From: Deltaproteobacteria bacterium
GTDB lineage: Bacteria > Desulfobacterota > DSM-4660 > Desulfatiglandales > Desulfatiglandaceae
Reading direction: 5' to 3'
Assembly (NCBI GenBank): GCA_021737785.1
Contig: JAIPDI010000024.1
Span: 1 to 64,000, forward strand
Length of the DNA stretch: 64,000 nucleotides
This document shows positions 1-64,000 of this stretch, one piece after another. The position numbers and the translations under genes are program-made. Below the pieces are notes generated by a model, which did no database searches, was not told where the DNA came from, and saw nothing but the letters and a program-made list of their open reading frames with translations. Each line of letters begins with the position of its first letter. The stretch's first letter is position 1.

Positions 1-75
1 GCAAAGGAACTCAATATCACCCGAGAACAGGTCTATGCCAAATACACGGCTCAGACCATAACTCAGAATCCCTGA
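1..75 (+). CDS. 3' end of a probable mobile-element gene (partial)
   Basis: Twenty-four codons run from the window edge to a TGA at 73-75 and end in QVYAKYTAQTITQNP. The same C-terminus, with a few substitutions, is encoded on the opposite strand at 63827-64000, where more of the protein is visible. Two near-identical 3' ends in inverted orientation suggest a multicopy mobile gene. The family (integrase, transposase or other) cannot be named from this fragment. The 5' part lies outside the window. Confidence 0.5.
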   Translation, partial: AKELNITREQVYAKYTAQTITQNP

Positions 76-140
76 CAAAGTAGCGGGGCTTTCTCTTGAT
101 AACCCAGTTTCTCGTTCAATCCTTATATCGGAATTCCAGG
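1..140 (+). repeat. Left copy of an inverted repeat framing the window
   Basis: This segment covers the coding end above plus about 65 noncoding bases after the stop, ending at GGAATTCCAGG. It is almost identical, as a reverse complement, to 63761-63901. The noncoding tail is conserved as well as the coding part, so the copied unit extends past the gene and is likely the end of an insertion element. Homology stops abruptly at base 140. No target-site duplication can be judged from one end. Confidence 0.75.
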
Positions 141-155
141 AATAAACAAGAAGGA

Positions 156-184
156 TTGTCTAACTCCGACATATCTGTTATAAA
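156..184 (+). promoter_or_regulatory. Sigma-70-type promoter for the fmdB-like gene
   Basis: A -35 box TTGTCT (156-161) and a -10 box TATAAA (179-184) are separated by exactly 17 bases. Transcription would start near 191, about 45 bases before the first gene, which has GGAGG at 224-228 and an ATG at 237. It sits just after the left framing repeat. Confidence 0.5.
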
Positions 185-236
185 TCAGGCATACCCCCTG
201 GGGACGAATAAATTCCATTGACGGAGGAAACCGGCC

Positions 237-578
237 ATGCCGATCTATGAATATGCTTGCGGACGCTGCAAGAGTGAGTTTCAGACGCTGATCATGAGCG
301 CGGTCGATGAAGAGGAACTTGCCTGTCCGACCTGCGGCAGTCGTAAGCTGGATCGTTTAATTTCCAGGGTCGCCTATCACCAGTCCGAGAGGGATCGTTT
401 GGACAGCTACGATCCTGGGTCCCGCCTCAGCGACAGTTTCTATAAGGACAGTAGGAACATCGGACTCCAGGCCAAAAAACGTGCGCAGCAAATGGGGGTG
501 GACCTGGGGAGCGGCTTTGAATCAAAACTGGAGAAGCTGCGGACCGATCCGGGCGCTGTTCTGAAGGACAGCGAGTAA
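237..578 (+). CDS. FmdB-family zinc-ribbon protein
   Basis: A 113-residue protein with an N-terminal zinc ribbon: Cys8 and Cys11 pair with Cys30 and Cys33. The opening MPIYEYACGRC is typical of FmdB-family putative regulatory proteins. The family is common in anaerobes; its members bind zinc but their role is poorly defined. The rest is polar with no further motif. The ATG has a good ribosome site (GGAGG, 8 bases upstream). It probably leads a short operon with the following small genes and ppdK. Confidence 0.8.
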   Translation: MPIYEYACGRCKSEFQTLIMSAVDEEELACPTCGSRKLDRLISRVAYHQSERDRLDSYDPGSRLSDSFYKDSRNIGLQAKKRAQQMGVDLGSGFESKLEKLRTDPGAVLKDSE

Positions 579-626
579 AAACCCTGGGCTCCTACAAGAT
601 TCACCATCCTTGGAAAAAGAGATCCT

Positions 627-953
627 ATGGCAACTGAAGGAGATGTTGTCCTGATTTACCGTCAGGAACAACCAACCGTTTATGCACGGGTAGAGCATAT
701 CGAGCCGGATATCAAGAGAGACTGGTATCACATTACCCTGTTGCTCCTTAGTGTCCCGGCCCAACCCGTCACATGGATACTCAGATCCTCGTATATCGAG
801 GGCGAGACATTCACCATGGGCGGAGTGCCGATGCGGTTGGAACTGGTCAAGAAAACCCCCACCAGGGAGAAAGCGCCGCCTGAGAAATCCGGCGCAAAAA
901 AGGAATCGAATAAACCAGGGACGATCCTCCCTTTCAAGAAGCCCTCGACATAG
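627..953 (+). CDS. Small conserved-looking hypothetical protein
   Basis: A 108-residue protein of unknown function. The first 75 residues have an alternating hydrophobic/polar pattern suggesting a small beta-barrel fold; the last 30 are rich in Lys, Pro and Glu and likely disordered. There is no signal peptide, membrane segment or Cys motif. It starts 49 bases after the FmdB-like gene on the same strand with little spacing to the next, so co-transcription is likely. Function is unassigned. Confidence 0.65.
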   Translation: MATEGDVVLIYRQEQPTVYARVEHIEPDIKRDWYHITLLLLSVPAQPVTWILRSSYIEGETFTMGGVPMRLELVKKTPTREKAPPEKSGAKKESNKPGTILPFKKPST

Positions 954-1019
954 ATCGTGGGCGTTTGTGTGACGTCATGGCCGACTCCTGACACACACGG
1001 ATTTATGAGGTATCATTCA

Positions 1020-1202
1020 ATGAAAAAAATTCGAATCGTGGTGATCCGCTTGATTCTTTCCGGCATATTCGCATTTGTCATCTCCCGCCTGTTCTTCGAG
1101 AGTATGTCGGCAACAAAAGTCCTCGGGTTGGGTGTGGCCCTGTTTGGCTTCGCCTACCTGTTTGAGTATGTGAGAATCAGAAACAAAAAAGGAGGGGCGT
1201 AA
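1020..1202 (+). CDS. Small two-helix membrane protein
   Basis: A 60-residue protein starting at the ATG in 1020 (MKKIRIVV), preferred over an upstream in-frame start because it begins with a basic N-terminus followed directly by a hydrophobic helix. Two predicted membrane helices (about residues 6-24 and 33-50) are separated by a short polar turn, with a basic C-terminal tail. Its stop abuts the ATG of ppdK, and the ppdK ribosome site lies inside its last codons, so the two are translationally linked. Function is unknown. Confidence 0.6.
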   Translation: MKKIRIVVIRLILSGIFAFVISRLFFESMSATKVLGLGVALFGFAYLFEYVRIRNKKGGA

Positions 1203-4004
1203 ATGGAACCTATAAAATATGTATACTCATTTACTGAAGGCGACGGCAAGAACAAGAAACTTCTTGGCGGAAAAGGCGCCAATCTATGCGAAATGACGCA
1301 GATCGGACTCCCGGTGCCGCCGGGCTTTGTGATTACCACTGAGGCCTGTCTCGCCTATCTGGATCAAAAGAAGGGTAAAGAAGGGCTTCACCCCGAAGTC
1401 GCCAAACAGATACAGGACGCCATGACCCGCTTGGACAAAGAAACCGGAAAAGGGTTCGGCGATCCCGCAAACCCCCTGCTGGTATCGGTCAGGTCCGGGG
1501 CCGCCATGTCCATGCCCGGTATGATGGACACCATCTTAAACCTCGGGCTCAACGACGAGACGGTGGCTGGTTTTATCCGTTTAACCAAAGATGAGCGATT
1601 CGTCTATGACCTCTATCGAAGGCTGATACAGCTCTTCGGCACCGTGACGTTCCACATGAAGGATGAAGACTTCAACCAGATCTTCAATGAGTTGAAGAAG
1701 GAACAAGGCGTCCGGGAAGACGTCCAACTGGATGCCGGATCCCTCAAGAAGGCATGTACCAGATTCCTGGACCTTTTCAAGGAAAAAACAGGCACCCCCT
1801 TTCCCCAGGACCCCTACACGCAGCTGAACCTGGCGGTGGAATCGGTCTTCAAATCGTGGATGGGAAAACGGGCGGTGGATTACCGGAAGGAATTCAAGAT
1901 CACCAAGGAAATGGCGAACGGGACTGCCGTCAATATCTGCACCATGGTCTACGGGAATATGGGAAATGACAGCGCCACCGGCGTGGCCTTTACCAGAGAT
2001 CCGGCCACGGGCGAGAACCGCTTTTTCGGAGAGTACATGATCAATGCCCAGGGCGAGGACGTGGTGGCCGGCATTCGCACGCCCAAACCCATCCGCGAAC
2101 TCAGAAGAGACATGCCGAATGTCTATCCGGAATTGGAGAAGCTGCGGCACACATTGGAGGATCATTACCGCGAGGTCCAGGATATCGAGTTCACCATTGA
2201 AAAAGGGAAGCTCTATTGTCTGCAGACCCGGAACGCCAAGATGAACGTCGCGGCCTTTATCAAGACCTCCGTAGATATGGTAAACGAAGGCCTCATCTCT
2301 GAAGTGGAGGCCCTCCTGAGGATCCAACCGGACATGCTGGAGCAGCTCCTCCATCCCCGACTGGATCCGGACGCCAAGGCCGAGGTCTTGGCCCAGGGTC
2401 TTCCGGCGTCCCCGGGGGCCGCATCCGGCAAGATGGTCTTTGACGCGGACAGGGCCGAAAGCAAGGCAAAACTGGGTGAAAAGGTCATTCTCGTAAGGGA
2501 GGAGACCAAGCCCGATGATATTCACGGATTCTTTGCCGCCCAGGGGATCCTCACCAGCAGGGGAGGCAAGACATCCCACGCGGCCGTGGTGGCGAGAAGC
2601 ATGGGAAAGCCGTGCGTCTCCGGATGCGAGGCCATTGTCATCAACGATCTCAGCAAAGAGGCGGTCATCTCCGGGGTAACCCTCAGGGAAGGAGATATGA
2701 TCACCATTGACGGGACCACCGGCAACGTCTACCTGGACAAGGTGCCGACCATCGAACCGGAATTTGTTGAAGACCTCCTGGTCCTGCTGGAATGGGCGGA
2801 TGAAATCAGCGAACTCCAGGTGATGGCCAATGCAGACACCCCGGAGGCGGTCTCCAAGGCCAAGAAATACGGGGCTGTGGGAATCGGGCTCTGCAGGACG
2901 GAAAGGATGTTCAATCAGCCGGAAAGGCTGCCTGTGGTCCAGCAGATGATCCTGGCAGAGAGCACCAAAGACAGAGAGGCCGCTCTGGACCGCCTCCTCC
3001 CGTTCCAGAAAGAGGATTTCAAGGAGATCTTCCGGCTCATGGACGGCGACCCCGTCACCATCCGTCTTCTGGATCCTCCCATCCACGAATTTCTCCCCTC
3101 TGCGGAAGAGCTGTCAGACGAGATCGATAAACTTGGGGAGTTGAAGCAGACCGTGGACGGGATGACCTTTCTGCCGGATACCCTGAAGATGTTGGATCCG
3201 GAGCTGAATGACCGCTATGCAGCCAATCTGGACGTGATCCTTAAGGGACTGGAAGAACTCAAGGCCAGGCATCTGGCCGGTCCCATGATCGAGTCCAAAG
3301 AGATTATGCTCAAAAAGGTGAGGTCCTTGGCAGAGATCAATCCGATGCTGGGTCATCGGGGGGTGAGGCTCGGGATCACCTATCCGGAGATTTACGCCAT
3401 GCAGATAAGGGCCATACTCGAGGCCGCGGCCGAGCATATCCAGGAAGGGGGGCGGGTCTCCCCGGAAATCATGATCCCGCAGGTATGCACATTGGAGGAG
3501 TTGAAATGGGTCCACCGCTACGTGACGCAGATTAACAGCGACGTAGAGAAAAAATACAGGATCAAGATCCCCTATAAATTCGGGACCATGGTGGAGGTGG
3601 TCAGGGCCTGCATGCGGGCAGGCAGGATCGCCGAACTGGCTGAATTCATCTCTTTCGGGACAAACGACCTGACCCAGGCGACCTTTTCTTTTTCCAGGGA
3701 AGATGCTGAAAACAAGTTCCTCCCCCTGTATGAGGAACGGGGGATCTTGCAGCACAATCCCTTTGATGTTCTGGATATCAAGGGCGTGGGCAGGCTCATG
3801 AGGATCACCATGGAATGGGCCCGCAAGACACGGCCCGATCTGAAGGTCGGGATCTGCGGCGAACAGGGGGGCCATCCGGAATCCATCCGGTTCTGTCATC
3901 ACATCCACATGAGTTATGTCTCCTGCTCCCCCCCCAGGGTCCCCATTGCCAGGCTGGCCGCTGCCCATGCCAAGCTCAAGGAGAAAGAGTTTGTCCTGGA
4001 TTGA
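1203..4004 (+). CDS. ppdK: Pyruvate, phosphate dikinase
   Basis: A full-length 933-residue enzyme interconverting pyruvate + ATP + Pi and PEP + AMP + PPi. The N-terminal nucleotide-binding domain opens with GGKGANLCEM. The swivelling phospho-histidine domain carries GGKTSHAAVVAR with catalytic His459, and the C-terminal PEP/pyruvate TIM barrel has the CGEQGGHPESI motif with catalytic Cys885. A strong AGGAGG-type site precedes the ATG. In anaerobes the enzyme can run either way; the PPi-type phosphofructokinase at 15249-16349 suggests that PPi is an energy currency here. It is followed by a palindromic repeat and no clear classical terminator. Confidence 0.96.
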   Translation: MEPIKYVYSFTEGDGKNKKLLGGKGANLCEMTQIGLPVPPGFVITTEACLAYLDQKKGKEGLHPEVAKQIQDAMTRLDKETGKGFGDPANPLLVSVRSGAAMSMPGMMDTILNLGLNDETVAGFIRLTKDERFVYDLYRRLIQLFGTVTFHMKDEDFNQIFNELKKEQGVREDVQLDAGSLKKACTRFLDLFKEKTGTPFPQDPYTQLNLAVESVFKSWMGKRAVDYRKEFKITKEMANGTAVNICTMVYGNMGNDSATGVAFTRDPATGENRFFGEYMINAQGEDVVAGIRTPKPIRELRRDMPNVYPELEKLRHTLEDHYREVQDIEFTIEKGKLYCLQTRNAKMNVAAFIKTSVDMVNEGLISEVEALLRIQPDMLEQLLHPRLDPDAKAEVLAQGLPASPGAASGKMVFDADRAESKAKLGEKVILVREETKPDDIHGFFAAQGILTSRGGKTSHAAVVARSMGKPCVSGCEAIVINDLSKEAVISGVTLREGDMITIDGTTGNVYLDKVPTIEPEFVEDLLVLLEWADEISELQVMANADTPEAVSKAKKYGAVGIGLCRTERMFNQPERLPVVQQMILAESTKDREAALDRLLPFQKEDFKEIFRLMDGDPVTIRLLDPPIHEFLPSAEELSDEIDKLGELKQTVDGMTFLPDTLKMLDPELNDRYAANLDVILKGLEELKARHLAGPMIESKEIMLKKVRSLAEINPMLGHRGVRLGITYPEIYAMQIRAILEAAAEHIQEGGRVSPEIMIPQVCTLEELKWVHRYVTQINSDVEKKYRIKIPYKFGTMVEVVRACMRAGRIAELAEFISFGTNDLTQATFSFSREDAENKFLPLYEERGILQHNPFDVLDIKGVGRLMRITMEWARKTRPDLKVGICGEQGGHPESIRFCHHIHMSYVSCSPPRVPIARLAAAHAKLKEKEFVLD

Positions 4005-4031
4005 TGCTGGATGTTTGATACTGGATACCTT

Positions 4032-4056
4032 CGTTCCCACGCTCTGCGTGGGAACG
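4032..4056. repeat. REP-like palindrome downstream of ppdK
   Basis: An 11-bp perfect inverted repeat, CGTTCCCACGC / GCGTGGGAACG, with a 3-base loop. It is followed by a second GC-rich half-hairpin (GGGAGGCTCCGCGTCC, about 4063-4078). This resembles the bacterial REP/BIME palindrome type found between genes. It may stabilise the ppdK mRNA 3' end. The rest of 4057-4262 shows nothing else recognisable. Confidence 0.6.
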
Positions 4057-4262
4057 CATTTTCGGGAGGCTCCGCGTCCTATCCCAAACCGGTAAGTTGG
4101 GTAGAGCGGGGCCAAACTCAACCGGCTGAAAGCCCTTGGGTCCGCACATCCGATCCTCTATCAAATGGCCTTCTGTAAAAATCCGATCCCTGTCAGGCAC
4201 AGGGTGGCCGGATGCACCCGGATATCCCGTGGTGCAACAGCCACACCCAGCAGATCCTTGAT

Positions 4263-5858
4263 TTATGCCATCCAGATCGATGCCAGATAAGAGTCAGTGA
4301 AATCAACCATGATCCGCGGCTGGTTCGTCTTGATGTCCCAAGAAACAAAGCAGGCCAGGAGGTCATTCAGGACCTCCTCTGCCACCTTCAATTCCTCAGA
4401 CACGGCCCGGCGGGCCTCCTTCACAGTGCCGGCAATCATCCGGTGCAGCTTCAGAGAGGCATCCAGGGTCCTCAACCGGGGAGACCCCTGGATCTGTTCC
4501 ACCGCCTCCTCCCAGTGAATTCCGGCGATCTTGCGACGCAGGACATAGGCATTCCCCCTGTCCCGGATGGTCAGCAGCGGAAGATTCACATTGAAGCTAG
4601 TATTCTGGATCCGCCGGCCGCGCATCTTCCCGTCCATCTCTGTCAACAGCGTCTCCTTTTTTTTCAGATCCGGGAGCTGTTTTGCCTGAATTCGTTCGAA
4701 GATGCATGGTTGACCGTCAACATCGATTTCCTTCAATCGGGTGGGATCAAACCCGAGATCCATGAGGTTGCCGATAGTCAACACATGATTGCAGGCGTTT
4801 CTCTGCTCCTCCAGCCAGGTTGTAAAGCTGGGTCTCTCGTAATTGGGGAGCCCCTCGATGAAACGCGCGGGATGTCTTTTCAGGGTCTCCGGAAGACGGT
4901 TCCACAGTTTCATATCCCCATCTACAAGATTGGGACCGTTTCCCAGATCGTAGGGCGCATAGGACTGTGCCTGCATTCGGGCGACTTCAGGCGCCAGGGT
5001 GATCTGTTCCAGGGAATCGCCCCCGGTATATCCGATCAGGGACTCGATGCGTCGTCTGAAGGCGATGAACTTGGTTATGAAACGGGTGAACATGAACCGC
5101 ATCAGGGGCGTGGATTCCCCTCTCTTGAGTTCGTCTCCAAAATAGGTCATCAAAGCCGAATGGAGGCCCTTGAATTCTTCGATGGTGCGTTGGACCATGA
5201 TCTGGTTATCCCGCATGTCGATAAAGGTCTGTTTTCGGCGCAGGTGGTGCAGCAGCTTCAGGACCGGTCCTTTCAGGTCCTTTCCTTCCAGACCCGGGGG
5301 CGTAAAGATCATGTAGTAGTGCCGGTCTGCCAGGGCAGAGTTCCCGATGATACTTTCCGCCGGTCTCCACGATTGTTTCAGGTAAATATCATATGTGGGG
5401 TCTTCCTCGGGGATGATGTTGTCCAGGATCCCGACCGCTGACCTTCTGATCAGAAACTTCTTGAAGTGCTTCAGTATCTGTGTGCCTAAACCCTTTCTTC
5501 TGAACGGCGCCCCCACCTCGACATAGACCAGATAATAACAGGGAACCGGTTTCCGAAGATAGACCATGTTCAGCCGACCCAGATTTTCGCCGGTCTCTGC
5601 ATTGACCTCGATCACCCGAAAGCCATTCTTGGAATCTTCGGGTTTGAGCCGGTTGATCCTGCTCCCGGAAACGGTCTTATTGACGAGGTCCCAGAGATTG
5701 TTGAAGAGGTCCGCCACAATGGGCGATTCAGCGGATTTCATTCGCATCCCTTCGTCAATCAAACTGATCAGCCCGAGCCTTTCGTTGAGGCCCAGGTCTT
5801 TCCGGGCAGCGTCCTCATTATCGGAAATCATGCTCTGAGGCAAATTGTTTCTCATCAT
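4263..5858 (-). CDS. GNAT-domain protein of unknown function
   Basis: A 531-residue protein. Residues about 70-170 form a GNAT acetyltransferase domain; the acetyl-CoA-binding signature is GAPFRRKGLGTQIL (motif A, RxxGxG type). The remaining 350 residues are not recognised; they are rich in charged helices and lack membrane segments. Two adjacent ATG codons (5858 and 5855) follow the AGGAG site; the second has better spacing. The gene is monocistronic on the minus strand. Its leader carries a promoter, a Phe/Tyr-rich leader peptide and an intrinsic terminator (see those entries), so transcription is probably attenuated in response to charged aromatic tRNA. The substrate is unknown and need not be an amino acid. 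Confidence 0.75.
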   Translation of the reverse strand: MMRNNLPQSMISDNEDAARKDLGLNERLGLISLIDEGMRMKSAESPIVADLFNNLWDLVNKTVSGSRINRLKPEDSKNGFRVIEVNAETGENLGRLNMVYLRKPVPCYYLVYVEVGAPFRRKGLGTQILKHFKKFLIRRSAVGILDNIIPEEDPTYDIYLKQSWRPAESIIGNSALADRHYYMIFTPPGLEGKDLKGPVLKLLHHLRRKQTFIDMRDNQIMVQRTIEEFKGLHSALMTYFGDELKRGESTPLMRFMFTRFITKFIAFRRRIESLIGYTGGDSLEQITLAPEVARMQAQSYAPYDLGNGPNLVDGDMKLWNRLPETLKRHPARFIEGLPNYERPSFTTWLEEQRNACNHVLTIGNLMDLGFDPTRLKEIDVDGQPCIFERIQAKQLPDLKKKETLLTEMDGKMRGRRIQNTSFNVNLPLLTIRDRGNAYVLRRKIAGIHWEEAVEQIQGSPRLRTLDASLKLHRMIAGTVKEARRAVSEELKVAEEVLNDLLACFVSWDIKTNQPRIMVDFTDSYLASIWMA

Positions 5859-5897
5859 TCACTCCTGTGAACAGGATTTTTTTTCCGTCAAAAAAAA

Positions 5898-5923
5898 GGC
5901 GGAGCATGTGCTCCGCCTTTTTT
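5898..5923 (-). terminator. Intrinsic terminator inside the GNAT gene leader
   Basis: A 9-bp stem, GGCGGAGCA / TGCTCCGCC (5898-5917), has a 2-base loop and runs of T on both sides, so it can act in either direction. On the minus strand it is followed by eight T. It lies between the leader peptide stop (5950) and the GNAT start (5858). That position fits an attenuator rather than a gene-end terminator: the upstream minus-strand gene ends 450 bases earlier and a separate promoter lies between. Confidence 0.75.
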
Positions 5924-5949
5924 CATATGATTTTTTGCGAAAACACACA

Positions 5950-6018
5950 CTAAGGCATTCCGGCCCTCCGGCTAAAATAATAATAAAAAAAGTTCTTTAG
6001 TGTGTGCATGACGCGCAT
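5950..6018 (-). CDS. Aromatic leader peptide of a candidate attenuator
   Basis: A 22-codon ORF whose codons 10-15 are Phe-Phe-Tyr-Tyr-Tyr-Phe (5974-5991), ending in TAG at 5950-5952. It has a clear ribosome site (AGGAG at 6026-6030, 7 bases from the ATG). The codons for HTLK (5995-6006) can pair with 5944-5954 at the leader stop, forming a hairpin that encloses the aromatic run. This arrangement is the hallmark of leader peptides such as pheL in enterobacteria. Stalling at scarce Phe/Tyr-tRNA would break the hairpin. Whether a true antiterminator forms was not computed; a short complement, TGCCTT with AAGGCG, exists. Confidence 0.7.
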   Translation of the reverse strand: MRVMHTLKNFFYYYFSRRAGMP

Positions 6019-6038
6019 TCTTTTTCTCCTGGATTTTT

Positions 6039-6067
6039 TCTATATCCCAGATGACGAAGGTTGTCAA
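6039..6067 (-). promoter_or_regulatory. Promoter of the leader peptide/GNAT transcript
   Basis: On the minus strand there is a perfect -35 TTGACA (6062-6067), a 17-base spacer and a -10 TATAGA (6039-6044). The predicted start is near 6032, giving a leader whose ribosome site is almost at the 5' end. This is among the strongest sigma-70-like promoters in the window and supports the leader ORF being real. Confidence 0.65.
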
Positions 6068-6144
6068 CCCAAAATTTCACCGGTAGCCCTTCTCATCTAA
6101 AACTAAAACTGATAACCGCAGGCAAAACGGCTGTGTGCTGTCCC

Positions 6145-6220
6145 GTCATTCCGGCATGCCCTCAGCCGGAATCCAGTCCCCCGTATTTCTGGATTCCGGC
6201 TGGAATCGTGCCGGAATGAC
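6145..6220. repeat. Palindromic intergenic repeat
   Basis: A 76-bp imperfect palindrome starts GTCATTCCGGCA and ends TGCCGGAATGAC, with inner arms GCCGGAATCCAG and CTGGATTCCGGC. It could fold into one long hairpin and resembles small MITE-like or REP-type repeats. It lies in the 513-base gap 5859-6371; apart from the attenuator described above, the rest of that gap shows no feature. Confidence 0.7.
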
Positions 6221-6371
6221 AAAAGGCTAAGCGTGCAGGGGAAGGATGGCCACATTTTCTTGTTTTTCATGACAGAAGACCAGGTACTAACCTTGCCGAT
6301 GGAGTGACCGACGGGCAGCGGGCAAGGTGGTTTTCATCCGCCATTTCCCGCCCTATCACACAAGGTAAGGA

Positions 6372-7310
6372 TCACTCAAGGCCCAGCACCGCCAGCCAGC
6401 CATTGAGATAGAAGCCTGCCAGGACAGAGGAGATCAGGACAATCGAGGCGATCAGCTCCTGATGGAACCGGTAGCGTTCACTTAGAATGACCATGGATAC
6501 GGCCATCGGCATGGCATTCATCAAGACCACCACCGATGATTCCGGAGTTTCAAGGCCCAGCAGCCTTACGGTCCCAAACGCAATCAGCGGCAGGACAATC
6601 ATACGCAGAAGAGACACCCCAAGGGCCTGAGTGAGCTGTTTGTATTGACGGCCGTAAAAAAAGACGCCGAGCATGAAAATCGCCACGGTTGCCGTGGTGC
6701 CCCCGAGCATATGGATGGGTTTACTGACGGCAACCGGAATGGGGACCTTCAGATAAGAGAAAATCGCTCCCGAAAAAATTGAAATCACAAGGGGATTCCT
6801 GGTGAGACGGCGGGCGACATGTCGGACGGCCTCAAGTACCGATGGTCTTTTTTCACGGGAAAGTTGATGCAGTTCAAGCACGGAAATCGAGATAACAACG
6901 CTGACAATTGATATGGTGCCGGAAGAAAGGGTGGCCAGCTGCTCCCCCTGGGCTGTTGGAAGGGCGAACATGACAAAGGGGACACCGAAAAAAGCATGGG
7001 AGCCGAAAACAGACCCCAGCACAAGGAGAAAATAGGTGTCTTTTGAAAAGCGGAAGATAAAATAGAGGAGGGTGAGCAGCGAGAAAATGACGAGGACGGG
7101 GATAATGCCGGCCCCTACAAAGGTGGCAATAATTCGGTCAAAACGGGTTTCCGCCAGGTTGATAAAGAAGAGGGAAGGAAGCGCAAAGAAGTAGACATAA
7201 GCACTCAGTGTCCGTTCATCCCCCTGTTTCATCAGATCGGCTTTTCTGGAGAAGAAACCGAGACCGATGAGGAGGAAAAGCGGCAGCGTTGTCCTTAAGA
7301 AGATATCCAC
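6372..7310 (-). CDS. AEC-family (auxin efflux carrier type) permease
   Basis: A 312-residue integral membrane protein with about ten hydrophobic helices spread over the whole length and short polar loops, typical of the AEC/bile-acid-arsenite superfamily. The N-terminus (FLRTTLPLFLLIGLGFF) and a central SRKADLMK-like loop match bacterial AEC members, which transport organic acids such as malate or malonate. The substrate cannot be told from sequence. It appears to be a single-gene unit; neighbours give no functional hint. Confidence 0.85.
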   Translation of the reverse strand: MDIFLRTTLPLFLLIGLGFFSRKADLMKQGDERTLSAYVYFFALPSLFFINLAETRFDRIIATFVGAGIIPVLVIFSLLTLLYFIFRFSKDTYFLLVLGSVFGSHAFFGVPFVMFALPTAQGEQLATLSSGTISIVSVVISISVLELHQLSREKRPSVLEAVRHVARRLTRNPLVISIFSGAIFSYLKVPIPVAVSKPIHMLGGTTATVAIFMLGVFFYGRQYKQLTQALGVSLLRMIVLPLIAFGTVRLLGLETPESSVVVLMNAMPMAVSMVILSERYRFHQELIASIVLISSVLAGFYLNGWLAVLGLE

Positions 7311-7377
7311 CAGCGCCTCGTGAGAACGTGAAACCGGATACTGAAAACGAATATTCTATCCCCACGCCAGGGGGTCC

Positions 7378-8673
7378 TCAAACTTGATCGGGATCCGTGG
7401 CAATCGGAAAGACGAGGGAAAATGTGGTGCCCCCGGCGCTTGCGCACCCGGCGTCGTCCTCCACATGAGGGCATTGGGATATGGTCCCCGGGCAGGTTGC
7501 ATCTTCACCCGATAGATGGACGCACCGGGAACTCTCGCACGCCACATGGAAACGGTACGCATCTGCGAACATCCCGAGTTTCAGGAGTTCGAGGCCTTTC
7601 CCCCCTGCATCAAAGTCAAAAGGTCTTCTGGTGGAATAGTAATCCGTCTCCCTGGCATGGTAGAAGCCGCCAAAGATCTGCTTTTGACTTTCCTCGGTGA
7701 TCCCGACCCCGGTATCCCGGACCACAAGTTCAACCCCGTCGGGTAAGGCCCCGAGGGAAATGGTGACGGTTCCGCCGTCAGGGGTGTTTTCAATGGCATT
7801 CTTGGTCAGGGTCATCAGGCCTTTCTCCACTGCCGATACATTCATCAGCGCATAGGGATCCTCCCTGATTTCGATGTTCATCCGGACATGCCTATGGGAT
7901 GAGAGAGCCGGGACCATGGCCGCCGCCCGTTCAATAACCGGCTTTAATCTCGACGCCTGCAGATCGATGTCCCTGTGAGGTAGGTGGACTTCAATAATTT
8001 CTTCGACGGCATTAAGGGCCTCCGCATGCCCCGGGGTTCCTTCTGCCAGGGCTTGGAGGAGATCAACGGTCTGTTCCACACAGGTCCTGTGCCCGTCTTC
8101 CTGATCCGGTGCCTCTGTTCTGACGATGTCCTCCACATCCATCTGAATATCCTGAAGCCGCTTCAGATTCCGCCGGATCCGGTCCAGAATTCTCTGGTTC
8201 TCGGGGGTTTCCAGACTCCTCAAAGAGCTGGAGACAATGGAGAGCGGGGTCCTCAACTCATGGGACAGATGGTCCAGGACCCTGCGCCGCGCACGATCCA
8301 ATGCCTTGAATTGGGTGATGTCCTTAAATACCACCACGATGCCCGGGGTCTCCCATCTGCCGGATTCGAGGCGCAGAAACGATGTGGTCACAGCAAGGTC
8401 GAGCAACCGGCCGTCCCGCCTCCTGAAGGGGACCTCCCGGTACAGCCGGGTCTCCCGCTCCTGAATGCCCCGAATCAGGATATCATTAAACCCGTCATTC
8501 TCGGCCTGGTCCATGAAGAGCTGCGCATAGGTACGTTCCTGGATGTCTTCGGCGCCGAAACCCAGGAGATCCAGACCAGCGGGATTGATATGGCTGATAT
8601 GTCCCTGGAAATCAAGGACCAGGACCCCGTCGCTCATGCTTTCTATAATCACCGACGAAAAGGCGTTGTCCAT
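7378..8673 (-). CDS. Cytoplasmic PAS-domain histidine kinase with Cys-rich insert
   Basis: A 431-residue sensor kinase without membrane helices. The PAS domain spans about residues 5-120. The HisKA segment is DHLSHELRTPLS with phospho-acceptor His138. The HATPase domain has an N-box (KNAIENTPDGG) and a G-box (DTGVGI). Between the last HATPase strands, residues 379-410 hold five cysteines (C379, C384, C394, C401, C410) before GGTTFSLVFP. Such an insert could bind zinc, an Fe-S cluster or respond to redox state, but this is inference. No response regulator is adjacent, so it is an orphan kinase. Confidence 0.88.
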   Translation of the reverse strand: MDNAFSSVIIESMSDGVLVLDFQGHISHINPAGLDLLGFGAEDIQERTYAQLFMDQAENDGFNDILIRGIQERETRLYREVPFRRRDGRLLDLAVTTSFLRLESGRWETPGIVVVFKDITQFKALDRARRRVLDHLSHELRTPLSIVSSSLRSLETPENQRILDRIRRNLKRLQDIQMDVEDIVRTEAPDQEDGHRTCVEQTVDLLQALAEGTPGHAEALNAVEEIIEVHLPHRDIDLQASRLKPVIERAAAMVPALSSHRHVRMNIEIREDPYALMNVSAVEKGLMTLTKNAIENTPDGGTVTISLGALPDGVELVVRDTGVGITEESQKQIFGGFYHARETDYYSTRRPFDFDAGGKGLELLKLGMFADAYRFHVACESSRCVHLSGEDATCPGTISQCPHVEDDAGCASAGGTTFSLVFPIATDPDQV

Positions 8674-9019
8674 GGGTCAAACCTCAGAAGAATTGACTAT
8701 CAAATGTCCGGATGAGACGCTGTATCTGTAATCCCGCCTTGCGGGACAACAGGGCGTGGAAGTTGGCGCCCCTATCGGTTAAGATCCCGGATAGGCCCGG
8801 TAAATGGGTTTTGCCCAATGCCGCTTTTGGCTGAGGGGATGCCGCGTCCGGAAACCCCACATCTGCTGTCCAGTCAGCTGATTATAATCAGATCCGTTTC
8901 CATGCACAAGTCCCTATCCATTTATTCTCAATGGTGATAAGATCAGTGGATTCTCGGCCCCGGCACCAGGCTATCCTTTGCCCAGGCCCGGCAGCGGGAA
9001 TCAAAGGCCTTCTGGGACT

Positions 9020-9358
9020 TAGACGCTTTATCTGTAACTTCTCTGCAACGAGCGAAGAACTTTGCCCGTGGGGGTCTCTGCCTCCCGCCCAGGAGGCGGG
9101 ACAAAAACCGAATACAGCTCCTGGGGACGGCAGCAGGGCTTTACAATACAGTCTGTTCCAACCCCAAGTACAGGCTTTCATGGGACGGTATGTCCTTGCT
9201 GCCTTTTCGTAAACATTATCCGGAGCCCGGGGGCGGCCGCCGAACCATACGACCGCATTTTATTGCAGCTCTTGGGCAGAGACCCCCACGGGCGTCCGGA
9301 AAATTTCCGGGATTTACACCAATACCTTTTTGGTTGCGGCCGTTTGGCCGCCTCAGGG
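9020..9358 (-). repeat. Dispersed ~125-bp repeat, interrupted copy
   Basis: Bases 9020-9063 (around TGTAACTTCTCTGCA) and 9294-9358 (CCGGGATTTACACC to GGCCGCC) match the two ends of the repeat family also seen at 35542, 39998, 43915 and 61672. The central part is replaced by a 230-base segment bounded by a perfect 19-bp inverted repeat. This lies in the gene-free gap 8674-9359, where the only other feature seen is a small hairpin (TCCCGCC..GCGGGA) near 8733-8747. Confidence 0.6.
9064..9293. mobile_element. MITE-like element with 19-bp terminal inverted repeats
   Basis: Arms 9064-9082 (GCCCGTGGGGGTCTCTGCC) and 9275-9293 are exact reverse complements, 230 bases end to end. The interior has no convincing ORF but contains a short hairpin (CCCGCC..GGCGGG, 9085-9099). 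It appears inserted in a dispersed repeat copy. No target duplication was recognised, and no transposase lies nearby, so it would be non-autonomous. Confidence 0.45.
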
Positions 9359-9359
9359 C

Positions 9360-10031
9360 ATGGCCGGATACGAAAGCTACAAGGAACTGGCTCAGCATGA
9401 ATCCGAAGGCGCTGACTACGTGATATCGGCCCGGGAAGGTTCCTCCTCAATCGCCGTTATCGCCCCGCACGGCGGGGGCATCGAGCCCGGCACCGCGGAT
9501 ATCGCCGATGCGGTCGCTGCGGATCACCACGCCTTCGCAGCATTCAAAGGAATAAAAAAGTCGGGAAACCGGGCGCTTCATATCAGAAGCGACCGGTTCG
9601 ATGACTTCCCTGGGGCCGGGATTGCGGAAAGGTGTCGTAAGGTCATAACGATCCACGGCTGCCGTGGACAGGAGGAACGGATTTACGTCGGCGGCAGAAG
9701 TCACAAGGTCAAAATGAGGATCATCGATGCACTCAACCGGGCAGGGTTCCATGCGGAGGAAAGCCTGAAACCGGCATTGCAAGGGAGGAGCCGACGGAAT
9801 ATCTGCAATCGATGTCTTTCCGGACGGGGCGTTCAGGTAGAAATATCCAAAGGGCTGAGGGAAAAGATGTTTAAGAACCTCTTGAAGCATCCCACAAGGG
9901 AGAAGACCGAAACCTTCTATTGCTTTGTCAGGACGGTTAAAGCGTCCCTTGATGAATACGTCCGGCGCAATTCCGGAGAGATCCGCCGGATTACCGCTCC
10001 CGCCCCCTTTCCCGAACATCCGAACCTCTGA
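9360..10031 (+). CDS. Poly-gamma-glutamate hydrolase family protein
   Basis: A 223-residue protein matching the PF05908-type (phage/Bacillus PgA depolymerase) fold of zinc peptidases. Motifs: APHGGGIEPGT with His37 and Glu42, LHI around His74, ITIHG with His99, a YVGG strand, and the NICNR / GVQVEIS segment. All expected metal and catalytic positions look intact. Such enzymes cleave gamma-glutamyl polymers; a role in cell-wall or capsule turnover is inference. The chosen ATG matches the family start; an earlier in-frame ATG at 9330 lies in a repeat and is unlikely. No signal peptide is seen. Confidence 0.72.
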   Translation: MAGYESYKELAQHESEGADYVISAREGSSSIAVIAPHGGGIEPGTADIADAVAADHHAFAAFKGIKKSGNRALHIRSDRFDDFPGAGIAERCRKVITIHGCRGQEERIYVGGRSHKVKMRIIDALNRAGFHAEESLKPALQGRSRRNICNRCLSGRGVQVEISKGLREKMFKNLLKHPTREKTETFYCFVRTVKASLDEYVRRNSGEIRRITAPAPFPEHPNL

Positions 10032-10128
10032 ACCTTGAATCTTTGACCCCCTGAATCCACAAATCTTTGTTCCGGGCACCTTATCATATTGACTTAGAAG
10101 AGAGAAATAGTGTAAAAGGCATTGAAAA

Positions 10129-10590
10129 TTGACGGATGATCTTTATTATTTAATGAAACTGGCCATTGAAGAGGCCGAAAGCGCCTTCTCAGAGGGGGAG
10201 GTCCCTGTGGGCGCTGTGCTGGCCGGTTCGGACGGCAGGATTCTGGCCAGGGCCCATAACCGGCCGATCGCCCTGAAAGATCCGACGGCCCACGCTGAGA
10301 TCCTTGCGCTGAGGCACGGAGGGGCCGTGGTGGGGAATTACCGCCTCAACGGATGTATTCTCGCGGTCACTGTCGAGCCGTGTTTCATGTGCATGGGAGC
10401 GATCATCCACGCGAGAATCGCCCGGCTTGTGTTCGGGGCCTTTGACCCAAAAGCGGGCGCTGCAGGTTCCCTGTATGACCTGAGCCGGGATGCCCGCCTC
10501 AATCACAAACTGGAGGTTGTGTCCGGAATCACGGGAGAACCGTGTCAGGAGCTGATGCGACGATTTTTCCAAGCCCGGCGGGGAATCTGA
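10129..10590 (+). CDS. tadA: tRNA-specific adenosine deaminase
   Basis: A 153-residue enzyme converting the wobble adenosine of tRNA-Arg(ACG) to inosine. Zinc motifs are complete: HAE (His55, catalytic Glu57) and PCFMC (Cys85, Cys88). The start is TTG, supported by an AAAAGG site 9 bases upstream; the first ATG (10153) lacks such a site. It is followed directly by two tRNA-Ser genes, which is a functional neighbourhood of tRNA maturation only by association. Confidence 0.93.
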   Translation: MTDDLYYLMKLAIEEAESAFSEGEVPVGAVLAGSDGRILARAHNRPIALKDPTAHAEILALRHGGAVVGNYRLNGCILAVTVEPCFMCMGAIIHARIARLVFGAFDPKAGAAGSLYDLSRDARLNHKLEVVSGITGEPCQELMRRFFQARRGI

Positions 10591-10604
10591 TATCAATAAA
10601 TTCC

Positions 10605-10700
10605 GGAGAGGTACCGAAGTGGTCGTAACGGGGTCGACTCGAAATCGATTTGCCTTGTTAATAGCAGGGCACGTGGGTTCGAATCCCACCCTCTCCGCCA
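10605..10700 (+). tRNA. tRNA-Ser (anticodon CGA)
   Basis: A 96-base class II tRNA. Acceptor stem GGAGAGG / CCTCTCC, discriminator G and an encoded CCA at 10698-10700. The anticodon loop at 10638-10644 holds CGA at 10640-10642, which reads UCG. A long variable arm and the T-loop GTTCGAATCC are present. Confidence 0.95.
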
Positions 10701-10750
10701 CAGTTCTTTAAAAAACGACCTATTAAAAGAGTTGAGTACGCCTGAAGATT

Positions 10751-10844
10751 GGAGAGATGTCCGAGCTGGCCGAAGGAGCGCGACTGGAAATCGCGTGTAC
10801 TGCCAACAGCGGTACCGAGGGTTCGAATCCCTCTCTCTCCGCCA
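10751..10844 (+). tRNA. tRNA-Ser (anticodon GGA)
   Basis: A 94-base class II tRNA with acceptor GGAGAGA / TCTCTCC, discriminator G and encoded CCA. The anticodon GGA at 10786-10788 reads UCC and UCU. A long variable arm and GTTCGAATCC T-loop are visible. It sits 50 bases after the other tRNA-Ser, so they are likely co-transcribed. Confidence 0.95.
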
Positions 10845-10967
10845 TCAAAAAAGTTGTCCTTTTCCATGGCTGTTGCCATCCCCTCTCCATCCGAGGAATG
10901 TCTTCGCCATCCGTAACCCGGCCGTTTCCTGCGGGGGCGGCCCTTTAATCCGGAGAATCCCCACACC

Positions 10968-12695
10968 ATGGCTTACCAGGTATTAGCCAGAAAATGGCGT
11001 CCTCAGGTGTTTCAGGACGTCATTGGTCAGGAACATGTTGCACAGACCCTGATGAATGCCATCAAGACCGAGAGGCTGGCACATGCCTATCTCTTCAGCG
11101 GACCGAGGGGTGTGGGGAAGACCTCGGTCGCCCGGATTTTTGCCAAGGCCATCAATTGCAATCAGGGGGAACCAGGGGTCCCCTGCAACCAGTGCCGGTC
11201 ATGCATCGAAATCACCAACGGATCGTCCGTTGATGTCCAGGAAATTGACGGGGCATCCAACCGGGGGATCGACGAGATCAGGGAACTCAGGGAAAGCATT
11301 AAGTATATGCCGTCCTCGAGCAAGTACCGGATCTATGTCATCGATGAGGTGCATATGCTGACGCTTCCGGCCTTCAATGCCCTCCTCAAGACCCTTGAAG
11401 AACCGCCGCCCCATGTGAAATTCATATTTGCCACCACCGAGTCCCACAAGGTGCCCGTCACCATCCTTTCCCGGTGCCAGAGATATGATTTTAAACGGAT
11501 CCCTGCGGCAGACATCATCGCCCACCTGAAAAAGATCGCATCGAATGAAGGGATTGATATCGCGGTTTCAGGTCTGGGCATCATCGCGCGAGAGGCCGAA
11601 GGGAGCATGCGGGACGCCCAGAGTCTGATGGATCAGGTGATTTCATTCAGCGGCGAGTCGGTCCGGGACAAGGATATCACCGACATTTTAGGGATCATTG
11701 ACCGGGAGATCATCCTGGAGTCATCCGCGGCCATCCTTGAAAAGGCGCCGGACCGGTGTCTCGATATCGTGGAAAGAATATATAATTACGGGTATGATAT
11801 TAAGGAATTCTATCGCGCCCTCATGCAGCAGTTCAGGAATCTCCTGGTTCTTCTGATAGCCCCTGAAAATGACCTGATCGATGTGAGCGACGGCGATAAA
11901 GACGAGATCAAGAAACAGGCTGAAATGGCCGGGGAGGAAAAACTCCATCTCCTCCTGAATTTTCTGATCAACAGAGAGGAGGACCTGAGATTCACCTCTC
12001 ACCCCCGGTTGGTCTTGGAAACCACCATGGTCAAACTGTGCAGCCTCGGCGATATCCTTTCTTTTGAAGCACTCCTGAAGAGAATGGCCGCGCTGGAACA
12101 AAGACTGGCAGGGGCCGCACCGAGTGCCGTCGAGACCGCCGGTCCGGCGGGTCCTGAACGGCTTTCAGATCCCGGTGCAGGGTGGCGGTCTGAAAAGCTC
12201 GAAACCCCTGACAGACCCCCCCCTGATCCTATTCAACAGGGGAAGGGCCCCCCTGGGGGGGGGCGTCCACAGAGAGGCTGGGATGAGTTTCTGGCTTTTA
12301 TGGCGACCCGGAGCAGGGCTGCACACAGCATTCTCAAAGACTGGCGGCCATTGAAATTGACCGCGGATGCCCTGGAAATTGAGGGGCAAACAGAGTCCTT
12401 TTCCTCACGCTACTTTGACGACCCGGAACGGTATACCCAACTCATGGCCCATTGCCGGGAATTTTTTGGCAGGGAGATGAAGATCACCCTGAGCGCCCAT
12501 GGCCGCTCATCCCCCCACCCTCCAAAACAAACACCCGAAAAGAAGGCCGTCAAAGGTCCGCAAAGGGAGGATGACACCCTCCCCAGGACGGCTCAGGATG
12601 TCCTGAACCTCTTTGACGGACATATGATGGAAGAAAATCTGCATTCAGACAAAACAGATAATATAGGAGGAACCGTTGATGAAAGGAATGCCTAA
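10968..12695 (+). CDS. dnaX: DNA polymerase III tau (and possibly gamma) subunit
   Basis: A 575-residue clamp-loader ATPase. Walker A is GPRGVGKT (45-52), followed by the four-Cys zinc module ([16 protein letters not shown]), Walker B in VIDEVHML and the SRC sensor motif (LSRCQRYDF). Domain III is helical; a Pro/Gly-rich linker follows near residue 420, then a tau-specific C-terminal region. The linker DNA has runs of C8, C6 and G9 (see 12255-12263), where a shift would give a gamma-like product. The gene overlaps ebfC, and recR follows: the classic dnaX-ebfC-recR order. Confidence 0.95.
12255..12263 (+). other. Candidate frameshift/slippage site (G9) in dnaX
   Basis: Nine consecutive G (codons 430-432, GGG GGG GGG) directly follow C6-T. 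A -1 shift, or one extra G from transcript slippage, enters a frame that stops at TGA 12284-12286, seven codons later. This gives a protein of about 439 residues, close to the 431 of E. coli gamma, and cuts off exactly the tau-specific domain. Hairpins (CCCCTG..CAGGGG upstream) may help. Function is inferred from position and length. Confidence 0.45.
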
Positions 12696-13008
12696 CATGG
12701 GCCAACTCCTGAAACAGGCCCAGAAATTTCAGAGCAAAATGGCGGAACTGCAAGAAGAGTTGAACCAACGGACCGTGGAGGCGTCAGCCGGCGGGGGAAT
12801 GGTTACGGCTGTGGCCAACGGCAGGCAGGAGGTACTTTCCATTGCCATCGACCCCGAGGTAGTGGACCCGGATGATGTGGAGATGCTGCAGGACCTCATC
12901 CTCGCGGCCGTGAATGACGCCTTGAGCAGGGCAAGAGACATGACCAACGAGGAGATGGGAAAACTGACCAAGGGAATGAACATCCCCGGCATGCCCGGGC
13001 TCATGTAA
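12679..13008 (+). CDS. ebfC: YbaB/EbfC nucleoid-associated protein
   Basis: A 109-residue DNA-binding protein of the YbaB/EbfC family. The start is the ATG at 12679, with AGGAGG 8 bases upstream, overlapping the dnaX end by 17 bases. Signature segments: a helical N-terminus ([19 protein letters not shown]), the central [15 protein letters not shown] strand region and [18 protein letters not shown]. It forms dimers and coats DNA; here it is coupled with dnaX and recR as in most bacteria. Confidence 0.93.
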
Positions 13009-13107
13009 ATGCATAATTTAGGAATTTAGGAATTTGGGATTGTAGGGAGAAACGGCTGTTACATCCAATTCGTCGATCCCTCAATTGAGGATTTCTCAAT
13101 TATTCTC

Positions 13108-13719
13108 ATGGGCATCTATCCGCCATCACTGGAAAAACTGATCGAACAGCTGTCCAGGCTCCCCGGCATCGGCCAGAAGTCGGCGACACGGGTGGCGCTC
13201 CATGTGCTGAGAAGCAACCGGGACCTGGCCCAAGGGCTGGCCGCAAGCCTTCTGGAGGTCAAGGAAAAGATCCGCTTCTGTTCCACCTGCCACAATCTGA
13301 CAGATGACGATCCCTGTGCCCTCTGCAGAGACGAACGTCGCGCCACCGGATCGATCTGCGTGGTGGAAGGACCGGGAGACCAGCTCGCCCTGGAGGCCTC
13401 GGGGAGCTTCAAGGGCAGATACCATGTGCTCAACGGGGTCCTCTCCCCTCTGGACGGGGTCGGCCCGGAAGACCTGAAGATCGGCCATCTCCTGCGCAGA
13501 CTCGAACCCGAAGGCATCGAGGAGATCATCTTGGCCACCAACCCCACCACAGCGGGCCAGGCCACGGCATCCTTTTTGGCCGCTCTTTTGTCCCAAAGAT
13601 ATCCCCACATCAGCATTACCCGGATCGCTTTGGGCATTCCCATGGGAGGGGATCTCAAATATATGGATCGGATGACCATCGAACACGCCCTTAAGACGCG
13701 CCTCCCGGTCACCCCATGA
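13108..13719 (+). CDS. recR: Recombination protein RecR
   Basis: A 203-residue recombination mediator acting with RecO and RecF. It has the N-terminal helix-hairpin-helix (LSRLPGIGQKSATRVALH), a four-Cys zinc finger (CSTCHNLTDDDPCALC) and a Toprim domain (ICVVEGPGD; later ILATNPTTAGQATASFLA). Length is normal. The gap from ebfC (13009-13107) is AT-rich with TTTAGGAATTTAGGAATT-type simple repeats, and no strong ribosome site is seen before the ATG. Its stop overlaps the next gene by four bases (ATGA). Confidence 0.95.
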   Translation: MGIYPPSLEKLIEQLSRLPGIGQKSATRVALHVLRSNRDLAQGLAASLLEVKEKIRFCSTCHNLTDDDPCALCRDERRATGSICVVEGPGDQLALEASGSFKGRYHVLNGVLSPLDGVGPEDLKIGHLLRRLEPEGIEEIILATNPTTAGQATASFLAALLSQRYPHISITRIALGIPMGGDLKYMDRMTIEHALKTRLPVTP

Positions 13720-15092
13720 TACCCGCAGATATTCTCAAAGAGCTGGCAGAGATTGTCGGCCCGGCTCACGTGAAGACCGCCGGGGAAATCCTGGCCGAAT
13801 ACGGGGCCGATGCCTCCAGGCTGGCGTCCGCCCCTGATGTAGTGGTCTTTCCCGGAAACAGCCGGCAGATCTCCCGAATCTTGACCGTAGCGGCTGAATC
13901 CGGATTTCCGGTGATCCCGAGGGGGGCAGGCAGCGGCATGACCGGCGGCGCTGTCCCGGTGAAAGGCGGCCTCGTCATGGCCATGGGACGGTTCGATCGC
14001 ATCCTGGCCATTGATCAGGACAATCTCGTCGCGCGGGTGGAGCCAGGGGTCATTACGGCCCATCTCCAGACAGCAGTTGAAAAGGTGGGGCTCTTCTATC
14101 CTCCGGATCCGGCCAGCCTCAAGATCTCCACCATCGGAGGCAATGTGGCGGAATGCGCGGGCGGATTGCGGGCGGTCAAATACGGGGTCACCCGGGACTA
14201 TGTCCTGGGCCTGGAGGTGGCGCTTCCCACCGGCGAGATCATCCATACCGGCGTCCAGACCATGAAAGGGGTGGCGGGCTACGACCTGACCCGTCTCATT
14301 ACCGGTTCTGAAGGCACCCTGGCAGTCATCACCGCCGTCACCCTCCGGCTCATCCCCAAGCCGGCGGGCAAAAAGACCATGATCGCCTTCTTCCCGGATG
14401 TCTCTGCCGCGGTTCGAACGGTCTCTACTATTATCCGGAACCGGATCATCCCGGCCATCCTGGAGTTTCTGGACAGCATCTGCATCGACTGTGTGAGACA
14501 GGAGACGGATCTCGACATGCCCGAAGGGGCCGGAGCCATGCTCTTGATGGAGGTGGATGGGGATGAGATGCGGGTGACACGAGATGCGGAGATCATCGAG
14601 GAGCTGTGCCGTATGGGCGGGGCCATCCGCTTCGAGGCGGCCGCGGGAACCGAAGCCGCGGACAGGCTGTGGGAGGCCCGGCGAAACGTATCCCCCGCCC
14701 TCTTCCGGCTGAAACCCCACAAGATCAGCGAAGATATTGTTGTTCCCAGAAGCCGGATGCCTGAGTTAGGGGCCTTTCTGGAGGACCTGACCGCCAGGCA
14801 CGGCCTCCCCATCGCGGCCTTCGGCCATGCGGGCGACGGCAATATTCATGTCAACATCATGCTGGATAGGGACGTCTCCGGCCAGGTGAAAACCGCCGGG
14901 ATCGTGGTGAAAGAACTGTTCGGTCAGGTGATCCGCATGGGAGGGACCATTACCGGAGAGCACGGCATAGGGATCACAAAGGCCCCCTATCTGGGGATGG
15001 AGATTCCGGAAGGAGGCATCCGACTCATGAGGCGCATCAAGGAGGCCTTCGATCCAAAAGGGATCCTCAACCCGGGCAAGATATTTCAATAA
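13716..15092 (+). CDS. FAD-linked glycolate/D-lactate oxidase (GlcD family)
   Basis: A 458-residue flavoprotein of the GlcD/D-lactate dehydrogenase family. The PCMH-type FAD domain shows VIPRGAGSGMTGGAVP and STIGGNVAECAGGLRAVKYG. The C-terminal cap has GHAGDGNIHVN and GEHGIGITK. It oxidises a 2-hydroxy acid, the usual partner being an Fe-S protein (GlcF) or Etf; no GlcF gene lies beside it. It starts by ATGA overlap with recR, an unusual operon partner. D-lactate or glycolate cannot be chosen from sequence. Confidence 0.88.
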   Translation: MIPADILKELAEIVGPAHVKTAGEILAEYGADASRLASAPDVVVFPGNSRQISRILTVAAESGFPVIPRGAGSGMTGGAVPVKGGLVMAMGRFDRILAIDQDNLVARVEPGVITAHLQTAVEKVGLFYPPDPASLKISTIGGNVAECAGGLRAVKYGVTRDYVLGLEVALPTGEIIHTGVQTMKGVAGYDLTRLITGSEGTLAVITAVTLRLIPKPAGKKTMIAFFPDVSAAVRTVSTIIRNRIIPAILEFLDSICIDCVRQETDLDMPEGAGAMLLMEVDGDEMRVTRDAEIIEELCRMGGAIRFEAAAGTEAADRLWEARRNVSPALFRLKPHKISEDIVVPRSRMPELGAFLEDLTARHGLPIAAFGHAGDGNIHVNIMLDRDVSGQVKTAGIVVKELFGQVIRMGGTITGEHGIGITKAPYLGMEIPEGGIRLMRRIKEAFDPKGILNPGKIFQ

Positions 15093-15099
15093 AGGAAAG

Positions 15100-15245
15100 T
15101 GCCTAAAATGACTAAAGTGAACTAAAGTGCCTAAAGTTGAGGGATTCTGTCAATTAAGCAAATAACTCAGGTCAGGGTTTGACCAGTCAATCCCGCCGCT
15201 ACAGGTCAACCAGCATCATCCAGCATCCAGCATCCAGCATCCAGT
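15100..15245. repeat. Simple-repeat spacer between glcD-like and pfk genes
   Basis: The gap between two converging genes contains degenerate CTAAAGTG units (15104-15137) and tandem CATCCAGCATCCAG units (15214-15245). These belong to the same type of short-period spacer repeat found at several other gene ends in this window. No terminator hairpin was recognised. Confidence 0.6.
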
Positions 15246-15248
15246 ATG

Positions 15249-16349
15249 TCACACAATCTGATTCAATGTCTTGTAATTTTTGGTATTATAATACTTTTCA
15301 ACATCCACCAGGTGGAGCTTGTCCAGGGCCTTCTTGAGGGGCACCGAGGTCACCTGGCCCTGCTTGATGCTGACCATGCGGCCGAAGTCCTCGCCCACAA
15401 TCATATCCACCGCTGCGACCCCGAATTTCCGGCCCATACGCCGATCATAGGCAGTGGGAACGCCCCCCCGCTGGAGGTGCCTGAGGGCCACATATCTTAC
15501 CTCCATCTCGCTTTTCTGTATCTCTTCTGCGATAAACCCGCCGACGCCGCCCAAGTAAAAGTGCCCGAACCCATCCCTTCCCCGCCTTTCCAGAATCGGC
15601 TCCATCCCCCTCGGTTTGGCCCCCTCGGAGACCAGAACGATGCTGTAGCGTTCGCCGGCCTTTCGTCTCATGGCCAGAAGTTCGATCACCCGCTCCATGA
15701 CAAAATCGTGTTCAGGGATGAGAATAATGGCGGCGCCCGTTGCCTCGCCTCCTTCCAGGGCCAGCCATCCCGCATGTCTGCCCATGCATTCCACTACAAA
15801 TATCCGGCTGTGAGATCCGGCGGTTATCCGCAGCCGGTCAATGTCCTGGGTAATGGTGTTGAGGGCCGAATCAAAGCCGAGGGTGTACTCTGTAGCAGCC
15901 AGATCCCTGTCGATGGTCTTGGGAATCCCGATCACCTTGAGGCCCTTTTTATAAAGCTTGTAGGCCACCGAAAGGCTGTTTGGCCCTCCGATCACCACCA
16001 GGGCATCCAAACCCAATTTGCTGCAGTTTTCCAGAATGAGTTCCGACTTATCGTCGTCAGGGGCGAAAGGGTTGATGCGGCTGGTCCCGAGACGGGTACC
16101 CCCATACCTGTCCCAGGTACGGACGATATCCATGGTAAGATCCATGGTCCACTGACCGAGGCTGGCCTTTTTGTCCGGCTTGACCTCTATCAGGCCCCTC
16201 CAACCGTCCAGAATACCCAACACCTTGAACATGGTCCCCCGCAAGGGGACCAGATCCTTGTCAAAAGCCGAATAAACGAGCCAATGAATGGCACTGTTGA
16301 TCCCGGCACAGTCGCCGCCTGCCGATAACACGCCTATCTTTGTCTTCAT
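15249..16349 (-). CDS. Phosphofructokinase, probably PPi-type, atypical
   Basis: A 366-residue PfkA-family enzyme for fructose 6-phosphate phosphorylation. GGDCAGIN (11-18), PKTIDRD (143-149), MGRHAGW and HLQRGG are visible. The Lys in PKTID (Gly in ATP enzymes) argues for pyrophosphate as donor. However, the usual GGDGS/GGDDS motif is GGPNS (121-125), lacking the metal-binding Asp, and the usual Asn of TIDND is Arg148. Catalytic Asp147 remains. Activity is likely but donor choice is uncertain. GGAGG precedes the ATG; adk lies upstream on the same strand. Confidence 0.82.
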   Translation of the reverse strand: MKTKIGVLSAGGDCAGINSAIHWLVYSAFDKDLVPLRGTMFKVLGILDGWRGLIEVKPDKKASLGQWTMDLTMDIVRTWDRYGGTRLGTSRINPFAPDDDKSELILENCSKLGLDALVVIGGPNSLSVAYKLYKKGLKVIGIPKTIDRDLAATEYTLGFDSALNTITQDIDRLRITAGSHSRIFVVECMGRHAGWLALEGGEATGAAIILIPEHDFVMERVIELLAMRRKAGERYSIVLVSEGAKPRGMEPILERRGRDGFGHFYLGGVGGFIAEEIQKSEMEVRYVALRHLQRGGVPTAYDRRMGRKFGVAAVDMIVGEDFGRMVSIKQGQVTSVPLKKALDKLHLVDVEKYYNTKNYKTLNQIV

Positions 16350-16431
16350 GGGTGACCTCCAGCGGGTGTTGCTGACAGGACAAGAGCGGCCCCATCCCTG
16401 TCGGTCAGGGGCCGGCCCTTTGTCTCAGGCG

Positions 16432-17115
16432 TTATGCTCCAAGTTTGGACAACAACTCTTGGGAGACCTCCTTAACGCCGGGTCTCCCATCTAGTTCGAT
16501 AATCCTGGGAATGCCGTTGTTGTTTGCGGAGAGCTCCTTGAAATAATTCAACCCGGCCATGGTGCCGGTCTCGGTGTCGTAATAGATGTTGTGACGTTGA
16601 TCAATGGCCGCCTCGTCCTGGTCGTCCGACCGCGTCTTGAGATCCCCGCCGCAGATCCTGCATTTATCACCATCGGGCTTTATGGCCTCGATATTGACGT
16701 TATTGGGATGGTTATTGTCATTAACGCAGAGGCGCCTGCCCATTATCCGGCCCTTGGCGACTTCGCGGGGGAGGACCATGTCGATGACCACATCCAGGGC
16801 AATCCCTTCTTTTTTGAGGGCCTTATCCAATTCCTGGGCCTGCGTTAGATTCCTGGGAAAGCCGTCTAAAAGCCAACCGTTCTTGCAGTCATCTCCCTTG
16901 AGACGGTCGAGAATCATCGGGATGGTGATGCTGTCAGGGACCAGCTCTCCCCTGTCGATATATCCCTTGGCTTCCTTGCCCAGCTCGGTACCCCGTGAGA
17001 TGTTGTCCCTGAAAATAACCCCTGTCTCGATGTGCGGAATGCCGTACTTGTCCTTTAAAATAGCTCCCTGGGTCCCCTTGCCGCTTCCGTTCGGGCCGAA
17101 AAACAGAATTTTCAT
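16432..17115 (-). CDS. adk: Adenylate kinase
   Basis: A 227-residue nucleotide kinase (ATP + AMP to 2 ADP). The P-loop is GPNGSGKGTQ (7-16), the AMP-binding part includes ETGVIFRDN and LLDGFPRNLTQA, and the LID begins MGRRLCVND. The LID has a modified zinc-type site (Cys in RRLC plus CRICGG), with an acidic and Asn-rich insert. The AMP product of PpdK makes this enzyme metabolically relevant. An AGGAG site lies 9 bases before the ATG. It runs into the pfk gene after 82 bases. Confidence 0.93.
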   Translation of the reverse strand: MKILFFGPNGSGKGTQGAILKDKYGIPHIETGVIFRDNISRGTELGKEAKGYIDRGELVPDSITIPMILDRLKGDDCKNGWLLDGFPRNLTQAQELDKALKKEGIALDVVIDMVLPREVAKGRIMGRRLCVNDNNHPNNVNIEAIKPDGDKCRICGGDLKTRSDDQDEAAIDQRHNIYYDTETGTMAGLNYFKELSANNNGIPRIIELDGRPGVKEVSQELLSKLGA

Positions 17116-17194
17116 CCTCGCATCTCCTTTTCCGAATTTTTAATTTAAAAACTATTTCAAAATCATCGCCGTTGTCAAGGGATTCGCACGCATA

Positions 17195-18421
17195 TCATGC
17201 CCGCCCCAGAAAGGAGGGCATCAGGTCGCATCCCTTTTCAAAATAGAGTCCCGACGCCTTTGCAGACGCCTCTGTAAACGCCGCCCCCCTTTTCCCTGAG
17301 GCCAGTTCTCCTTTGGCGGCCCATGCAAAGGGGGCAGGGTCGCTCGCGTGGGTCTTGATGGAGATCGGGGTGAAGTGATCGCTGGCGACCATCACCCGGT
17401 AATCCGGAAACTCTTCCAGACCGCTCAGCACAGGCCCCACCACCTTTTGGTCAAAGGCCTCGATGGCCTGGAGCTTTTCGCGGATATTGCCGTTGTGGCT
17501 GGCCTCGTCAGGGGCCTCCACATGGACGAACATGAAGTCAAGATCACGCAGGGCCGTTACCGCTTCCCGGGCCTTACCCGCATAATTGGTGTCCAGATAG
17601 CCGGTCGCCCCCTCCACGGATATCGGTGTGAGCCCCGCATAGACCCCGATCCCCCGCAGCAGGTCCACTGCCGAAATCACGCCCCCTTCGAGACCGTATT
17701 TGTCCCTGAACCGGGGGATGCGGAGCGCCTTTCCCTGACCCCAGAGCCAGATGGAATTGGCCTCTTTCAAACCCCGTCCCCTCCGCACCAGATTAACGGG
17801 ATGTTGCTTCAGAATGTCCCATGATCGTCGAATGACCGCGACCACCGGGTCCTTGCGTTCAGGGTCGAGATAGGAGGCCATGTTCTGATCCAGGACGTCA
17901 TGGGGCGGGATGGTCTCTGCGGCAAGGGGTCCGTTCTCCCAGACCAGAAGATGCCGGTAGGCGACGCCGGGATGAATGGTTGTCTCCGGAAGCACAAGAT
18001 CCCTTCGGAGTGTCTCCACAATCGCCCTCCCCTCCGGCGTGGGAATGTCCCCTGAGCTGTGGCTGACCATCACGATCTCCCTTTCAGAGCGGTGGTCGAG
18101 GGTCACCAGGTTCATCCGGAAGGCGACATCGCGCTCCCCTAACGGGATCCCCATGCTGGCCGCTTCAAAAGGGGCCCGGCCGGTAACACACAGGGTCGGA
18201 TCATACCCCAGGAGAGAGAGGTTTGCCACATCGCTCCCAGGGGATAATCCCGTGGGGATGGTCTTGACGAGCCCTACCCGGCACGCCGCGATACGATCCA
18301 TATTGGGGGTATGAGCGGCCTCGAGGGCCGTTCTTCCATCCAGATCGGCGAGGGGATAGTCGGCCATCCCGTCTCCGACCAAAAGAACATATTTCGGGCC
18401 GGTCTTCTGCCAGCGGGTCAT
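17195..18421 (-). CDS. ApgM-family phosphomutase-like protein, possible homoserine kinase
   Basis: A 408-residue alkaline-phosphatase superfamily protein of the archaeal-type cofactor-independent phosphoglycerate mutase family. The metal motif VGDGMADYP is near residues 15-23. The nucleophile region is GLSPGSDVANLSLLGYDP (Ser63), and VASDHFTPISIKTH lies near the C-terminus. It overlaps the end of hom by four bases and follows the aminotransferase, so an amino-acid role is plausible: members beside hom have been proposed to act as homoserine kinase in other anaerobes. No thrB is seen in the window. The glycolytic role remains possible. Confidence 0.85.
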   Translation of the reverse strand: MTRWQKTGPKYVLLVGDGMADYPLADLDGRTALEAAHTPNMDRIAACRVGLVKTIPTGLSPGSDVANLSLLGYDPTLCVTGRAPFEAASMGIPLGERDVAFRMNLVTLDHRSEREIVMVSHSSGDIPTPEGRAIVETLRRDLVLPETTIHPGVAYRHLLVWENGPLAAETIPPHDVLDQNMASYLDPERKDPVVAVIRRSWDILKQHPVNLVRRGRGLKEANSIWLWGQGKALRIPRFRDKYGLEGGVISAVDLLRGIGVYAGLTPISVEGATGYLDTNYAGKAREAVTALRDLDFMFVHVEAPDEASHNGNIREKLQAIEAFDQKVVGPVLSGLEEFPDYRVMVASDHFTPISIKTHASDPAPFAWAAKGELASGKRGAAFTEASAKASGLYFEKGCDLMPSFLGRA

Positions 18422-19737
18422 GGCTGGCTTCCTTCCACGCGGATCACCACGGTTTTCTCCGCCACCACGTCCAAATCATCGATTAACGAAATAGCCTTCT
18501 GCACGGCGCTTTCCCGGGCCTCATGGGTAAGCATGACAATCGCTACCGGGCCTTTGCGTCCCCGCCCCTTCTGGATCACAGACGATATGCTGATCCGGTG
18601 ATCCGCCAGAATCCCGGCAATCCGCGACAGGACCCCGGGTCTGTCCAGGGCCGATACCCTGAAATAATAAGGCGTCACCAGGTGTTGGATGGGCTGGATG
18701 ACGATATCTCTCACAGGTGCGTGAACATGGGCCAGGGGAGGCACGCGGACACTGTTTCCGCAACGGATCTCCCGTGCCAGGGCGATGATGTCCGAAACCA
18801 CTGCGCTCCCTGTGGGTCTCCTCCCTGCCCCCAGACCATAGTAGAGATTAGGCCCCACAAAATCGCCTTCAAGGTAGATGGCATTGAATGCCTCGTTGAC
18901 ATTGGCCAGGATATGATCCTTGGGGATCATGGTCGCGTGCACACGTGCCTCGATCCGGTCTCCCAGGTCCTTGGCAATGGCCAGCAGCTTGATGCCGTAC
19001 CCGAATTCGTCCGCGAATCGTATATCGTCGGGGGTCACGGCCACGATCCCCTCCCGGTAGATATCCTTGAACGAGACCGGGGCACCGAACGCGAGGGAGA
19101 TGATGATGGCCAGTTTATGGGCCGCATCGGCGCCATCCACATCCAGGGTCGGCGGGTCTTCTGCAAAACCCAGCCGGACCGCCTCAGCCACCGCCTTGTC
19201 AAAGGGAAGCCCCTCCTGCGTCATTTTGGTCAAGATATAGTTGGATGTCCCGTTCAGGATGCCGATACAGGTCTGGATGCGGTTTGCGGAAAGTCCGGTT
19301 TTCAAGGCACCGACAATAGGGATGCCGCCCCCCACACTGGCTTCAAAGCCCAGACCCACCCCCTGCGCTTCCGCGGCCCGGTATATCTCAGGCCCGCATT
19401 CCGCCAGAAGCGCCTTGTTGGCGGTTACCACATGCTTTCCGGTCTTCATGGCCTCGAGGATCAAATTCCTGGCGGTTTCTATCCCGCCGATCAGCTCGAC
19501 CACCACGTCGATTTCCGGATCACGAATCACCTCCATGGCGTCAAGGGTGAAGAGGGACCTGTCAGGTTGCAGGGCAATCCCCCGATCAGACGTGATATCC
19601 AGGTCCGCGATTCTTTTGACCACCACCTCCGTCCCGACCCGGCTGGCGATAATCTCCCGATTGGTGTACAGGACCTCAACCACCCCGGCCCCTACGGTCC
19701 CAAATCCGATTATCCCTATGTTTATTGTCGACATCAA
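18418..19737 (-). CDS. hom: Homoserine dehydrogenase
   Basis: A 439-residue NAD(P)-dependent enzyme reducing aspartate semialdehyde to homoserine for threonine and methionine. The Rossmann motif is IGFGTVGAGVVE; the catalytic region includes GILNGTSNYILTKM and AEDPPTLDVDGADAAHKLAI with the conserved Lys. A C-terminal ACT domain (FRVSALDRPGVLSRIA) suggests feedback control by threonine. GAGGA precedes the ATG. It is coupled by ATGA overlap to the ApgM-like gene. Confidence 0.95.
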   Translation of the reverse strand: MMSTINIGIIGFGTVGAGVVEVLYTNREIIASRVGTEVVVKRIADLDITSDRGIALQPDRSLFTLDAMEVIRDPEIDVVVELIGGIETARNLILEAMKTGKHVVTANKALLAECGPEIYRAAEAQGVGLGFEASVGGGIPIVGALKTGLSANRIQTCIGILNGTSNYILTKMTQEGLPFDKAVAEAVRLGFAEDPPTLDVDGADAAHKLAIIISLAFGAPVSFKDIYREGIVAVTPDDIRFADEFGYGIKLLAIAKDLGDRIEARVHATMIPKDHILANVNEAFNAIYLEGDFVGPNLYYGLGAGRRPTGSAVVSDIIALAREIRCGNSVRVPPLAHVHAPVRDIVIQPIQHLVTPYYFRVSALDRPGVLSRIAGILADHRISISSVIQKGRGRKGPVAIVMLTHEARESAVQKAISLIDDLDVVAEKTVVIRVEGSQP

Positions 19738-19756
19738 AATTTTCCTCGGTTTATTT

Positions 19757-19930
19757 TAGGCGCAAGGCGTCAGACGCAAGGCGCAAGGCGTCAGGTTCAG
19801 GAATTGCCGCCGATAGCCTGTTTCCCACGTTTCCCAATTCCTCATTCCAGCATTCCTCAATTCCAGCATTCCAGCATTCCTCAATTCCTCAATCCTCAAT
19901 TCTTCAATTCCTCAATCCCTCAATTCTTCA
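19757..19930. repeat. Simple-repeat spacer between hom and aminotransferase
   Basis: Degenerate tandem units GGCGCAAGGCGTCAGAC (19760-19797) are followed by many CTCAATTCCT- and CCAGCATTCC-type units up to 19930. They share the period and consensus of the octamer array at 58711-58782. They separate two genes that otherwise form one minus-strand operon and may be recombination-generated filler. Confidence 0.65.
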
Positions 19931-19934
19931 ACCC

Positions 19935-21101
19935 CTACAGCACCGCTTTAATCCCCTTGATGGCCTGACGCGTGCGGTGGGGATTTTCAACCAGGGCGAA
20001 CCGGACATGATCGTCCCCGTATTGCCCGAAGCCGATGCCGGGAGAGACTGCCACCTTGGCCTCTTTGATGAGCATCTTGGAGAATTCCACCGAACCCATA
20101 TGGGCATATGTATCAGGGATCTTTCCCCACACGAACATGGTCCCTTTGGGTTTCTCGATATGCCAGCCCACGCGGTCCAGGCCGTCCACAAGCACGTCGC
20201 GCCGTTCCCTGTAGACCTCCACGATCTCACGGACGCAGTCATAGGGTCCGTTCAGGGCGATAATGGCGGCGATCTGGATCGGCTGGAACACGCCGTAATC
20301 GAGATAACTCTTGATCCGCCGAAGCGCTCCTACCAGCGCGGGGTTGCCCACGCAGAAGCCCACCCGCCATCCGGGCATGGAATAGCTCTTGGAAAGGCTG
20401 AAAAATTCCACGCCGATCTCCTTGGCACCCGGGATCTGGAGAAAGCTGGGGGGCTCATACCCGTCAAAGACCAGGTCTGCATAGGCAAAGTCGTGTATCA
20501 CCACCATGTCGTGTTCCCGGCAGAAATCCACGATCTTCTCAAAAAAGGCGCGATCCACCACCGCGGTCGTCGGGTTGTGGGGGTAGGAGATGATCAGCAT
20601 CTTGGGGGCAGGCCATGTCTGCTTCACGGCCACGAGGAGGTCCTCGAAGAAATCCCTGTCCGGCCCAATGGGTATGCTCCTCAAATCCCCCCCGGCGATG
20701 ATGACCGAATAGGGATGTATCGGATAGGTCGGATTGGGCGCAAAGACCACGTCCCCGGGGCTGATGGTGGCCAGCACCAGATGGGAAAGCCCTTCTTTGG
20801 CCCCGATAGTAACAATCGCCTCTTCATCCGGGTCCAGATCCACATCATAGCGGCGTTTGTACCAGTCGCAGATGGCATGCCTCAGTTTGGTGATGCCCAT
20901 GGAGGCGGAATACCGGTGGTTATGCCCTTTTTCTGCGGCCTCCACCAGTTTGTCGACGATATGCTTGGGCGTCGGGATATCCGGATTTCCCATGCCCAGG
21001 TCCACGATATCCTCTCCCCGGTGTCTGGCCTCCATCTTGATCTTGTTGACCGTTGCAAAGACATACGGGGGCAGACGGCTCATTCTCCTGAATTCCTGCA
21101 T
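19935..21101 (-). CDS. AlaC-like class I/II aminotransferase
   Basis: A 388-residue PLP enzyme. The PLP-lysine motif is [15 protein letters not shown], with upstream [21 protein letters not shown] and [14 protein letters not shown] for cofactor binding. The sequence resembles the AlaC (glutamate-pyruvate) group, which is close to LL-diaminopimelate aminotransferase. A GGGAG site precedes the ATG. It lies upstream of hom and the ApgM-like gene in the same direction, consistent with amino-acid biosynthesis. Confidence 0.88.
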
Positions 21102-21424
21102 GGCTCAATACTCCCTTATGCAATCATAGACAATTCAAGGACTCACCTGCTGGTGCGAAATTTTGTATGCTACTTCAAAATCCGCAAAAAAGCAAAATCA
21201 AAATTGGGAATCCCGGTTTCAAATATCCAATGAAATCCCCATGAGGGCAGCTTTATGCCGCGACCCTTACGCCTCACCAAGACTTGAATCCCTCTCTGGA
21301 AAACTGAATACCGCCACATCTGTACTCTTTGTGTGACATCGAACCATGTCTTGGGTATAATCGGGCCGCGAAGTATCCGGAATCCAGCATTTTGGAAACC
21401 AGAACCCGAAATCAGGAGGATCAC
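21102..21424. other. Divergent intergenic region
   Basis: A 323-base region between the minus-strand aminotransferase and the plus-strand crotonase. Apart from the plus-strand promoter listed separately, no structure, repeat or RNA is recognised. It is AT-richer than the flanking genes, as expected for a divergent promoter region. The minus-strand promoter is not obvious. Confidence 0.5.
21333..21361 (+). promoter_or_regulatory. Promoter for the crotonase-family gene
   Basis: A -35 box GTGACA (21333-21338), a 17-base spacer and a perfect -10 TATAAT (21356-21361). Predicted transcription start near 21368, about 57 bases before the ATG, with AGGAGG at 21416-21421. Confidence 0.6.
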
Positions 21425-22252
21425 ATGCCAGCAATCGAAGAAGAAAATCCAGTTACCTATCATCGAGAGGACTTCATCGGATTCATTACCCTGAACCGGC
21501 CCGCTAAACGGAACGCATTGAACCCGGTGGTGTGGAATGCCCTGGACAAGGCTATCGGAGCGGCGGAAAAAGACGGGGAAGCGCGGGTGATTCTCCTCAC
21601 CGGCAAGGGAAAATCGTTTTGCGCAGGGCTCGATCTGAGTCCGGAAAACGAACTCCTCTCTGTGGTAGGCCAGACCCCGGATGCAGCCCAAAAGGTCTGG
21701 TTTTTCAAGGAGATCAGGAAGGTCCAGGATATCCATACCCGGCTGGAGCAGTTGACGAGACCCACCATCGCCCTGATCCACAGCCATTGTCTCGGGGCCG
21801 GACTCGAACTGGTCCTCTGCTGCGACATCCGGCTCTGCACCCAGGATACCCTGTTTGCCTTTCCAGAGGCCAAGCTCGGCTTCATCACCGATGTGGGGGG
21901 ACTGCAGCGTCTGCCAAGGGTGGTGGGAAAGGGCCATGCCCGGGAGATCGCCTTCCGGGGGCACCGCTTCGACGCCCGCCGCGCACAGGCCATTCAACTG
22001 GTCAATGATGTCTTCCCAGACAAGGAAGCCCTTGATATCAAAGGGAAGGAAATGGCCCAAGAAATCGCAGGGAATCCCCCGCTGGCGGTCCAGGGCGCCA
22101 AGGAGGTCCTTTGCTTTGACGAGGAGGCCGGCCTGGAAGAATCCCTGGCGTACAATGCCGCCCGATCCAGCATGATCGTCCCCTCTCAGGATCTCATGGA
22201 GGCTGTCGCGGCCTTTGTGCAGAAACGACAGGGGACATTCAAGGGCGCGTGA
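21425..22252 (+). CDS. Crotonase family; dienoyl-CoA isomerase-like
   Basis: A 275-residue acyl-CoA enzyme. The start at 21425 is set by AGGAGG directly upstream. Oxyanion-hole segments are CAGLDL and GAGLEL; FPEAKLGF carries the Glu position. The following ITDVGGLQRLPRVVG, with Asp before VGG, closely matches delta3,5-delta2,4-dienoyl-CoA isomerases (ECH1), which process odd double bonds in unsaturated fatty acids. Ordinary enoyl-CoA hydratase activity is the alternative. It lies just before the TetR regulator and the Etf module. Confidence 0.85.
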   Translation: MPAIEEENPVTYHREDFIGFITLNRPAKRNALNPVVWNALDKAIGAAEKDGEARVILLTGKGKSFCAGLDLSPENELLSVVGQTPDAAQKVWFFKEIRKVQDIHTRLEQLTRPTIALIHSHCLGAGLELVLCCDIRLCTQDTLFAFPEAKLGFITDVGGLQRLPRVVGKGHAREIAFRGHRFDARRAQAIQLVNDVFPDKEALDIKGKEMAQEIAGNPPLAVQGAKEVLCFDEEAGLEESLAYNAARSSMIVPSQDLMEAVAAFVQKRQGTFKGA

Positions 22253-22315
22253 GAGAGACTTCAACCCGGTACCTCCCTGAAGCGGCATCGCCTCAACCGA
22301 AAAAGCCCTTTAGGC

Positions 22316-22344
22316 TTGACAAGGGTCCCCTGCAATGGTATTTT
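22316..22344 (+). promoter_or_regulatory. Promoter of the TetR regulator operon
   Basis: Perfect -35 TTGACA (22316-22321), a 17-base spacer and -10 TATTTT (22339-22344). The start should be near 22351, immediately before the CAAAC..GTTTG element. It probably drives the TetR gene and, by read-through, the downstream oxidoreductase-Etf genes. Confidence 0.65.
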
Positions 22345-22356
22345 GCGGATATCGAT

Positions 22357-22370
22357 CAAACGTTTGTTTG
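22357..22370 (+). promoter_or_regulatory. Candidate TetR/PsrA-like operator
   Basis: The sequence CAAACGTTTGTTTG contains a perfect 10-bp palindrome (22357-22366). It also fits the CAAAC-N4-GTTTG form of PsrA-type fatty-acid-responsive operators. It lies at the predicted transcription start and 20 bases before the GTG start, an ideal place for autorepression. Binding is inferred. Confidence 0.5.
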
Positions 22371-22390
22371 GCTATCAGGGAGGTTCACCC

Positions 22391-22972
22391 GTGCCCGGTC
22401 CCAAAAGTCGTGAGAAAATCAAGGAGATTCAGAGCGTTGTCGCGCCCCTTTTCGCATATAAGGGGTATCATTCCACGACGATGCGCGAAATCGCCCGGGA
22501 ACTCGGCATGAACCAGTCATCCCTCTACCATTATTTCAGGAGCAAAGAGAACATCCTCTTCGAACTCATGAATGATGCCGTGGATAATGCCCTGACCACC
22601 CTGAAGGAGATCTGTGCCGGAGACCTTCTTCCTAGGGACAAGCTGTACAACATCCTTCACTTCTATACCCGATATTATGCCGGGGCCCCTGAACGTCTCA
22701 TCCTTCTGGTGAATGAGCAGAATTCATTGACCCCTGAACACCGTCGCATCCTGGTGGAAAAACAGCGACAATATGTGGTGATCTTCAAGGAAGTCTTCGA
22801 GGAACTGGAAGGGATCCGCCTGAAAAAGGAGGTTCCCCGCAGCATTGCCATATTTGCATTCCTTGGAATGGTGCATTACACCATTACATGGTACCGCAAG
22901 GAGGGACCCATAGGCCTGGAGCGGCTGGCGGACATATTTGCGGAAATCTTTACCAGAGGGGTGTTAACATAA
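22391..22972 (+). CDS. TetR-family regulator, likely of fatty-acid oxidation
   Basis: A 193-residue TetR protein. The GTG at 22391 is chosen because GGGAGG lies 8 bases upstream and the helix-turn-helix begins soon after; the longer in-frame ORF would include promoter DNA. The HTH is TTMREIARELGMNQSSLYHYFRSKENIL. The ligand domain is helical with a hydrophobic C-terminus. Position upstream of the oxidoreductase, Etf and acyl-CoA dehydrogenase genes suggests an acyl-CoA-sensing repressor. Confidence 0.9.
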   Translation: MPGPKSREKIKEIQSVVAPLFAYKGYHSTTMREIARELGMNQSSLYHYFRSKENILFELMNDAVDNALTTLKEICAGDLLPRDKLYNILHFYTRYYAGAPERLILLVNEQNSLTPEHRRILVEKQRQYVVIFKEVFEELEGIRLKKEVPRSIAIFAFLGMVHYTITWYRKEGPIGLERLADIFAEIFTRGVLT

Positions 22973-23002
22973 AATGAAGCGTCTAAACAGGAGCCATGAA
23001 CC

Positions 23003-25060
23003 ATGCCTCTGAACCATCCCGCCGATGCCGTCTATCTTGGAGTGCCCGGCTGGGTCTATGCCTGGATCATCTGTATCGCAGGGCTCTCTCTCTTTACCTA
23101 TATCATCTACAAAAGGGTCGTTTTGATCCGTTCCGGGGCCCCGGATCCCCGGTTTGCCCATATGGGAAAAAGGCTGGTGCATCTCCTCCTGTATGGGATT
23201 CTTCAGAAGCGACAACCCCGCTATCTCTGGGCGGGCCTGATTCACCTGATGATTTTCTGGGGATTTGTTGTCCTTGGACTTCGTTCCATCGATCTGGTGA
23301 CTCAGGGACTGAACATCCCCATCCTTGACCCCCTGATGCAGACGGGATTCGGCCTGTTTTACAATACCCTCAAAGACCTCTTCGAGGTGATCGTCCTGGT
23401 CGCATGCATCTGGGCCATCCTGCGGCGGGCACTGATGCGGCCGGAACGCTATGAGGGGAGCCATCACTGGGAGGCCTATCTGGTCCTGGGTCTCATCGGT
23501 TTTCTGATGCTCACGGACATATTTTATGAGGGCGCAGGACTGCTCCTGGAGCCCTCCCCTTCGGGAGGGTGGCTGCCTGCGTCTCAAGGGGCCGCCCTGA
23601 TCCTGAGCGGGTCGGATCCGCGGCTTCTCGCCGGGATCCATGCAGGGAGCTACTGGCTCCACATCCTGGCCTTTTTCTTTTTTCTCAACTTCCTCCCTTT
23701 AGGGAAACACTTCCATATCATCACCGCACTCCCCAACGTGTTTTTCAAGAGGCTCTCCACCGGGGGCGTCAAGCCTGCGAGGTGGGATATCGAGGATATT
23801 GACGACCTCGACAGCATGGGAGTCGAAAAAATTGAGGATTTCACCTGGAAACACATCCTTGACTTTTATACCTGCACCGAATGCGGCCGCTGCTCGGACA
23901 ACTGCCCGGCATACACCATCGGGAGGCCCCTCTCGCCCAAGATGCTCACCATGAAGCTGAGGGACCATTGTTTTAATGCGGTGCCCTTGTTTGGAGGAAA
24001 AAACAAGGACCGTTCAGAGGGAAATGGTGCGGCCTTGGTGGGGGGCATCGTGTCTCACGATGAAATCTGGTCATGCACCACCTGCGGCGCGTGTGAAGCC
24101 GAATGCCCGGTTTTCATCGAATACATCGATAAGATTATCGATATGAGACGCCACCTGATTGAGACTTCACAGAACCCCAAGACCTTCAATCAGGTCCTGA
24201 TGCACATCGAAAAGACAGGGAATCCCTTTGGAAAGCCCGCGGCAAAGCGCGCCGACTGGGTGGAGGAATGCCGGGACATCCCTGTAAGGCGGCTGAAACA
24301 GGGCGATGCCGTGGATGTTCTCTTTTTTGTCGACGGCTACGGCTCCTATGATCCGGCCGGCCAGTCCATCGCCTGCGACATGGTTCGGGCATTTCATAGT
24401 GGGGGGATCGACTTCGGCATACTCGGCCCTTCGGAAAAAGATTCGGGGCATCAGGTCCGCCGCATGGGGGAAGAAGGCCTCTTTCAGCTCCTGATGGAAG
24501 AGAACATGGAAATCCTGAAAGAGATTCGATTCAACCGGATCGTCACCACCGATCCCCACGCCTTCAACACCCTTAAAAACGACTACCCCGGTGCTTTCCC
24601 CGTGATGCACTATACGGAATTCTTTGCCTCTTTGGTGGACGAGGGAAGGCTGAAGCCCTCAACCCCTTTGGATACAGAGGATGTATACACGTATCACGAT
24701 CCCTGCTACCTGGGACGTCACAACCGCATCTATGACGCCCCGAGAAGACTCCTTCGCGCCCTCCCCGGCCTCAATCTGGTTGAAATGCAGCGCTCCCGGG
24801 ACAGGAGCTTCTGCTGCGGCGGAGGGGATGTGATGCTCTGGCATGAAATCGAGCAGGAAGAGATGCGGATGGCCGCAAAAAGAATAGAGATGGCCAGGGA
24901 GGCCGGCGCAAATGTGATTGTCACCGCCTGTCCCTTCTGCTACATACACTTTGAAGATGCCATCAAGACCGACGGGTGGGAAGGGCAAATGAGGGTGGTT
25001 GATCTCATGAACCTCCTGGTCGCCACCTTGGATGGCGGAATTCAGAGAGCCGGGGATTAG
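23003..25060 (+). CDS. EMO-type Etf:quinone oxidoreductase (membrane Fe-S, HdrD-like)
   Basis: A 685-residue membrane protein. The N-terminal 240 residues have five hydrophobic helices with several His, as in NarI-like cytochrome b domains. Two ferredoxin-type [4Fe-4S] motifs follow (C291/C294/C297/C301 and C358/C361/C364/C368), then two CCG-type modules (HDPCYLG with Cys568; FCCGGG with C604/C605). This domain order and the downstream etfBA match Etf:menaquinone oxidoreductases (EMO) of fatty-acid-degrading anaerobes, which pass electrons from acyl-CoA dehydrogenases via Etf to menaquinone. It is 30 bases after the TetR gene. Confidence 0.88.
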   Translation: MPLNHPADAVYLGVPGWVYAWIICIAGLSLFTYIIYKRVVLIRSGAPDPRFAHMGKRLVHLLLYGILQKRQPRYLWAGLIHLMIFWGFVVLGLRSIDLVTQGLNIPILDPLMQTGFGLFYNTLKDLFEVIVLVACIWAILRRALMRPERYEGSHHWEAYLVLGLIGFLMLTDIFYEGAGLLLEPSPSGGWLPASQGAALILSGSDPRLLAGIHAGSYWLHILAFFFFLNFLPLGKHFHIITALPNVFFKRLSTGGVKPARWDIEDIDDLDSMGVEKIEDFTWKHILDFYTCTECGRCSDNCPAYTIGRPLSPKMLTMKLRDHCFNAVPLFGGKNKDRSEGNGAALVGGIVSHDEIWSCTTCGACEAECPVFIEYIDKIIDMRRHLIETSQNPKTFNQVLMHIEKTGNPFGKPAAKRADWVEECRDIPVRRLKQGDAVDVLFFVDGYGSYDPAGQSIACDMVRAFHSGGIDFGILGPSEKDSGHQVRRMGEEGLFQLLMEENMEILKEIRFNRIVTTDPHAFNTLKNDYPGAFPVMHYTEFFASLVDEGRLKPSTPLDTEDVYTYHDPCYLGRHNRIYDAPRRLLRALPGLNLVEMQRSRDRSFCCGGGDVMLWHEIEQEEMRMAAKRIEMAREAGANVIVTACPFCYIHFEDAIKTDGWEGQMRVVDLMNLLVATLDGGIQRAGD

Positions 25061-25074
25061 GGATTGAAGGATTT

Positions 25075-25185
25075 GGAAGGAGAACATTGCATTTAATTCC
25101 TGAATTCATAATTCCTTCATTCCTTAATTCCTAAATTCGCAAATTCATAATTCTTGATTCATAATTCATAATTCATTTAACACCG
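25075..25185. repeat. Simple-repeat spacer before etfB
   Basis: The gap between the oxidoreductase and etfB is filled with degenerate ATTCCT / AATTCATAATTC units. They look like the spacer repeats at 19757-19930 and 58711-58782, and they interrupt an otherwise tight operon. A good ribosome site (GGGAGG) follows for etfB. Confidence 0.6.
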
Positions 25186-25196
25186 GGAGGCAACCG

Positions 25197-25976
25197 ATGA
25201 ACATTATTGTCTGCATCAAGCGGGTTCCCATGACCCAGGAGGTGGACCTGGAGATAGACAAAGACGGCAAGGGAATCAAGACGGATGCCCTGGCATACGT
25301 AATCAACGACTGGGACAACTATTGCATCGAGGAGGCGGTGCGGCTCCAGGAGACCTTGGGCGGCAGTGTGACCGCCATCACCATCGGGAGCGAGGATGAT
25401 GAGGAGATCCTGAGACGGGCACTGGCGATGGGGGCTGACAAGGCCGTCCGCATAGATCCGGGAGCGCGTGAATTGGACGGGTTCGTCATCTCGCAGGTCC
25501 TTGCAAAGGCCATTCAGGGGATGGACTACGATCTGATCCTGACCGGTGTCCAGGCCGACGACGACAACAGCGGCATGGTCGGGATCATGCTGGCCGAAAC
25601 GCTGGCCCTGAGCCATGCGGCGGTGGTCACCGATGTGCAACCGGAAGGGCATATCGCCGCCATCCGGGTGGAACTGGAAGGCGGCATGGACGAGGTCTCC
25701 AAGATACAACTCCCATCGCTCTTGACCATCCAAACCGGCATCAACGAACCGAGATACGTCTCCATCATGGGGATCCGAAAGGCCAGAAAAAAGGAACTCA
25801 CAATCATCCCCGTGGCCGATTTGGGCCTCTCAGAGGATGACCTGACCCCGAGGACCCGGATCGAGGAGGTGTTTCTCCCGCCCGAGACCACGGGGGCCGA
25901 GATGATCGAGGGCGATGCCGCTTCGGTGGCTGCACAACTCATCAAAATTATCAAAGAAAAGGGGGTGAGCATATAA
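25197..25976 (+). CDS. etfB: Electron transfer flavoprotein beta subunit
   Basis: A 259-residue Etf beta subunit starting MNIIVCIKRVP. The AMP/FAD-binding alpha/beta fold includes the segment GVQADDDNSGMVGIMLAE and GGMDEVSKIQLPSLLTIQTG. It forms a heterodimer with EtfA and carries electrons from acyl-CoA dehydrogenase to the membrane oxidoreductase encoded upstream. Its stop immediately precedes the etfA ATG. Confidence 0.94.
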   Translation: MNIIVCIKRVPMTQEVDLEIDKDGKGIKTDALAYVINDWDNYCIEEAVRLQETLGGSVTAITIGSEDDEEILRRALAMGADKAVRIDPGARELDGFVISQVLAKAIQGMDYDLILTGVQADDDNSGMVGIMLAETLALSHAAVVTDVQPEGHIAAIRVELEGGMDEVSKIQLPSLLTIQTGINEPRYVSIMGIRKARKKELTIIPVADLGLSEDDLTPRTRIEEVFLPPETTGAEMIEGDAASVAAQLIKIIKEKGVSI

Positions 25977-26951
25977 ATGGGACAGATATGCGTGGTTGCA
26001 GAACACAGGAAAGGCGAAATCCGGGAGATCACCTTTGAGATGCTCTTCAAGGCAAGAGCGCTCTGCCGGGCTTTTTCCCTTCCACTGACCGCCCTCCTGC
26101 TGGCGGGAAAGGATACGGGCTATGCGGACGATCTGGCCAGATGGGCGGACCGGGTCGTGGTCTTTGAAGACGACCGGCTGGAAACCTTTAATTCGGATCT
26201 GTATAAGGATATTTTGAATCGGGTCATCCGGGCAGATCGCCCATTCATGACCCTGATCGGTCATACCTCCTGGGGGATGGACCTCGCCCCTGCCCTTTCC
26301 GTCAAGACCGGGCTCCCCCTTGCCACGGACTGTGTGGATATTCAGGCGGAAGATGGCCGACCCACGGTTATCCGTCAGATATACAGCGGAAAGCTCTTCA
26401 GCAGGGTGTCCTTCAAGGAATCGCCCGGCTATCTGGTCACCGTAAGGCCCGGGGCCTTTCTTGTCCCCGATGATACACCGGTGTTGGAGGGAGAGGTCAT
26501 GAAACAGGATGTGCCCGTGGATCTGGCCGAACCCCGAGGGACCTTTATCGAGTTTGTGGATACCGGGGCCGGGGAGATCGATATCACCCAGGCAGACCTA
26601 CTGGTCTCCATCGGAAGGGGGATCGGGGAGGAGGAAAATATCGCCTCCATTCGGGAGTTGGCAGACCGGATGGGAGCCACCCTCTCCTGTTCCCGGCCCG
26701 TGGTGGATAAGAATTGGCTCCCCAAATTTCATCAGGTGGGTACGTCGGGAAAATCGGTCCGGCCTAAAATCTATCTGGCCTTCGGCATCAGCGGGGCGTT
26801 TCAGCACGTGGCCGGGATTACGGGCGCAGGCACGGTCATTGCGGTGAATAAGGACCAAAAGGCCCCGATCTTCAGAGTGGCGGATTACGGGGTGGCGGAT
26901 GACCTTTTCAAGGTGGCCGATGCCCTGAAAGAGAAACTCGCAGGCGCATGA
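25977..26951 (+). CDS. etfA: Electron transfer flavoprotein alpha subunit
   Basis: A 324-residue Etf alpha subunit. The C-terminal FAD domain has SIGRGIG, LSCSRPVVDKNWLP, VGTSGKSVRPKIYLAFGISGAFQHVAG and VAVNKDQKAPIF-type segments, all typical. It has no N-terminal ferredoxin domain, so it is a plain rather than Fe-S-fused form. Tight coupling to etfB and the following acyl-CoA dehydrogenase shows a dedicated electron-transfer operon. Confidence 0.95.
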   Translation: MGQICVVAEHRKGEIREITFEMLFKARALCRAFSLPLTALLLAGKDTGYADDLARWADRVVVFEDDRLETFNSDLYKDILNRVIRADRPFMTLIGHTSWGMDLAPALSVKTGLPLATDCVDIQAEDGRPTVIRQIYSGKLFSRVSFKESPGYLVTVRPGAFLVPDDTPVLEGEVMKQDVPVDLAEPRGTFIEFVDTGAGEIDITQADLLVSIGRGIGEEENIASIRELADRMGATLSCSRPVVDKNWLPKFHQVGTSGKSVRPKIYLAFGISGAFQHVAGITGAGTVIAVNKDQKAPIFRVADYGVADDLFKVADALKEKLAGA

Positions 26952-26960
26952 GGACTAACG

Positions 26961-28103
26961 GTGGATTTCACATTAAACACAGAGCAGCAGGATATCCTCA
27001 GGGCGGCGAGGGAATTCGCGTCCAGGGAATTCCCGGACAGGGCCCAGGAGTTCGACCGCGATGAGACCTTTGATACGGATCTCTGGCGCAAGGCATGTGA
27101 ATTGGGATTTGTAGGGGTTTTTATAGGCGAGGACTATGGCGGGGCCGATTACGGGTTCTTTGAGCACTGCCTGATCACTGAGGAATTCTGGGCCGTGGAC
27201 CCCGGGATCGGCCAGGCCATCCTTGCCGCCACCTTTGGTGCGGAACTCCTCGGTCTGTTCGGTTCGGAGGCACAGAAGCAGCTCGTTCTTCCGCAATTGG
27301 TGGCAGGGGAGGCCATCATGGGGACCGCCATTACAGAACCCGATGCCGGATGTGACGTCACGGGCGCTACGACCACCGCGGTCAAAGACGGCAACCAATG
27401 GATCATCAACGGCGCCAAGATGTTCGCTACCAATGGCAATCTGGCCAAATATATGTTAATCTACTGTCAAACCGATCCGGAAAATCCCTCGCGCCATCAG
27501 AGGCACAGCTTTATTCTGGTGCCCACAGAGACGCCCGGGTACCAGTCTACCAAGATTCGGGGCAAACTGGGCATTCGGGCATCGGATACCGCGGAACTTT
27601 CGTTCAACGACATGCGGGTACCCCTGGACAATATCGTGGGAAACGAAGGCGAAGGCTTCTACGAGTTGATGGCCTTCTTCAACCGGACACGGCTGCACAT
27701 CTGCGCCCAGGCCGTCGGCCTGGCCCGGGCCGCATTGGAGGAGTCGGTCCGGCATACCAAACAGCGGCACCAGTTCGGCGTGCCTCTCGCCTCGTTTCAG
27801 GTGACCCAGTTCAAGCTCGCTGAAATGGCCACCAGAATCCGGGCGGCAAGGAACCTCTATTATGAGGCGGCCTGGTCCGTGGACCATGGAAAGGTGGATC
27901 ACGGATTGATCGCCATGGCCAAGTGGTTTTCCGCCGAGATGGCGGTCCGGTGCGCCGACGAGGCCCTTCAGATGCACGGAGGTTATGGATATATCGACGA
28001 ATACAAGGTTCAACGGCTCTACCGGGATGCCAAGATACTCGAGATTTATGAGGGGACGAAGGAGATGGAAAAGACCATTGTATCGAGATCCATTTTGGGG
28101 TGA
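26961..28103 (+). CDS. Acyl-CoA dehydrogenase (short/medium-chain type)
   Basis: A 380-residue flavoenzyme with GTG start and AGGA upstream. The FAD segments AITEPDAGCDVTGATTTA and WIINGAKMFATNG are present. The catalytic Glu is in LEIYEGTKEM near the C-terminus, as in short/medium-chain and butyryl-CoA dehydrogenases, and the QMHGGYGYIDEY motif precedes it. Only nine bases separate it from etfA. It is the likely electron donor to this Etf. Confidence 0.94.
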   Translation: MDFTLNTEQQDILRAAREFASREFPDRAQEFDRDETFDTDLWRKACELGFVGVFIGEDYGGADYGFFEHCLITEEFWAVDPGIGQAILAATFGAELLGLFGSEAQKQLVLPQLVAGEAIMGTAITEPDAGCDVTGATTTAVKDGNQWIINGAKMFATNGNLAKYMLIYCQTDPENPSRHQRHSFILVPTETPGYQSTKIRGKLGIRASDTAELSFNDMRVPLDNIVGNEGEGFYELMAFFNRTRLHICAQAVGLARAALEESVRHTKQRHQFGVPLASFQVTQFKLAEMATRIRAARNLYYEAAWSVDHGKVDHGLIAMAKWFSAEMAVRCADEALQMHGGYGYIDEYKVQRLYRDAKILEIYEGTKEMEKTIVSRSILG

Positions 28104-28272
28104 GGCGTTAAGATGAGCTGAAAGCGCGAAGCTCAAAGCCCAAAGGGGGAAGGTGATCGGTTATCGGTTATTGATGTCGGACATGCTTACGCTCCGTGCT
28201 TCAGGAGCTCAAAGCTGAAAGCAATCGTATCCAGTATCCAGTAACCAGCAACGAGGTTTACGGAGGAACAGA

Positions 28273-29109
28273 GTGGCTATAAAAGTGGATTCAATCGAAC
28301 ACCTGACGGATTTTGCCGTGCAGGCCATTCGGGATGCCGGAGAGGTCGCCCTCTCCTATTACGGCAAGCGGCAACCGGATGCCAGATTCGACGAGGAACT
28401 GGTGACAGAGGCAGAACTCCGGCTGTCCAATTTTTTCCAGGACCGGCTTGCGGCCCGGTTTCCCGAACACCGGATCTTTACCAATCATCAGGAAGATAGG
28501 GGCTACAGTCACGAAGGGGAGAGGTACTTGTGGGTTTTTGACGCCCTGGACGGGGTGGCCAATTTTCAAGGAGGCGTTCCGGTCTGGGGGATGTCGCTGG
28601 CCCTGCTGGAGAATTCCTGGCCCGTCTTCGGAGCCTTCTATATGCCCGTCACGGGCGACCTGTTTCATGCCCGGGCCGGCCAGAAAGCCTATAGAGGAGA
28701 CCATGAGATGGCCGCCTCCAGGCATTCGGAAATCAACGATGAGAGCGTTCTCCTCACCTATTCGCGGTTTCACAACCACTATCAAACCTCATTTCCGGGA
28801 AAGATCCGAAGTCTCGGCTGCACCGCCGCCCATCTCTGTTATGTGGCCGGCGGCCAGGCGGACGCTGCGGTGTTATCTTACGAAACCTTTCAGGACCTTG
28901 CCGCCACCCGGGTGATCATTGAGGCCTCAGGGGCAAAGCTCTACCGAATGGACGGAGAGGGGTTTTTTGTGAATGAGTACCTGGATGGAAAGAAAATCGA
29001 TGAACATCTGCTGGTGGCGACCCCCGAGATGTCGAGGTTGGTCCGGGACTGTCTGAAACCGCTGCCGCAGGGCCGAATATCGGCAGTATCCGGGTGTTTG
29101 GCGCATTGA
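28273..29109 (+). CDS. Inositol-monophosphatase-family protein with altered motifs
   Basis: A 278-residue protein with a GTG start after GAGGA. The IMPase/FBPase signature is VFDALDGVANF (usual form D-P-L-D-G-T-x-N-F). The Glu pair normally found before it is not clear (NHQEDRG), and the second signature, usually W-D-x-A, reads FQDLAAT. The fold is therefore likely but phosphatase activity is uncertain. The 169-base gap before it contains degenerate ATCGGTTATC and CCAGTATCCAG repeats. Confidence 0.75.
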   Translation: MAIKVDSIEHLTDFAVQAIRDAGEVALSYYGKRQPDARFDEELVTEAELRLSNFFQDRLAARFPEHRIFTNHQEDRGYSHEGERYLWVFDALDGVANFQGGVPVWGMSLALLENSWPVFGAFYMPVTGDLFHARAGQKAYRGDHEMAASRHSEINDESVLLTYSRFHNHYQTSFPGKIRSLGCTAAHLCYVAGGQADAAVLSYETFQDLAATRVIIEASGAKLYRMDGEGFFVNEYLDGKKIDEHLLVATPEMSRLVRDCLKPLPQGRISAVSGCLAH

Positions 29110-29249
29110 GGATATTTGAGTTCATGGGTTTGATCCCCGTTTGCGCCATACGCCTTGCGCTTTCACCTGCCTTCAATTCGACTGACAATTACAGAACCGC
29201 TTTAGAAATATCGGAGCAATGAATATTCGTCATGAAAAAGGTTATTAGA

Positions 29250-29495
29250 ATGAGGGAGATGTCCAACAACCAGGGGGGCATTATCAAGAAGATTACCGCG
29301 ACCGGCGATACAGGAAGGAGACTGAGAGAGATGGGGCTGGTCCCCGAAACAGTCATCAAAATCCAGGGCCGGGCGCCCCTCAAAGACCCCGTAGCAGTCA
29401 AGCTCAGGGATTTTGTCCTGACCCTCAGAAACAACGAAGCAAGCAGCATTTTTGTAGAAGTGGATGTGCCGGAAACAGAAGGGATAAGAAATTGA
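29250..29495 (+). CDS. feoA: Ferrous iron transport protein A
   Basis: An 81-residue SH3-like protein that assists FeoB. The ATG at 29250 has AAAAAGG 8 bases upstream and gives a normal FeoA start; another in-frame ATG at 29232 adds six residues. Signature segments: GGIIKKITATGDTGRRLREMGLV and VKLRDFVLTLRNNEA. No convincing Fur box was found upstream. A 203-base gap separates it from feoB, longer than usual. Confidence 0.9.
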   Translation: MREMSNNQGGIIKKITATGDTGRRLREMGLVPETVIKIQGRAPLKDPVAVKLRDFVLTLRNNEASSIFVEVDVPETEGIRN

Positions 29496-29576
29496 GGAGA
29501 ATCGCAAGAAACGTATCTTGCAACGGTTCAGCGCAATCGGACCTCTGTCTAACCTGAACACTGTAAACGGTCATGG

Positions 29577-29628
29577 TTTTTTAATAATATCTTTGTGTCT
29601 CTAAGTCTCCGTGTGAGACCTTTTTTAT
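29577..29628. repeat. CTCCGTGTGAG-type repeat between feoA and feoB
   Basis: This spacer contains the phrase TGTGTCTCTAAGTCTCCGTGTGAGACC followed by T6. Related phrases appear at 39944-39971 and, inverted, at 60203-60236. It is a widespread kind of bacterial intergenic repeat; the T-run could assist termination. Confidence 0.5.
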
Positions 29629-29698
29629 TCCGGCTGATCGGGATTAGGGATCACCCGAAATCCGCAATTTCGGTCTATCCGGTGTATCCGGTTCATGA

Positions 29699-32062
29699 AT
29701 GAAGAAGAAAATCACCATCGCCCTCTCAGGGAACCCCAATGCAGGAAAGACCACGGTCTTTAACGCCATCACCGGCGCACGGCAGCATATTGCCAACTAT
29801 CCCGGGGTCACCGTGGAAAAGAAATACGGTACCGTTTTCCACAAGGGACGTGAAATAGAGGTGGTGGACCTGCCGGGAACCTATTCATTGACCGCCTATT
29901 CTCTGGAAGAGCTGGTGGCCAGAAATTTCGTGATCGATGAACGACCGGACCTGGTGGTGGATATCGTGGATGCCTCCAGCCTGGAGCGGCATCTCTACCT
30001 GGCCGTCCAGTTCAAGGAGCTGGGGGTTCCCCTGCTGATTGCCCTCAACATGATGGACATGGCGGAATCCCGGGGCATCCTCGTCGACGCCCAGGCCTTG
30101 TCTGACCAGTTCGGTGCGCCCGTGGTGCCGATGGTGGCCAGGTCCAATAAGGGGATCAAGGACCTTTTGGACAAGGTTGTGGCATTAGCGGATGAAAAAC
30201 CGCAGTGGGAGCCCGCCCCCATCTCCTACGGCATGGACATCGACCAGGCCATTGAAAAGATATCCGCCATCATTGAACGATCCGAGGTCTATGACAGGAA
30301 GTATCCTTCCTGGTGGCGCGCCCTCAAGTGCCTCGAAATGGATAGTGAAATTACCCAACGCCTCAAAAAGGACCCGCCCCTCGGTCAGGAGATAGAGGCC
30401 ATATGCGAGGATGTTTACAAGCATACCATGAACACCTTGGAAGAGGAGCCCGAGGCCATCATTGCAGACCACCGCTATGGATACATCGCGGGGATTACCA
30501 AAAAGGTAGTCAAGAGAAAAATCGAATCGCGCATTAATATGTCGGACAAGATAGACAAGGTCCTGACCAACCGGATCATCGGTCCTTTCGTCATGATCGC
30601 TATCCTCTACGGCATGTACTCCTTCACCTTTTGGGCCAGCGAGCTGCCGATCCTCTGGCTGGAGGCCTTTTTTGACGGTCTCACCAGAATCGTCCTGACG
30701 GTGGTCCCGGAGGGCGTCTTCCAATCCCTGATCGTCTCCGGCATCATCGGCGGGGTCGGGGGGGTTCTGGGCTTTGTACCCCTCATCATGTTCATGTTCT
30801 TTGCCATTGCCATTATGGAAGATTCCGGGTATATGGCCCGGGTCGCCTATATGCTGGACAGGGTCCTGCGATGGTTTGGACTTCACGGCAATTCTGTCAT
30901 CGCCCTGATCGTCAGCGGAGGCATCTCGGGGGGGTGCGCAGTCCCGGGGGTCATGGCCACCAGGGTCCTGAGGGATCCCAAGGAGCGATTCGCCACCCTC
31001 CTGGTGATCCCCTTCATGAACTGCGGGGCCAAGCTGCCGGTATATGCCCTGCTCATAGGGGCCTTCTTCTCCGGCGACAAAGCCCGCATCATGTTTCTTC
31101 TGACCCTTCTCTCATGGCTATTCGCCCTTTTTGCCGCAAAGGTTCTCCGGGCCACCATCCTGAAGGGTCCGAAGACATCGTTTGTCATGGAACTCCCCCC
31201 TTACCGGGCGCCCACCCTTAAGGGACTTTTAATTCATACATGGGAGAGGACCTGGCAATATATCAAGAAGGCGGGGACGGTTATTCTGGCATTCTCGGTC
31301 GTACTGTGGGCCATGATGACCTTTCCGGGCCTCTCCGAGAGACAGATCGCCCAATTTGAGAAAACGCGAGAGGAGATGACCCGGGCCTTTCTCCGCTCCC
31401 CTGAGGTCGATGGAATTATAACCGGCGAAGGAGACCTGGCCGCCCTGAATGAAATGATGCAGGCAGGCATCAGCAGGAAAATACCCCCTGCCGACGCCAA
31501 CGATAACCGGGACCTGGCGATCGTGGCGCAGGCGGCCTCCGGGCTGGAACGTGGGGAAACGGATCCGGGGAAATGGGACGAAAGATATGTCACCGCCGCT
31601 TCTCGATATCTGGCTTTCAGGGACCGGATAGGGTATCATAAACAACTGCAGCAGCAGACCGCCCTCAAGGGGACCATTGCCGGGTGGGTCGGCCAGGGTC
31701 TGGAGACCATTACCAGGCCCCTCGGATTTGAATACAGGACCAATATTGCACTGGTGGGCGGCTTCGCCGCCAAAGAGGTGGTGGTCTCCACCCTTGGGAC
31801 CGCCTACTCCCTGGGCGAGGTGGATCCTGAGCAAACCGGCTCCCTTTCCGAACGCCTAAAAAAGGACCCGGGGTGGAACCGCCTGCAGGCATTTACGCTC
31901 ATCGTTTTTACCATGCTCTATGTCCCCTGCATTGCCACTGTTATCAGTATTCGCAGGGAGGCGTCCTGGGCGTGGGCCGGATTTTCCATAATCTTCAATC
32001 TGGTGGTGGCCTATGTCGTGTCCCTATGCATCCGCCAGGCTGGATTGGCATTAGGCTTTTAA
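29699..32062 (+). CDS. feoB: Ferrous iron transporter B
   Basis: A 787-residue Fe(II) transporter. The N-terminal GTPase has G1 GNPNAGKTT (11-19), the switch YPGVTVEKK, G3 DLPGTYSL and G4 NMMD. About eight to ten membrane helices follow, including Gate-type segments (SGGISGGCAVPGVMA; MNCGAKLPVY). A polar stretch of about 80 residues between late helices (around 555-665) is longer than in E. coli FeoB. It works with FeoA in iron uptake under anoxia. Confidence 0.95.
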   Translation: MKKKITIALSGNPNAGKTTVFNAITGARQHIANYPGVTVEKKYGTVFHKGREIEVVDLPGTYSLTAYSLEELVARNFVIDERPDLVVDIVDASSLERHLYLAVQFKELGVPLLIALNMMDMAESRGILVDAQALSDQFGAPVVPMVARSNKGIKDLLDKVVALADEKPQWEPAPISYGMDIDQAIEKISAIIERSEVYDRKYPSWWRALKCLEMDSEITQRLKKDPPLGQEIEAICEDVYKHTMNTLEEEPEAIIADHRYGYIAGITKKVVKRKIESRINMSDKIDKVLTNRIIGPFVMIAILYGMYSFTFWASELPILWLEAFFDGLTRIVLTVVPEGVFQSLIVSGIIGGVGGVLGFVPLIMFMFFAIAIMEDSGYMARVAYMLDRVLRWFGLHGNSVIALIVSGGISGGCAVPGVMATRVLRDPKERFATLLVIPFMNCGAKLPVYALLIGAFFSGDKARIMFLLTLLSWLFALFAAKVLRATILKGPKTSFVMELPPYRAPTLKGLLIHTWERTWQYIKKAGTVILAFSVVLWAMMTFPGLSERQIAQFEKTREEMTRAFLRSPEVDGIITGEGDLAALNEMMQAGISRKIPPADANDNRDLAIVAQAASGLERGETDPGKWDERYVTAASRYLAFRDRIGYHKQLQQQTALKGTIAGWVGQGLETITRPLGFEYRTNIALVGGFAAKEVVVSTLGTAYSLGEVDPEQTGSLSERLKKDPGWNRLQAFTLIVFTMLYVPCIATVISIRREASWAWAGFSIIFNLVVAYVVSLCIRQAGLALGF

Positions 32063-32123
32063 TACCGAATGACAGGCGAACAACAATCAACCCGATAAAT
32101 CTTCTGATGGAGTGGATGTGGAT

Positions 32124-32591
32124 ATGGAAAAAATGCCGATCACCCAGAAGGGACTCGACAAGCTGAGACAAGACCTGAAGCACCTCGAAACCATAGAAAG
32201 ACCGATGAATATCAAGGCCATTTCGGAAGCACGGAGCCACGGAGATATCAGCGAGAACGCAGAGTATCATGCTGCCAAGGAAAGGCAATCCTTCTTGGAG
32301 GGGAAAATTAACGAATTAAAAGAGGCCCTGGGCAAGGCCGAAGTAATCCATGTGGAGAACGGTCCCACCGATCGCGTTGTTTTCGGGCGGACCGTTGTCT
32401 TATATGACCTCAACACAGAGGTAGAGGTCAGCTATCAACTGGTGGGGCATTATGAATCGGCCCCTGAAAATGGAAAGATATCCATCGAATCCCCCCTTGG
32501 CCGGGGGTTGATCGGAAGATTTGTGGGGGATGAGGTGAAGATAAAGATCCCCCGCGGCATTCAGGAATTTGAAATCCTGGAAATCCGATGA
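32124..32591 (+). CDS. greA: Transcription elongation factor GreA
   Basis: A 155-residue GreA. The N-terminal coiled coil starts MPITQKGLDKLRQDLKHL and has the acidic tip HGDISENAEYHAAKE used in RNA cleavage. The C-terminal FKBP-like domain includes SPLGRGLIGRFVGDEVKI. The ATG at 32124 matches the family start; GTG codons at 32112 and 32118 nearer the GGAG site are alternatives. It overlaps the next gene by four bases. Confidence 0.93.
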   Translation: MEKMPITQKGLDKLRQDLKHLETIERPMNIKAISEARSHGDISENAEYHAAKERQSFLEGKINELKEALGKAEVIHVENGPTDRVVFGRTVVLYDLNTEVEVSYQLVGHYESAPENGKISIESPLGRGLIGRFVGDEVKIKIPRGIQEFEILEIR

Positions 32592-33100
32592 GACAATTCA
32601 GGGGAGACCTAATGGACGTCATCAAACAAGGTGCAATGGTAACCCTCCGATTTACCATGAGGACCGAAATCGCCCCGGGTAAATTCAAAGAGCGCCCCGA
32701 AACAGAGACCCGGTTCGTCTTCGGGGTGGAGGAACAGGTCCCTACCCTGGAGGCGGCCCTGGAAGGGAAAGCGGCGGGGTATTCGTTTTCCCTTCACATA
32801 CCCGCCTCCGAGATCTACGGCGAGCACGATCCCGCCCTGATCCGGGAGATCCCCAAGCAGGGTCTGGTAAAACAGCGACTCCGGGAAGGGAAATTCTATC
32901 GCCAGATGAAGATGGGCAGCCTGGTCTCCTTTAAGGTCCTGGAGGTCAGACTGGATACGGTGCTGGTGGACTTTAATGAGCCGATGGCCGGAATCTCCTC
33001 CTTTGTAGAGGGGAAGGTGGTATCCGTTCGCCCGGCAAGCGAGACGGAGATCGCCGAGGCCCATGAAAGTCATCTCAAGAAGAAGATCGGGTGTGGGTAA
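32588..33100 (+). CDS. SlyD-like FKBP-type peptidyl-prolyl isomerase
   Basis: A 170-residue FKBP protein with the SlyD-like order: a short FKBP half (VIKQGAMVTLRFTM), an insert-in-flap segment (IPASEIYGEHDPALI) and the closing strand (VLVDFNEPMAG, near the usual NHPLAG). The His-rich metal tail of E. coli SlyD is absent. It probably acts as a folding helper in the cytoplasm. The first ATG overlaps the greA stop; a second at 32612 gives the usual N-terminus. Confidence 0.82.
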   Translation: MRQFRGDLMDVIKQGAMVTLRFTMRTEIAPGKFKERPETETRFVFGVEEQVPTLEAALEGKAAGYSFSLHIPASEIYGEHDPALIREIPKQGLVKQRLREGKFYRQMKMGSLVSFKVLEVRLDTVLVDFNEPMAGISSFVEGKVVSVRPASETEIAEAHESHLKKKIGCG

Positions 33101-33570
33101 TGAATCGCATCTTCATCCACGGCCTGGAGAGCAGCAATCAGGGAACCAAGGCGGTCTTCTTTCGGGAAAAATATCCTGACATGGTTCTCCCCACCTTTGA
33201 AGGCCCCTTGACGGCGCGGATGGAAAAATTGAATCGTATCCTCGCCGGAAAAACAGAGATCCGGATCGTAGGGTCCAGTTTCGGCGGTCTGATGGCCACG
33301 CTCTTTGCCATGGAAAACCCGTTGCGGGTCATGCGGATGATCCTGCTTGCCCCGGCCATCAACATGATCGAATCCGCCCCCGGCAAAAAAGAAAAGGTGG
33401 ATATGCCCGTTTCCATTTACCATGGGACAGAGGACACGGTCATCCCCCTGTCAGAGGTGCGGCGTATGGCGGAAAAACTCTTCACCGACCTTGCATTTCA
33501 CACGGTCCACGATGACCATTACCTCCACAGGACATTCAAGACTCTGGACTGGGGCACCCTTCTCGCCTGA
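33100..33570 (+). CDS. YqiA-like alpha/beta hydrolase
   Basis: A 156-residue small alpha/beta hydrolase. MNRIFIHGLESSNQGTKA begins the fold. The nucleophile elbow is GSSFGG (Ser), the acid is in YHGTEDTVIP, and the final His is in HDDHYL. The size suits the YqiA/UPF0227 esterase group. The ATG overlaps the previous stop (TAATG), so it is coupled to the FKBP gene. The substrate is unknown. Confidence 0.8.
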   Translation: MNRIFIHGLESSNQGTKAVFFREKYPDMVLPTFEGPLTARMEKLNRILAGKTEIRIVGSSFGGLMATLFAMENPLRVMRMILLAPAINMIESAPGKKEKVDMPVSIYHGTEDTVIPLSEVRRMAEKLFTDLAFHTVHDDHYLHRTFKTLDWGTLLA

Positions 33571-33686
33571 ATCGGCATCGCCGCCACCAAAATGTCTCAC
33601 ACAACGCCGCAGAAGCGCAAAGGGAATTCTTTTGTCTTTTGACGGGACGCCAAGGGATAAGGCCGCAATGCCCCTTCATTTCTCAT

Positions 33687-34484
33687 TCAATGTTCGATGT
33701 TCGAAGGGGGGTCCTTCCCGCGGCCAGCAGAATCCACGGTCTTCTTTCTGGCCTGCGACGTGTACCAGTCTATCTGACGGCACACGCCCCTGATGATCCG
33801 TACCTCCCGGGCCCTGAGCGGAAACCTTGAGAGAAACCGCCGGATGTTCAGCAGCCAATGCTCCGGATTCTGGGGATCAATAAATCCGATCTTGAGCAGC
33901 ACCTCCCTGAGATGTCCATACATCCCCTCCAGTTCAAAGCTGTTGGCCAGACGCGGTTCGACCTCAACACCCTTCTCCCGTGTGGCTGAGAAGAGTTCAT
34001 AGCAGACGATCATCACGGCCTGCGCCAGGTTCACGGAAGAAAAAGAGGCGGTGGGAATCGTAACAATGGTGTGGCAGTACCGGAGCTGATCATTGGAAAG
34101 TCCCCGATCCTCCGGCCCGAAGAGAATGGCCGCCAAATTATTCTGGGACAGGGAGACCAGTTCGCGGGCAAGGCCCCGGGGTCTGGACTGTGTGGGCCGC
34201 ATGGCCCCGGTGCGGGCAGTGGTGCCCGCGATATGATGATACGGCGCAAGCGCCTCCTTCAGATTGTCAAATACCTCCATCTGCTCCACCAGATCGATGG
34301 AGGTTCCGGTGGCCGTCTTGAGCACCCGGCAGAGATCGCAGTTCTTGGGCGAGACCAGAACCAGTCTGCTGAGGCCCATGTTGCTCATGGCGCGTGCCGC
34401 GGCCCCGATATTCTCAGGGATTTGGGGTTGAATCAGGACGACTGCGATATGATCAAGATTTGCTTTCATGGGACTTTCAGACAT
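33687..34484 (-). CDS. trmJ: tRNA 2'-O-methyltransferase TrmJ-like
   Basis: A 265-residue SPOUT methyltransferase. Motif 1 is VLIQPQIPENIGAAARAMSNMG, motif 2 FGPEDRGLSN and motif 3 IPTASFSSVNLAQAV, all typical of TrmJ (methylates nucleotide 32 of tRNAs). The C-terminal helical part is normal. It converges with the hydrolase gene. The start at 34484 overlaps the upstream minus-strand gene by eight bases; 34469 is an alternative. Confidence 0.88.
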   Translation of the reverse strand: MSESPMKANLDHIAVVLIQPQIPENIGAAARAMSNMGLSRLVLVSPKNCDLCRVLKTATGTSIDLVEQMEVFDNLKEALAPYHHIAGTTARTGAMRPTQSRPRGLARELVSLSQNNLAAILFGPEDRGLSNDQLRYCHTIVTIPTASFSSVNLAQAVMIVCYELFSATREKGVEVEPRLANSFELEGMYGHLREVLLKIGFIDPQNPEHWLLNIRRFLSRFPLRAREVRIIRGVCRQIDWYTSQARKKTVDSAGRGKDPPSNIEH

Positions 34485-34701
34485 TCTCTTTGAGTATCCG
34501 CATGATCTCCGCAGTCAACTCATCACTGTCAAAAGAAAAGGTCACGGTCCCCTTATTCACGTCAAAGGAGAGAAGCGTACAGTCGTATTCTCTTGCCACG
34601 CCCTCAAGAATCTCTCTGAATTGCGAAGCATACGGGTGGTCCGGGCTGTTCACCGCTTCCGGAAACAGCTCCACCTCAAAAGAGCCGGGCGATATCTTCA
34701 T
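34477..34701 (-). CDS. Small hypothetical protein coupled to trmJ
   Basis: A 74-residue acidic protein of unknown function. The pattern of alternating beta strands and helices (FEVELFP, LLSFDVNKGTVTFSFDSDEL, IMRILKENV) suggests a compact alpha/beta fold. There is no motif or membrane segment. It overlaps trmJ by eight bases, so it is translated with it. A role in RNA modification is only suggested by location. Confidence 0.6.
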   Translation of the reverse strand: MKISPGSFEVELFPEAVNSPDHPYASQFREILEGVAREYDCTLLSFDVNKGTVTFSFDSDELTAEIMRILKENV

Positions 34702-34962
34702 GTTTCAGTTGTTCCTCCGGAATATGCCGGTGCCGGTCATCAGGGTCATTGCTCTGTAAATGAATACCGTGCTGAAGGGAAAAAAGTCAAGAAGCATCCC
34801 CACCGGACGTTCCTGAAATACGCGTCAGGACAGATCGGGAAACTCATCATTGACATCCCGGTGCGCTTCCACTAATCTCCGTGAGAAAAATCGGGCCTCC
34901 CTTTGCATTATACAGGGTCTTATCAGCGTATCAACCCCATTTCCCAAACCGGAGCAAGCCTT

Positions 34963-35532
34963 ATGGCCGAACACGTATGTCCCCCCTGGATCGGTTATTT
35001 CCTCCTGAATCCGCTCAGGAAGCTGGTGGAAAATCCCGGCAGGATATTCGGGCCGTTTGTCCGCGAGGGGATGGTCGTCCTGGAGCCGGGCTGCGCCATG
35101 GGATTTTTCACACTTCCTTTGGCCCGCATGGTCGGTCCGGCCGGACGTATAATAGCGCTGGACATACAAGACAAAATGCTCTCTGTTCTGGCCCGCAGGG
35201 CTAAAAAAGCCGGTCTCCTTGACAGGATCGATCTTCGCCGGATCAGGGCGGACGGTTATGGACTGGAGGATATTTCGGGCCGGGCGGACTTTGCCGCCGC
35301 CATTCATGTGGTCCACGAAATCCCTGATAAAGCCATGTTCTTCACCGAGATGTGGAACGCCCTCCGGCCCGGGGGGAGGCTCCTTATAGTGGAGCCCAGG
35401 GGCCATGTATCGAAGACACATTTTGAAGGCACCCTCGCCGTCGCCGCAAAGACCGGTTTCAGCCCCGATCCCCTGCCGAAAAAAATGGGCGGCAGGAGCG
35501 TTTCCCTCATCAAACCAGAGCGCAGCGTTTGA
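34963..35532 (+). CDS. Class I SAM-dependent methyltransferase
   Basis: A 189-residue methyltransferase. SAM motif I is VLEPGCAMGFFTLPLA, motif II follows in IIALDIQDKML, and motif III near LRPGGRLLIVEP. The ATG at 34963 has GGAG 8 bases upstream. It ends just before a dispersed repeat copy. The substrate cannot be inferred. Similar small methyltransferases act on small molecules. Confidence 0.82.
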   Translation: MAEHVCPPWIGYFLLNPLRKLVENPGRIFGPFVREGMVVLEPGCAMGFFTLPLARMVGPAGRIIALDIQDKMLSVLARRAKKAGLLDRIDLRRIRADGYGLEDISGRADFAAAIHVVHEIPDKAMFFTEMWNALRPGGRLLIVEPRGHVSKTHFEGTLAVAAKTGFSPDPLPKKMGGRSVSLIKPERSV

Positions 35533-35541
35533 CACCCATCT

Positions 35542-35668
35542 TCCCAAGGCGACCTGACGGCCGCAACCAAAAAAGGTATTGGTGCAAATCCCGGCAATTT
35601 TTGAACGCTTACCCATAAGGCACCAACTTCTCCGCATGGTGCAGAGAAGTCACTACCAAAGATTCTAT
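35542..35668 (+). repeat. Dispersed ~125-bp repeat, complete copy
   Basis: A full copy of the family, from CCCAAGGCGACCTGACGGCC to ACCAAAGATTCTAT. It has a GGCC-type hairpin at its start and ACTTCTC..GAGAAGT near its end. It lies between two convergent genes. It matches 43915-44040 in the same orientation with few differences. Confidence 0.8.
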
Positions 35669-35672
35669 TTCA

Positions 35673-37055
35673 TTATTCCGGGCGCATCTGTTCCGCCAGT
35701 ATGCGATCCGCTATACGCTCGCTGATGAAACACGCCGCAGCCTGGACGTCCTCTTCTGTTCGTGAGTGCTTGATGTCCATAATATCCAGATAGATCCGGT
35801 TGACAGCGGGATAGCAATCCGCTTTCCGATCAAAATAGATGGACTTGTAAACATTCCTACCCAGAATGATCACGGTGAAGTCCGCCTGGGGGCAGATTTC
35901 CTGGACCGACTGGGCCGCGTTTTCCGGATAGATGACCAAAGGCCTGTGATCTACCACGTAAGCCCCCAGATATCTTCGGGCCATCCGGGGCCAGAGCGTC
36001 TCCCATTGTGATCTTTTGATGGCGACATCGGAATCTTCCGAGAAAACGAGTTTTTTTTCCATACACTTTTTGGTGGCTGCCTCGATTTCCCGGACCAGTT
36101 TCCGGATCATTTCGAGGAGAAAATCGGTGGGTTCAAAGTCATCTGACAAGGGATCGTCGGTCGACCGTCCATGAATGAACTCATCGGTTAAGGACGGGAG
36201 AACGCATATTTTTATCGCATTGGGCCGGTCCGAGCCCTGAAAATGCCGGCCTGGGTATGCGTGAAAGCCGACCTGTGAGATTTTCTCTTTTACCACGCCG
36301 TCTTCAACGACTGCACCTGCATCGTAAAGGGCCTTTACCAGAAAGGGCGACTTGAGATACTGAAACAGGTGGGGTTTGCTTTGGATGACCTCCTGCAGAA
36401 ATTTCACTTCCCCGGGGGTCAGGTTCATGGCCTGAAGATCTTGTTCGGTCGGTGGGACAGCGGGGTTGTGGAGAAGATCTTCCCGGGCCATGAGCCCGGA
36501 CAGTCTCACCTTTTCCCCGCTGTGGATTTTTTTAAGTAGAAAGAGGCGGATGGCGATGAATTCCGAGGCCGGGTAGATGCTGGTTACCCCGTAATCCCCT
36601 TCATACAGGCTGAGGCCCCTGTCGTAATGGTAGAGCACGGTGGTGAGGTCCAGGATATTGGGATCCAGGACCATAACATCAAGGGCGTTCCGCTCTGTTT
36701 CAGTCATGATGGAAACGATATTCTGAAAATCGAGGGGTTCATTCAGCCCACGGGTTCGCCACTGTTGGCGATATTCAGGATCCCCGGCCATTCCGAGGGT
36801 TATCTGCAGGAGATAGGCCAGCACTTCTGATGCATAGGTTTGCCCCGGGGTGAGATCCGCCTCCATGGACGCGGTTTTCGAGGACCGTCGGCCTTGATCC
36901 GCCCGAAGGCCGGATGCGGAATCGACCAGGAATGCCTTTGTGGTGCCGTGGACAGGGCCGGCCCCCGGAAAGGAACGGGTGTCAGGCGGATATATCAGGG
37001 GATGAAAGGTAACCCAGAAGGTGACGGCAACCAGAAAAACGATTTTAAATCTCAT
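35673..37055 (-). CDS. Secreted hypothetical protein
   Basis: A 460-residue protein with an N-terminal signal peptide (MRFKIVFLVAVTFWVTFHPL). The mature part is soluble, rich in charged residues, with no family recognised and no lipobox. A few segments suggest a helical fold (FLLEMIRKLVREIEAATKK). It stands alone on the minus strand and its stop lies 5 bases from a repeat copy. Export to the periplasm is inferred from the signal alone. Confidence 0.65.
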   Translation of the reverse strand: MRFKIVFLVAVTFWVTFHPLIYPPDTRSFPGAGPVHGTTKAFLVDSASGLRADQGRRSSKTASMEADLTPGQTYASEVLAYLLQITLGMAGDPEYRQQWRTRGLNEPLDFQNIVSIMTETERNALDVMVLDPNILDLTTVLYHYDRGLSLYEGDYGVTSIYPASEFIAIRLFLLKKIHSGEKVRLSGLMAREDLLHNPAVPPTEQDLQAMNLTPGEVKFLQEVIQSKPHLFQYLKSPFLVKALYDAGAVVEDGVVKEKISQVGFHAYPGRHFQGSDRPNAIKICVLPSLTDEFIHGRSTDDPLSDDFEPTDFLLEMIRKLVREIEAATKKCMEKKLVFSEDSDVAIKRSQWETLWPRMARRYLGAYVVDHRPLVIYPENAAQSVQEICPQADFTVIILGRNVYKSIYFDRKADCYPAVNRIYLDIMDIKHSRTEEDVQAAACFISERIADRILAEQMRPE

Positions 37056-37384
37056 GGTTGTCCAATATCCTCAAACTCCATATCGTCGGTAAACCGGCGG
37101 TGGATTTCATGGCGGTGGACATTGACGGACATCAGATTTTTCAGATGGACATGATCTCCAGGGCAATCTGGTTTGGGATAGAAACCCATGGCGTCGCTTG
37201 CCCGGCGCAACAACGGCATCCAGGGGCCGGCAGGTCAGACCATGTGCAGAATCTTCATTGCGATATCATCGAAAAGGCAGTCAAGTTTACCAGACACACT
37301 TTTGAAAAACAAGCGAAGACCCCTTGTAAGCCGCCGGAAGGTCTGCAATGCCTGGAGATAATTTCTCAGAAACTGACAAAAAAT

Positions 37385-37413
37385 TTGACTTATAATAATT
37401 AAGGATATATTAT
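37385..37413 (+). promoter_or_regulatory. Promoter of the RRM-protein gene
   Basis: -35 TTGACT (37385-37390), a 17-base spacer and -10 TATTAT (37408-37413). The start is predicted near 37420, which leaves a leader of about 387 bases before the RRM gene. The area 37056-37384 contains no convincing gene. Confidence 0.6.
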
Positions 37414-37421
37414 GTTGGGTA

Positions 37422-37608
37422 ACTATCGGATATTGGCCTTTTCCGGAGCACCCGGTTGCGGGAGATAGTATTTAAAATTCTTCTTCGACTTCAATAATCC
37501 TCGATCAGGCTATTATTATAGTGGTAACCATTTCGGCCAAGTCTTCCTCCTCCCTGGGCGGCCTCAAAAGTCCTCACGTGAAGAGGGCGCTGAAAGCGCT
37601 TAGCCGCC
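37422..37608 (+). promoter_or_regulatory. Structured 5' leader of the RRM gene
   Basis: The predicted RNA begins with a stem ACTATC/GATAGT (37422-37469) enclosing the tetraloop hairpin CCCG-GTTG-CGGG. A second unit at 37557-37608 has an outer stem GGCGGC/GCCGCC and two inner hairpins, CCTC..GAGG and GCGCT-GAA-AGCGC, as a three-way junction. No known riboswitch consensus was recognised. A temperature- or RNA-binding-protein-sensing leader is inference. Folding was judged by eye. Confidence 0.4.
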
Positions 37609-37806
37609 GTCTTACCGTTGCTTCAGGCGGTCAGGATGCAAATTTCCATTCGCGGCTTTATTCAAAAGATAGATGGCAAGGCGTTGGATACCGGGGAGTA
37701 CTACGACCCTTTTGAATTCACCCTCGGGAGCAGAAAGTCATATCGTGTATTGAAACAGGGACGGATTTCGGATCATCATCAGGGGTTTAGACCAGAGGAG
37801 GAGCAA

Positions 37807-38115
37807 ATGAATATCTACGCGGGCAATTTGTCTTACGAAGTGACAGAAGAAGATTTGAAGGATGCCTTTAGTGCGTTCGGGCAGGTCGACACCGTCAAGG
37901 TGATAAAAGATGAGTACAGCGGCAGATCCAAAGGATTCGGTTTCGTGGAGATGCAGGATAATTCCAGCGCCCAATCCGCCATAGAGGGTCTGGACGGAAA
38001 AGAGCTGAAAGGACGGGCAATCAAGGTGAATCAGGCCCGTGCCCGCACCGAAGGTCCTCGATCCGGAGGAGGTCGGGGCAAAGGAAGACCGGGCGGCGGC
38101 GGACGGCGCTATTAA
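37807..38115 (+). CDS. RRM-domain RNA-binding protein
   Basis: A 102-residue single-RRM protein with a Gly/Arg-rich tail (GPRSGGGRGKGRPGGGGRRY). RNP2 is IYAGNL (3-8) and RNP1 KGFGFVEM (42-49). The ATG has GAGGAG just upstream. Such proteins resemble bacterial cold-induced Rbp proteins and usually bind structured or U-rich RNA. A long structured leader precedes it and a DEAD-box helicase follows, as in cold-response or RNA-turnover loci. Confidence 0.92.
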   Translation: MNIYAGNLSYEVTEEDLKDAFSAFGQVDTVKVIKDEYSGRSKGFGFVEMQDNSSAQSAIEGLDGKELKGRAIKVNQARARTEGPRSGGGRGKGRPGGGGRRY

Positions 38116-38288
38116 CATCGAACACAAGCATTGAAGCACCGGATTAAAGAATCCGCCCTCAAAACCCTATCACGCATCCTATTGGATGGTGGCACAAGCA
38201 TCGTCAACAGTCCGAAAGGATGCAGCGCGTGGCGAAGATACATGGCCATCGCAGGGCGTGGGAAACAAGGAAAAAATAAATAATCACT

Positions 38289-38321
38289 CCGGGAACCCGT
38301 CTCATTGGGGTCCCGGTTTTT
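38289..38321 (+). terminator. Intrinsic terminator after the RRM gene
   Basis: Stem CCGGGAACCC (38289-38298) pairs imperfectly with GGGGTCCCGG (38307-38316), with an 8-base loop and T5 immediately after. It lies 37 bases before the helicase start, so helicase expression needs read-through or its own promoter. Confidence 0.75.
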
Positions 38322-38357
38322 GAGAGTCATTGTACTTTGTACGAGAAAGGAAAATAG

Positions 38358-39878
38358 TTGCTTACACAGTTAGTTATGAAGTTTTACGATCAGTTGACAA
38401 CCCCCTCATCCCCAGATACTCAACCACAGAAAACAGCCGATCCGGTTCTGCCGGAAGGCATGGACGGGGCCCCCGGGCCTGATAGCGCTTTGCGACAAAA
38501 CGCGGGGAAAAGGCCTCATCCGTCCAGGCACAAACGGACGGTAAAAACAAAATCGAAGGACCCTTCTTGGGATGTTTCCCGGTTTGATGTTCCAATTGCC
38601 GAAGGCCGGGTCCGTTTTCACGATCTGGATCTGCCGGCCGAAATCATGCATGCCATTGCCGACCAGGGATTTACATACTGCACGCCCATACAGGCGGAGA
38701 TCCTGCCCCAGGCCCTGGCCGGATCGGATACCACTGGGAGGGCTCAGACCGGAACCGGCAAGACCGCGGCTTTTCTGATCGATATCTACACCCGGCTTCT
38801 CTCGAACCCGATTCAGGGCCGGCGCCGGCACGGGGTCCCGCGGGTGTTGATCCTGGCCCCCACACGGGAGCTGGTGCTACAAATCGAAAAAGACGCCCGG
38901 GATATCGGAAAATACACCGACATCCGCATTGAACCTGTCTTCGGAGGATTGGATTACGAGAAGCAAAAACGGGCCCTGGCAGAAAAAGTCGTCGATATCA
39001 TGATCGCCACACCGGGTCGGTTGCTTGACTTTCAGAGACAAAAGCGTGTGCACCTTAATGAGGTGGAAATTCTCGTCATTGACGAAGCCGACCGCATGCT
39101 CGATATGGGGTTTATCCCCGACGTGAGAAAGATCGTGCACAGTACCCCTCCCAAAGACAGGCGGCAGACGATGTTTTTCAGCGCCACACTGACGCCCGAG
39201 GTGGAACGGTTGTCCGAACAGTGGACACGGGACCCTGTTCATGTGGAGATTGAGCCCGAACAGGTGGCCGCGGATTCGGTCAACCAGATGGTCTATATTG
39301 TTACGGCCAAAGAAAAATTCACCCTTCTCATCAATTTGGTTGTGGGACAGGACCTGCAGAGGGTGCTCGTCTTTACCAACAGAAAAGATCAAACCGTTCG
39401 TCTGGCGGACCGGCTGAAACAATACCGCATCCGCTGTGCCATCCTGTCAGGAGACGTACCCCAGAAAAAGCGAATCCAGACCCTCGATGATTTTCGCAAC
39501 GGAAGGATTCGTGTCCTGGTGGCCACAGACGTAGCGGCAAGAGGACTCCATATCGAGGGCATCAGTCACGTCATCAATTTTACGCTGCCCCAGTCGCCCG
39601 AGGATTATGTGCATCGGATCGGACGCACGGGCCGTGCCGGCGCCACGGGTATTTCAGTGAGTTTTGCGTGCGAGGACGATTCTTTTTTTATCCCGGCCAT
39701 AGAGGAATACCTTGGGCACCCTTTAAGTTGCGTGTATCCGGATAGCTCGCTGCTGGAAAAGATGCCGCCGCTGGTCCAGGTGTCTTCCGCCAAAAAGAGC
39801 ACCGTGTTTCCATCACGTGGCCGGCGGGTAACAAGCAGGGCCGGCACACCCAACCGTCGAAAATCCCATTCCGGTTAA
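38358..39878 (+). CDS. DEAD-box RNA helicase (RhlB/RhlE type)
   Basis: A 506-residue ATP-dependent RNA helicase. Q motif FTYCTPIQAEILPQAL, Walker A AQTGTGKT, PTRELVLQI, DEAD in VIDEADRML, SAT in FFSATL, and HRIGRTGRAG are all present. The N-terminus is a basic 90-residue extension. It starts at TTG (38358), supported by AAAGGA 7 bases upstream; an ATG at 38376 is the alternative. The RhlB-like C-terminus suggests mRNA turnover. It follows the RRM gene. Confidence 0.94.
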   Translation: MLTQLVMKFYDQLTTPSSPDTQPQKTADPVLPEGMDGAPGPDSALRQNAGKRPHPSRHKRTVKTKSKDPSWDVSRFDVPIAEGRVRFHDLDLPAEIMHAIADQGFTYCTPIQAEILPQALAGSDTTGRAQTGTGKTAAFLIDIYTRLLSNPIQGRRRHGVPRVLILAPTRELVLQIEKDARDIGKYTDIRIEPVFGGLDYEKQKRALAEKVVDIMIATPGRLLDFQRQKRVHLNEVEILVIDEADRMLDMGFIPDVRKIVHSTPPKDRRQTMFFSATLTPEVERLSEQWTRDPVHVEIEPEQVAADSVNQMVYIVTAKEKFTLLINLVVGQDLQRVLVFTNRKDQTVRLADRLKQYRIRCAILSGDVPQKKRIQTLDDFRNGRIRVLVATDVAARGLHIEGISHVINFTLPQSPEDYVHRIGRTGRAGATGISVSFACEDDSFFIPAIEEYLGHPLSCVYPDSSLLEKMPPLVQVSSAKKSTVFPSRGRRVTSRAGTPNRRKSHSG

Positions 39879-39997
39879 CCGACCGCCTCCGGAAGATTCG
39901 ACCAGTACCCCTTGAGTCTTGCATCGCCGGATAAATCGACCTCCGTGTCTTAGTGTCTCCGTGTGAGACTTTTCTTGGCTCCGGCGTATCCGGGTTT

Positions 39998-40122
39998 GGA
40001 ATCTTTGGCACCACCTTCCCTGCACCCTGCGGAGACGTGGGTGCCTTACCGATAAGCGCTCGGAAAATTTCCGGGATTTGCACCAATACATTTTTGGTTG
40101 CGGCCGTCAGGCCGCCTTGGGG
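39998..40122 (-). repeat. Dispersed ~125-bp repeat, inverted copy
   Basis: On the minus strand it runs from CCCAAGGCGGCCTGACGGCC to CCAAAGATTCC. It lies immediately upstream of the 40145 methyltransferase start. The stretch 39944-39971 before it carries the CTCCGTGTGAG phrase shared with 29577-29628. Confidence 0.75.
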
Positions 40123-40144
40123 TAAGGGACCAGTGAAAACATCC

Positions 40145-40798
40145 ATGAGAGCAAAACCGGAAATAGAGACATGTCCGGCCTCTGACAAAAAGAACGAGAT
40201 TCTGGAATACGGCGTGCGCGCCTTTCGCCCGCGGCACCATAAAATCAGGGAACTCAAACGGACGCACGCCGCGTCGTGTCACGGCTTCAGACTCTGGCCC
40301 TCAAGTTGGCTGTTAATGGATTTCCTAAATGGTCAAGGATTGCGCAAAGGTGCCCGAGTCATGGAATTGGGGTGCGGCTGGGGATTGGCCGGCATCTTCT
40401 GTGCAAAAAATCGTGGTGCAAAGGTCACCAGCGTTGACATCGATTCAGAGGTCTTTCCATATCTGCGGGTACACACCCAGATCAACCATGTGAATGTCTC
40501 AACCATGCATCTGGGATTCGACGATCTGATAAGTAAACATCTGAAGGGGATTGACGTCATGATCGGTGCGGACATCTGCTTTTTGGATTCATTGGCTGAT
40601 TCTCTAAGAAAGCTCATATGCCGTGCCCTGGGGGAAGGCGTTCAATTTGTGGCCATTGCTGATCCGGGAAGAACGAGTTTTGAAAGACTCGGCAGGCATT
40701 TCGCTCGGGAAATGAGCGGGGAAGTTGGGTGCCGTTCGGTACAGAGGCCCTTTCCGATTGAAGGTCGGATTCTCAGGATAGGCGCCCTGTCCCATTAG
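40145..40798 (+). CDS. Methyltransferase, putative lysine or protein type
   Basis: A 217-residue class I methyltransferase. Motif I is VMELGCGWGLAGIFCAK; motif II TSVDID. The segment with WPSSWLLMDFL before motif I resembles the METTL-type lysine methyltransferases (such as the Etf-beta lysine enzyme) by pattern only. The ATG at 40145 is chosen because the longer ORF reads through a repeat copy. No close partner gene is visible. Confidence 0.75.
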   Translation: MRAKPEIETCPASDKKNEILEYGVRAFRPRHHKIRELKRTHAASCHGFRLWPSSWLLMDFLNGQGLRKGARVMELGCGWGLAGIFCAKNRGAKVTSVDIDSEVFPYLRVHTQINHVNVSTMHLGFDDLISKHLKGIDVMIGADICFLDSLADSLRKLICRALGEGVQFVAIADPGRTSFERLGRHFAREMSGEVGCRSVQRPFPIEGRILRIGALSH

Positions 40799-40858
40799 TC
40801 GTGCAGGGGTACGTGCCCGGGGTCTTGTGCCATATTTTCAGAAGTCTTGAGTGTTATC

Positions 40859-42196
40859 CTATTTCAGATAAGAGAGGGCATCCGGGAGAGGACTATCCTT
40901 TCCGTTCCGGGTCTCTCCGTAGTTGTGCTCGGCCAGGAGTTTTAGATCATTCAAGGCCTGCCTGTCCCCTCGAAACCGAACCCTGTCCAGCCGCTTGGTC
41001 ACAATATAGCCCCCCGCGCTGAGCATCTGCAACACGCTGCCGGCATCGAATACCTGGTCTTCCACAAGCATCTTTACATCAGAGCCGTAGTGCTGGACAA
41101 CCTTGGCCACCCGAGTGGATGGACGGGCATGAAATCCTATCTCAGGTATGGGGAGTTCATAGGTTATGATATCAACCAGGCGATTCAATATGGAATCGGC
41201 AAGCCCTCTCCCCGTATGAAAGAGTCGAACAAGATAGTAAAGGCTGAACCCAACGGCCTCTTCCAGGAGACGTGAAGACGGAACCATATCCTGCAACCTT
41301 TCAACAACCGGTGATGATGGAACGAGGAGATGTCTTTCAAAATAGTGGACTGAAATGGTCGCTATCTTGAAGAGATTCAGTTGAACCCGGAAAATCTCAC
41401 GCAGTCCTTTCAACTCCGGGATGTCACCGCCGATCCGGGTATGTTCGATATGGGTGTCATACCAGGATTGAAAATTATGTAGGCGGGTTCCCAGACGCCT
41501 CAACTTTCCTTCGTTGACGCCGGAGGGAATCCTTGAAGCCAGATTGTCGTCCCCCGGTCGTATGACTTCTTCCAGAGAAAGGGCTTCCCCCGCAAGGTCT
41601 GAAAAGCCATGCACAAGCTTTTTTACCACATGCGCCTTATCCGAGCCATCTGATTCTTCTATGGTGTGAGGAAGGATGATTTCATTGTGCATTTTGACGG
41701 CGTAACTGCGAAGCGGCCTCTCTTTGGGGACGGCGAGGTCCAGTCTCCGGGCCTCTGCCTGCAATTCCCCAAAAGTACGGATAATGATCTCCACAAAGAA
41801 ACGCGCCGCTGATTCCGCCCTTTCCATAAATTCCCGATCCTCTCGGGGAAAGAGACGCTCCGGATGAGAATTTTTTTTGATCTCCTCCAACAGGAAAGCG
41901 GCCTTGCCGAAATTTTTTGCGGTAGCTGTGATTTCCCGGAAATAGATCCAGTTTCTGTTATTCCGTGCCCTGTAACGGTCCAGAAAATGCTCCACATCCG
42001 AGGAATGCTTGATGACGTTGGCCAGGAATTCCATGTCCAGGAGTTTGTTCCTATCCAGCTTGAGAGCGTCTTCCACGTAATTTGAAAGGGAAAGAAACGG
42101 CCCGGCAAAGGGCGCCAGAATCCGTCCGAATTCGTCTTCGGAGATAATCTCCTGGTCCTCTTTTGAATCAAACAGCGTCAAGAAATCAGTCGTCAT
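40859..42196 (-). CDS. Protein with C-terminal HPr-like domain
   Basis: A 445-residue soluble protein. The last 90 residues form an HPr-like domain: IGFHARPST with the phospho-acceptor-type His356, and GSVLQML with Ser387, exactly 31 residues after the His as in HPr (His15/Ser46). The first 340 residues are helical and not recognised. HPr domains are normally phosphorylated by EI or HPr kinase; none is seen in the window. The protein could be a regulator whose phosphorylation state reports PEP or ATP levels. Function is inference. Confidence 0.72.
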   Translation of the reverse strand: MTTDFLTLFDSKEDQEIISEDEFGRILAPFAGPFLSLSNYVEDALKLDRNKLLDMEFLANVIKHSSDVEHFLDRYRARNNRNWIYFREITATAKNFGKAAFLLEEIKKNSHPERLFPREDREFMERAESAARFFVEIIIRTFGELQAEARRLDLAVPKERPLRSYAVKMHNEIILPHTIEESDGSDKAHVVKKLVHGFSDLAGEALSLEEVIRPGDDNLASRIPSGVNEGKLRRLGTRLHNFQSWYDTHIEHTRIGGDIPELKGLREIFRVQLNLFKIATISVHYFERHLLVPSSPVVERLQDMVPSSRLLEEAVGFSLYYLVRLFHTGRGLADSILNRLVDIITYELPIPEIGFHARPSTRVAKVVQHYGSDVKMLVEDQVFDAGSVLQMLSAGGYIVTKRLDRVRFRGDRQALNDLKLLAEHNYGETRNGKDSPLPDALSYLK

Positions 42197-42327
42197 GCAT
42201 ACACCTTCAAACCAGAAATCCCATTTCTCTTTTCACCTGTAACAAAAAAATATCCTGCTACATTACCACGAAAATGCGGTTTTGACCACGAATCATACGA
42301 ATGGGCCGAATCGGCAAAAGGCCTGTT

Positions 42328-42474
42328 TCACACGTGAGCAAGGCTTTCCAGCCCGGGCATTCGCGGCAACATCCCATTCTCACAGGCGATCCCATAAAGG
42401 GTGGTCACCACCAATTCCGTAAGATACTCGAGGATGGGGCCCGGACCGGCTTTCATGCCCCCAAAAAGCTTCAC
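42328..42474 (-). CDS. Small possible third gene of the cytochrome b operon
   Basis: A 48-codon ORF starting at a GTG that overlaps the cytochrome b stop (GTGA). It encodes a mildly hydrophobic peptide with LEYLTELVVTTLYGIACENG and ends at a TGA in 42328-42330. Tight overlap is the main evidence. No ribosome site is visible. It may be a small subunit or merely an open frame. Confidence 0.3.
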   Translation of the reverse strand: MKLFGGMKAGPGPILEYLTELVVTTLYGIACENGMLPRMPGLESLAHV

Positions 42475-43403
42475 GGTCCCCAGATGGCGGCCCTGAGCGT
42501 TAGGAGGCCGTAGAGACAGGCCAGAATCATGAGGAGACCGTAAAGGCTCTTTTCTCCCATTTGCACAGCGCCCTTCTTGAAAGAGAGCGCCCTGAGGACA
42601 TTTCCTGTGGCAGGAAGCAGGAGGACACCTCCGATGAAAAGTCCGGGAATGACCAGACCGGCCACCAGCGGAGGGAGAAATTTCAGGAGCGTCTGAATTC
42701 CCAGGAAAAACCAGGGGCCTTCCACCATGGCCATTGACGCCTCGGGAGGAATATCCATACCCGGTTTTACCAACAGGGCGTACAGGAAAAGCCCGATGCC
42801 CCCGCTGAGCATGAATCTCCGGTTCGGGAGCCATTCACGAATATGCCCTCTCATCAGGTAGAGAACCAAAAGGGGAAGCAAAAAACAGTGATAGAGATAG
42901 GGGAGAAAGAAAAAACTCTCACCGGGCACGATGAAGAGCGCTGCGACGGCCCTCCCCGCTATGGGAAGGGTTTCAAGGATGTTCATGAAAATGGCCCCTG
43001 CGAACCGTCCTTCCTGATCCCCTTTGAGGATAAAACCGGTGAAAAGGGTGTAAAAACAGAGGGCAAGAGAGACCACGAGAGCGAGCCATTCTCTAAGTGC
43101 GTACATCGAATAGCGCTTTCGAACAAAATGATCCACGGTGTGGAGCAACATGAGGATGACAAATACCTGACCGGCCCCGTAATGAAGTTGCCTGAAAAAC
43201 CACCCATAGGGGACCAGAGAGGTGATCTCTTCCACATTCTGGAAGACGTTCCCGATAGGACGGTAGTAAAACATCAGGACCATTCCGGAGGCAAGGCAGA
43301 GGATCAGGGCCGAAAGCCCCAGGCGGGGAAGATAAATAGATATCCTGTTGATAATTCTGCCGGGGGATGACACACTGAATCCTCTATCCAATTTCCAGGA
43401 CAA
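42471..43403 (-). CDS. Cytochrome b-type quinol oxidoreductase subunit
   Basis: A 310-residue membrane protein with about eight helices. It carries the four heme-ligand-type His of the b6 type: His74/His88 in one helix and His171/His186 in another (14- and 15-residue spacings). The GPWFFLG segment corresponds to the quinol-site PEWY region of subunit IV but is changed. It combines cytochrome b and part of subunit IV in one chain. It overlaps the Rieske gene by 20 bases, forming a minimal bc-like complex. No cytochrome c gene is adjacent. Confidence 0.85.
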   Translation of the reverse strand: MSWKLDRGFSVSSPGRIINRISIYLPRLGLSALILCLASGMVLMFYYRPIGNVFQNVEEITSLVPYGWFFRQLHYGAGQVFVILMLLHTVDHFVRKRYSMYALREWLALVVSLALCFYTLFTGFILKGDQEGRFAGAIFMNILETLPIAGRAVAALFIVPGESFFFLPYLYHCFLLPLLVLYLMRGHIREWLPNRRFMLSGGIGLFLYALLVKPGMDIPPEASMAMVEGPWFFLGIQTLLKFLPPLVAGLVIPGLFIGGVLLLPATGNVLRALSFKKGAVQMGEKSLYGLLMILACLYGLLTLRAAIWGP

Positions 43404-43791
43404 CCTCTATGTCCCCACTGGCGGTCCTTGTCAGGGGGACCCTGTGTAGGTCTTTTCGTGCAGGGCCTGCGACCCGGTTGCCCGACACGGTGAAAACGCT
43501 CCCGTGACAGGGACATACGAATCTGCGGGAGACCGCATCGTAGTTGAGGGTGCATCCCAGATGGGTGCATCGGGCGGAGAGGGCAACCGTCTCATCCGGC
43601 TGCCGGATGAGATAGACCCCCTCTTTGAAGTTCACAGACCCAGCCTGATCATCCGGATGAAAGACAATCCTCTTTTTTGTGGTCTTCCTGAAGGTCATAA
43701 ATGAGAAGGCAGGATAGGCCAGGAGCGATCCGCCCAGGAGGGAAACCGCCCATTGCAGACTCTTCTTGATGAACCCTCTTCTTTTGATCAT
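43384..43791 (-). CDS. Rieske iron-sulfur protein
   Basis: A 135-residue protein. The N-terminus RRGFIKKSL plus a hydrophobic helix resembles a Tat signal/anchor. The [2Fe-2S] ligands are complete: C75-T-H77-L-G-C80 and C93-P-C95-H96-G-S. It is the electron-accepting subunit of the adjacent cytochrome b complex, acting on the periplasmic face with menaquinol as probable donor. The operon begins at this gene. Confidence 0.92.
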   Translation of the reverse strand: MIKRRGFIKKSLQWAVSLLGGSLLAYPAFSFMTFRKTTKKRIVFHPDDQAGSVNFKEGVYLIRQPDETVALSARCTHLGCTLNYDAVSRRFVCPCHGSVFTVSGNRVAGPARKDLHRVPLTRTASGDIEVVLEIG

Positions 43792-43914
43792 TTTCCCTCA
43801 CATCCCCCGCCCGGTCCATTTTCCCTTGAATTTATGCAAAAAATAGACAAAAATCAACTCTTCTATGGGCTGCAACGCAGAAGAGAACATCCCATTGCAC
43901 AAATGCCTCAATTA

Positions 43915-44040
43915 TCCCAAGGCGGCCTAACAGCCGCAACCAAAAGGGTATGGGTGCAAATCCCGGCAATTTTTGAGCGCTTACCCATATGGCGCCAACT
44001 TCTCCGCAGGGTGCAGAGAAGTTACAACCAAAGATTCTAT
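43915..44040 (+). repeat. Dispersed ~125-bp repeat, complete copy
   Basis: A full copy, from CCCAAGGCGGCCTAACAGCC to ACCAAAGATTCTATAG, upstream of both the minus-strand Rieske gene and the plus-strand gene at 44120. It lies in the divergent gap 43792-44119, where no other feature is recognised. A compensated change keeps the first hairpin: GGCC..GGCC versus GGCT. Confidence 0.8.
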
Positions 44041-44119
44041 AGTGCCTGGCGTCTTCCTTCTTTGAAGACCACCGGCAGCATAAAGACGTCCCCCCGTCAA
44101 TACCTCTGGGAGAAATCCT

Positions 44120-44464
44120 ATGCTTGAGATCAGCGCTACCATGAACTCCGCAGTGGAAGAGATCTTTGCGTTCAAGACCTGCTGCGGCGCACGGGCTTTT
44201 GATCAGAACCTGGAGATTCTTATCAAAAACCGGGGGATCCGTCCGGTAATGGTCCCCAGTTACTGTGACCTCCACGGAAGTCGTGGGACATGCCGGATCA
44301 CCACGCTTGTGCCAAACGGCGATCAGCAAATCCGGCCGGGAGAGGTCAAGGCCTTCTACTGCATGATGGACGAGGTCCTCTGGAAGGAGGCAAGGGAACT
44401 GGTCTTGTACGACAGGGATGCCAACGCCTACGCTTTGCCATTGAATGAGGAGGACCGGGATTAG
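44120..44464 (+). CDS. Hypothetical protein with Cys residues
   Basis: A 114-residue protein of unknown function, with Cys21-Cys22 in FKTCCGAR and further Cys in PSYCDLHGSRGTCR. No motif spacing of a known cofactor is clear. GGGAG lies 7 bases before the ATG. It precedes the acyl-CoA dehydrogenase operon on the same strand by 165 bases. Confidence 0.6.
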   Translation: MLEISATMNSAVEEIFAFKTCCGARAFDQNLEILIKNRGIRPVMVPSYCDLHGSRGTCRITTLVPNGDQQIRPGEVKAFYCMMDEVLWKEARELVLYDRDANAYALPLNEEDRD

Positions 44465-44628
44465 AGCCCCCGGATGCGGGTGTAGTGGGGTTCTTGGGTT
44501 ACCCGGGGTATTGAGTTTATCGGGTTCACGCTTCAAGCGTAAGGCATCCGAAATCCGGTAATCGCATCTCCGCAATTCCGATAAGGATGGTATTTTCCAC
44601 CAACAATCACGGAGAGGAGGAACATCTA

Positions 44629-45771
44629 TTGGAAATAATTAAATATACAGAGGAACACCGGATTTTCAGGGAGGCGGTCAGGCGGTTTTTTGCCAAAGAG
44701 GTCATCCCCTATACCGACGAATGGGAAGAGGCCGGAAGGGTCCCCAAAAGCGTGTGGCGGAAGATGGGGGAGCAGGGGTTTCTCTGTATGGATGTGCCCG
44801 AGGAGTATGGCGGACTGGGGGCTGATTTTCTTTATTCGGTCATCCTGACCGAGGAATTGGGGAAAACGGGCAACACCGGATTGGCCGCGCCGCTTCACAG
44901 CGATATTGTGGTCCCCTACATCACCTCATTCGGCTCCGAAGAACTCAAGAAAAAATACCTTCCCGGATGCGTTTCCGGAGAGCTGATCACTGCCGTGGCC
45001 ATGACCGAACCCAACACCGGAAGCGATCTGGCAGCCATCCGGACCACTGCCGTGGAAGATGGGGATGGAATCGTGATCAACGGCCAGAAGACCTTTATCA
45101 GCAATGGGCTGAATTGCGGGCTGGTGGTCCTGGCGGCCAGAGATCCAACGATCGAAAATCCCTATCAGGCCATTGATCTCTATCTGGTGGAGGAAGGCAC
45201 CCCGGGGTTTGAAAAGGGAAAAAAGATTAAGAAAGTGGGATGGCACAGCCAGGACACGGCCGAACTTTTCTTCAGCGACTGTCGCATCCCCGGGACACAC
45301 CGTCTGGGAAATAAGGGCGGCGGTTTCATGATACTGATGGAAAAGCTCCAGCAGGAGCGGCTCATGTGCTGTATTATCGCGGTCACCGCTGCCGAACGCA
45401 TGCTGGAAATGACCATCCAATACTGCAAGGAGAGGAGCGCCTTCGGCCGCCCTATTTCAAAATTTCAGAATACCCAGTTCAAGATCGTTGAGATGGCCAC
45501 CGAGATCCGGCTGGGCCGGACATTTGTGGACAAGCTGATCGTGGATCACATGGAAGGGGCCAATGTGGTGGTCAATGTATCCATGGCCAAATACTGGACC
45601 TCTGAAATGGCCATGCGTGTGGCCGACGGGTGTGTCCAGCTCCACGGGGGCTACGGATACTGTGAGGAATATCCGATCGCCCGGGCCTGGAGAGATGCCC
45701 GGGTGCTCTCCATCTTTGCCGGGACCAGCGAGATCATGAAGGGCATCGCCGCTAAATTCATGGGACTCTGA
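44629..45771 (+). CDS. LCAD-type acyl-CoA dehydrogenase
   Basis: A 380-residue flavoenzyme. The TTG at 44629 is favoured by GGAGAGGAGG 8 bases upstream and gives the usual family start; an ATG at 44587 would add 14 residues. FAD/substrate segments AMTEPNTGSDLAA and QLHGGYGYCEEYPIARAWRDARV are present. The position of the medium-chain catalytic Glu is Ala (SIFAGTSEIM); long-chain/isovaleryl-type enzymes instead use the Glu of QERL, present here as LQQERL. The substrate is likely long-chain or branched acyl-CoA. Confidence 0.88.
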   Translation: MEIIKYTEEHRIFREAVRRFFAKEVIPYTDEWEEAGRVPKSVWRKMGEQGFLCMDVPEEYGGLGADFLYSVILTEELGKTGNTGLAAPLHSDIVVPYITSFGSEELKKKYLPGCVSGELITAVAMTEPNTGSDLAAIRTTAVEDGDGIVINGQKTFISNGLNCGLVVLAARDPTIENPYQAIDLYLVEEGTPGFEKGKKIKKVGWHSQDTAELFFSDCRIPGTHRLGNKGGGFMILMEKLQQERLMCCIIAVTAAERMLEMTIQYCKERSAFGRPISKFQNTQFKIVEMATEIRLGRTFVDKLIVDHMEGANVVVNVSMAKYWTSEMAMRVADGCVQLHGGYGYCEEYPIARAWRDARVLSIFAGTSEIMKGIAAKFMGL

Positions 45772-45839
45772 GGAAGGGTGATTGGCAAGTGCCAATTGCG
45801 CTCGGGCAATATTATTCTATTTGGAAGGGAGGAAACAGC

Positions 45840-46493
45840 ATGGAGCATCCGATTGATCATTACTGGCAGCTTCGTTTGACAGCCCTCAAGGAGGCATTGG
45901 AAAACAATAATTTCGAGGTGTTCATCGCAGACAATGCCGTTGATGCAGGCCATCTGGTCTTGGAAAAGATCCTTCCCAAAATAAGCCCCCGCCGTATCTC
46001 ATGGGGAGGGTCCATGACCTTTATCGCCACCGGCCTCTATGACGCGCTGAAGGGGATGCCGAACCTGGAGGTCCTGGACACCTTCAACAAGTCCCTGACC
46101 CCGGAGGATGCCCTGGAGCTGCGAAGGCAGTCCCTCTTGACAGATCTCTTCATCACCGGAACCAATGCCGTAACAGAGACAGGGGAGCTGGTCAACCTGG
46201 ATATGACCGGCAACCGTGTGGCCGCGATCACCTTCGGCCCCAGACATGTGGTAATCCTGGTCGGCAGGAACAAAATCGCTTCCGATCTGGAGGCGGCGAT
46301 GGTACGGATCAAGGAATATGCCGCACCTGCCAATGCCATGCGGTTGGATAAGAAGGCGCCTTGCGTAAAAACATCTATTTGCGAGGAATGCAAATCCCCG
46401 GACCGCATTTGCAACACCTGGACCATTACCCAGAAGTCCTTCCCCAAAGGGAGGGTCAAGATCGTCTTGATCAATGAAAGCCTGGGACTCTGA
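45840..46493 (+). CDS. LUD-domain protein (LutC/YkgG-like)
   Basis: A 217-residue protein with a LUD fold (segments RRISWGGSMTFIATG, VTETGELVNLDMTGNRVAA and GRNKIASDLEAA). LUD proteins are accessory subunits of lactate utilisation or general redox complexes. It has a C-terminal pair of Cys motifs (CVKTSICEECKSPDRIC) that could bind a cluster. AGGGAGG precedes the ATG. It lies between an acyl-CoA dehydrogenase and the Liv transporter. Confidence 0.82.
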   Translation: MEHPIDHYWQLRLTALKEALENNNFEVFIADNAVDAGHLVLEKILPKISPRRISWGGSMTFIATGLYDALKGMPNLEVLDTFNKSLTPEDALELRRQSLLTDLFITGTNAVTETGELVNLDMTGNRVAAITFGPRHVVILVGRNKIASDLEAAMVRIKEYAAPANAMRLDKKAPCVKTSICEECKSPDRICNTWTITQKSFPKGRVKIVLINESLGL

Positions 46494-46754
46494 TACACGG
46501 CGTTGACGACTCATTTGACGGCAGGCTGCAGCCAGAGGCGCCTGCCAGCATATTCAGGTTGACCTCGCCGGTTTCAAGATGTATATGAGTGGGCAAGGTT
46601 CAGCGTGTAAGAAAGGGCCATGTCCCACTCCGTCAATGATCCCTAAAGGGAGATCCGCGGGTGAATCACGATTGCAGGATCCACTGCCTCAGGGGATATC
46701 GGCACACGCGCCTGAGGTTCGATACAGCAACCACAAATAGAGGGAGGAAACGCA

Positions 46755-47999
46755 ATGAGGAAAGGGAAAGGAATGAAACAGGGGTTTTCAGTGGCGGGCA
46801 TCGCCCTGCTCGGATGTCTTTTGGCCATGACGCTTGTCTTTCTGCCAGGTCATGCGGAGGCCCGGAATATCAAGGTGGGGATCATCGACTGCTACAGCGG
46901 GCCTGCGGCCGTTTACGGCAATGACGCGCTCAACGGCTTCAAAATGGCCGTGGACGAAATCAACAAGGAAGGGGTCTTGGGGGGCAAAATCGAGTGGACC
47001 AAGAGGGATACCAAATTCAAGGTGGACCTTGCCCTCAACATGGCCAAGGAACTGGTCATGCGGGAGGATGTGGATGTCATTGTGGGCACCATCAACAGCG
47101 GGGCCGCCATGGCCGTGTCAGAGGCCATTGCCAAAAAGGAAAAGGTGCCGTTTATTGCATGGATCTCCAAGAGTGAAAAAATCACCGGCGAGAAGGGTCA
47201 TCGTTACGTCTTCTCCACCGGCGAAAACACGGCCATGGCCGGAAAGGCCGGCGGGGTGGCCCTTTCCAAAAAGCCCTATGTCAAATACTGGATTGCCGGG
47301 GATGACTATGAATATGGACACGCCATCGGCAACGCTGCATGGCGAAACTTGAAGGCCGGGAAACCCGATGTGGAGAAGATCGGGGAATCGTGGTGGAAGC
47401 CGGGCGAGCCGGACCTGACGCCTTACATCACCGCCATATTGGCGGCAAAACCGGATGCCGTCATATTCTGCACGGGCGGAAAGAGTATGACCAACGTCTT
47501 GAAGGCGGTCAAGGCCACAGGCATGGCCGAAAAGGTCCCCATCTGGATCCATACGGCCACGGATCACGCCGTCCTGAAACCGTTGGGGTCAGAGGCCCCG
47601 GAGGGCGTGATGGGGACTATGGATTACCATTTCTATTATCCCGACTCCAAAACCAACAAGGCGTTTGTAGAGAAATTCGAGGCCGCATACGGTCAGGCGC
47701 CCGGGTTCCCCGCATTCCACGGCTATATCACTGCATATTACATCGCTGAGGCATTCAAAAAGGCGGGCTCTCTGGACACGGAAAAATTCATTGATGCCCT
47801 GGAGGGGATGAAGATTCAAAGTCCTGTGGGTGAACTGGAGATGCGGGCCTGCGACCATCAGGTCGTGCTTCCCATGTATCTGGGCGTTACCAAAAAGGCA
47901 GAGGGGAAGGATTTCGCGATTTCCACTGAGATCGTCACCCTCACCGGCGACGAGGTCATGCCCACCTGTGACGAAATTAAGGCGGCGCGGGGCGAGTAG
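46755..47999 (+). CDS. livK: Branched-chain-type ABC substrate-binding protein
   Basis: A 414-residue periplasmic binding protein with a signal peptide (residues about 9-35, cleaved after HAEA). The Peripla_BP_6 fold has IKVGIIDCYSGPAAVYGNDALNG and a long C-terminal lobe. GGAGG lies before the ATG. The ligand may be a branched amino acid, an amide or an organic acid; sequence alone cannot tell. It starts a five-gene Liv cluster, after a 261-base gap with an imperfect hairpin (CCTCAGG..CCTGAGG). Confidence 0.88.
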   Translation: MRKGKGMKQGFSVAGIALLGCLLAMTLVFLPGHAEARNIKVGIIDCYSGPAAVYGNDALNGFKMAVDEINKEGVLGGKIEWTKRDTKFKVDLALNMAKELVMREDVDVIVGTINSGAAMAVSEAIAKKEKVPFIAWISKSEKITGEKGHRYVFSTGENTAMAGKAGGVALSKKPYVKYWIAGDDYEYGHAIGNAAWRNLKAGKPDVEKIGESWWKPGEPDLTPYITAILAAKPDAVIFCTGGKSMTNVLKAVKATGMAEKVPIWIHTATDHAVLKPLGSEAPEGVMGTMDYHFYYPDSKTNKAFVEKFEAAYGQAPGFPAFHGYITAYYIAEAFKKAGSLDTEKFIDALEGMKIQSPVGELEMRACDHQVVLPMYLGVTKKAEGKDFAISTEIVTLTGDEVMPTCDEIKAARGE

Positions 48000-48097
48000 T
48001 CCGGCACGATTGAGGGATTGTTCATTCGGGGGTTGAGGCATTAGATGATCCATTCTCTGATTCCTCAATTCCTGAATCCTTTCAAGGAACCCATGCC

Positions 48098-48994
48098 ATG
48101 GAATTATTGCAGACCATTACCCTTCCTGCTTTGGGCAGCCATCTCCTGGTAGGTCTCAGCCGTGCCATGATCCTCTTTGTGGTAACCTCCGGGATGAGCC
48201 TTGTATTAGGTGTATTGAGGGTCCCCAATGTCGCTCACGGCTCCCTCTATATGATCGGCGCCTTCGCCGCGTTCAGTATCTCCCACCTGTTCGGCGGAGG
48301 ACCTCTCGGATTCTGGCTGGCACTGATCCTCTCTCCCTTCGTGGTGGCCGCAGTGAGCCTCATCGCCGAACGCTCCCTGTTCTGTCATCTGTACGAAAGA
48401 GAGCACCTCATGCTCCTCCTCTTCACCTTTGCGCTCATGCTCATCCTGGGCGATCTGGTTAAGATGGTCTGGGGGGCGGATTACCGGTCCATTATGGCCC
48501 CCGAATTTTTCCGGGGGTCTGTTACCCTGTTCGAGGCCCCCTTTCCCCGCTACAACCTCTTTCTCTTGGTCGTCGGCCCCCTGGTGGCCGTCGGGCTCTG
48601 GCTCTTCTCCAATAAGACCCGGGTCGGAAAGATCGCGCGGGCGGCAGCGGTGGACAGGGAGATGGTAGGCGCCATCGGGATCAATGTGAGCTGGGTCTTC
48701 GCTTTTGCCTTTGTGCTGGGATGCTTCCTGGCAGGATTGGGCGGGGCGCTGGTCTCCCCCACGGTGAGCATCACCATCGGGATGGACCATGACATCATCA
48801 TGGATGCCTTTCTTATCGTCACCATCGGGGGCCTGGGCAATATGTGGGGGGCCATGGTCGGTTCCCTCATCTTCGGCATCACCCAGTCCTTCGGCGTGCT
48901 GTTTCTGCCTCAGTTCGCCATTGTCTTTCCCTATCTTGAGGTGGTGATCATCCTGATCTGGCGGCCTACCGGGCTGCTTAAATCGGTCTGGTAA
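48098..48994 (+). CDS. livH: Liv-type ABC permease 1
   Basis: A 298-residue inner-membrane permease with about eight helices. The LivH signature is MSLVLGVLRVPNVAHGSLYMIGAFA, and the C-terminus has IGGLGNMWGAMVGSLIFG. It forms a heterodimer with LivM and is driven by LivG/LivF. The 98-base gap before it holds short ATTCCTCAATTCC repeats. Confidence 0.9.
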   Translation: MELLQTITLPALGSHLLVGLSRAMILFVVTSGMSLVLGVLRVPNVAHGSLYMIGAFAAFSISHLFGGGPLGFWLALILSPFVVAAVSLIAERSLFCHLYEREHLMLLLFTFALMLILGDLVKMVWGADYRSIMAPEFFRGSVTLFEAPFPRYNLFLLVVGPLVAVGLWLFSNKTRVGKIARAAAVDREMVGAIGINVSWVFAFAFVLGCFLAGLGGALVSPTVSITIGMDHDIIMDAFLIVTIGGLGNMWGAMVGSLIFGITQSFGVLFLPQFAIVFPYLEVVIILIWRPTGLLKSVW

Positions 48995-49007
48995 GGAGGA
49001 GCGGATC

Positions 49008-49958
49008 GTGTCGAAGGGAATCTTCAACCTGAAATCGTTCGGACCTGCAGCCGTCATGCTGGTCATACTGGCATCTCTGCCTACCCTCCTCCCCAGGTTC
49101 TATGTCTATATTCTTGCCGTCATCTTTGTGATGGCCCTGCTGGCCATGAGCCTCAATATGCTCGTGGGACACGGCGGTCTGTTCCAGTTTCACCATGGGG
49201 CCTTCTACGGCGTCGGGGCCTATACCGCCGCTCTGATGCTGACCAAGACGTCCCTCCCCGCATGGATGGGACTCGTGGCCGGGCCTTTTGCGGCCGCCTT
49301 TGTAGGACTCGTTATCGGTGTCTTCTGCGTCCGGCTTAACCGGCTCTATTTCGGCATGCTCCAGATCTCATTGGGATCGCTCCTCTGGGCCATCGCTTTC
49401 CGCTGGTACAACGTTACGGGCGGCGACGACGGAATCCACGGCATCCCCCTTCCTTCGCTGATCGCCTCGTCCACAGGCGCATACTACTGCGGTCTGATCC
49501 TTCTCACCCTCTCCCTACTTGTCCTGTACCTGATCTACAAGTCCCCTTTCGGCGCCACGCTCCAGGCCATTCGAGATAACCCCGAACGGTGCGAGGCCAT
49601 CGGCATCCATGTGAGGCACCACCAGCTCATGGCCATCGTCATCGCCACCTTCTTTGCAGGGATCTCAGGGGTCCTCTTTGTGGTGGTGGAAGGGTCTGTT
49701 TTTCCAGATCTTCTCTTCTGGGTCTTCTCTCTGGAGGTCTTCATCATGTGCCTGTTGGGAGGATGGTTCACCTTTGCCGGACCCATTTTCGGGGCTGCCA
49801 TCATCGTATCCCTCAGGACATTCGTAGGAACCTACACCGAGTACTGGACCCTGATTCTCGGTATCATGCTGATCCTCCTCATCTTCTTCCTGCCGGAAGG
49901 GGTATGGGGCTACCTGTTGGAAAAACTGGGCGGGCGGAAACATAAGGAATATAGATAA
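49008..49958 (+). CDS. livM: Liv-type ABC permease 2
   Basis: A 316-residue permease with about nine helices. The sequence LAMSLNMLVGHGGLFQFHHGAFYGVGAY matches the LivM family, and IRDNPERCEAIGI is the coupling segment. It starts at GTG with GGAGGA upstream, 13 bases after livH. Confidence 0.9.
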   Translation: MSKGIFNLKSFGPAAVMLVILASLPTLLPRFYVYILAVIFVMALLAMSLNMLVGHGGLFQFHHGAFYGVGAYTAALMLTKTSLPAWMGLVAGPFAAAFVGLVIGVFCVRLNRLYFGMLQISLGSLLWAIAFRWYNVTGGDDGIHGIPLPSLIASSTGAYYCGLILLTLSLLVLYLIYKSPFGATLQAIRDNPERCEAIGIHVRHHQLMAIVIATFFAGISGVLFVVVEGSVFPDLLFWVFSLEVFIMCLLGGWFTFAGPIFGAAIIVSLRTFVGTYTEYWTLILGIMLILLIFFLPEGVWGYLLEKLGGRKHKEYR

Positions 49959-50693
49959 ATGCTGCGGGTGAAGGGATTACACAAATCATTTGACGACTTC
50001 CGGGCGGTGGGCGGCGCCGATCTCACGGTGGAGGCGGGCCAGTTGGTGGCGGTCATCGGACCGAACGGCGCAGGCAAGACGACCCTTTTCAACCTGATCA
50101 CCGGGCAGCTCAAGCCGGATATGGGAAGAATCACCTTCAATAATGAGGACATCGCCAGGCTCCCCCCCTATGAAATCTGCAGGAAAGGGATTGCCCGTTC
50201 ATTCCAGATCGCCAATATCTTCCCCCGGCTCAGCGTGTTTCGGAATGTGCAGGTGTCTGTCCTGTCCCAGCAGCGGAAGAGCACCCGGCTGTTCCGCCCT
50301 GTCCGGACAATGGCCCTGGAGGAGACCCGGAGAATATTGGAAAATGTGGGCCTTTTTGATAAGGCGGATACCATCGCAGGCGCCCTGGCCCATGGAGACC
50401 AGAGGGCATTGGAGATCGCCATCGCCCTGGGCAATAATCCGCAACTCCTGGTGCTGGATGAGCCCACGGCCGGGATGTCCGCCGAAGAAACCGGGGCGAC
50501 CATGGCGCTCATCCGGCGACTGGCGGATGAACAGGGCTTGACTATCCTCTTCTGCGAGCACGATATGGAGATGGTCTTCAATGTGGCCCAGAGCATCATG
50601 GTCATGCATCAGGGGGTAACCATCCTCCAGGCAGGACCGGAGGCTGTCCACAATTCGCGTCAGGTTCAGGAATGTTATCTGGGGGGGGCCTGA
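49959..50693 (+). CDS. livG: Liv-type ABC ATPase G
   Basis: A 244-residue ATPase. Walker A GPNGAGKTTLF, signature AHGDQRALEIA, Walker B LLVLDEPTAGMS and the switch His in EHDMEMV. The ABC signature is the LivG-type variant A-H-G-D-Q. It starts at the base after the livM stop. Confidence 0.93.
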   Translation: MLRVKGLHKSFDDFRAVGGADLTVEAGQLVAVIGPNGAGKTTLFNLITGQLKPDMGRITFNNEDIARLPPYEICRKGIARSFQIANIFPRLSVFRNVQVSVLSQQRKSTRLFRPVRTMALEETRRILENVGLFDKADTIAGALAHGDQRALEIAIALGNNPQLLVLDEPTAGMSAEETGATMALIRRLADEQGLTILFCEHDMEMVFNVAQSIMVMHQGVTILQAGPEAVHNSRQVQECYLGGA

Positions 50694-50695
50694 TC

Positions 50696-51394
50696 ATGCT
50701 GCAAGTGGAAGGAATTCATACTTATTACGGCCTGAGCCACATCCTGTTCGGCGTGTCGCTCCAGGTGACTCAAGGGGAAATCGTCTGTCTTCTGGGGAGA
50801 AACGGCGCCGGAAAAAGCACCACCATGCGGAGCATCATGGGTCTGACTCCGCCCAAGGAGGGGAGCATCCGCTTCAAGGGAACATCCATCAAGGGGAGAA
50901 AGCCTTATCAACTGGCCCGCCAGGGCATGGGATATGTGCCGGATAACCGCAGGGTCTTTGCCGATTTGACGGTGGGCGACAACCTCGACATATCCGAGCG
51001 CAAGGTGGAAGCGCCCTTCCCCTGGACCAAACAAGGGGTCTATGATTTTTTTCCTGCCCTGGGCCATATCGATTCCCGAAAGGCCGGTTTTCTGAGCGGC
51101 GGAGAACAGCAGATGCTGACCATTGCCCGGGCCCTCATGACCAACCCCGACTTTCTCCTTTTAGATGAACCCACGGAAGGCCTGGCGCCCCTTATTGTGG
51201 ATGACCTCGAACAACGGATCGGCAGACTTCGGGAGAGAGGGCTCACCGTCCTGTTGGCCGAGCAGAATCAGAAGGTCGCCCTGCGCCTCAGCGACCGGGG
51301 GTACGTGATTGATAACGGGGCCATCCGCTATCACGGAACCATCGATGATCTGCGGGAAAACGAAGAAGTAAAGAAAAAGTACCTGCTGGTCTGA
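50696..51394 (+). CDS. livF: Liv-type ABC ATPase F
   Basis: A 232-residue ATPase: Walker A GRNGAGKSTTMRS, signature LSGGEQQMLTIARAL, Walker B FLLLDEPTEGLAP, and a Gln instead of His in the switch region (AEQNQKV), as is usual for LivF. The ATG at 50696 follows livG by two bases. Confidence 0.93.
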   Translation: MLQVEGIHTYYGLSHILFGVSLQVTQGEIVCLLGRNGAGKSTTMRSIMGLTPPKEGSIRFKGTSIKGRKPYQLARQGMGYVPDNRRVFADLTVGDNLDISERKVEAPFPWTKQGVYDFFPALGHIDSRKAGFLSGGEQQMLTIARALMTNPDFLLLDEPTEGLAPLIVDDLEQRIGRLRERGLTVLLAEQNQKVALRLSDRGYVIDNGAIRYHGTIDDLRENEEVKKKYLLV

Positions 51395-51456
51395 GGCATT
51401 AACGCGCAGAAGTCAGGGCCTTGGAAGTTGAGAGAACCACAGGTTGAGAGATTCGG

Positions 51457-52752
51457 ATGGGGAATGTTTTTATTGTGAAGAAAGGGCGGAAGGTTTTCTT
51501 TGACCTTCCTGCCGGATGGAATCTCCTGACCTTCGCCGACCCCAAGGACCCGCCTCCCGCCGCAGACATCGGCGGCCTGGCAAAGAGGGCCTTGAACTGT
51601 CCGGTGGGATCGCCGACATTGCAGGAACAGCTTTCGCCGTCGGACACGGTGGCCATACTGGTTGAGGATCTGACCCGGGCCTCGCCCAAAGGGATTATCC
51701 TGAAAGCGGTCCTTGAAGAACTGGAGGAGGTCCGCATCCCCGATGACCATATCGTCATGGTTATGGCCTTGGGCACCCATCGGGGATTGACGTCCGATGA
51801 ATTGGCGGGCGCGTTCGGCACAGATCTCCTGGCACGATATTCATTTGTCAATCACGACTGTCGCGCGCCGGACCTGGTCCCGGTGGGCCGGCTTCCCACA
51901 GGGCAGTGGGTCAAAATTAATCGGGCAGTCAAGGAGGCGGGATTCAAGATCGGGATAGGCTCCATCTTCCCCCATCCCATGAACGGATTCGGCGGGGGCG
52001 GGAAGATCCTCTTCCCCGGGGTGGCAGACTTTGATTCCATACGGGAGCATCACTTCAAATACACCTTTCATGAGGGTACCGCCCTAGGAAAGGTGGCGGA
52101 GAATCCCTTTTATGAACAGGTCTCGGGCATCGCAAGGGAAGCCGGCCTGGATTTCATCATAAACACCGTCCTCGATCAGAAGGATCAGGCCCACGATCTC
52201 GTTTGCGGCGATCCGGTGCACGCCCATCTCGCGGGCATCGAGAGAAGCAGGGGAATTATCTCTCAGGAGTTTCCTGAAAAGGCGGATTTGACCGTCATCA
52301 CCTCGTTTCCCTATTCAGAAGGTCCCCAGATCGTCAAGCCTTTGGCCCCGGCCGCCATGGTGACCCGGGAGGGGGGCTGTATCATCCTGTGTGCAGATCT
52401 TGCGGGGGAGCTTCCGGATCCTTTTGTGGAGCGCTTTGAACGATTTCACGAGGACCATGGTCATGATCTCTTGGGGGGCGTTCTGGATCATTTCCGGGAG
52501 AACCGCCTGATCATGGAGGGAGGCGCCATCGATTTCAACATGGCGTTGGCCATGACACTGGCTACCCAGCACCGATTCAAGACAATCCTGGTCTCTGAAG
52601 ACATTTCCAGGGAAGAGGGAGGGAAAATGGGCTTTGCCCATGCCGGGGATCTACAGGAGGCCTTTGAGCTGGCTGAGGCTGTTTCCCCCGGCCGCAATGT
52701 TCACGTCATCCCCTCGGGCGGGGTTATCCTCCCGGTACTCAGGCCTCGCTGA
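51457..52752 (+). CDS. LarA-family (lactate racemase-like, DUF2088) protein
   Basis: A 431-residue LarA homologue. LarA is a nickel-pincer-nucleotide enzyme that racemises lactate. All key residues are at nearly identical positions to L. plantarum LarA: H108, H173 (LarA H174), K183 (K184) and H199 (H200), with GTHRGLTSDEL and GGGGKILFPGVA. No larB, larC or larE is visible in the window, so the cofactor genes must lie elsewhere. With the LUD protein and Liv transporter it suggests hydroxy-acid use. The substrate may not be lactate. Confidence 0.85.
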   Translation: MGNVFIVKKGRKVFFDLPAGWNLLTFADPKDPPPAADIGGLAKRALNCPVGSPTLQEQLSPSDTVAILVEDLTRASPKGIILKAVLEELEEVRIPDDHIVMVMALGTHRGLTSDELAGAFGTDLLARYSFVNHDCRAPDLVPVGRLPTGQWVKINRAVKEAGFKIGIGSIFPHPMNGFGGGGKILFPGVADFDSIREHHFKYTFHEGTALGKVAENPFYEQVSGIAREAGLDFIINTVLDQKDQAHDLVCGDPVHAHLAGIERSRGIISQEFPEKADLTVITSFPYSEGPQIVKPLAPAAMVTREGGCIILCADLAGELPDPFVERFERFHEDHGHDLLGGVLDHFRENRLIMEGGAIDFNMALAMTLATQHRFKTILVSEDISREEGGKMGFAHAGDLQEAFELAEAVSPGRNVHVIPSGGVILPVLRPR

Positions 52753-52970
52753 ACCGGGTGCCTTCACACTCTTTTTCACCTGAAGACGTCGAATATAACC
52801 GGCAATCCTCATGTTGCCTTTTGCACGGATGGTATAGGGTTGCAGCGGGGCCGTGAGTGTCTGGAGTCGTCTTACGGCGACACTGCAAACGGGAGATTCG
52901 GAACATCTGAATTCCAAGCTCAGAATTGCTGAAATATAGGACAACGGTCTCACTTATCGGGTATTTCTGT

Positions 52971-53402
52971 ATGTCGGAGGAGATGACGAAAAAAATCACC
53001 ATCAGCCATGAAGTGAGGATGACGGTTCCTTTTCATGATGTGGATCCCATGCAGATCGTCTGGCATGGCAACTACCTGAAATATTTTGATATCGCAAGGT
53101 TTGGGGTGTTCAACAAGGCAGGGATTGATCTCTGGGAGTTTTATGAGAAGACAGGCTACCTTTTTCCGATTACCAAGACGAACACAAAGCACATCCTGCC
53201 ATTGCGGTATCGCGACGAATTCTGTTGCACCGCAACTATTGTTGAGGCAAAGATCAAGATTGTCATAGATTTTGAGATAAGGCTTGACGGAAGGGATGAG
53301 ATCTTTACCAAAGGAAGAGGCGATCAGGTCGCGGTGAAATATCCCGAAATGGAGATGATGTTGGAAATTCCGGAGGAAATCCGAAGGGCCCTGGGGTTTT
53401 GA
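52971..53402 (+). CDS. Hot-dog acyl-CoA/ACP thioesterase
   Basis: A 143-residue 4HBT/YbgC-type thioesterase. The motif PFHDVDPMQIVWHGNYLKYFDIAR holds the acidic catalytic Asp and the conserved HGNY. It probably releases acyl chains from CoA or ACP. The start is uncertain (52971 or 52983; the visible GGAGGAG is too close to the latter). The gap from the LarA-like gene has only a weak hairpin (AGTGTC..GACACT). Its stop is followed in two bases by the fatty-acid kinase gene. Confidence 0.8.
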   Translation: MSEEMTKKITISHEVRMTVPFHDVDPMQIVWHGNYLKYFDIARFGVFNKAGIDLWEFYEKTGYLFPITKTNTKHILPLRYRDEFCCTATIVEAKIKIVIDFEIRLDGRDEIFTKGRGDQVAVKYPEMEMMLEIPEEIRRALGF

Positions 53403-53403
53403 A

Positions 53404-55143
53404 GTGGAAGCAGCCATGATTCAGCAGGCACTTATTCTGGGTTTTGAACGGATAGCCGCCTGGTCCGGGCTTCTGGATGAGATTAACGTCTTCCCTGTGG
53501 CCGATGGAGATACCGGACGAAATCTGGTGGTGAGCCTGTCCCCGTTGCGGCAATTGGATACCCACCGGGAAGAGACCGTGCACAGGCTATTGATGTCGGC
53601 CCGTGGGAATTCGGGAAACATCGCGGCCCGGTTTTTTTCAGAGTTTATCCATGCGGATTCGATGGATGCCATCCCCGAGGCAGCCAGGTCGGGGAGGGAT
53701 GCGGCCTGGCAGGCGGTCCATGATCCGGTGCCGGGGACCATGCTCACGATTTTCGACGAGATGGCAGAGGCCCTGGGAAAGGATGGCGTCCGATTGGATG
53801 ACCCGTCTGTAACAGAGCTGGTTTCCCATCTGGAAAGAACCGTACGATCAACGCCTGAACTTCTTCCCAGACTCAGGACGGCCGGGGTGGTGGACTCGGG
53901 CGCCCTTGGAATGTATATTTTCTTTGAAGGATTTTTTGTCAGTCTCAGCAATAAGGCCGCTCAGTTTCAGCCGGTAACCACAACATTCAAAGATATGCTG
54001 AAGGTTTCGGCCGCTTTCAACGAGGACCTGGAAGAGGGGTATTGTGTCGATACGGTCGTTCAGTTGGCCGCCAGAGGTCAAGGGGGCATCAGCAGTTTAT
54101 CCGGCAACCTGGAGAGCATGTTGGTCATCCCCCACGATGATTTCCTGAAGGTCCATTTCCACACCATTGACAGAGAAAAGGTGAGGAAAGAGATAGAGGC
54201 CCTTGGCGATATCGTAGCGTGGTCGGACGATAACCTGGGCACGCAGGTCGCCCGTTTCAGGAACCAGAAGACTTCAAGATGCATCCATATCATGACCGAC
54301 GCGGCCGGTTCTGTTACGCGTGAAGACTCGGATACCCATGACATGACACTCCTTGACAGCTATATCACCGTCGGAGAGAGGTCCCTGCCCGAAACCCTCT
54401 TCTCGCCATCCGAACTCTATAAACGGATGAGAGAAGGCATAAAGGTTTCAACATCCCAGGCATCCATTTTTGAGCGCCACCAGCATTATCAGAGCGTCTT
54501 AAATCAACATGACAGGGTGCTCTACCTCTGCGTCGGGGCGGTCTATACGGGGAATTATGATGTTATCATGGGATGGAAGCAAACCAATGACCCTGATGAC
54601 CGGCTGACGGTGATTGATACGACTGCGGCCTCCGGACGTTTAGGGACCATCGCCCTCTTAACGTCCAGGTTTTCAACCCGGGCAACCGACCCCCATGCGG
54701 TTATCGAGTTTGCAAACAGGGCTGTTGGTGCGTGTGAAGAATATGTCTTCCTCGACAGGCTTCAGTATCTGGCAGCCGGAGGGCGGTTGTCCAAAACGAG
54801 CGCCTTTTTCGGCGATATGCTCCATATGAAGCCGATTATCAGTCCCACGGCCGAAGGGGCAAAGAAGGTCGGGGTGGTAAGGGATCAAAACGATCAGTTG
54901 CAATTTGCCCTCCGGAAGCTTGACGCCTCCATCCGGAAGGGCTCGAAGGCATTTATCATGCTCCAATACTCCGACAACAGATCGTGGGTGGAGGAGACGG
55001 TTATGGAAGAGATCAAAACGCGCTACCCTTTTGCCGAAATCATGCTGCGACCCCTCTCCTTGACCTCCGGCGCACACATGGGGCCGGGAACATGGGCGGT
55101 AGCTTTCCTGCCATGGGATGCCATGGCCATGGATAAGGGGTGA
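53404..55143 (+). CDS. Fused fatty-acid kinase: FakA + DegV/FakB in one chain
   Basis: A 579-residue protein. Residues 1-185 are the DhaL/FakA kinase domain: NVFPVADGDTGRN (28-40), ARGNSGN (66-72) and AGVVDSGALG (160-169). Residues about 190-285 are the FakA middle domain, with Cys214 and His251/His253 (HFH) matching its zinc-site pattern. Residues 293-575 are DegV: TSQAS (350-354) and LQYLAAGGRLSK. In Gram-positives FakA phosphorylates fatty acids held by a separate FakB (DegV). Here both are joined. The GTG start (53404) or ATG (53416) is uncertain. Product would be acyl-phosphate. Confidence 0.85.
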   Translation: MEAAMIQQALILGFERIAAWSGLLDEINVFPVADGDTGRNLVVSLSPLRQLDTHREETVHRLLMSARGNSGNIAARFFSEFIHADSMDAIPEAARSGRDAAWQAVHDPVPGTMLTIFDEMAEALGKDGVRLDDPSVTELVSHLERTVRSTPELLPRLRTAGVVDSGALGMYIFFEGFFVSLSNKAAQFQPVTTTFKDMLKVSAAFNEDLEEGYCVDTVVQLAARGQGGISSLSGNLESMLVIPHDDFLKVHFHTIDREKVRKEIEALGDIVAWSDDNLGTQVARFRNQKTSRCIHIMTDAAGSVTREDSDTHDMTLLDSYITVGERSLPETLFSPSELYKRMREGIKVSTSQASIFERHQHYQSVLNQHDRVLYLCVGAVYTGNYDVIMGWKQTNDPDDRLTVIDTTAASGRLGTIALLTSRFSTRATDPHAVIEFANRAVGACEEYVFLDRLQYLAAGGRLSKTSAFFGDMLHMKPIISPTAEGAKKVGVVRDQNDQLQFALRKLDASIRKGSKAFIMLQYSDNRSWVEETVMEEIKTRYPFAEIMLRPLSLTSGAHMGPGTWAVAFLPWDAMAMDKG

Positions 55144-55153
55144 AACATCGCCG

Positions 55154-56044
55154 GTGCAAAAATGGTTTTACGAGGTTGTCACGTCACTGTCCAAAACAGC
55201 TCCGCCATGGGTCGTGGAGTTCATGGTCTGGATGGTTTCCACCGGATTTTTCCTCTTTTCTCCCGAAAGAGTTCGGGTCAGCATGCGATTCTATAGAGAA
55301 GTCTTTCCAGACAGCGGCCGGTTTTTTCCGTTAGGGTGTGCATGGAGACAATACCACAATTTTTCACATATTTTTCTCGACCGGCTGCGGCTCCGGAAGC
55401 CGGTGTCCTTGACGTATACCTCCGAAGGGTGGGCAGATCTTGAAGCAGTTCATAAGGAGGGCAAGGGGGGCATTATCCTTATGTCCCATCTGGGAAATTG
55501 GGAGATCGCAGCCCATCTTTTAAAGACGAAAAGCCCTGAAATGAACCTCCTCCTCTATATGGGCGTGAAACAGAAGGATCAAATCGAGCATGTCCAGAAA
55601 CAGAGTTTAACAGAGGGGGGCGTGAAGATTGTCGGCATAGACCAGGATGGAGGCTCACCCTTTGCCATAATTGAAGGCTTGCGCATGTTAAAGGAGGGCG
55701 GATTTGTTTCAATGACCGGCGATGTATTATGGAATCAGGAACAGCGGACGGTCCATGTCCGGTTCCTGGGACACAAGGTCAAATTACCGGCGGCGCCCCA
55801 TATCCTCGCCCTCCTTTCCGGCGCTCCCCTGTTTGTATTTTTCGCATTTCGCGTCGGCAGAGGGGAATACCGCTTTAAGATCATCGGACCGAAATATGTC
55901 AGGATGTCGTCCCGTTCCCGAAGAACCGAGGCAATCCAGGGGTCTGCCCAGGAATACGCCCATCTTCTCGAGCAGGCCCTTTATCAAAGTCCCCTGGAAT
56001 GGTACCATTTTGAACCCTTCCTGGAGCCGCAGGCCTCTCATTAG
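55154..56044 (+). CDS. LpxL/HtrB-like lipid acyltransferase
   Basis: A 296-residue acyltransferase. The catalytic H-x4-E motif is LMSHLGNWEIAAHL, and the basic GVKQKDQ part follows, as in late lipid A acyltransferases that transfer from acyl-ACP. An N-terminal hydrophobic helix (VVEFMVWMVSTGFFLFS) anchors it. The GTG at 55154 is a likely start; an ATG at 55118 would overlap the kinase gene by 26 bases. The acceptor is unknown. Confidence 0.85.
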   Translation: MQKWFYEVVTSLSKTAPPWVVEFMVWMVSTGFFLFSPERVRVSMRFYREVFPDSGRFFPLGCAWRQYHNFSHIFLDRLRLRKPVSLTYTSEGWADLEAVHKEGKGGIILMSHLGNWEIAAHLLKTKSPEMNLLLYMGVKQKDQIEHVQKQSLTEGGVKIVGIDQDGGSPFAIIEGLRMLKEGGFVSMTGDVLWNQEQRTVHVRFLGHKVKLPAAPHILALLSGAPLFVFFAFRVGRGEYRFKIIGPKYVRMSSRSRRTEAIQGSAQEYAHLLEQALYQSPLEWYHFEPFLEPQASH

Positions 56045-56178
56045 CGCGGCTGCAGGAGTGAGGGCTGTGATCTTCAGAGGCGGGATGAGGCGCCGAAAGC
56101 CCTATTCCTTGCGCCCTATGCAGTTCACCTGAAGCCACACGATGTGGAAGAAAGAGATCGTAAAGTGAGATCTGCCAT

Positions 56179-56433
56179 ATGACCCGAGATGAGATACAAT
56201 CCAAGATCCTGGAGATCTTCAAAGAGGAGTTCGAGATCGAAAATCCCGGTCTGAATGATGATTTAGGCGACAAACACGAATTTGACAGTATTGATGCGCT
56301 GGACCTGTTAAGCAGAATTGAGGAGTTTCTCGGTTCAGCGCTTACCCAAAATGAAAAAAAACAGGCCATGAATATTCGAACGATCAACCAGGTCATAGAC
56401 TATGTCGAAATTATGGCCAGGATAAGGACCTGA
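56179..56433 (+). CDS. Acyl carrier protein
   Basis: An 84-residue ACP. The phosphopantetheine Ser is Ser37 in EFDSIDALDL. Helices I-IV and an acidic surface are normal. It is a cluster-specific carrier rather than the main AcpP, judging by its company: ketosynthase, thioesterase, LpxL- and PlsC-type acyltransferases. A 134-base gap precedes it with no feature seen. Confidence 0.92.
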   Translation: MTRDEIQSKILEIFKEEFEIENPGLNDDLGDKHEFDSIDALDLLSRIEEFLGSALTQNEKKQAMNIRTINQVIDYVEIMARIRT

Positions 56434-56680
56434 AGTCACCCCTACGGCCATTCTGTCGCGCGCAATACCGGTAATGTCAGATCGGGAACTGAATTCCAGC
56501 CTCAGCCGTCGCAATAAGATTTTCTCCCCTGGTTCATAGTGATCGCGCGACACGCGTCACAGCGCGTTTTGCCGGAATCTCCATCCCCTGAATGAATCGC
56601 ATTTCATGCTTTTTTCAGGTTTTAATATTCAGGTTTTTGATCATCAATCGACAATCTACAGACGAATAATAGGAACTGCC

Positions 56681-57916
56681 ATGGAAAGAAGGGTGGTAAT
56701 TACGGGCGCGGCTGCAATAACGCCTATCGGCCATCAGAAAGATGAGATTGTTGACAGTCTCGTAAATGGGAAGTCAGGAGTAGCCACCCTGCTGGAGGAC
56801 GGCCTGCTGTCCGACCGTATCCATTCAAAGGTTTTCGGAACAGTGAACTACCCCATTGCCTATGATTTTGAGCGAAAATTCCGTAAGACCATGGGACCGG
56901 TGTCCTTCTATGCCTGCCAGGTGGCAAAGGAGGCCATTGAGGCCGCGGGAATGGACCCAGGGATGCTCTCTTCCGGTCGCGTAGGGGTTGCATTCAGCTC
57001 CACCCACGGAAGCCCGACGGTTCAAAGGTCTATCTATAAGCATTTTTTCAGCAAATCCCAATCGCAGTTTTCATCCATAGGCGCGGTGGACTATCTCAAA
57101 TCCATGGTTCATACCACTGCGGTGAACATCACCAAGATGTTCGGGATCACCGGAAGGGTAATCGCCTCCTCCACCGCCTGTACCACCAGCAGTCAGTCCA
57201 TCGGTTTCGGCTACGAGACGATCAAATTCGGGATGCAGGACGCCATGATTTGCGGGGGCGCGGATGAATATGATACGACCACGGTTGCCGTCTTTGACAA
57301 CCTCCTTGCGTGTTCCACCGATTTTAACGCGACCCCCCATCGAACGCCCCGGCCGTTCGATATCAGAAGAGACGGTCTTGTGGTGGGTGAAGGCGCAGGG
57401 GCCGTCATATTAGAGGAATACGAAATGGCCAAGAGGCGGGGCGCTGACATACTGGGAGAGGTGGTTGGGTTCGGGTGCAATAATAATGGCGGAGACCTGA
57501 TCCTGCCGAGTCAGGATGGCATTGCCCGGGTCATCCGGCTGGGGCTGGAAAATGCCGCGATCAGCCCTGACCAGGTTGATTTTGTAAGCGCCCACGCCAC
57601 TGCCACCGTGATCGGAGACATTATGGAGGCCAGGGCGATTCACGGCGTATACGGCGATCATCCGTATGTTACGGGGTTAAAAGGGTACATGGGCCATACC
57701 ATGGCCTCTTGCGGAGTCATCGAGACGATCATCACCCTTTATATGATGGAACAGGGCATCATCGCCCCTACGCTGAATCTGGAGGAGATAGATGAAAGAT
57801 GTTCCATGATCCGGCATGCCGTAAGACTCCATGAACTTCCCATCAAGGTCGCCGCTGTTGAGAACTTTGCCTTCGGCGGCGTGAACACCAGTCTGATTAT
57901 CAAGAAGTTCGAGTGA
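56681..57916 (+). CDS. Beta-ketoacyl-ACP synthase (FabF-like)
   Basis: A 411-residue ketosynthase. The active Cys167 lies in ASSTACTTSSQSIG, with His of SAHATATVIGD and of GYMGHTMASCG completing the C-H-H triad of chain-elongating enzymes. The ATG at 56681 has AGGA 6 bases upstream; the longer ORF is unsupported. It elongates acyl chains on the neighbouring ACP. No chain-length factor or dehydratase is adjacent. Confidence 0.93.
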   Translation: MERRVVITGAAAITPIGHQKDEIVDSLVNGKSGVATLLEDGLLSDRIHSKVFGTVNYPIAYDFERKFRKTMGPVSFYACQVAKEAIEAAGMDPGMLSSGRVGVAFSSTHGSPTVQRSIYKHFFSKSQSQFSSIGAVDYLKSMVHTTAVNITKMFGITGRVIASSTACTTSSQSIGFGYETIKFGMQDAMICGGADEYDTTTVAVFDNLLACSTDFNATPHRTPRPFDIRRDGLVVGEGAGAVILEEYEMAKRRGADILGEVVGFGCNNNGGDLILPSQDGIARVIRLGLENAAISPDQVDFVSAHATATVIGDIMEARAIHGVYGDHPYVTGLKGYMGHTMASCGVIETIITLYMMEQGIIAPTLNLEEIDERCSMIRHAVRLHELPIKVAAVENFAFGGVNTSLIIKKFE

Positions 57917-57922
57917 GGCGGG

Positions 57923-58693
57923 ATGCGGCGCTCTTTCAGCCATATGAAATCCGTCGCAGATGTCGTCATCACCGCGATTCTCTGGAGTTATTTCATCTTC
58001 AGCTACCTGGTCTTTTTTTCATTGTGCTATTTCGCCGCATTTCTGTTTGCAAAAAACCGCGAAACCGCTTTCCAGCGTGTCAACCACCTTTATTACAAAA
58101 GCTTCTTTTTCTTTGTCCGATCTATGGTGCCCGGCCTTAACTTCAGTATCCAGGAGGAGATCTTTACCATCCGCGCTTCGGTGATTGTGTGCAACCACCT
58201 CTCCTATCTTGATCCGATTCTCTTGATCTCCATATTTGAAAAGCACAAAACCGTCGTGAAAAACATCTTTTTCAAAGTGCCGATATTCGGCTGGGTCCTG
58301 AAGACCGCCGGCTACCTCCCCGCCGCCGCCGCCGGGGTCATGGCCCCTTTGATGATGAAACAGATGAACGACCTGCAGGGCTATCTATCGTCAGGGGGAA
58401 ATTTTTTCATTTTTCCGGAGGGGACCCGGAGCCGTGACGGCACACTCGGCCGTTTTAATGAAGGGGCATTTAAGATCGCCAAGCGATGCAATGCCCCCAT
58501 TCAGGTGGTGTCGATCCGGAACACGCAGAGACTTTTTCCCCCGGACCGGTTTCTTTTCAATACATGTGTAAAAAACACCATCGACGTTCGCCTGGTGGGA
58601 ACCATTGAACCCGACGATCGGGCAGGAGGATTTTCCACCTCAGAAATGAAGGAGGAGGCATGGTCCCTCTTGAATAACAGCCTGAACAGCTGA
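57923..58693 (+). CDS. PlsC-like 1-acylglycerol-phosphate acyltransferase
   Basis: A 256-residue membrane acyltransferase. H-x4-D motif NHLSYLDPI, FPEGTRSRDG, and a hydrophobic N-terminal helix (VVITAILWSYFIFSYLVFFSL). It transfers an acyl chain to a glycerolipid-like acceptor. It is six bases from the ketosynthase gene, so coupled with it. The exact acceptor is not evident. Confidence 0.87.
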   Translation: MRRSFSHMKSVADVVITAILWSYFIFSYLVFFSLCYFAAFLFAKNRETAFQRVNHLYYKSFFFFVRSMVPGLNFSIQEEIFTIRASVIVCNHLSYLDPILLISIFEKHKTVVKNIFFKVPIFGWVLKTAGYLPAAAAGVMAPLMMKQMNDLQGYLSSGGNFFIFPEGTRSRDGTLGRFNEGAFKIAKRCNAPIQVVSIRNTQRLFPPDRFLFNTCVKNTIDVRLVGTIEPDDRAGGFSTSEMKEEAWSLLNNSLNS

Positions 58694-58710
58694 ATCCGCA
58701 TAGCCGAATC

Positions 58711-58782
58711 TCAATCCCTCAATCCCTCAATCCCTCAATTCCTCAATTCCTCAATTCCTCAATTCCTCAATTCCTCAATTCC
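58711..58782. repeat. Octamer tandem repeat between converging arms
   Basis: Nine uninterrupted 8-bp units: three TCAATCCC and six TCAATTCC. The array runs into the radical SAM gene: its TGA stop (58775-58777) lies inside the last unit. The same type of spacer, more degenerate, occurs at 19757-19930, 25075-25185 and elsewhere. Confidence 0.9.
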
Positions 58783-60040
58783 TCGCTTCTCTGCCGAAGG
58801 CACGGGAGACAAGATCTCTTCTCCTCGGCTGGTAGGTCTGGTCGGCCGCTTCTTTTTCCGTGACCTTCCGGAGCAGTTTAAACATCCTGAATTCCTGCGA
58901 CTCATCCCTGTAAAACCTGTCCCAACCGAAATAGAACAGCTCCTGAAGCCTTTCAGGCGTCATGTGCCTGGGATGAAATACGACCCTGTCCGCGGTGTAA
59001 TCCTCCCAGTCATGGGAAAAAATCCTGTTCTGGCTGCTGAGATCCTCAAAGGCCTTTGTATGGGGAAACGGCACAAGCACCGTAAATTCCGCCATATCCA
59101 GGTCGATCTCCAGGAGGAAATCTATCAGCCGCTTAATAAAGTCTTCCGTGTGGTTGTCCAGCCCGAGAAGGATGCTTCCTTCAATGCCGATCCCATGGTC
59201 TTTGTAGCGTCTGATTCTTTCCCGGATATAGTCCGATGTATCAAAAATTGTCTGATACACGTACCAGGCGCCTGCCTGGGCTGCCAGGTCCAGGACCTTG
59301 GGATCATCCTCTATGGGATGGCTGCACCACTTCTTTTTCAGCGGTATCATTTCCCGAAACAGGTCCATTTCCCACTCCGTGTTCTGGGCCAGGGAATTGT
59401 CTACGATGAACAACCGGTTATTGTCGATGGCCGCCATCTCTTCTATGGCCTTGTCTATGGGACGCGGTCGAAACTGTCTTCCGCCGAGATAGCTGACGGC
59501 GCAGGGATAACAATTGAAGCGACATCCCCTTGAGGCGTGCACCAGATCCACCATCTGTATGCCCCGATAATTATAAAGATCTCTTTTCAGTATATCCCGC
59601 CGGGCCGTATTGATCATTCCGGTGGGCGGTCTGTCTTCCATATAATCATACACCCTCTCCAACCGGTTGCGGGAAAAGTCTGAAAACACCTTCTCCATCC
59701 GCCCTTCCGCTTCGCCCAGGAAGACGGCGTCGGCGTGATCCAGGGTCTCCTCAGCATGGAGCATCGTAGAGATCCCTCCGAAAATCACCTTGGTGCCCTC
59801 CTTCCTGTATCGGTCCGCGATTTGCCAGCCCCTTTTTACCTGAGCGGTCAGCATCATGGAAATCCCCACAAAGTCGACGGGGTCATCAAAATCGATCGAC
59901 TCCAGATTTTCATCCACAAAATCCACTTCCACATCGGCGGGGAGAGCGCCCGCAAACACCACAGGACCATGCGGCGGCAGGTGAAACTCCGTCTGCCGAT
60001 TGAGTTTTGGCCACTTCGGATAAATCAATTTGAACTTCAT
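58775..60040 (-). CDS. Radical SAM protein of the B12-binding-type family
   Basis: A 421-residue radical SAM enzyme. The cluster motif is C173-R-F-N-C177-Y-P-C180 (C-x3-C-x2-C). The N-terminal 130 residues fit a Rossmann-like B12-binding fold, but the usual D-x-H-x-x-G cobalamin motif was not seen. The start ATG is at 60040 with GGGG 10 bases upstream. It stands on the minus strand with the LolA/lipoprotein genes, separated by 310 bases. A methyl- or lipid-tail modification is a guess. Confidence 0.82.
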   Translation of the reverse strand: MKFKLIYPKWPKLNRQTEFHLPPHGPVVFAGALPADVEVDFVDENLESIDFDDPVDFVGISMMLTAQVKRGWQIADRYRKEGTKVIFGGISTMLHAEETLDHADAVFLGEAEGRMEKVFSDFSRNRLERVYDYMEDRPPTGMINTARRDILKRDLYNYRGIQMVDLVHASRGCRFNCYPCAVSYLGGRQFRPRPIDKAIEEMAAIDNNRLFIVDNSLAQNTEWEMDLFREMIPLKKKWCSHPIEDDPKVLDLAAQAGAWYVYQTIFDTSDYIRERIRRYKDHGIGIEGSILLGLDNHTEDFIKRLIDFLLEIDLDMAEFTVLVPFPHTKAFEDLSSQNRIFSHDWEDYTADRVVFHPRHMTPERLQELFYFGWDRFYRDESQEFRMFKLLRKVTEKEAADQTYQPRRRDLVSRAFGREARN

Positions 60041-60202
60041 ATGGACATGCCCCTTTCGTAACACCATAGCGCTGTAAAAGAAGCCGCATATTGCGCCTTG
60101 AACTCTATTCTCAGAAGGTTGATCCCCTTTATTATCTTATCGCCCAGTTTTCTGTCACAAAAAACAAGAAAATCTCTTTGTAATTCGGTACGCCTATTTC
60201 AT

Positions 60203-60236
60203 TGATTCACACGGAGACACAAAGACACAGAGAAAA
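60203..60236. repeat. Inverted CTCCGTGTGAG-type repeat
   Basis: TGATTCACACGGAGACACAAAGACACAG matches, as a reverse complement, the phrase at 29577-29628 and 39944-39971. Nearby (60300-60316) is a TCCCGCC..GGCGGGA hairpin similar to those at 8733 and 9084. The rest of gap 60041-60350 is otherwise featureless. Confidence 0.5.
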
Positions 60237-60350
60237 ACAAAAATAATTCATTTTAAGGCCCTAAAATAAAACCCCTTTGTGGCTTGGTGGCTTTGTGTGA
60301 GTCCCGCCTGGCGGGATTGGTTGCGGATATCCGCTTTAGATTTATACGCC

Positions 60351-61028
60351 TTATTCCCCCAACTCCCGAACCTCTATAAGGTCCAGGGTCAAGGCATATT
60401 CAGAAGGCCCAAAGGCAGTGAGTTTCAGTCTGGCCGGTATGAGGTCTTGCCTTTCGGCAGGCCCCCGGCGGCCCGGATCTGTTTTGAGGGAACGGATCAG
60501 CCTGGAATCCGAATCGTACTGGCGAATCTCCCAGAGATGATCTTCATGGAGGACAATATCGATTGTCCTGTCCCTGTCTGTCCTGTATCGGCAGACAAAT
60601 GCACCGTCATCGGCGATACCCGATGCGATGAGCGGCCCATCCGGTGGAAAAAATATCAGCTGAATGTCCTCTATGAGGCCCCTGGCAAAATCCATGGCGT
60701 CAAAAGGCGGCATGGCGCGATGGATAGTCATCCGGCCGTCATATCGGGCATCAAAGAGGACGAGCCCTTCGATCGTCATCATCACACACTCTATGGTGCC
60801 GGTTTCAGGGGACAGGGCCGTTACGCCGATCATGACCGCCTCGTGTCCCCCCGGCATTGCAGCCCGAATCGAATGAACAAACTGCCCCGCCCTGTCAGGA
60901 AAAGGGATCTTGCAACGATTGTCGTCCACATCAAGGCTCAGCGGCCGCTCAATAGGCACAGGTCCGGGCAGTCCGGCGCAGGAAATCGCTGAAAAAAGGA
61001 TCATCAGGAGGAGGTAAACAGGTCTCAT
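60351..61028 (-). CDS. Outer-membrane lipoprotein, DUF3261-like
   Basis: A 225-residue lipoprotein. The signal ends at AISC (Cys17), fitting a lipobox. The sequence includes VMMTIEGLVLFDARY and EDHLWEIRQYDSDSRL, which resemble the DUF3261 family found in aryl-polyene gene clusters. It overlaps LolA by four bases (ATGA). Together with LolA it suggests transfer of a lipid-linked product to the outer membrane. The exact role is unknown. Confidence 0.65.
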   Translation of the reverse strand: MRPVYLLLMILFSAISCAGLPGPVPIERPLSLDVDDNRCKIPFPDRAGQFVHSIRAAMPGGHEAVMIGVTALSPETGTIECVMMTIEGLVLFDARYDGRMTIHRAMPPFDAMDFARGLIEDIQLIFFPPDGPLIASGIADDGAFVCRYRTDRDRTIDIVLHEDHLWEIRQYDSDSRLIRSLKTDPGRRGPAERQDLIPARLKLTAFGPSEYALTLDLIEVRELGE

Positions 61029-61645
61029 GAAATGTCCTTGAAAAGGGCCTCTTCTATCTCCTTGTTTATGTCGGTATTGAGGAACTCAAGCCGGGTAAAG
61101 GAATCCGAATCTTCGTAAATTTCAACCGATTCGATGATTCCGGGGGTTTCGGAAAGATTCAGATCAATATGTTGGATCATCTTGGAGAAGCCTTTTTCCT
61201 TAGGCGTCAAAACGATCCTGCGTCCGTCCTTCAGGACGGCGTCAAAGGCCGGGTCATCGGAAAAACGGCCCCCAAGCCAGAGGGCAATCTCCTGAAGTAT
61301 GATCTGCATCCCTTTGGGATCCATTCGCGAGTCTTCCATGAGGCCGCCGCCGGTTTCCGTGTAACCCCTCATTCTCCCCTTGTGCATCAGCAAGATGCTC
61401 CTCACGGGAGAGGTGTATTCCCACCGGAGGGAATCCGGCGCCTGATAGTAAAAAACCCCCTTGGAGATGAATGGTCTCGAAAGGATACTCAGATGTTTCT
61501 CCTGCACAAAATCCGCCCTGATCGTCCGGATCGTCCCGGTCGCCCCCCGGATCCCTTCCCAGGTGTCGGCCCATCCCAGACATATGCCGGCTGTCACCAG
61601 CACCAGAATAACCGAAAAAAAACGGCACACGCCCCTCTTCATCAT
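61025..61645 (-). CDS. LolA-like outer-membrane lipoprotein carrier
   Basis: A 206-residue periplasmic protein with a signal peptide (about 24 residues). LolA features: IRADFVQEKHLSILSRPFISKGVFYYQAPDSLRWEYTSPV and the later TRLEFLNTDINKEI strand. A LolA paralogue beside a DUF3261-like lipoprotein is typical of aryl-polyene-type loci, where it carries the lipid product or a lipoprotein. Start 61645 is chosen to give a proper signal. Confidence 0.82.
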   Translation of the reverse strand: MMKRGVCRFFSVILVLVTAGICLGWADTWEGIRGATGTIRTIRADFVQEKHLSILSRPFISKGVFYYQAPDSLRWEYTSPVRSILLMHKGRMRGYTETGGGLMEDSRMDPKGMQIILQEIALWLGGRFSDDPAFDAVLKDGRRIVLTPKEKGFSKMIQHIDLNLSETPGIIESVEIYEDSDSFTRLEFLNTDINKEIEEALFKDIS

Positions 61646-61671
61646 TCCGATTCCACCTCTGTCACGACCCA

Positions 61672-61845
61672 AAGACCTGACTGCCGCAACCAAAAAGTGT
61701 CACACAAAGCCGCTAAGCCACGAAATTTCTTGTTTAAAGGTTCTGGACGAATAACGCGCAATTAAAACTTCTTAGCGTCCTTGGCGTCTTGGCGGTTCCC
61801 CAGAACTTCCCTGCAAATTGTGCAGAAGCCTCAACCAAAGATGCT
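61672..61845 (+). repeat. Dispersed ~125-bp repeat, interrupted copy
   Basis: Left part (GACCTGACTGCCGCAACCAAAAAGTG, 61672-61698) and right part (about 61800-61845, ending CCAACCAAAGATGCTAAG-like) match the repeat family. Between them is about 100 bases of a different repeat type (CACAAAGCCGCTAAGCCACG and CTTAGCGTCCTTGGCGTCTTGGCGG). It lies upstream of LolA and downstream of FabG. Confidence 0.5.
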
Positions 61846-62581
61846 AAGCCATCCCTCCGTTAACGGAAATCACCTGGCCGGTGATATAAGATGCGTCTTC
61901 CGAGCAGAGGAACCGCACCACCTTCGCCACTTCCTCGGGCCGGCCCACACGGGCCATGGGGACCATCTCCTTGATGATGTTCCTCGGCACATCCTGTATC
62001 ATATCCGTCTGGATCAATCCCGGCGCCACCACATTGACGCGGACCCCCAGCCGGGCCACCTCCGACGCAACGCTCCGGCTGGCCCCCATGAGACCGGCCT
62101 TGGCAGCGGAATAATTGGCCTGACCCCGGTGCCCGATCAGACCGGAGACGGATGCAATGGAGACCACAGCGCCCTGTTTATTGGTGATCATCTTCTCCAG
62201 TACCGGCCGGGTGACATTATAAAACCCCTTCAGGCTGGTATCGATGACCCTGTCCCACTCGTCTTGGGACATCAAAACGAACAACCCGTCGGCCGTGATA
62301 CCCGCATTGTTCACCAGTACCTCGATCCTGTCAAATCTGGCGATCACACGATCAAGCGCCTCTTTGGTCTGCACAGGATCGGACACATCAAATGGCAGGG
62401 TTTCCCCGTGCGAATCGGCCTCTTTCACCAGCCGGAGCGTTTCAGCCGCTCCCTCCTCGTCCGATCGGTAGTTGATGACGATAAAGTATCCGTCCCTGGC
62501 CAGTTCAAGGCATATTGCCCGTCCAATACCCCTGCTCCCCCCGGTAACGATCGCCACTCTGTTGTCGCAGTTCCCACTCAA
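61844..62581 (-). CDS. 3-oxoacyl-ACP reductase (FabG-like)
   Basis: A 245-residue SDR enzyme. NAD(P) motif [23 protein letters not shown], catalytic Ser in [10 protein letters not shown] and Y-x3-K in NYSAAKAGL. It reduces the ketosynthase product on the ACP. Position on the minus arm with LolA, together with the ketosynthase on the other arm, supports one lipid pathway. Confidence 0.9.
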
Positions 62582-62827
62582 ACCGAAGATCCTCCTGTTT
62601 TTTGGTGCCCAGCCTGCGATGGAAATGTCAGGATGTTAAGACCTGTCCCATCTTTTACATGAAAATACTCTGAATCACGAGTGAACGCTGATTGACTCGA
62701 ATGGGGCTAAGTGCATCCTTGTCTGTGAGAGAGGCTTTCCGTCTTGACCTCGCAGCGAGGACCCCAAATCATCCACCTGCTCCCTTCGGAAAGGAGGGTT
62801 TTCGCTGGCTATTAGGCCAATTACAGA

Positions 62828-63073
62828 CTACGAAGCGCGCGTCCGGACAACACGCAGATTGGCTGAAACGGGGACCTCGAACATGTCACGGCGGAGAAGT
62901 CTCGTCGAGAAAAAAAGCACCTCAAGGTTCTCGATTTCATCCGTGTCCGGATTGATCCGGGCGATGACCTCATCCCCCAACTCCTCTGTTTCTTGCTCCG
63001 CATAGGGCGGACGCTTGTCAATATAGAGGATGTCTGCCTCTCGGTCGTACCGGAACATCAATCCCTTTTCCAT
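62828..63073 (-). CDS. DUF2283-like protein, candidate antitoxin
   Basis: An 81-residue protein. The core FRYDREADILYIDKRPPYAEQETEELGDEVIARINPDTDEIENLEVL resembles DUF2283, a short family found beside toxin-like genes. AAGGAG lies 7 bases before the ATG at 63073. It overlaps the upstream gene by 16 bases. Base context and size are those of an antitoxin. Function not proven. Confidence 0.7.
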   Translation of the reverse strand: MEKGLMFRYDREADILYIDKRPPYAEQETEELGDEVIARINPDTDEIENLEVLFFSTRLLRRDMFEVPVSANLRVVRTRAS

Positions 63074-63384
63074 TCGATCTCTCCTTCTGCCAGCTTTCTT
63101 GCCATGTAGGCGGTAATGATCCAGTGTCGCTCATTCGGCCCCAAGCCGCTGACCACGACCACGACAACATGCTTACCTTGCCGAAGGTCAGTATAGTGGC
63201 GAGAGAAAAGCCTCGCATTTCCGAATCGAGCACTTTTTCGAATCTGGTCAGGGGACTTCAGGGCCTCTGCGATGAGGTCTTGGTGCTCGGGCAGGAGATC
63301 AGGATGCCGCTCGGCAATATGCTTTGCTCGTTCTTCTGTTAACTCCACATCACTCTTAAGATAGGGGCAGCAATAACGAATCAT
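63058..63384 (-). CDS. Small nuclease/toxin-like protein (PBECR-type)
   Basis: A 108-residue basic protein. The motif VELTEERAKHIAERHPDLLPEHQDLIAEALKSPDQI plus HYTDLRQGKHVVVVVV and HWIITAYMARKL resembles the Barnase/EndoU/ColE5/RelE-like PBECR folds of phage and toxin proteins. GGGGAG precedes the ATG. It is translationally overlapped with the DUF2283-like gene, so a toxin-antitoxin pair is likely. Confidence 0.65.
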   Translation of the reverse strand: MIRYCCPYLKSDVELTEERAKHIAERHPDLLPEHQDLIAEALKSPDQIRKSARFGNARLFSRHYTDLRQGKHVVVVVVSGLGPNERHWIITAYMARKLAEGEIEWKRD

Positions 63385-63760
63385 CCATGGTCTCCCCTGC
63401 TGACTTTGGCGGCTGACTCACATTTCAGAATTTAACCCTCCCTGCGTTGTATCCTCTCTTGAAGTTCTTCAAGAGACAAAAAATCGCCGGGGTGAGCCTT
63501 ATAACATTTCAGCCTTCTATCCGATTCTTCCTTAGATGGTGCATCAAGACTCAACAGGGGTTTTTTCGCAAGGCGTGCTCACCCCTAAAGACTGAGGCCC
63601 ATTGCGTGAGACTCCAGCTCTTCAATATTCTGCCACATGAAATCATCCTTTTTTCCGCCGGCAACCCCTACTACCAGGGTGCTTTCTCACCTTTCTGCTA
63701 TTCCTTTTCGGGACTCAGTTTGCAGAATTGTCCATTTAAAGTCAACATGATCCCTATAAA
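63385..63760. other. Gene-poor region before the right framing repeat
   Basis: A stretch of 376 bases with no recognisable gene. A plus-strand open frame (63447-63785) has no ribosome site, unusual residue content (many Phe, Cys and Ser) and runs into the repeat, so it is not accepted. It may hold the promoter of the toxin-like gene. Confidence 0.4.
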
Positions 63761-63901
63761 CCTGGAATTCCGATATAAGGATTGAACGAGAAACTGGGTT
63801 AGCAAGAGAAAGCCCCGCTGCCTTTGTCAGGGATTCTGAGTCATCGTGTGAGCCGTGTATTTGGCATAGACCTGTTTTCGGGTGATGTTGCGTTCCTTTG
63901 C
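63761..63901 (-). repeat. Right copy of the framing inverted repeat
   Basis: A reverse complement of bases 1-140, with about a dozen substitutions and one indel. It includes the CDS end, the following TGACAAAGGCAGCGGGGC and the tail up to CCTGGAATTCC. The match ends at 63761, directly adjacent to unrelated sequence. Confidence 0.75.
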
Positions 63902-64000
63902 GATGTCTTGGACGGGGATATTGGCCAGCATAAAGACCTCATGGGATGGAAAGATATCGAAGTGCTGGGCCATGCAGATGTTTTCACCACTATGACCTAC
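63827..64000 (-). CDS. 3' part of a probable mobile-element gene (partial)
   Basis: Fifty-seven codons to a TGA at 63827-63829, open at the window edge. The visible end reads VGHSGENICMAQHFDIFP then a helix-turn-helix-like NIPVQDIAKERNITRKQVYAKYTA. The N-terminal VGHSGEN might suggest a tyrosine-recombinase-like end, but this is not certain. The same C-terminus is found at 1-75. Confidence 0.5.
   Translation of the reverse strand, partial: VGHSGENICMAQHFDIFPSHEVFMLANIPVQDIAKERNITRKQVYAKYTAHTMTQNP

Follow-up and report, generated by a model that had tools for sequence, protein, structure and literature searches.

A Predicted Phenylalanine/Tyrosine Leader-Peptide Attenuator Upstream of a GNAT-Family Gene in Desulfobacterota

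The 64,000-nucleotide stretch of DNA analyzed here (the window) carries on its minus strand a leader region that very probably acts as a leader-peptide (ribosome-mediated) transcription attenuator sensing charged tRNA-Phe and tRNA-Tyr, placed upstream of a gene for a GNAT-domain protein. This reading is strongly supported by the computational evidence, and we give it a probability of about 0.93; from the same evidence, we infer that it regulates the gene in the cell. The attenuation mechanism is of the known, textbook kind, and the novel element is the regulated protein family. The attenuator provides functional evidence on a large, unannotated family and turns a gene listed merely as a GNAT protein into a testable candidate for an unknown aromatic step or control point.

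Organization of the Leader Region

The elements of the attenuator and the gene that follows are listed below in the direction of transcription.

6067–6062, minus strand: −35 box TTGACA (read directly)
6044–6039, minus strand: −10 box TATAGA, with a 17-nt spacer from the −35 box (read directly)
6030–6026, minus strand: leader Shine–Dalgarno sequence AGGAG (read directly)
6018–5950, minus strand: leader peptide gene, 22 codons, encoding MRVMHTLKNFFYYYFSRRAGMP and a stop (ATG at 6018–6016, TAG at 5952–5950)
6006–5995, minus strand: region 1 (CACACACTAAAG), the partner of region 2 (from folding)
5991–5974, minus strand: FFYYYF codons ttt ttt tat tat tat ttt, the putative sensing element
5972–5959, minus strand: apical hairpin with a GGAGG-like G-rich loop (around GCCGGAGGGCCGG), then an in-frame ATG-CCT-TAG
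5954–5936, minus strand: region 2 (CTTAGTGTGTGTTTTCGCA), pairing through 5954–5944 with region 1 or through 5951–5936 with region 3
5923–5890, minus strand: intrinsic terminator GGCGGAGC-ACAT-GCTCCGCC with A tract and T run
5917–5904, minus strand: region 3 (GGCGGAGCACATGC), the terminator 5′ arm plus loop (from folding)
5858–4263, minus strand: regulated gene, 531-aa GNAT-domain protein (start at 5858 or 5855)

The initial annotation had described most of this arrangement, and its description proved correct to the base. The TTGACA-17-TATAGA promoter is present, and a transcript start is expected near 6032. The 22-codon leader, its ribosome site and the six consecutive Phe/Tyr codons could be read directly, and the hairpin that had been placed at 5995–6006 with 5944–5954 is present in the minimum free energy fold, where CACACACTAAAG (6006–5995) pairs with CTTAGTGTGTG (5954–5944). 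The strong intrinsic terminator, annotated at 5898–5923, lies between the leader ORF and the structural gene; its stem-loop GGCGGAGC-ACAT-GCTCCGCC (5917–5898) has a folding energy of −22 kcal/mol and is followed by 8 T. Only one gene, that of the annotated 531-residue protein, stands downstream.

The leader region is more stable than expected by chance (z = −4.7, with 0 of 200 shuffles as stable). It is the single leader in the window with at least six aromatic codons in a run and a strong terminator after them, and 20 first-order Markov windows produced 0 comparable leaders. Searching the leader against Rfam gave no covariance-model match above the gathering score, known attenuator families included. 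Just upstream of the attenuator promoter, at 6145–6220 of the window, we observed an imperfect inverted repeat whose two 32-nt arms, one starting with GTCATTCCGGC and the other ending with GCCGGAATGAC, are 84% complementary and 12 nt apart. This repeat resembles dispersed REP-like elements.

Alternative Folds of the Leader RNA

Could the leader RNA switch between mutually exclusive hairpins? The initial annotation had suggested this check and contained no antiterminator. Folding revealed one, in which 5951–5936 (AGTGTGTGTTTTCGCA) pairs with 5917–5904 (GGCGGAGCACATGC) at a predicted −15 to −17 kcal/mol, excluding the terminator. When the RNA was folded to the end of region 3 with a ribosome stalled on one aromatic codon after another, the antiterminator was predicted for all six positions. 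In the naked leader, the 1:2 hairpin folds, followed by the terminator, and the antiterminator is absent; with the ribosome on the leader stop codon, no antiterminator is left either. With region 4 added to the RNA, the terminator was always more stable than the alternative, and consequently the switch must be kinetic, as is usual for leader-peptide attenuators. The predicted folds comprise all the states that Yanofsky-type attenuation would require.

The following course of events is proposed. When both charged tRNAs are plentiful, the ribosome would reach the leader stop codon and cover region 2, allowing the terminator hairpin (3:4) to form and transcription to end ahead of the GNAT gene. 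A shortage of Phe- or Tyr-tRNA would instead stall the ribosome in the FFYYYF run, where it would cover region 1, so that region 2 would pair with region 3 as the antiterminator and the polymerase would enter the GNAT gene. In the absence of translation, the 1:2 hairpin would leave 3:4 free, and termination would result as well.

The E. coli pheA (PheL) and pheST (PheM) attenuators likewise consist of a short translated leader with Phe codons and of an antiterminator and an intrinsic terminator that are mutually exclusive. The leader described here resembles them in its run of Phe (and Tyr) codons and in its mutually exclusive structures, whereas the terminator, the leader peptide and the controlled gene differ.

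Conservation of the Leader among Relatives

Among 61 genomes, made up of the window's own plus 60 relatives, 27 have a GNAT orthologue. The leaders that could be read in these 27 genomes, 18 in number, all have the terminator core CGGAGC(A/G)CA(C/T)(A/G)CTCCG, the region-2 word AG(T/C)GTGTG and an aromatic run. A wider scan, covering one genome per species by exact peptide words that remote relatives may escape, gave 64 loci; nearly all carry titles such as Deltaproteobacteria, Desulfobacterales, Desulfomonile or Syntrophaceae, and a few just Proteobacteria, Pseudomonadota or uncultured bacterium. The protein occurred in 21 of 297 genomes sampled evenly across the phylum.

We examined 62 loci, 3 of which had too little upstream DNA, leaving 59 usable orthologues. 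A Phe/Tyr-rich leader, defined as a short ORF with at least five aromatic residues in eight at the matching place, was present in 42 of the 59; the absence of such runs from this place in relatives, which the initial annotation had named as a refuting observation, is thus not what is seen. A script detected the terminator hairpin in 40 of these 42 leaders (none for L086, which is doubtful, or L087), and the GCGGAGC-type terminator is kept in relatives. Furthermore, 28 of 43 leaders have a TTGAC(A) −35 box in the corresponding position. A clear adjacent leader was not found in 17 of the 59 orthologues; operon position, a leader placed before a metallo-beta-lactamase-fold (MBL) gene, or weaker leaders account for part of this shortfall. 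Eleven leaderless loci searched with Rfam yielded no T-box or other element, only tRNAs.

The RNA pairing is conserved further than the sequence. In distant leaders, the aromatic run is flanked by different residues and the terminator has another sequence, but region 2 is still complementary to the terminator 5′ arm; the two have changed in concert, for example, to TGCTGCTGCGCT with AGCGGAGCAGC (L100) and to CGCGTCTTCGCT with AGCGGAGCG (L095). Of 37 antiterminator duplexes, 27 beat shuffles at p ≤ 0.05 (median p 0.02), whereas the 1:2 hairpin, which reaches this level in 15 of 37, is less clear across distant leaders. In the 18 Desulfobacterales-type leaders, every one of the 144 antiterminator cells is paired. 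The changes in this close set are one-sided (C-G, U-G, U-A), and covariation is not above that of shuffled columns. The concerted change in distant leaders is a stronger argument than formal covariation, which is weak in the close set.

Might the nascent peptide itself, rather than codon counting by tRNA charging, be the sensor? A TnaC- or Erm-like arrest peptide, HT...FYFYFSRRxGMP, would sense a ligand inside the ribosome, and the strong conservation of the C terminus (S/T-R/G-R/G-x-x-M-x) in Desulfobacterales-type leaders is in its favor. On the other hand, the codons of this tail fall within the apical hairpin and region 2, and RNA structure thus explains its conservation; moreover, the peptides of distant orthologues are wholly different outside the run (ending in LLR, RLR or RRLS), while the F/Y run and the RNA pairing stay. 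We therefore regard peptide arrest as very unlikely and retain attenuation by tRNA charging, which the initial annotation had proposed and with which the anatomy, the stall folding and the leader conservation all agree computationally.

A further motif was observed in these leaders. Most of the Desulfobacterales type have a GGAGG-like stretch in a small hairpin right after the aromatic codons; overall, the motif is present in 32 of 43 leaders and is followed by an ATG in 17 of 43. In these 17, an in-frame ATG-NNN-stop lies 5–8 nt past the stretch, giving the look of a Shine–Dalgarno sequence plus minigene, a combination that is absent in Desulfomonile-type leaders.

A Proposed Phe/Tyr Attenuation Regulon

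A covariance model built from the leader of the GNAT gene (R1) gave strong hits (E ≤ 1.4e-16) in 19 genomes, every one before the GNAT gene. This specificity bears on the idea that leader and terminator are the decayed remnant of an aromatic operon regulator after gene loss, with the GNAT gene a bystander. A single downstream gene that is not a textbook aro gene would be compatible with such decay. However, the leader–gene pair is kept across orthologues 51–75% identical and beyond, and the GNAT gene is independently present in aro/pheA operons, which makes a remnant extremely improbable compared with a functional attenuator of the GNAT gene.

Weak R1 hits brought out a second class of Phe/Tyr leader, exemplified by MIISYQTWQNFYFYFYGRGMSMC and a stop, with a terminator of the type GCCGTGGGC...GCCCACGGC. 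Class-2 leaders stand before aroK-aroC, the aroF operon, an aminotransferase and the MBL gene. They are like the GNAT leader in the F/Y run, in terminator placement and, in many of them, in a GGGAGG stretch and an ATG near the end, and a class-2 model (R2) matches the window leader weakly (E 0.004). The terminator cores differ (GCCGTGGGC versus GCGGAGC), and, unlike the GNAT leader, class-2 leaders stand before classical aromatic genes and in many cases include Trp. Two leaders before aromatic genes were located in the window's own genome.

L155:1613–1740, contig C17: class-2 leader MIFSYRSWQSLYSYFYFWGRGMPMC and a stop (Phe/Tyr plus Trp), before aroK-aroC
L155:3395–3520, contig C17: class-2 leader MSKRDWHKLYYYFFWCTGPPLV and a stop (Phe/Tyr plus Trp), before the aromatic operon that begins with aroF

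The operon after the second leader reads aroF-aroB-pheA-tyrA-like-aroE-aroA. The GNAT attenuator is thus a third Phe/Tyr leader of this genome, and these results support the GNAT gene as a member of a Desulfobacterota Phe/Tyr attenuation regulon, alongside the aromatic biosynthesis operon. The regulon would thereby extend past the known biosynthetic enzymes. We found no report of Phe/Tyr attenuators in Deltaproteobacteria or Desulfo species in the open-access literature, and aro leaders may have been described earlier in subscription papers; the general attenuation papers PMC2965389 and PMC4833913 make no mention of Desulfo species.

On the strand opposite the aroK Phe/Tyr leader, two loci have a short ORF with a WWW run, MNPGCKNILTTLSGYWWWHNSNREVCPTALM and a stop at about 1784 of L053 and MESERKQILATDLRNWWWRSSNREVCPPTLI and a stop at about 1753 of L059 (both on the + strand of the locus). 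These ORFs are possible Trp attenuators.

The Regulated Protein

The GNAT domain spans about residues 80–190, with the acetyl-CoA motif R-x-x-G-x-G at 120–125. The protein shares this fold and motif with other GNAT acetyltransferases (Pfam PF00583; SSAT, YpeA, TacT/AtaT) and adds to them an N-terminal segment and a C-terminal region of 340 residues. Conserved parts beyond the GNAT domain include GYTGG and GFDPTRL. Searches of Pfam, NCBIfam and PDB sequences found no relative of the conserved C-terminal 340 residues. The AlphaFold model of residues 188–531 is confident (pLDDT 88.5), and Foldseek with the whole model gave matches to the GNAT part only. With the C-terminal model, the best matches (E about 0.007, query TM-score about 0.17) were mostly to N-lobe segments of protein kinases or kinase-like proteins; a kinase fold for this half (window 4266–5297) is treated as unproven, the matches being short and including no kinase C-lobe.

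Could the protein act on translation rather than on metabolism? If attenuation is real and the protein is a TacT/AtaT-like acetyltransferase of aminoacyl-tRNA or proteins, it might adjust translation in response to a shortage of aromatic aminoacyl-tRNA. AtaT and TacT, toxins that acetylate tRNA, are indeed among the top Foldseek matches of the GNAT part (E about 1e-3). However, acetyltransferases of spermidine, aminoglycosides and histones reach similar scores, and the similarity therefore shows only the general fold; moreover, no antitoxin-like partner was seen, and in relatives the gene is co-operonic with biosynthetic genes. A translational role is therefore a minority possibility, and the protein is most likely an acyltransferase that depends on acetyl-CoA and either takes part in aromatic amino acid metabolism or modulates it.

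Association with Aromatic Operons and an MBL-Fold Partner

The initial annotation had held that the controlled gene is not an aromatic biosynthesis gene. This is right in that it is not a textbook aro gene, but aro/pheA/trpE operons of other Desulfobacterota contain its orthologues, and the gene is therefore not foreign to aromatic biosynthesis. Three such operons, each with no leader adjacent to the GNAT gene, have the orders aroD-aroE-aroA-aroK-aroC-pheA-GNAT (L111), DeoC-family aldolase-DHQ synthase II-pheA-GNAT (L112) and DHQ synthase II-pheA-GNAT-trpE-trpG (L116). The aroE, aroA, aroK and aroC genes of L111 were named by sequence reading and the other operon genes by Pfam; the DeoC-family aldolase of L112 is likely an ADH synthase. 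We also considered whether the GNAT protein fills a missing canonical step in its own genome. The aromatic pathway genes searched for there (aroK, aroC, aroF, aroB, pheA, the tyrA-like gene, aroE and aroA) were all found, so it need not fill a canonical gap.

The MBL gene provides another link. Several genomes, that of Delta proteobacterium NaphS2 among them, have it as a fusion with the GNAT gene, and most of the fusions have a Phe/Tyr leader. In L099 the two genes adjoin (MBL-GNAT), and in L124 they lie close together (GNAT-GlcD-GlcF-MBL). Of the stand-alone MBL genes, those of four genomes are preceded by Phe/Tyr-rich leaders, with none detected in others, and one MBL copy adjoins a DAHP-synthase-like gene identified by eye. 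The window's own genome yielded no close MBL homologue, and the open-access literature yielded nothing on GNAT with MBL and prephenate dehydratase.

Three independent lines, namely the family's own Phe/Tyr attenuator, its position in aro/pheA/trp operons and its fusion or adjacency to MBL, which in several genomes has a Phe/Tyr attenuator as well, together place it in aromatic amino acid metabolism, and from this association, we consider a role in phenylalanine/tyrosine (aromatic) metabolism probable. A narrower proposal, to which we give even odds, is that the GNAT protein, in some lineages with its MBL-fold partner, performs or regulates an unrecognized step of Phe/Tyr synthesis or recycling in Desulfobacterota, its own attenuator switching it on upon aromatic starvation.

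At four loci (L156, L175, L176 and L177), the MBL-fold gene was also seen near genes of the 2-hydroxyacyl-CoA dehydratase type and/or the CoA-enzyme activase type, identities that Pfam/NCBIfam confirmed for L156 only. In L176 and L177, an enoyl-CoA hydratase-like gene lies near the MBL-fold gene as well.
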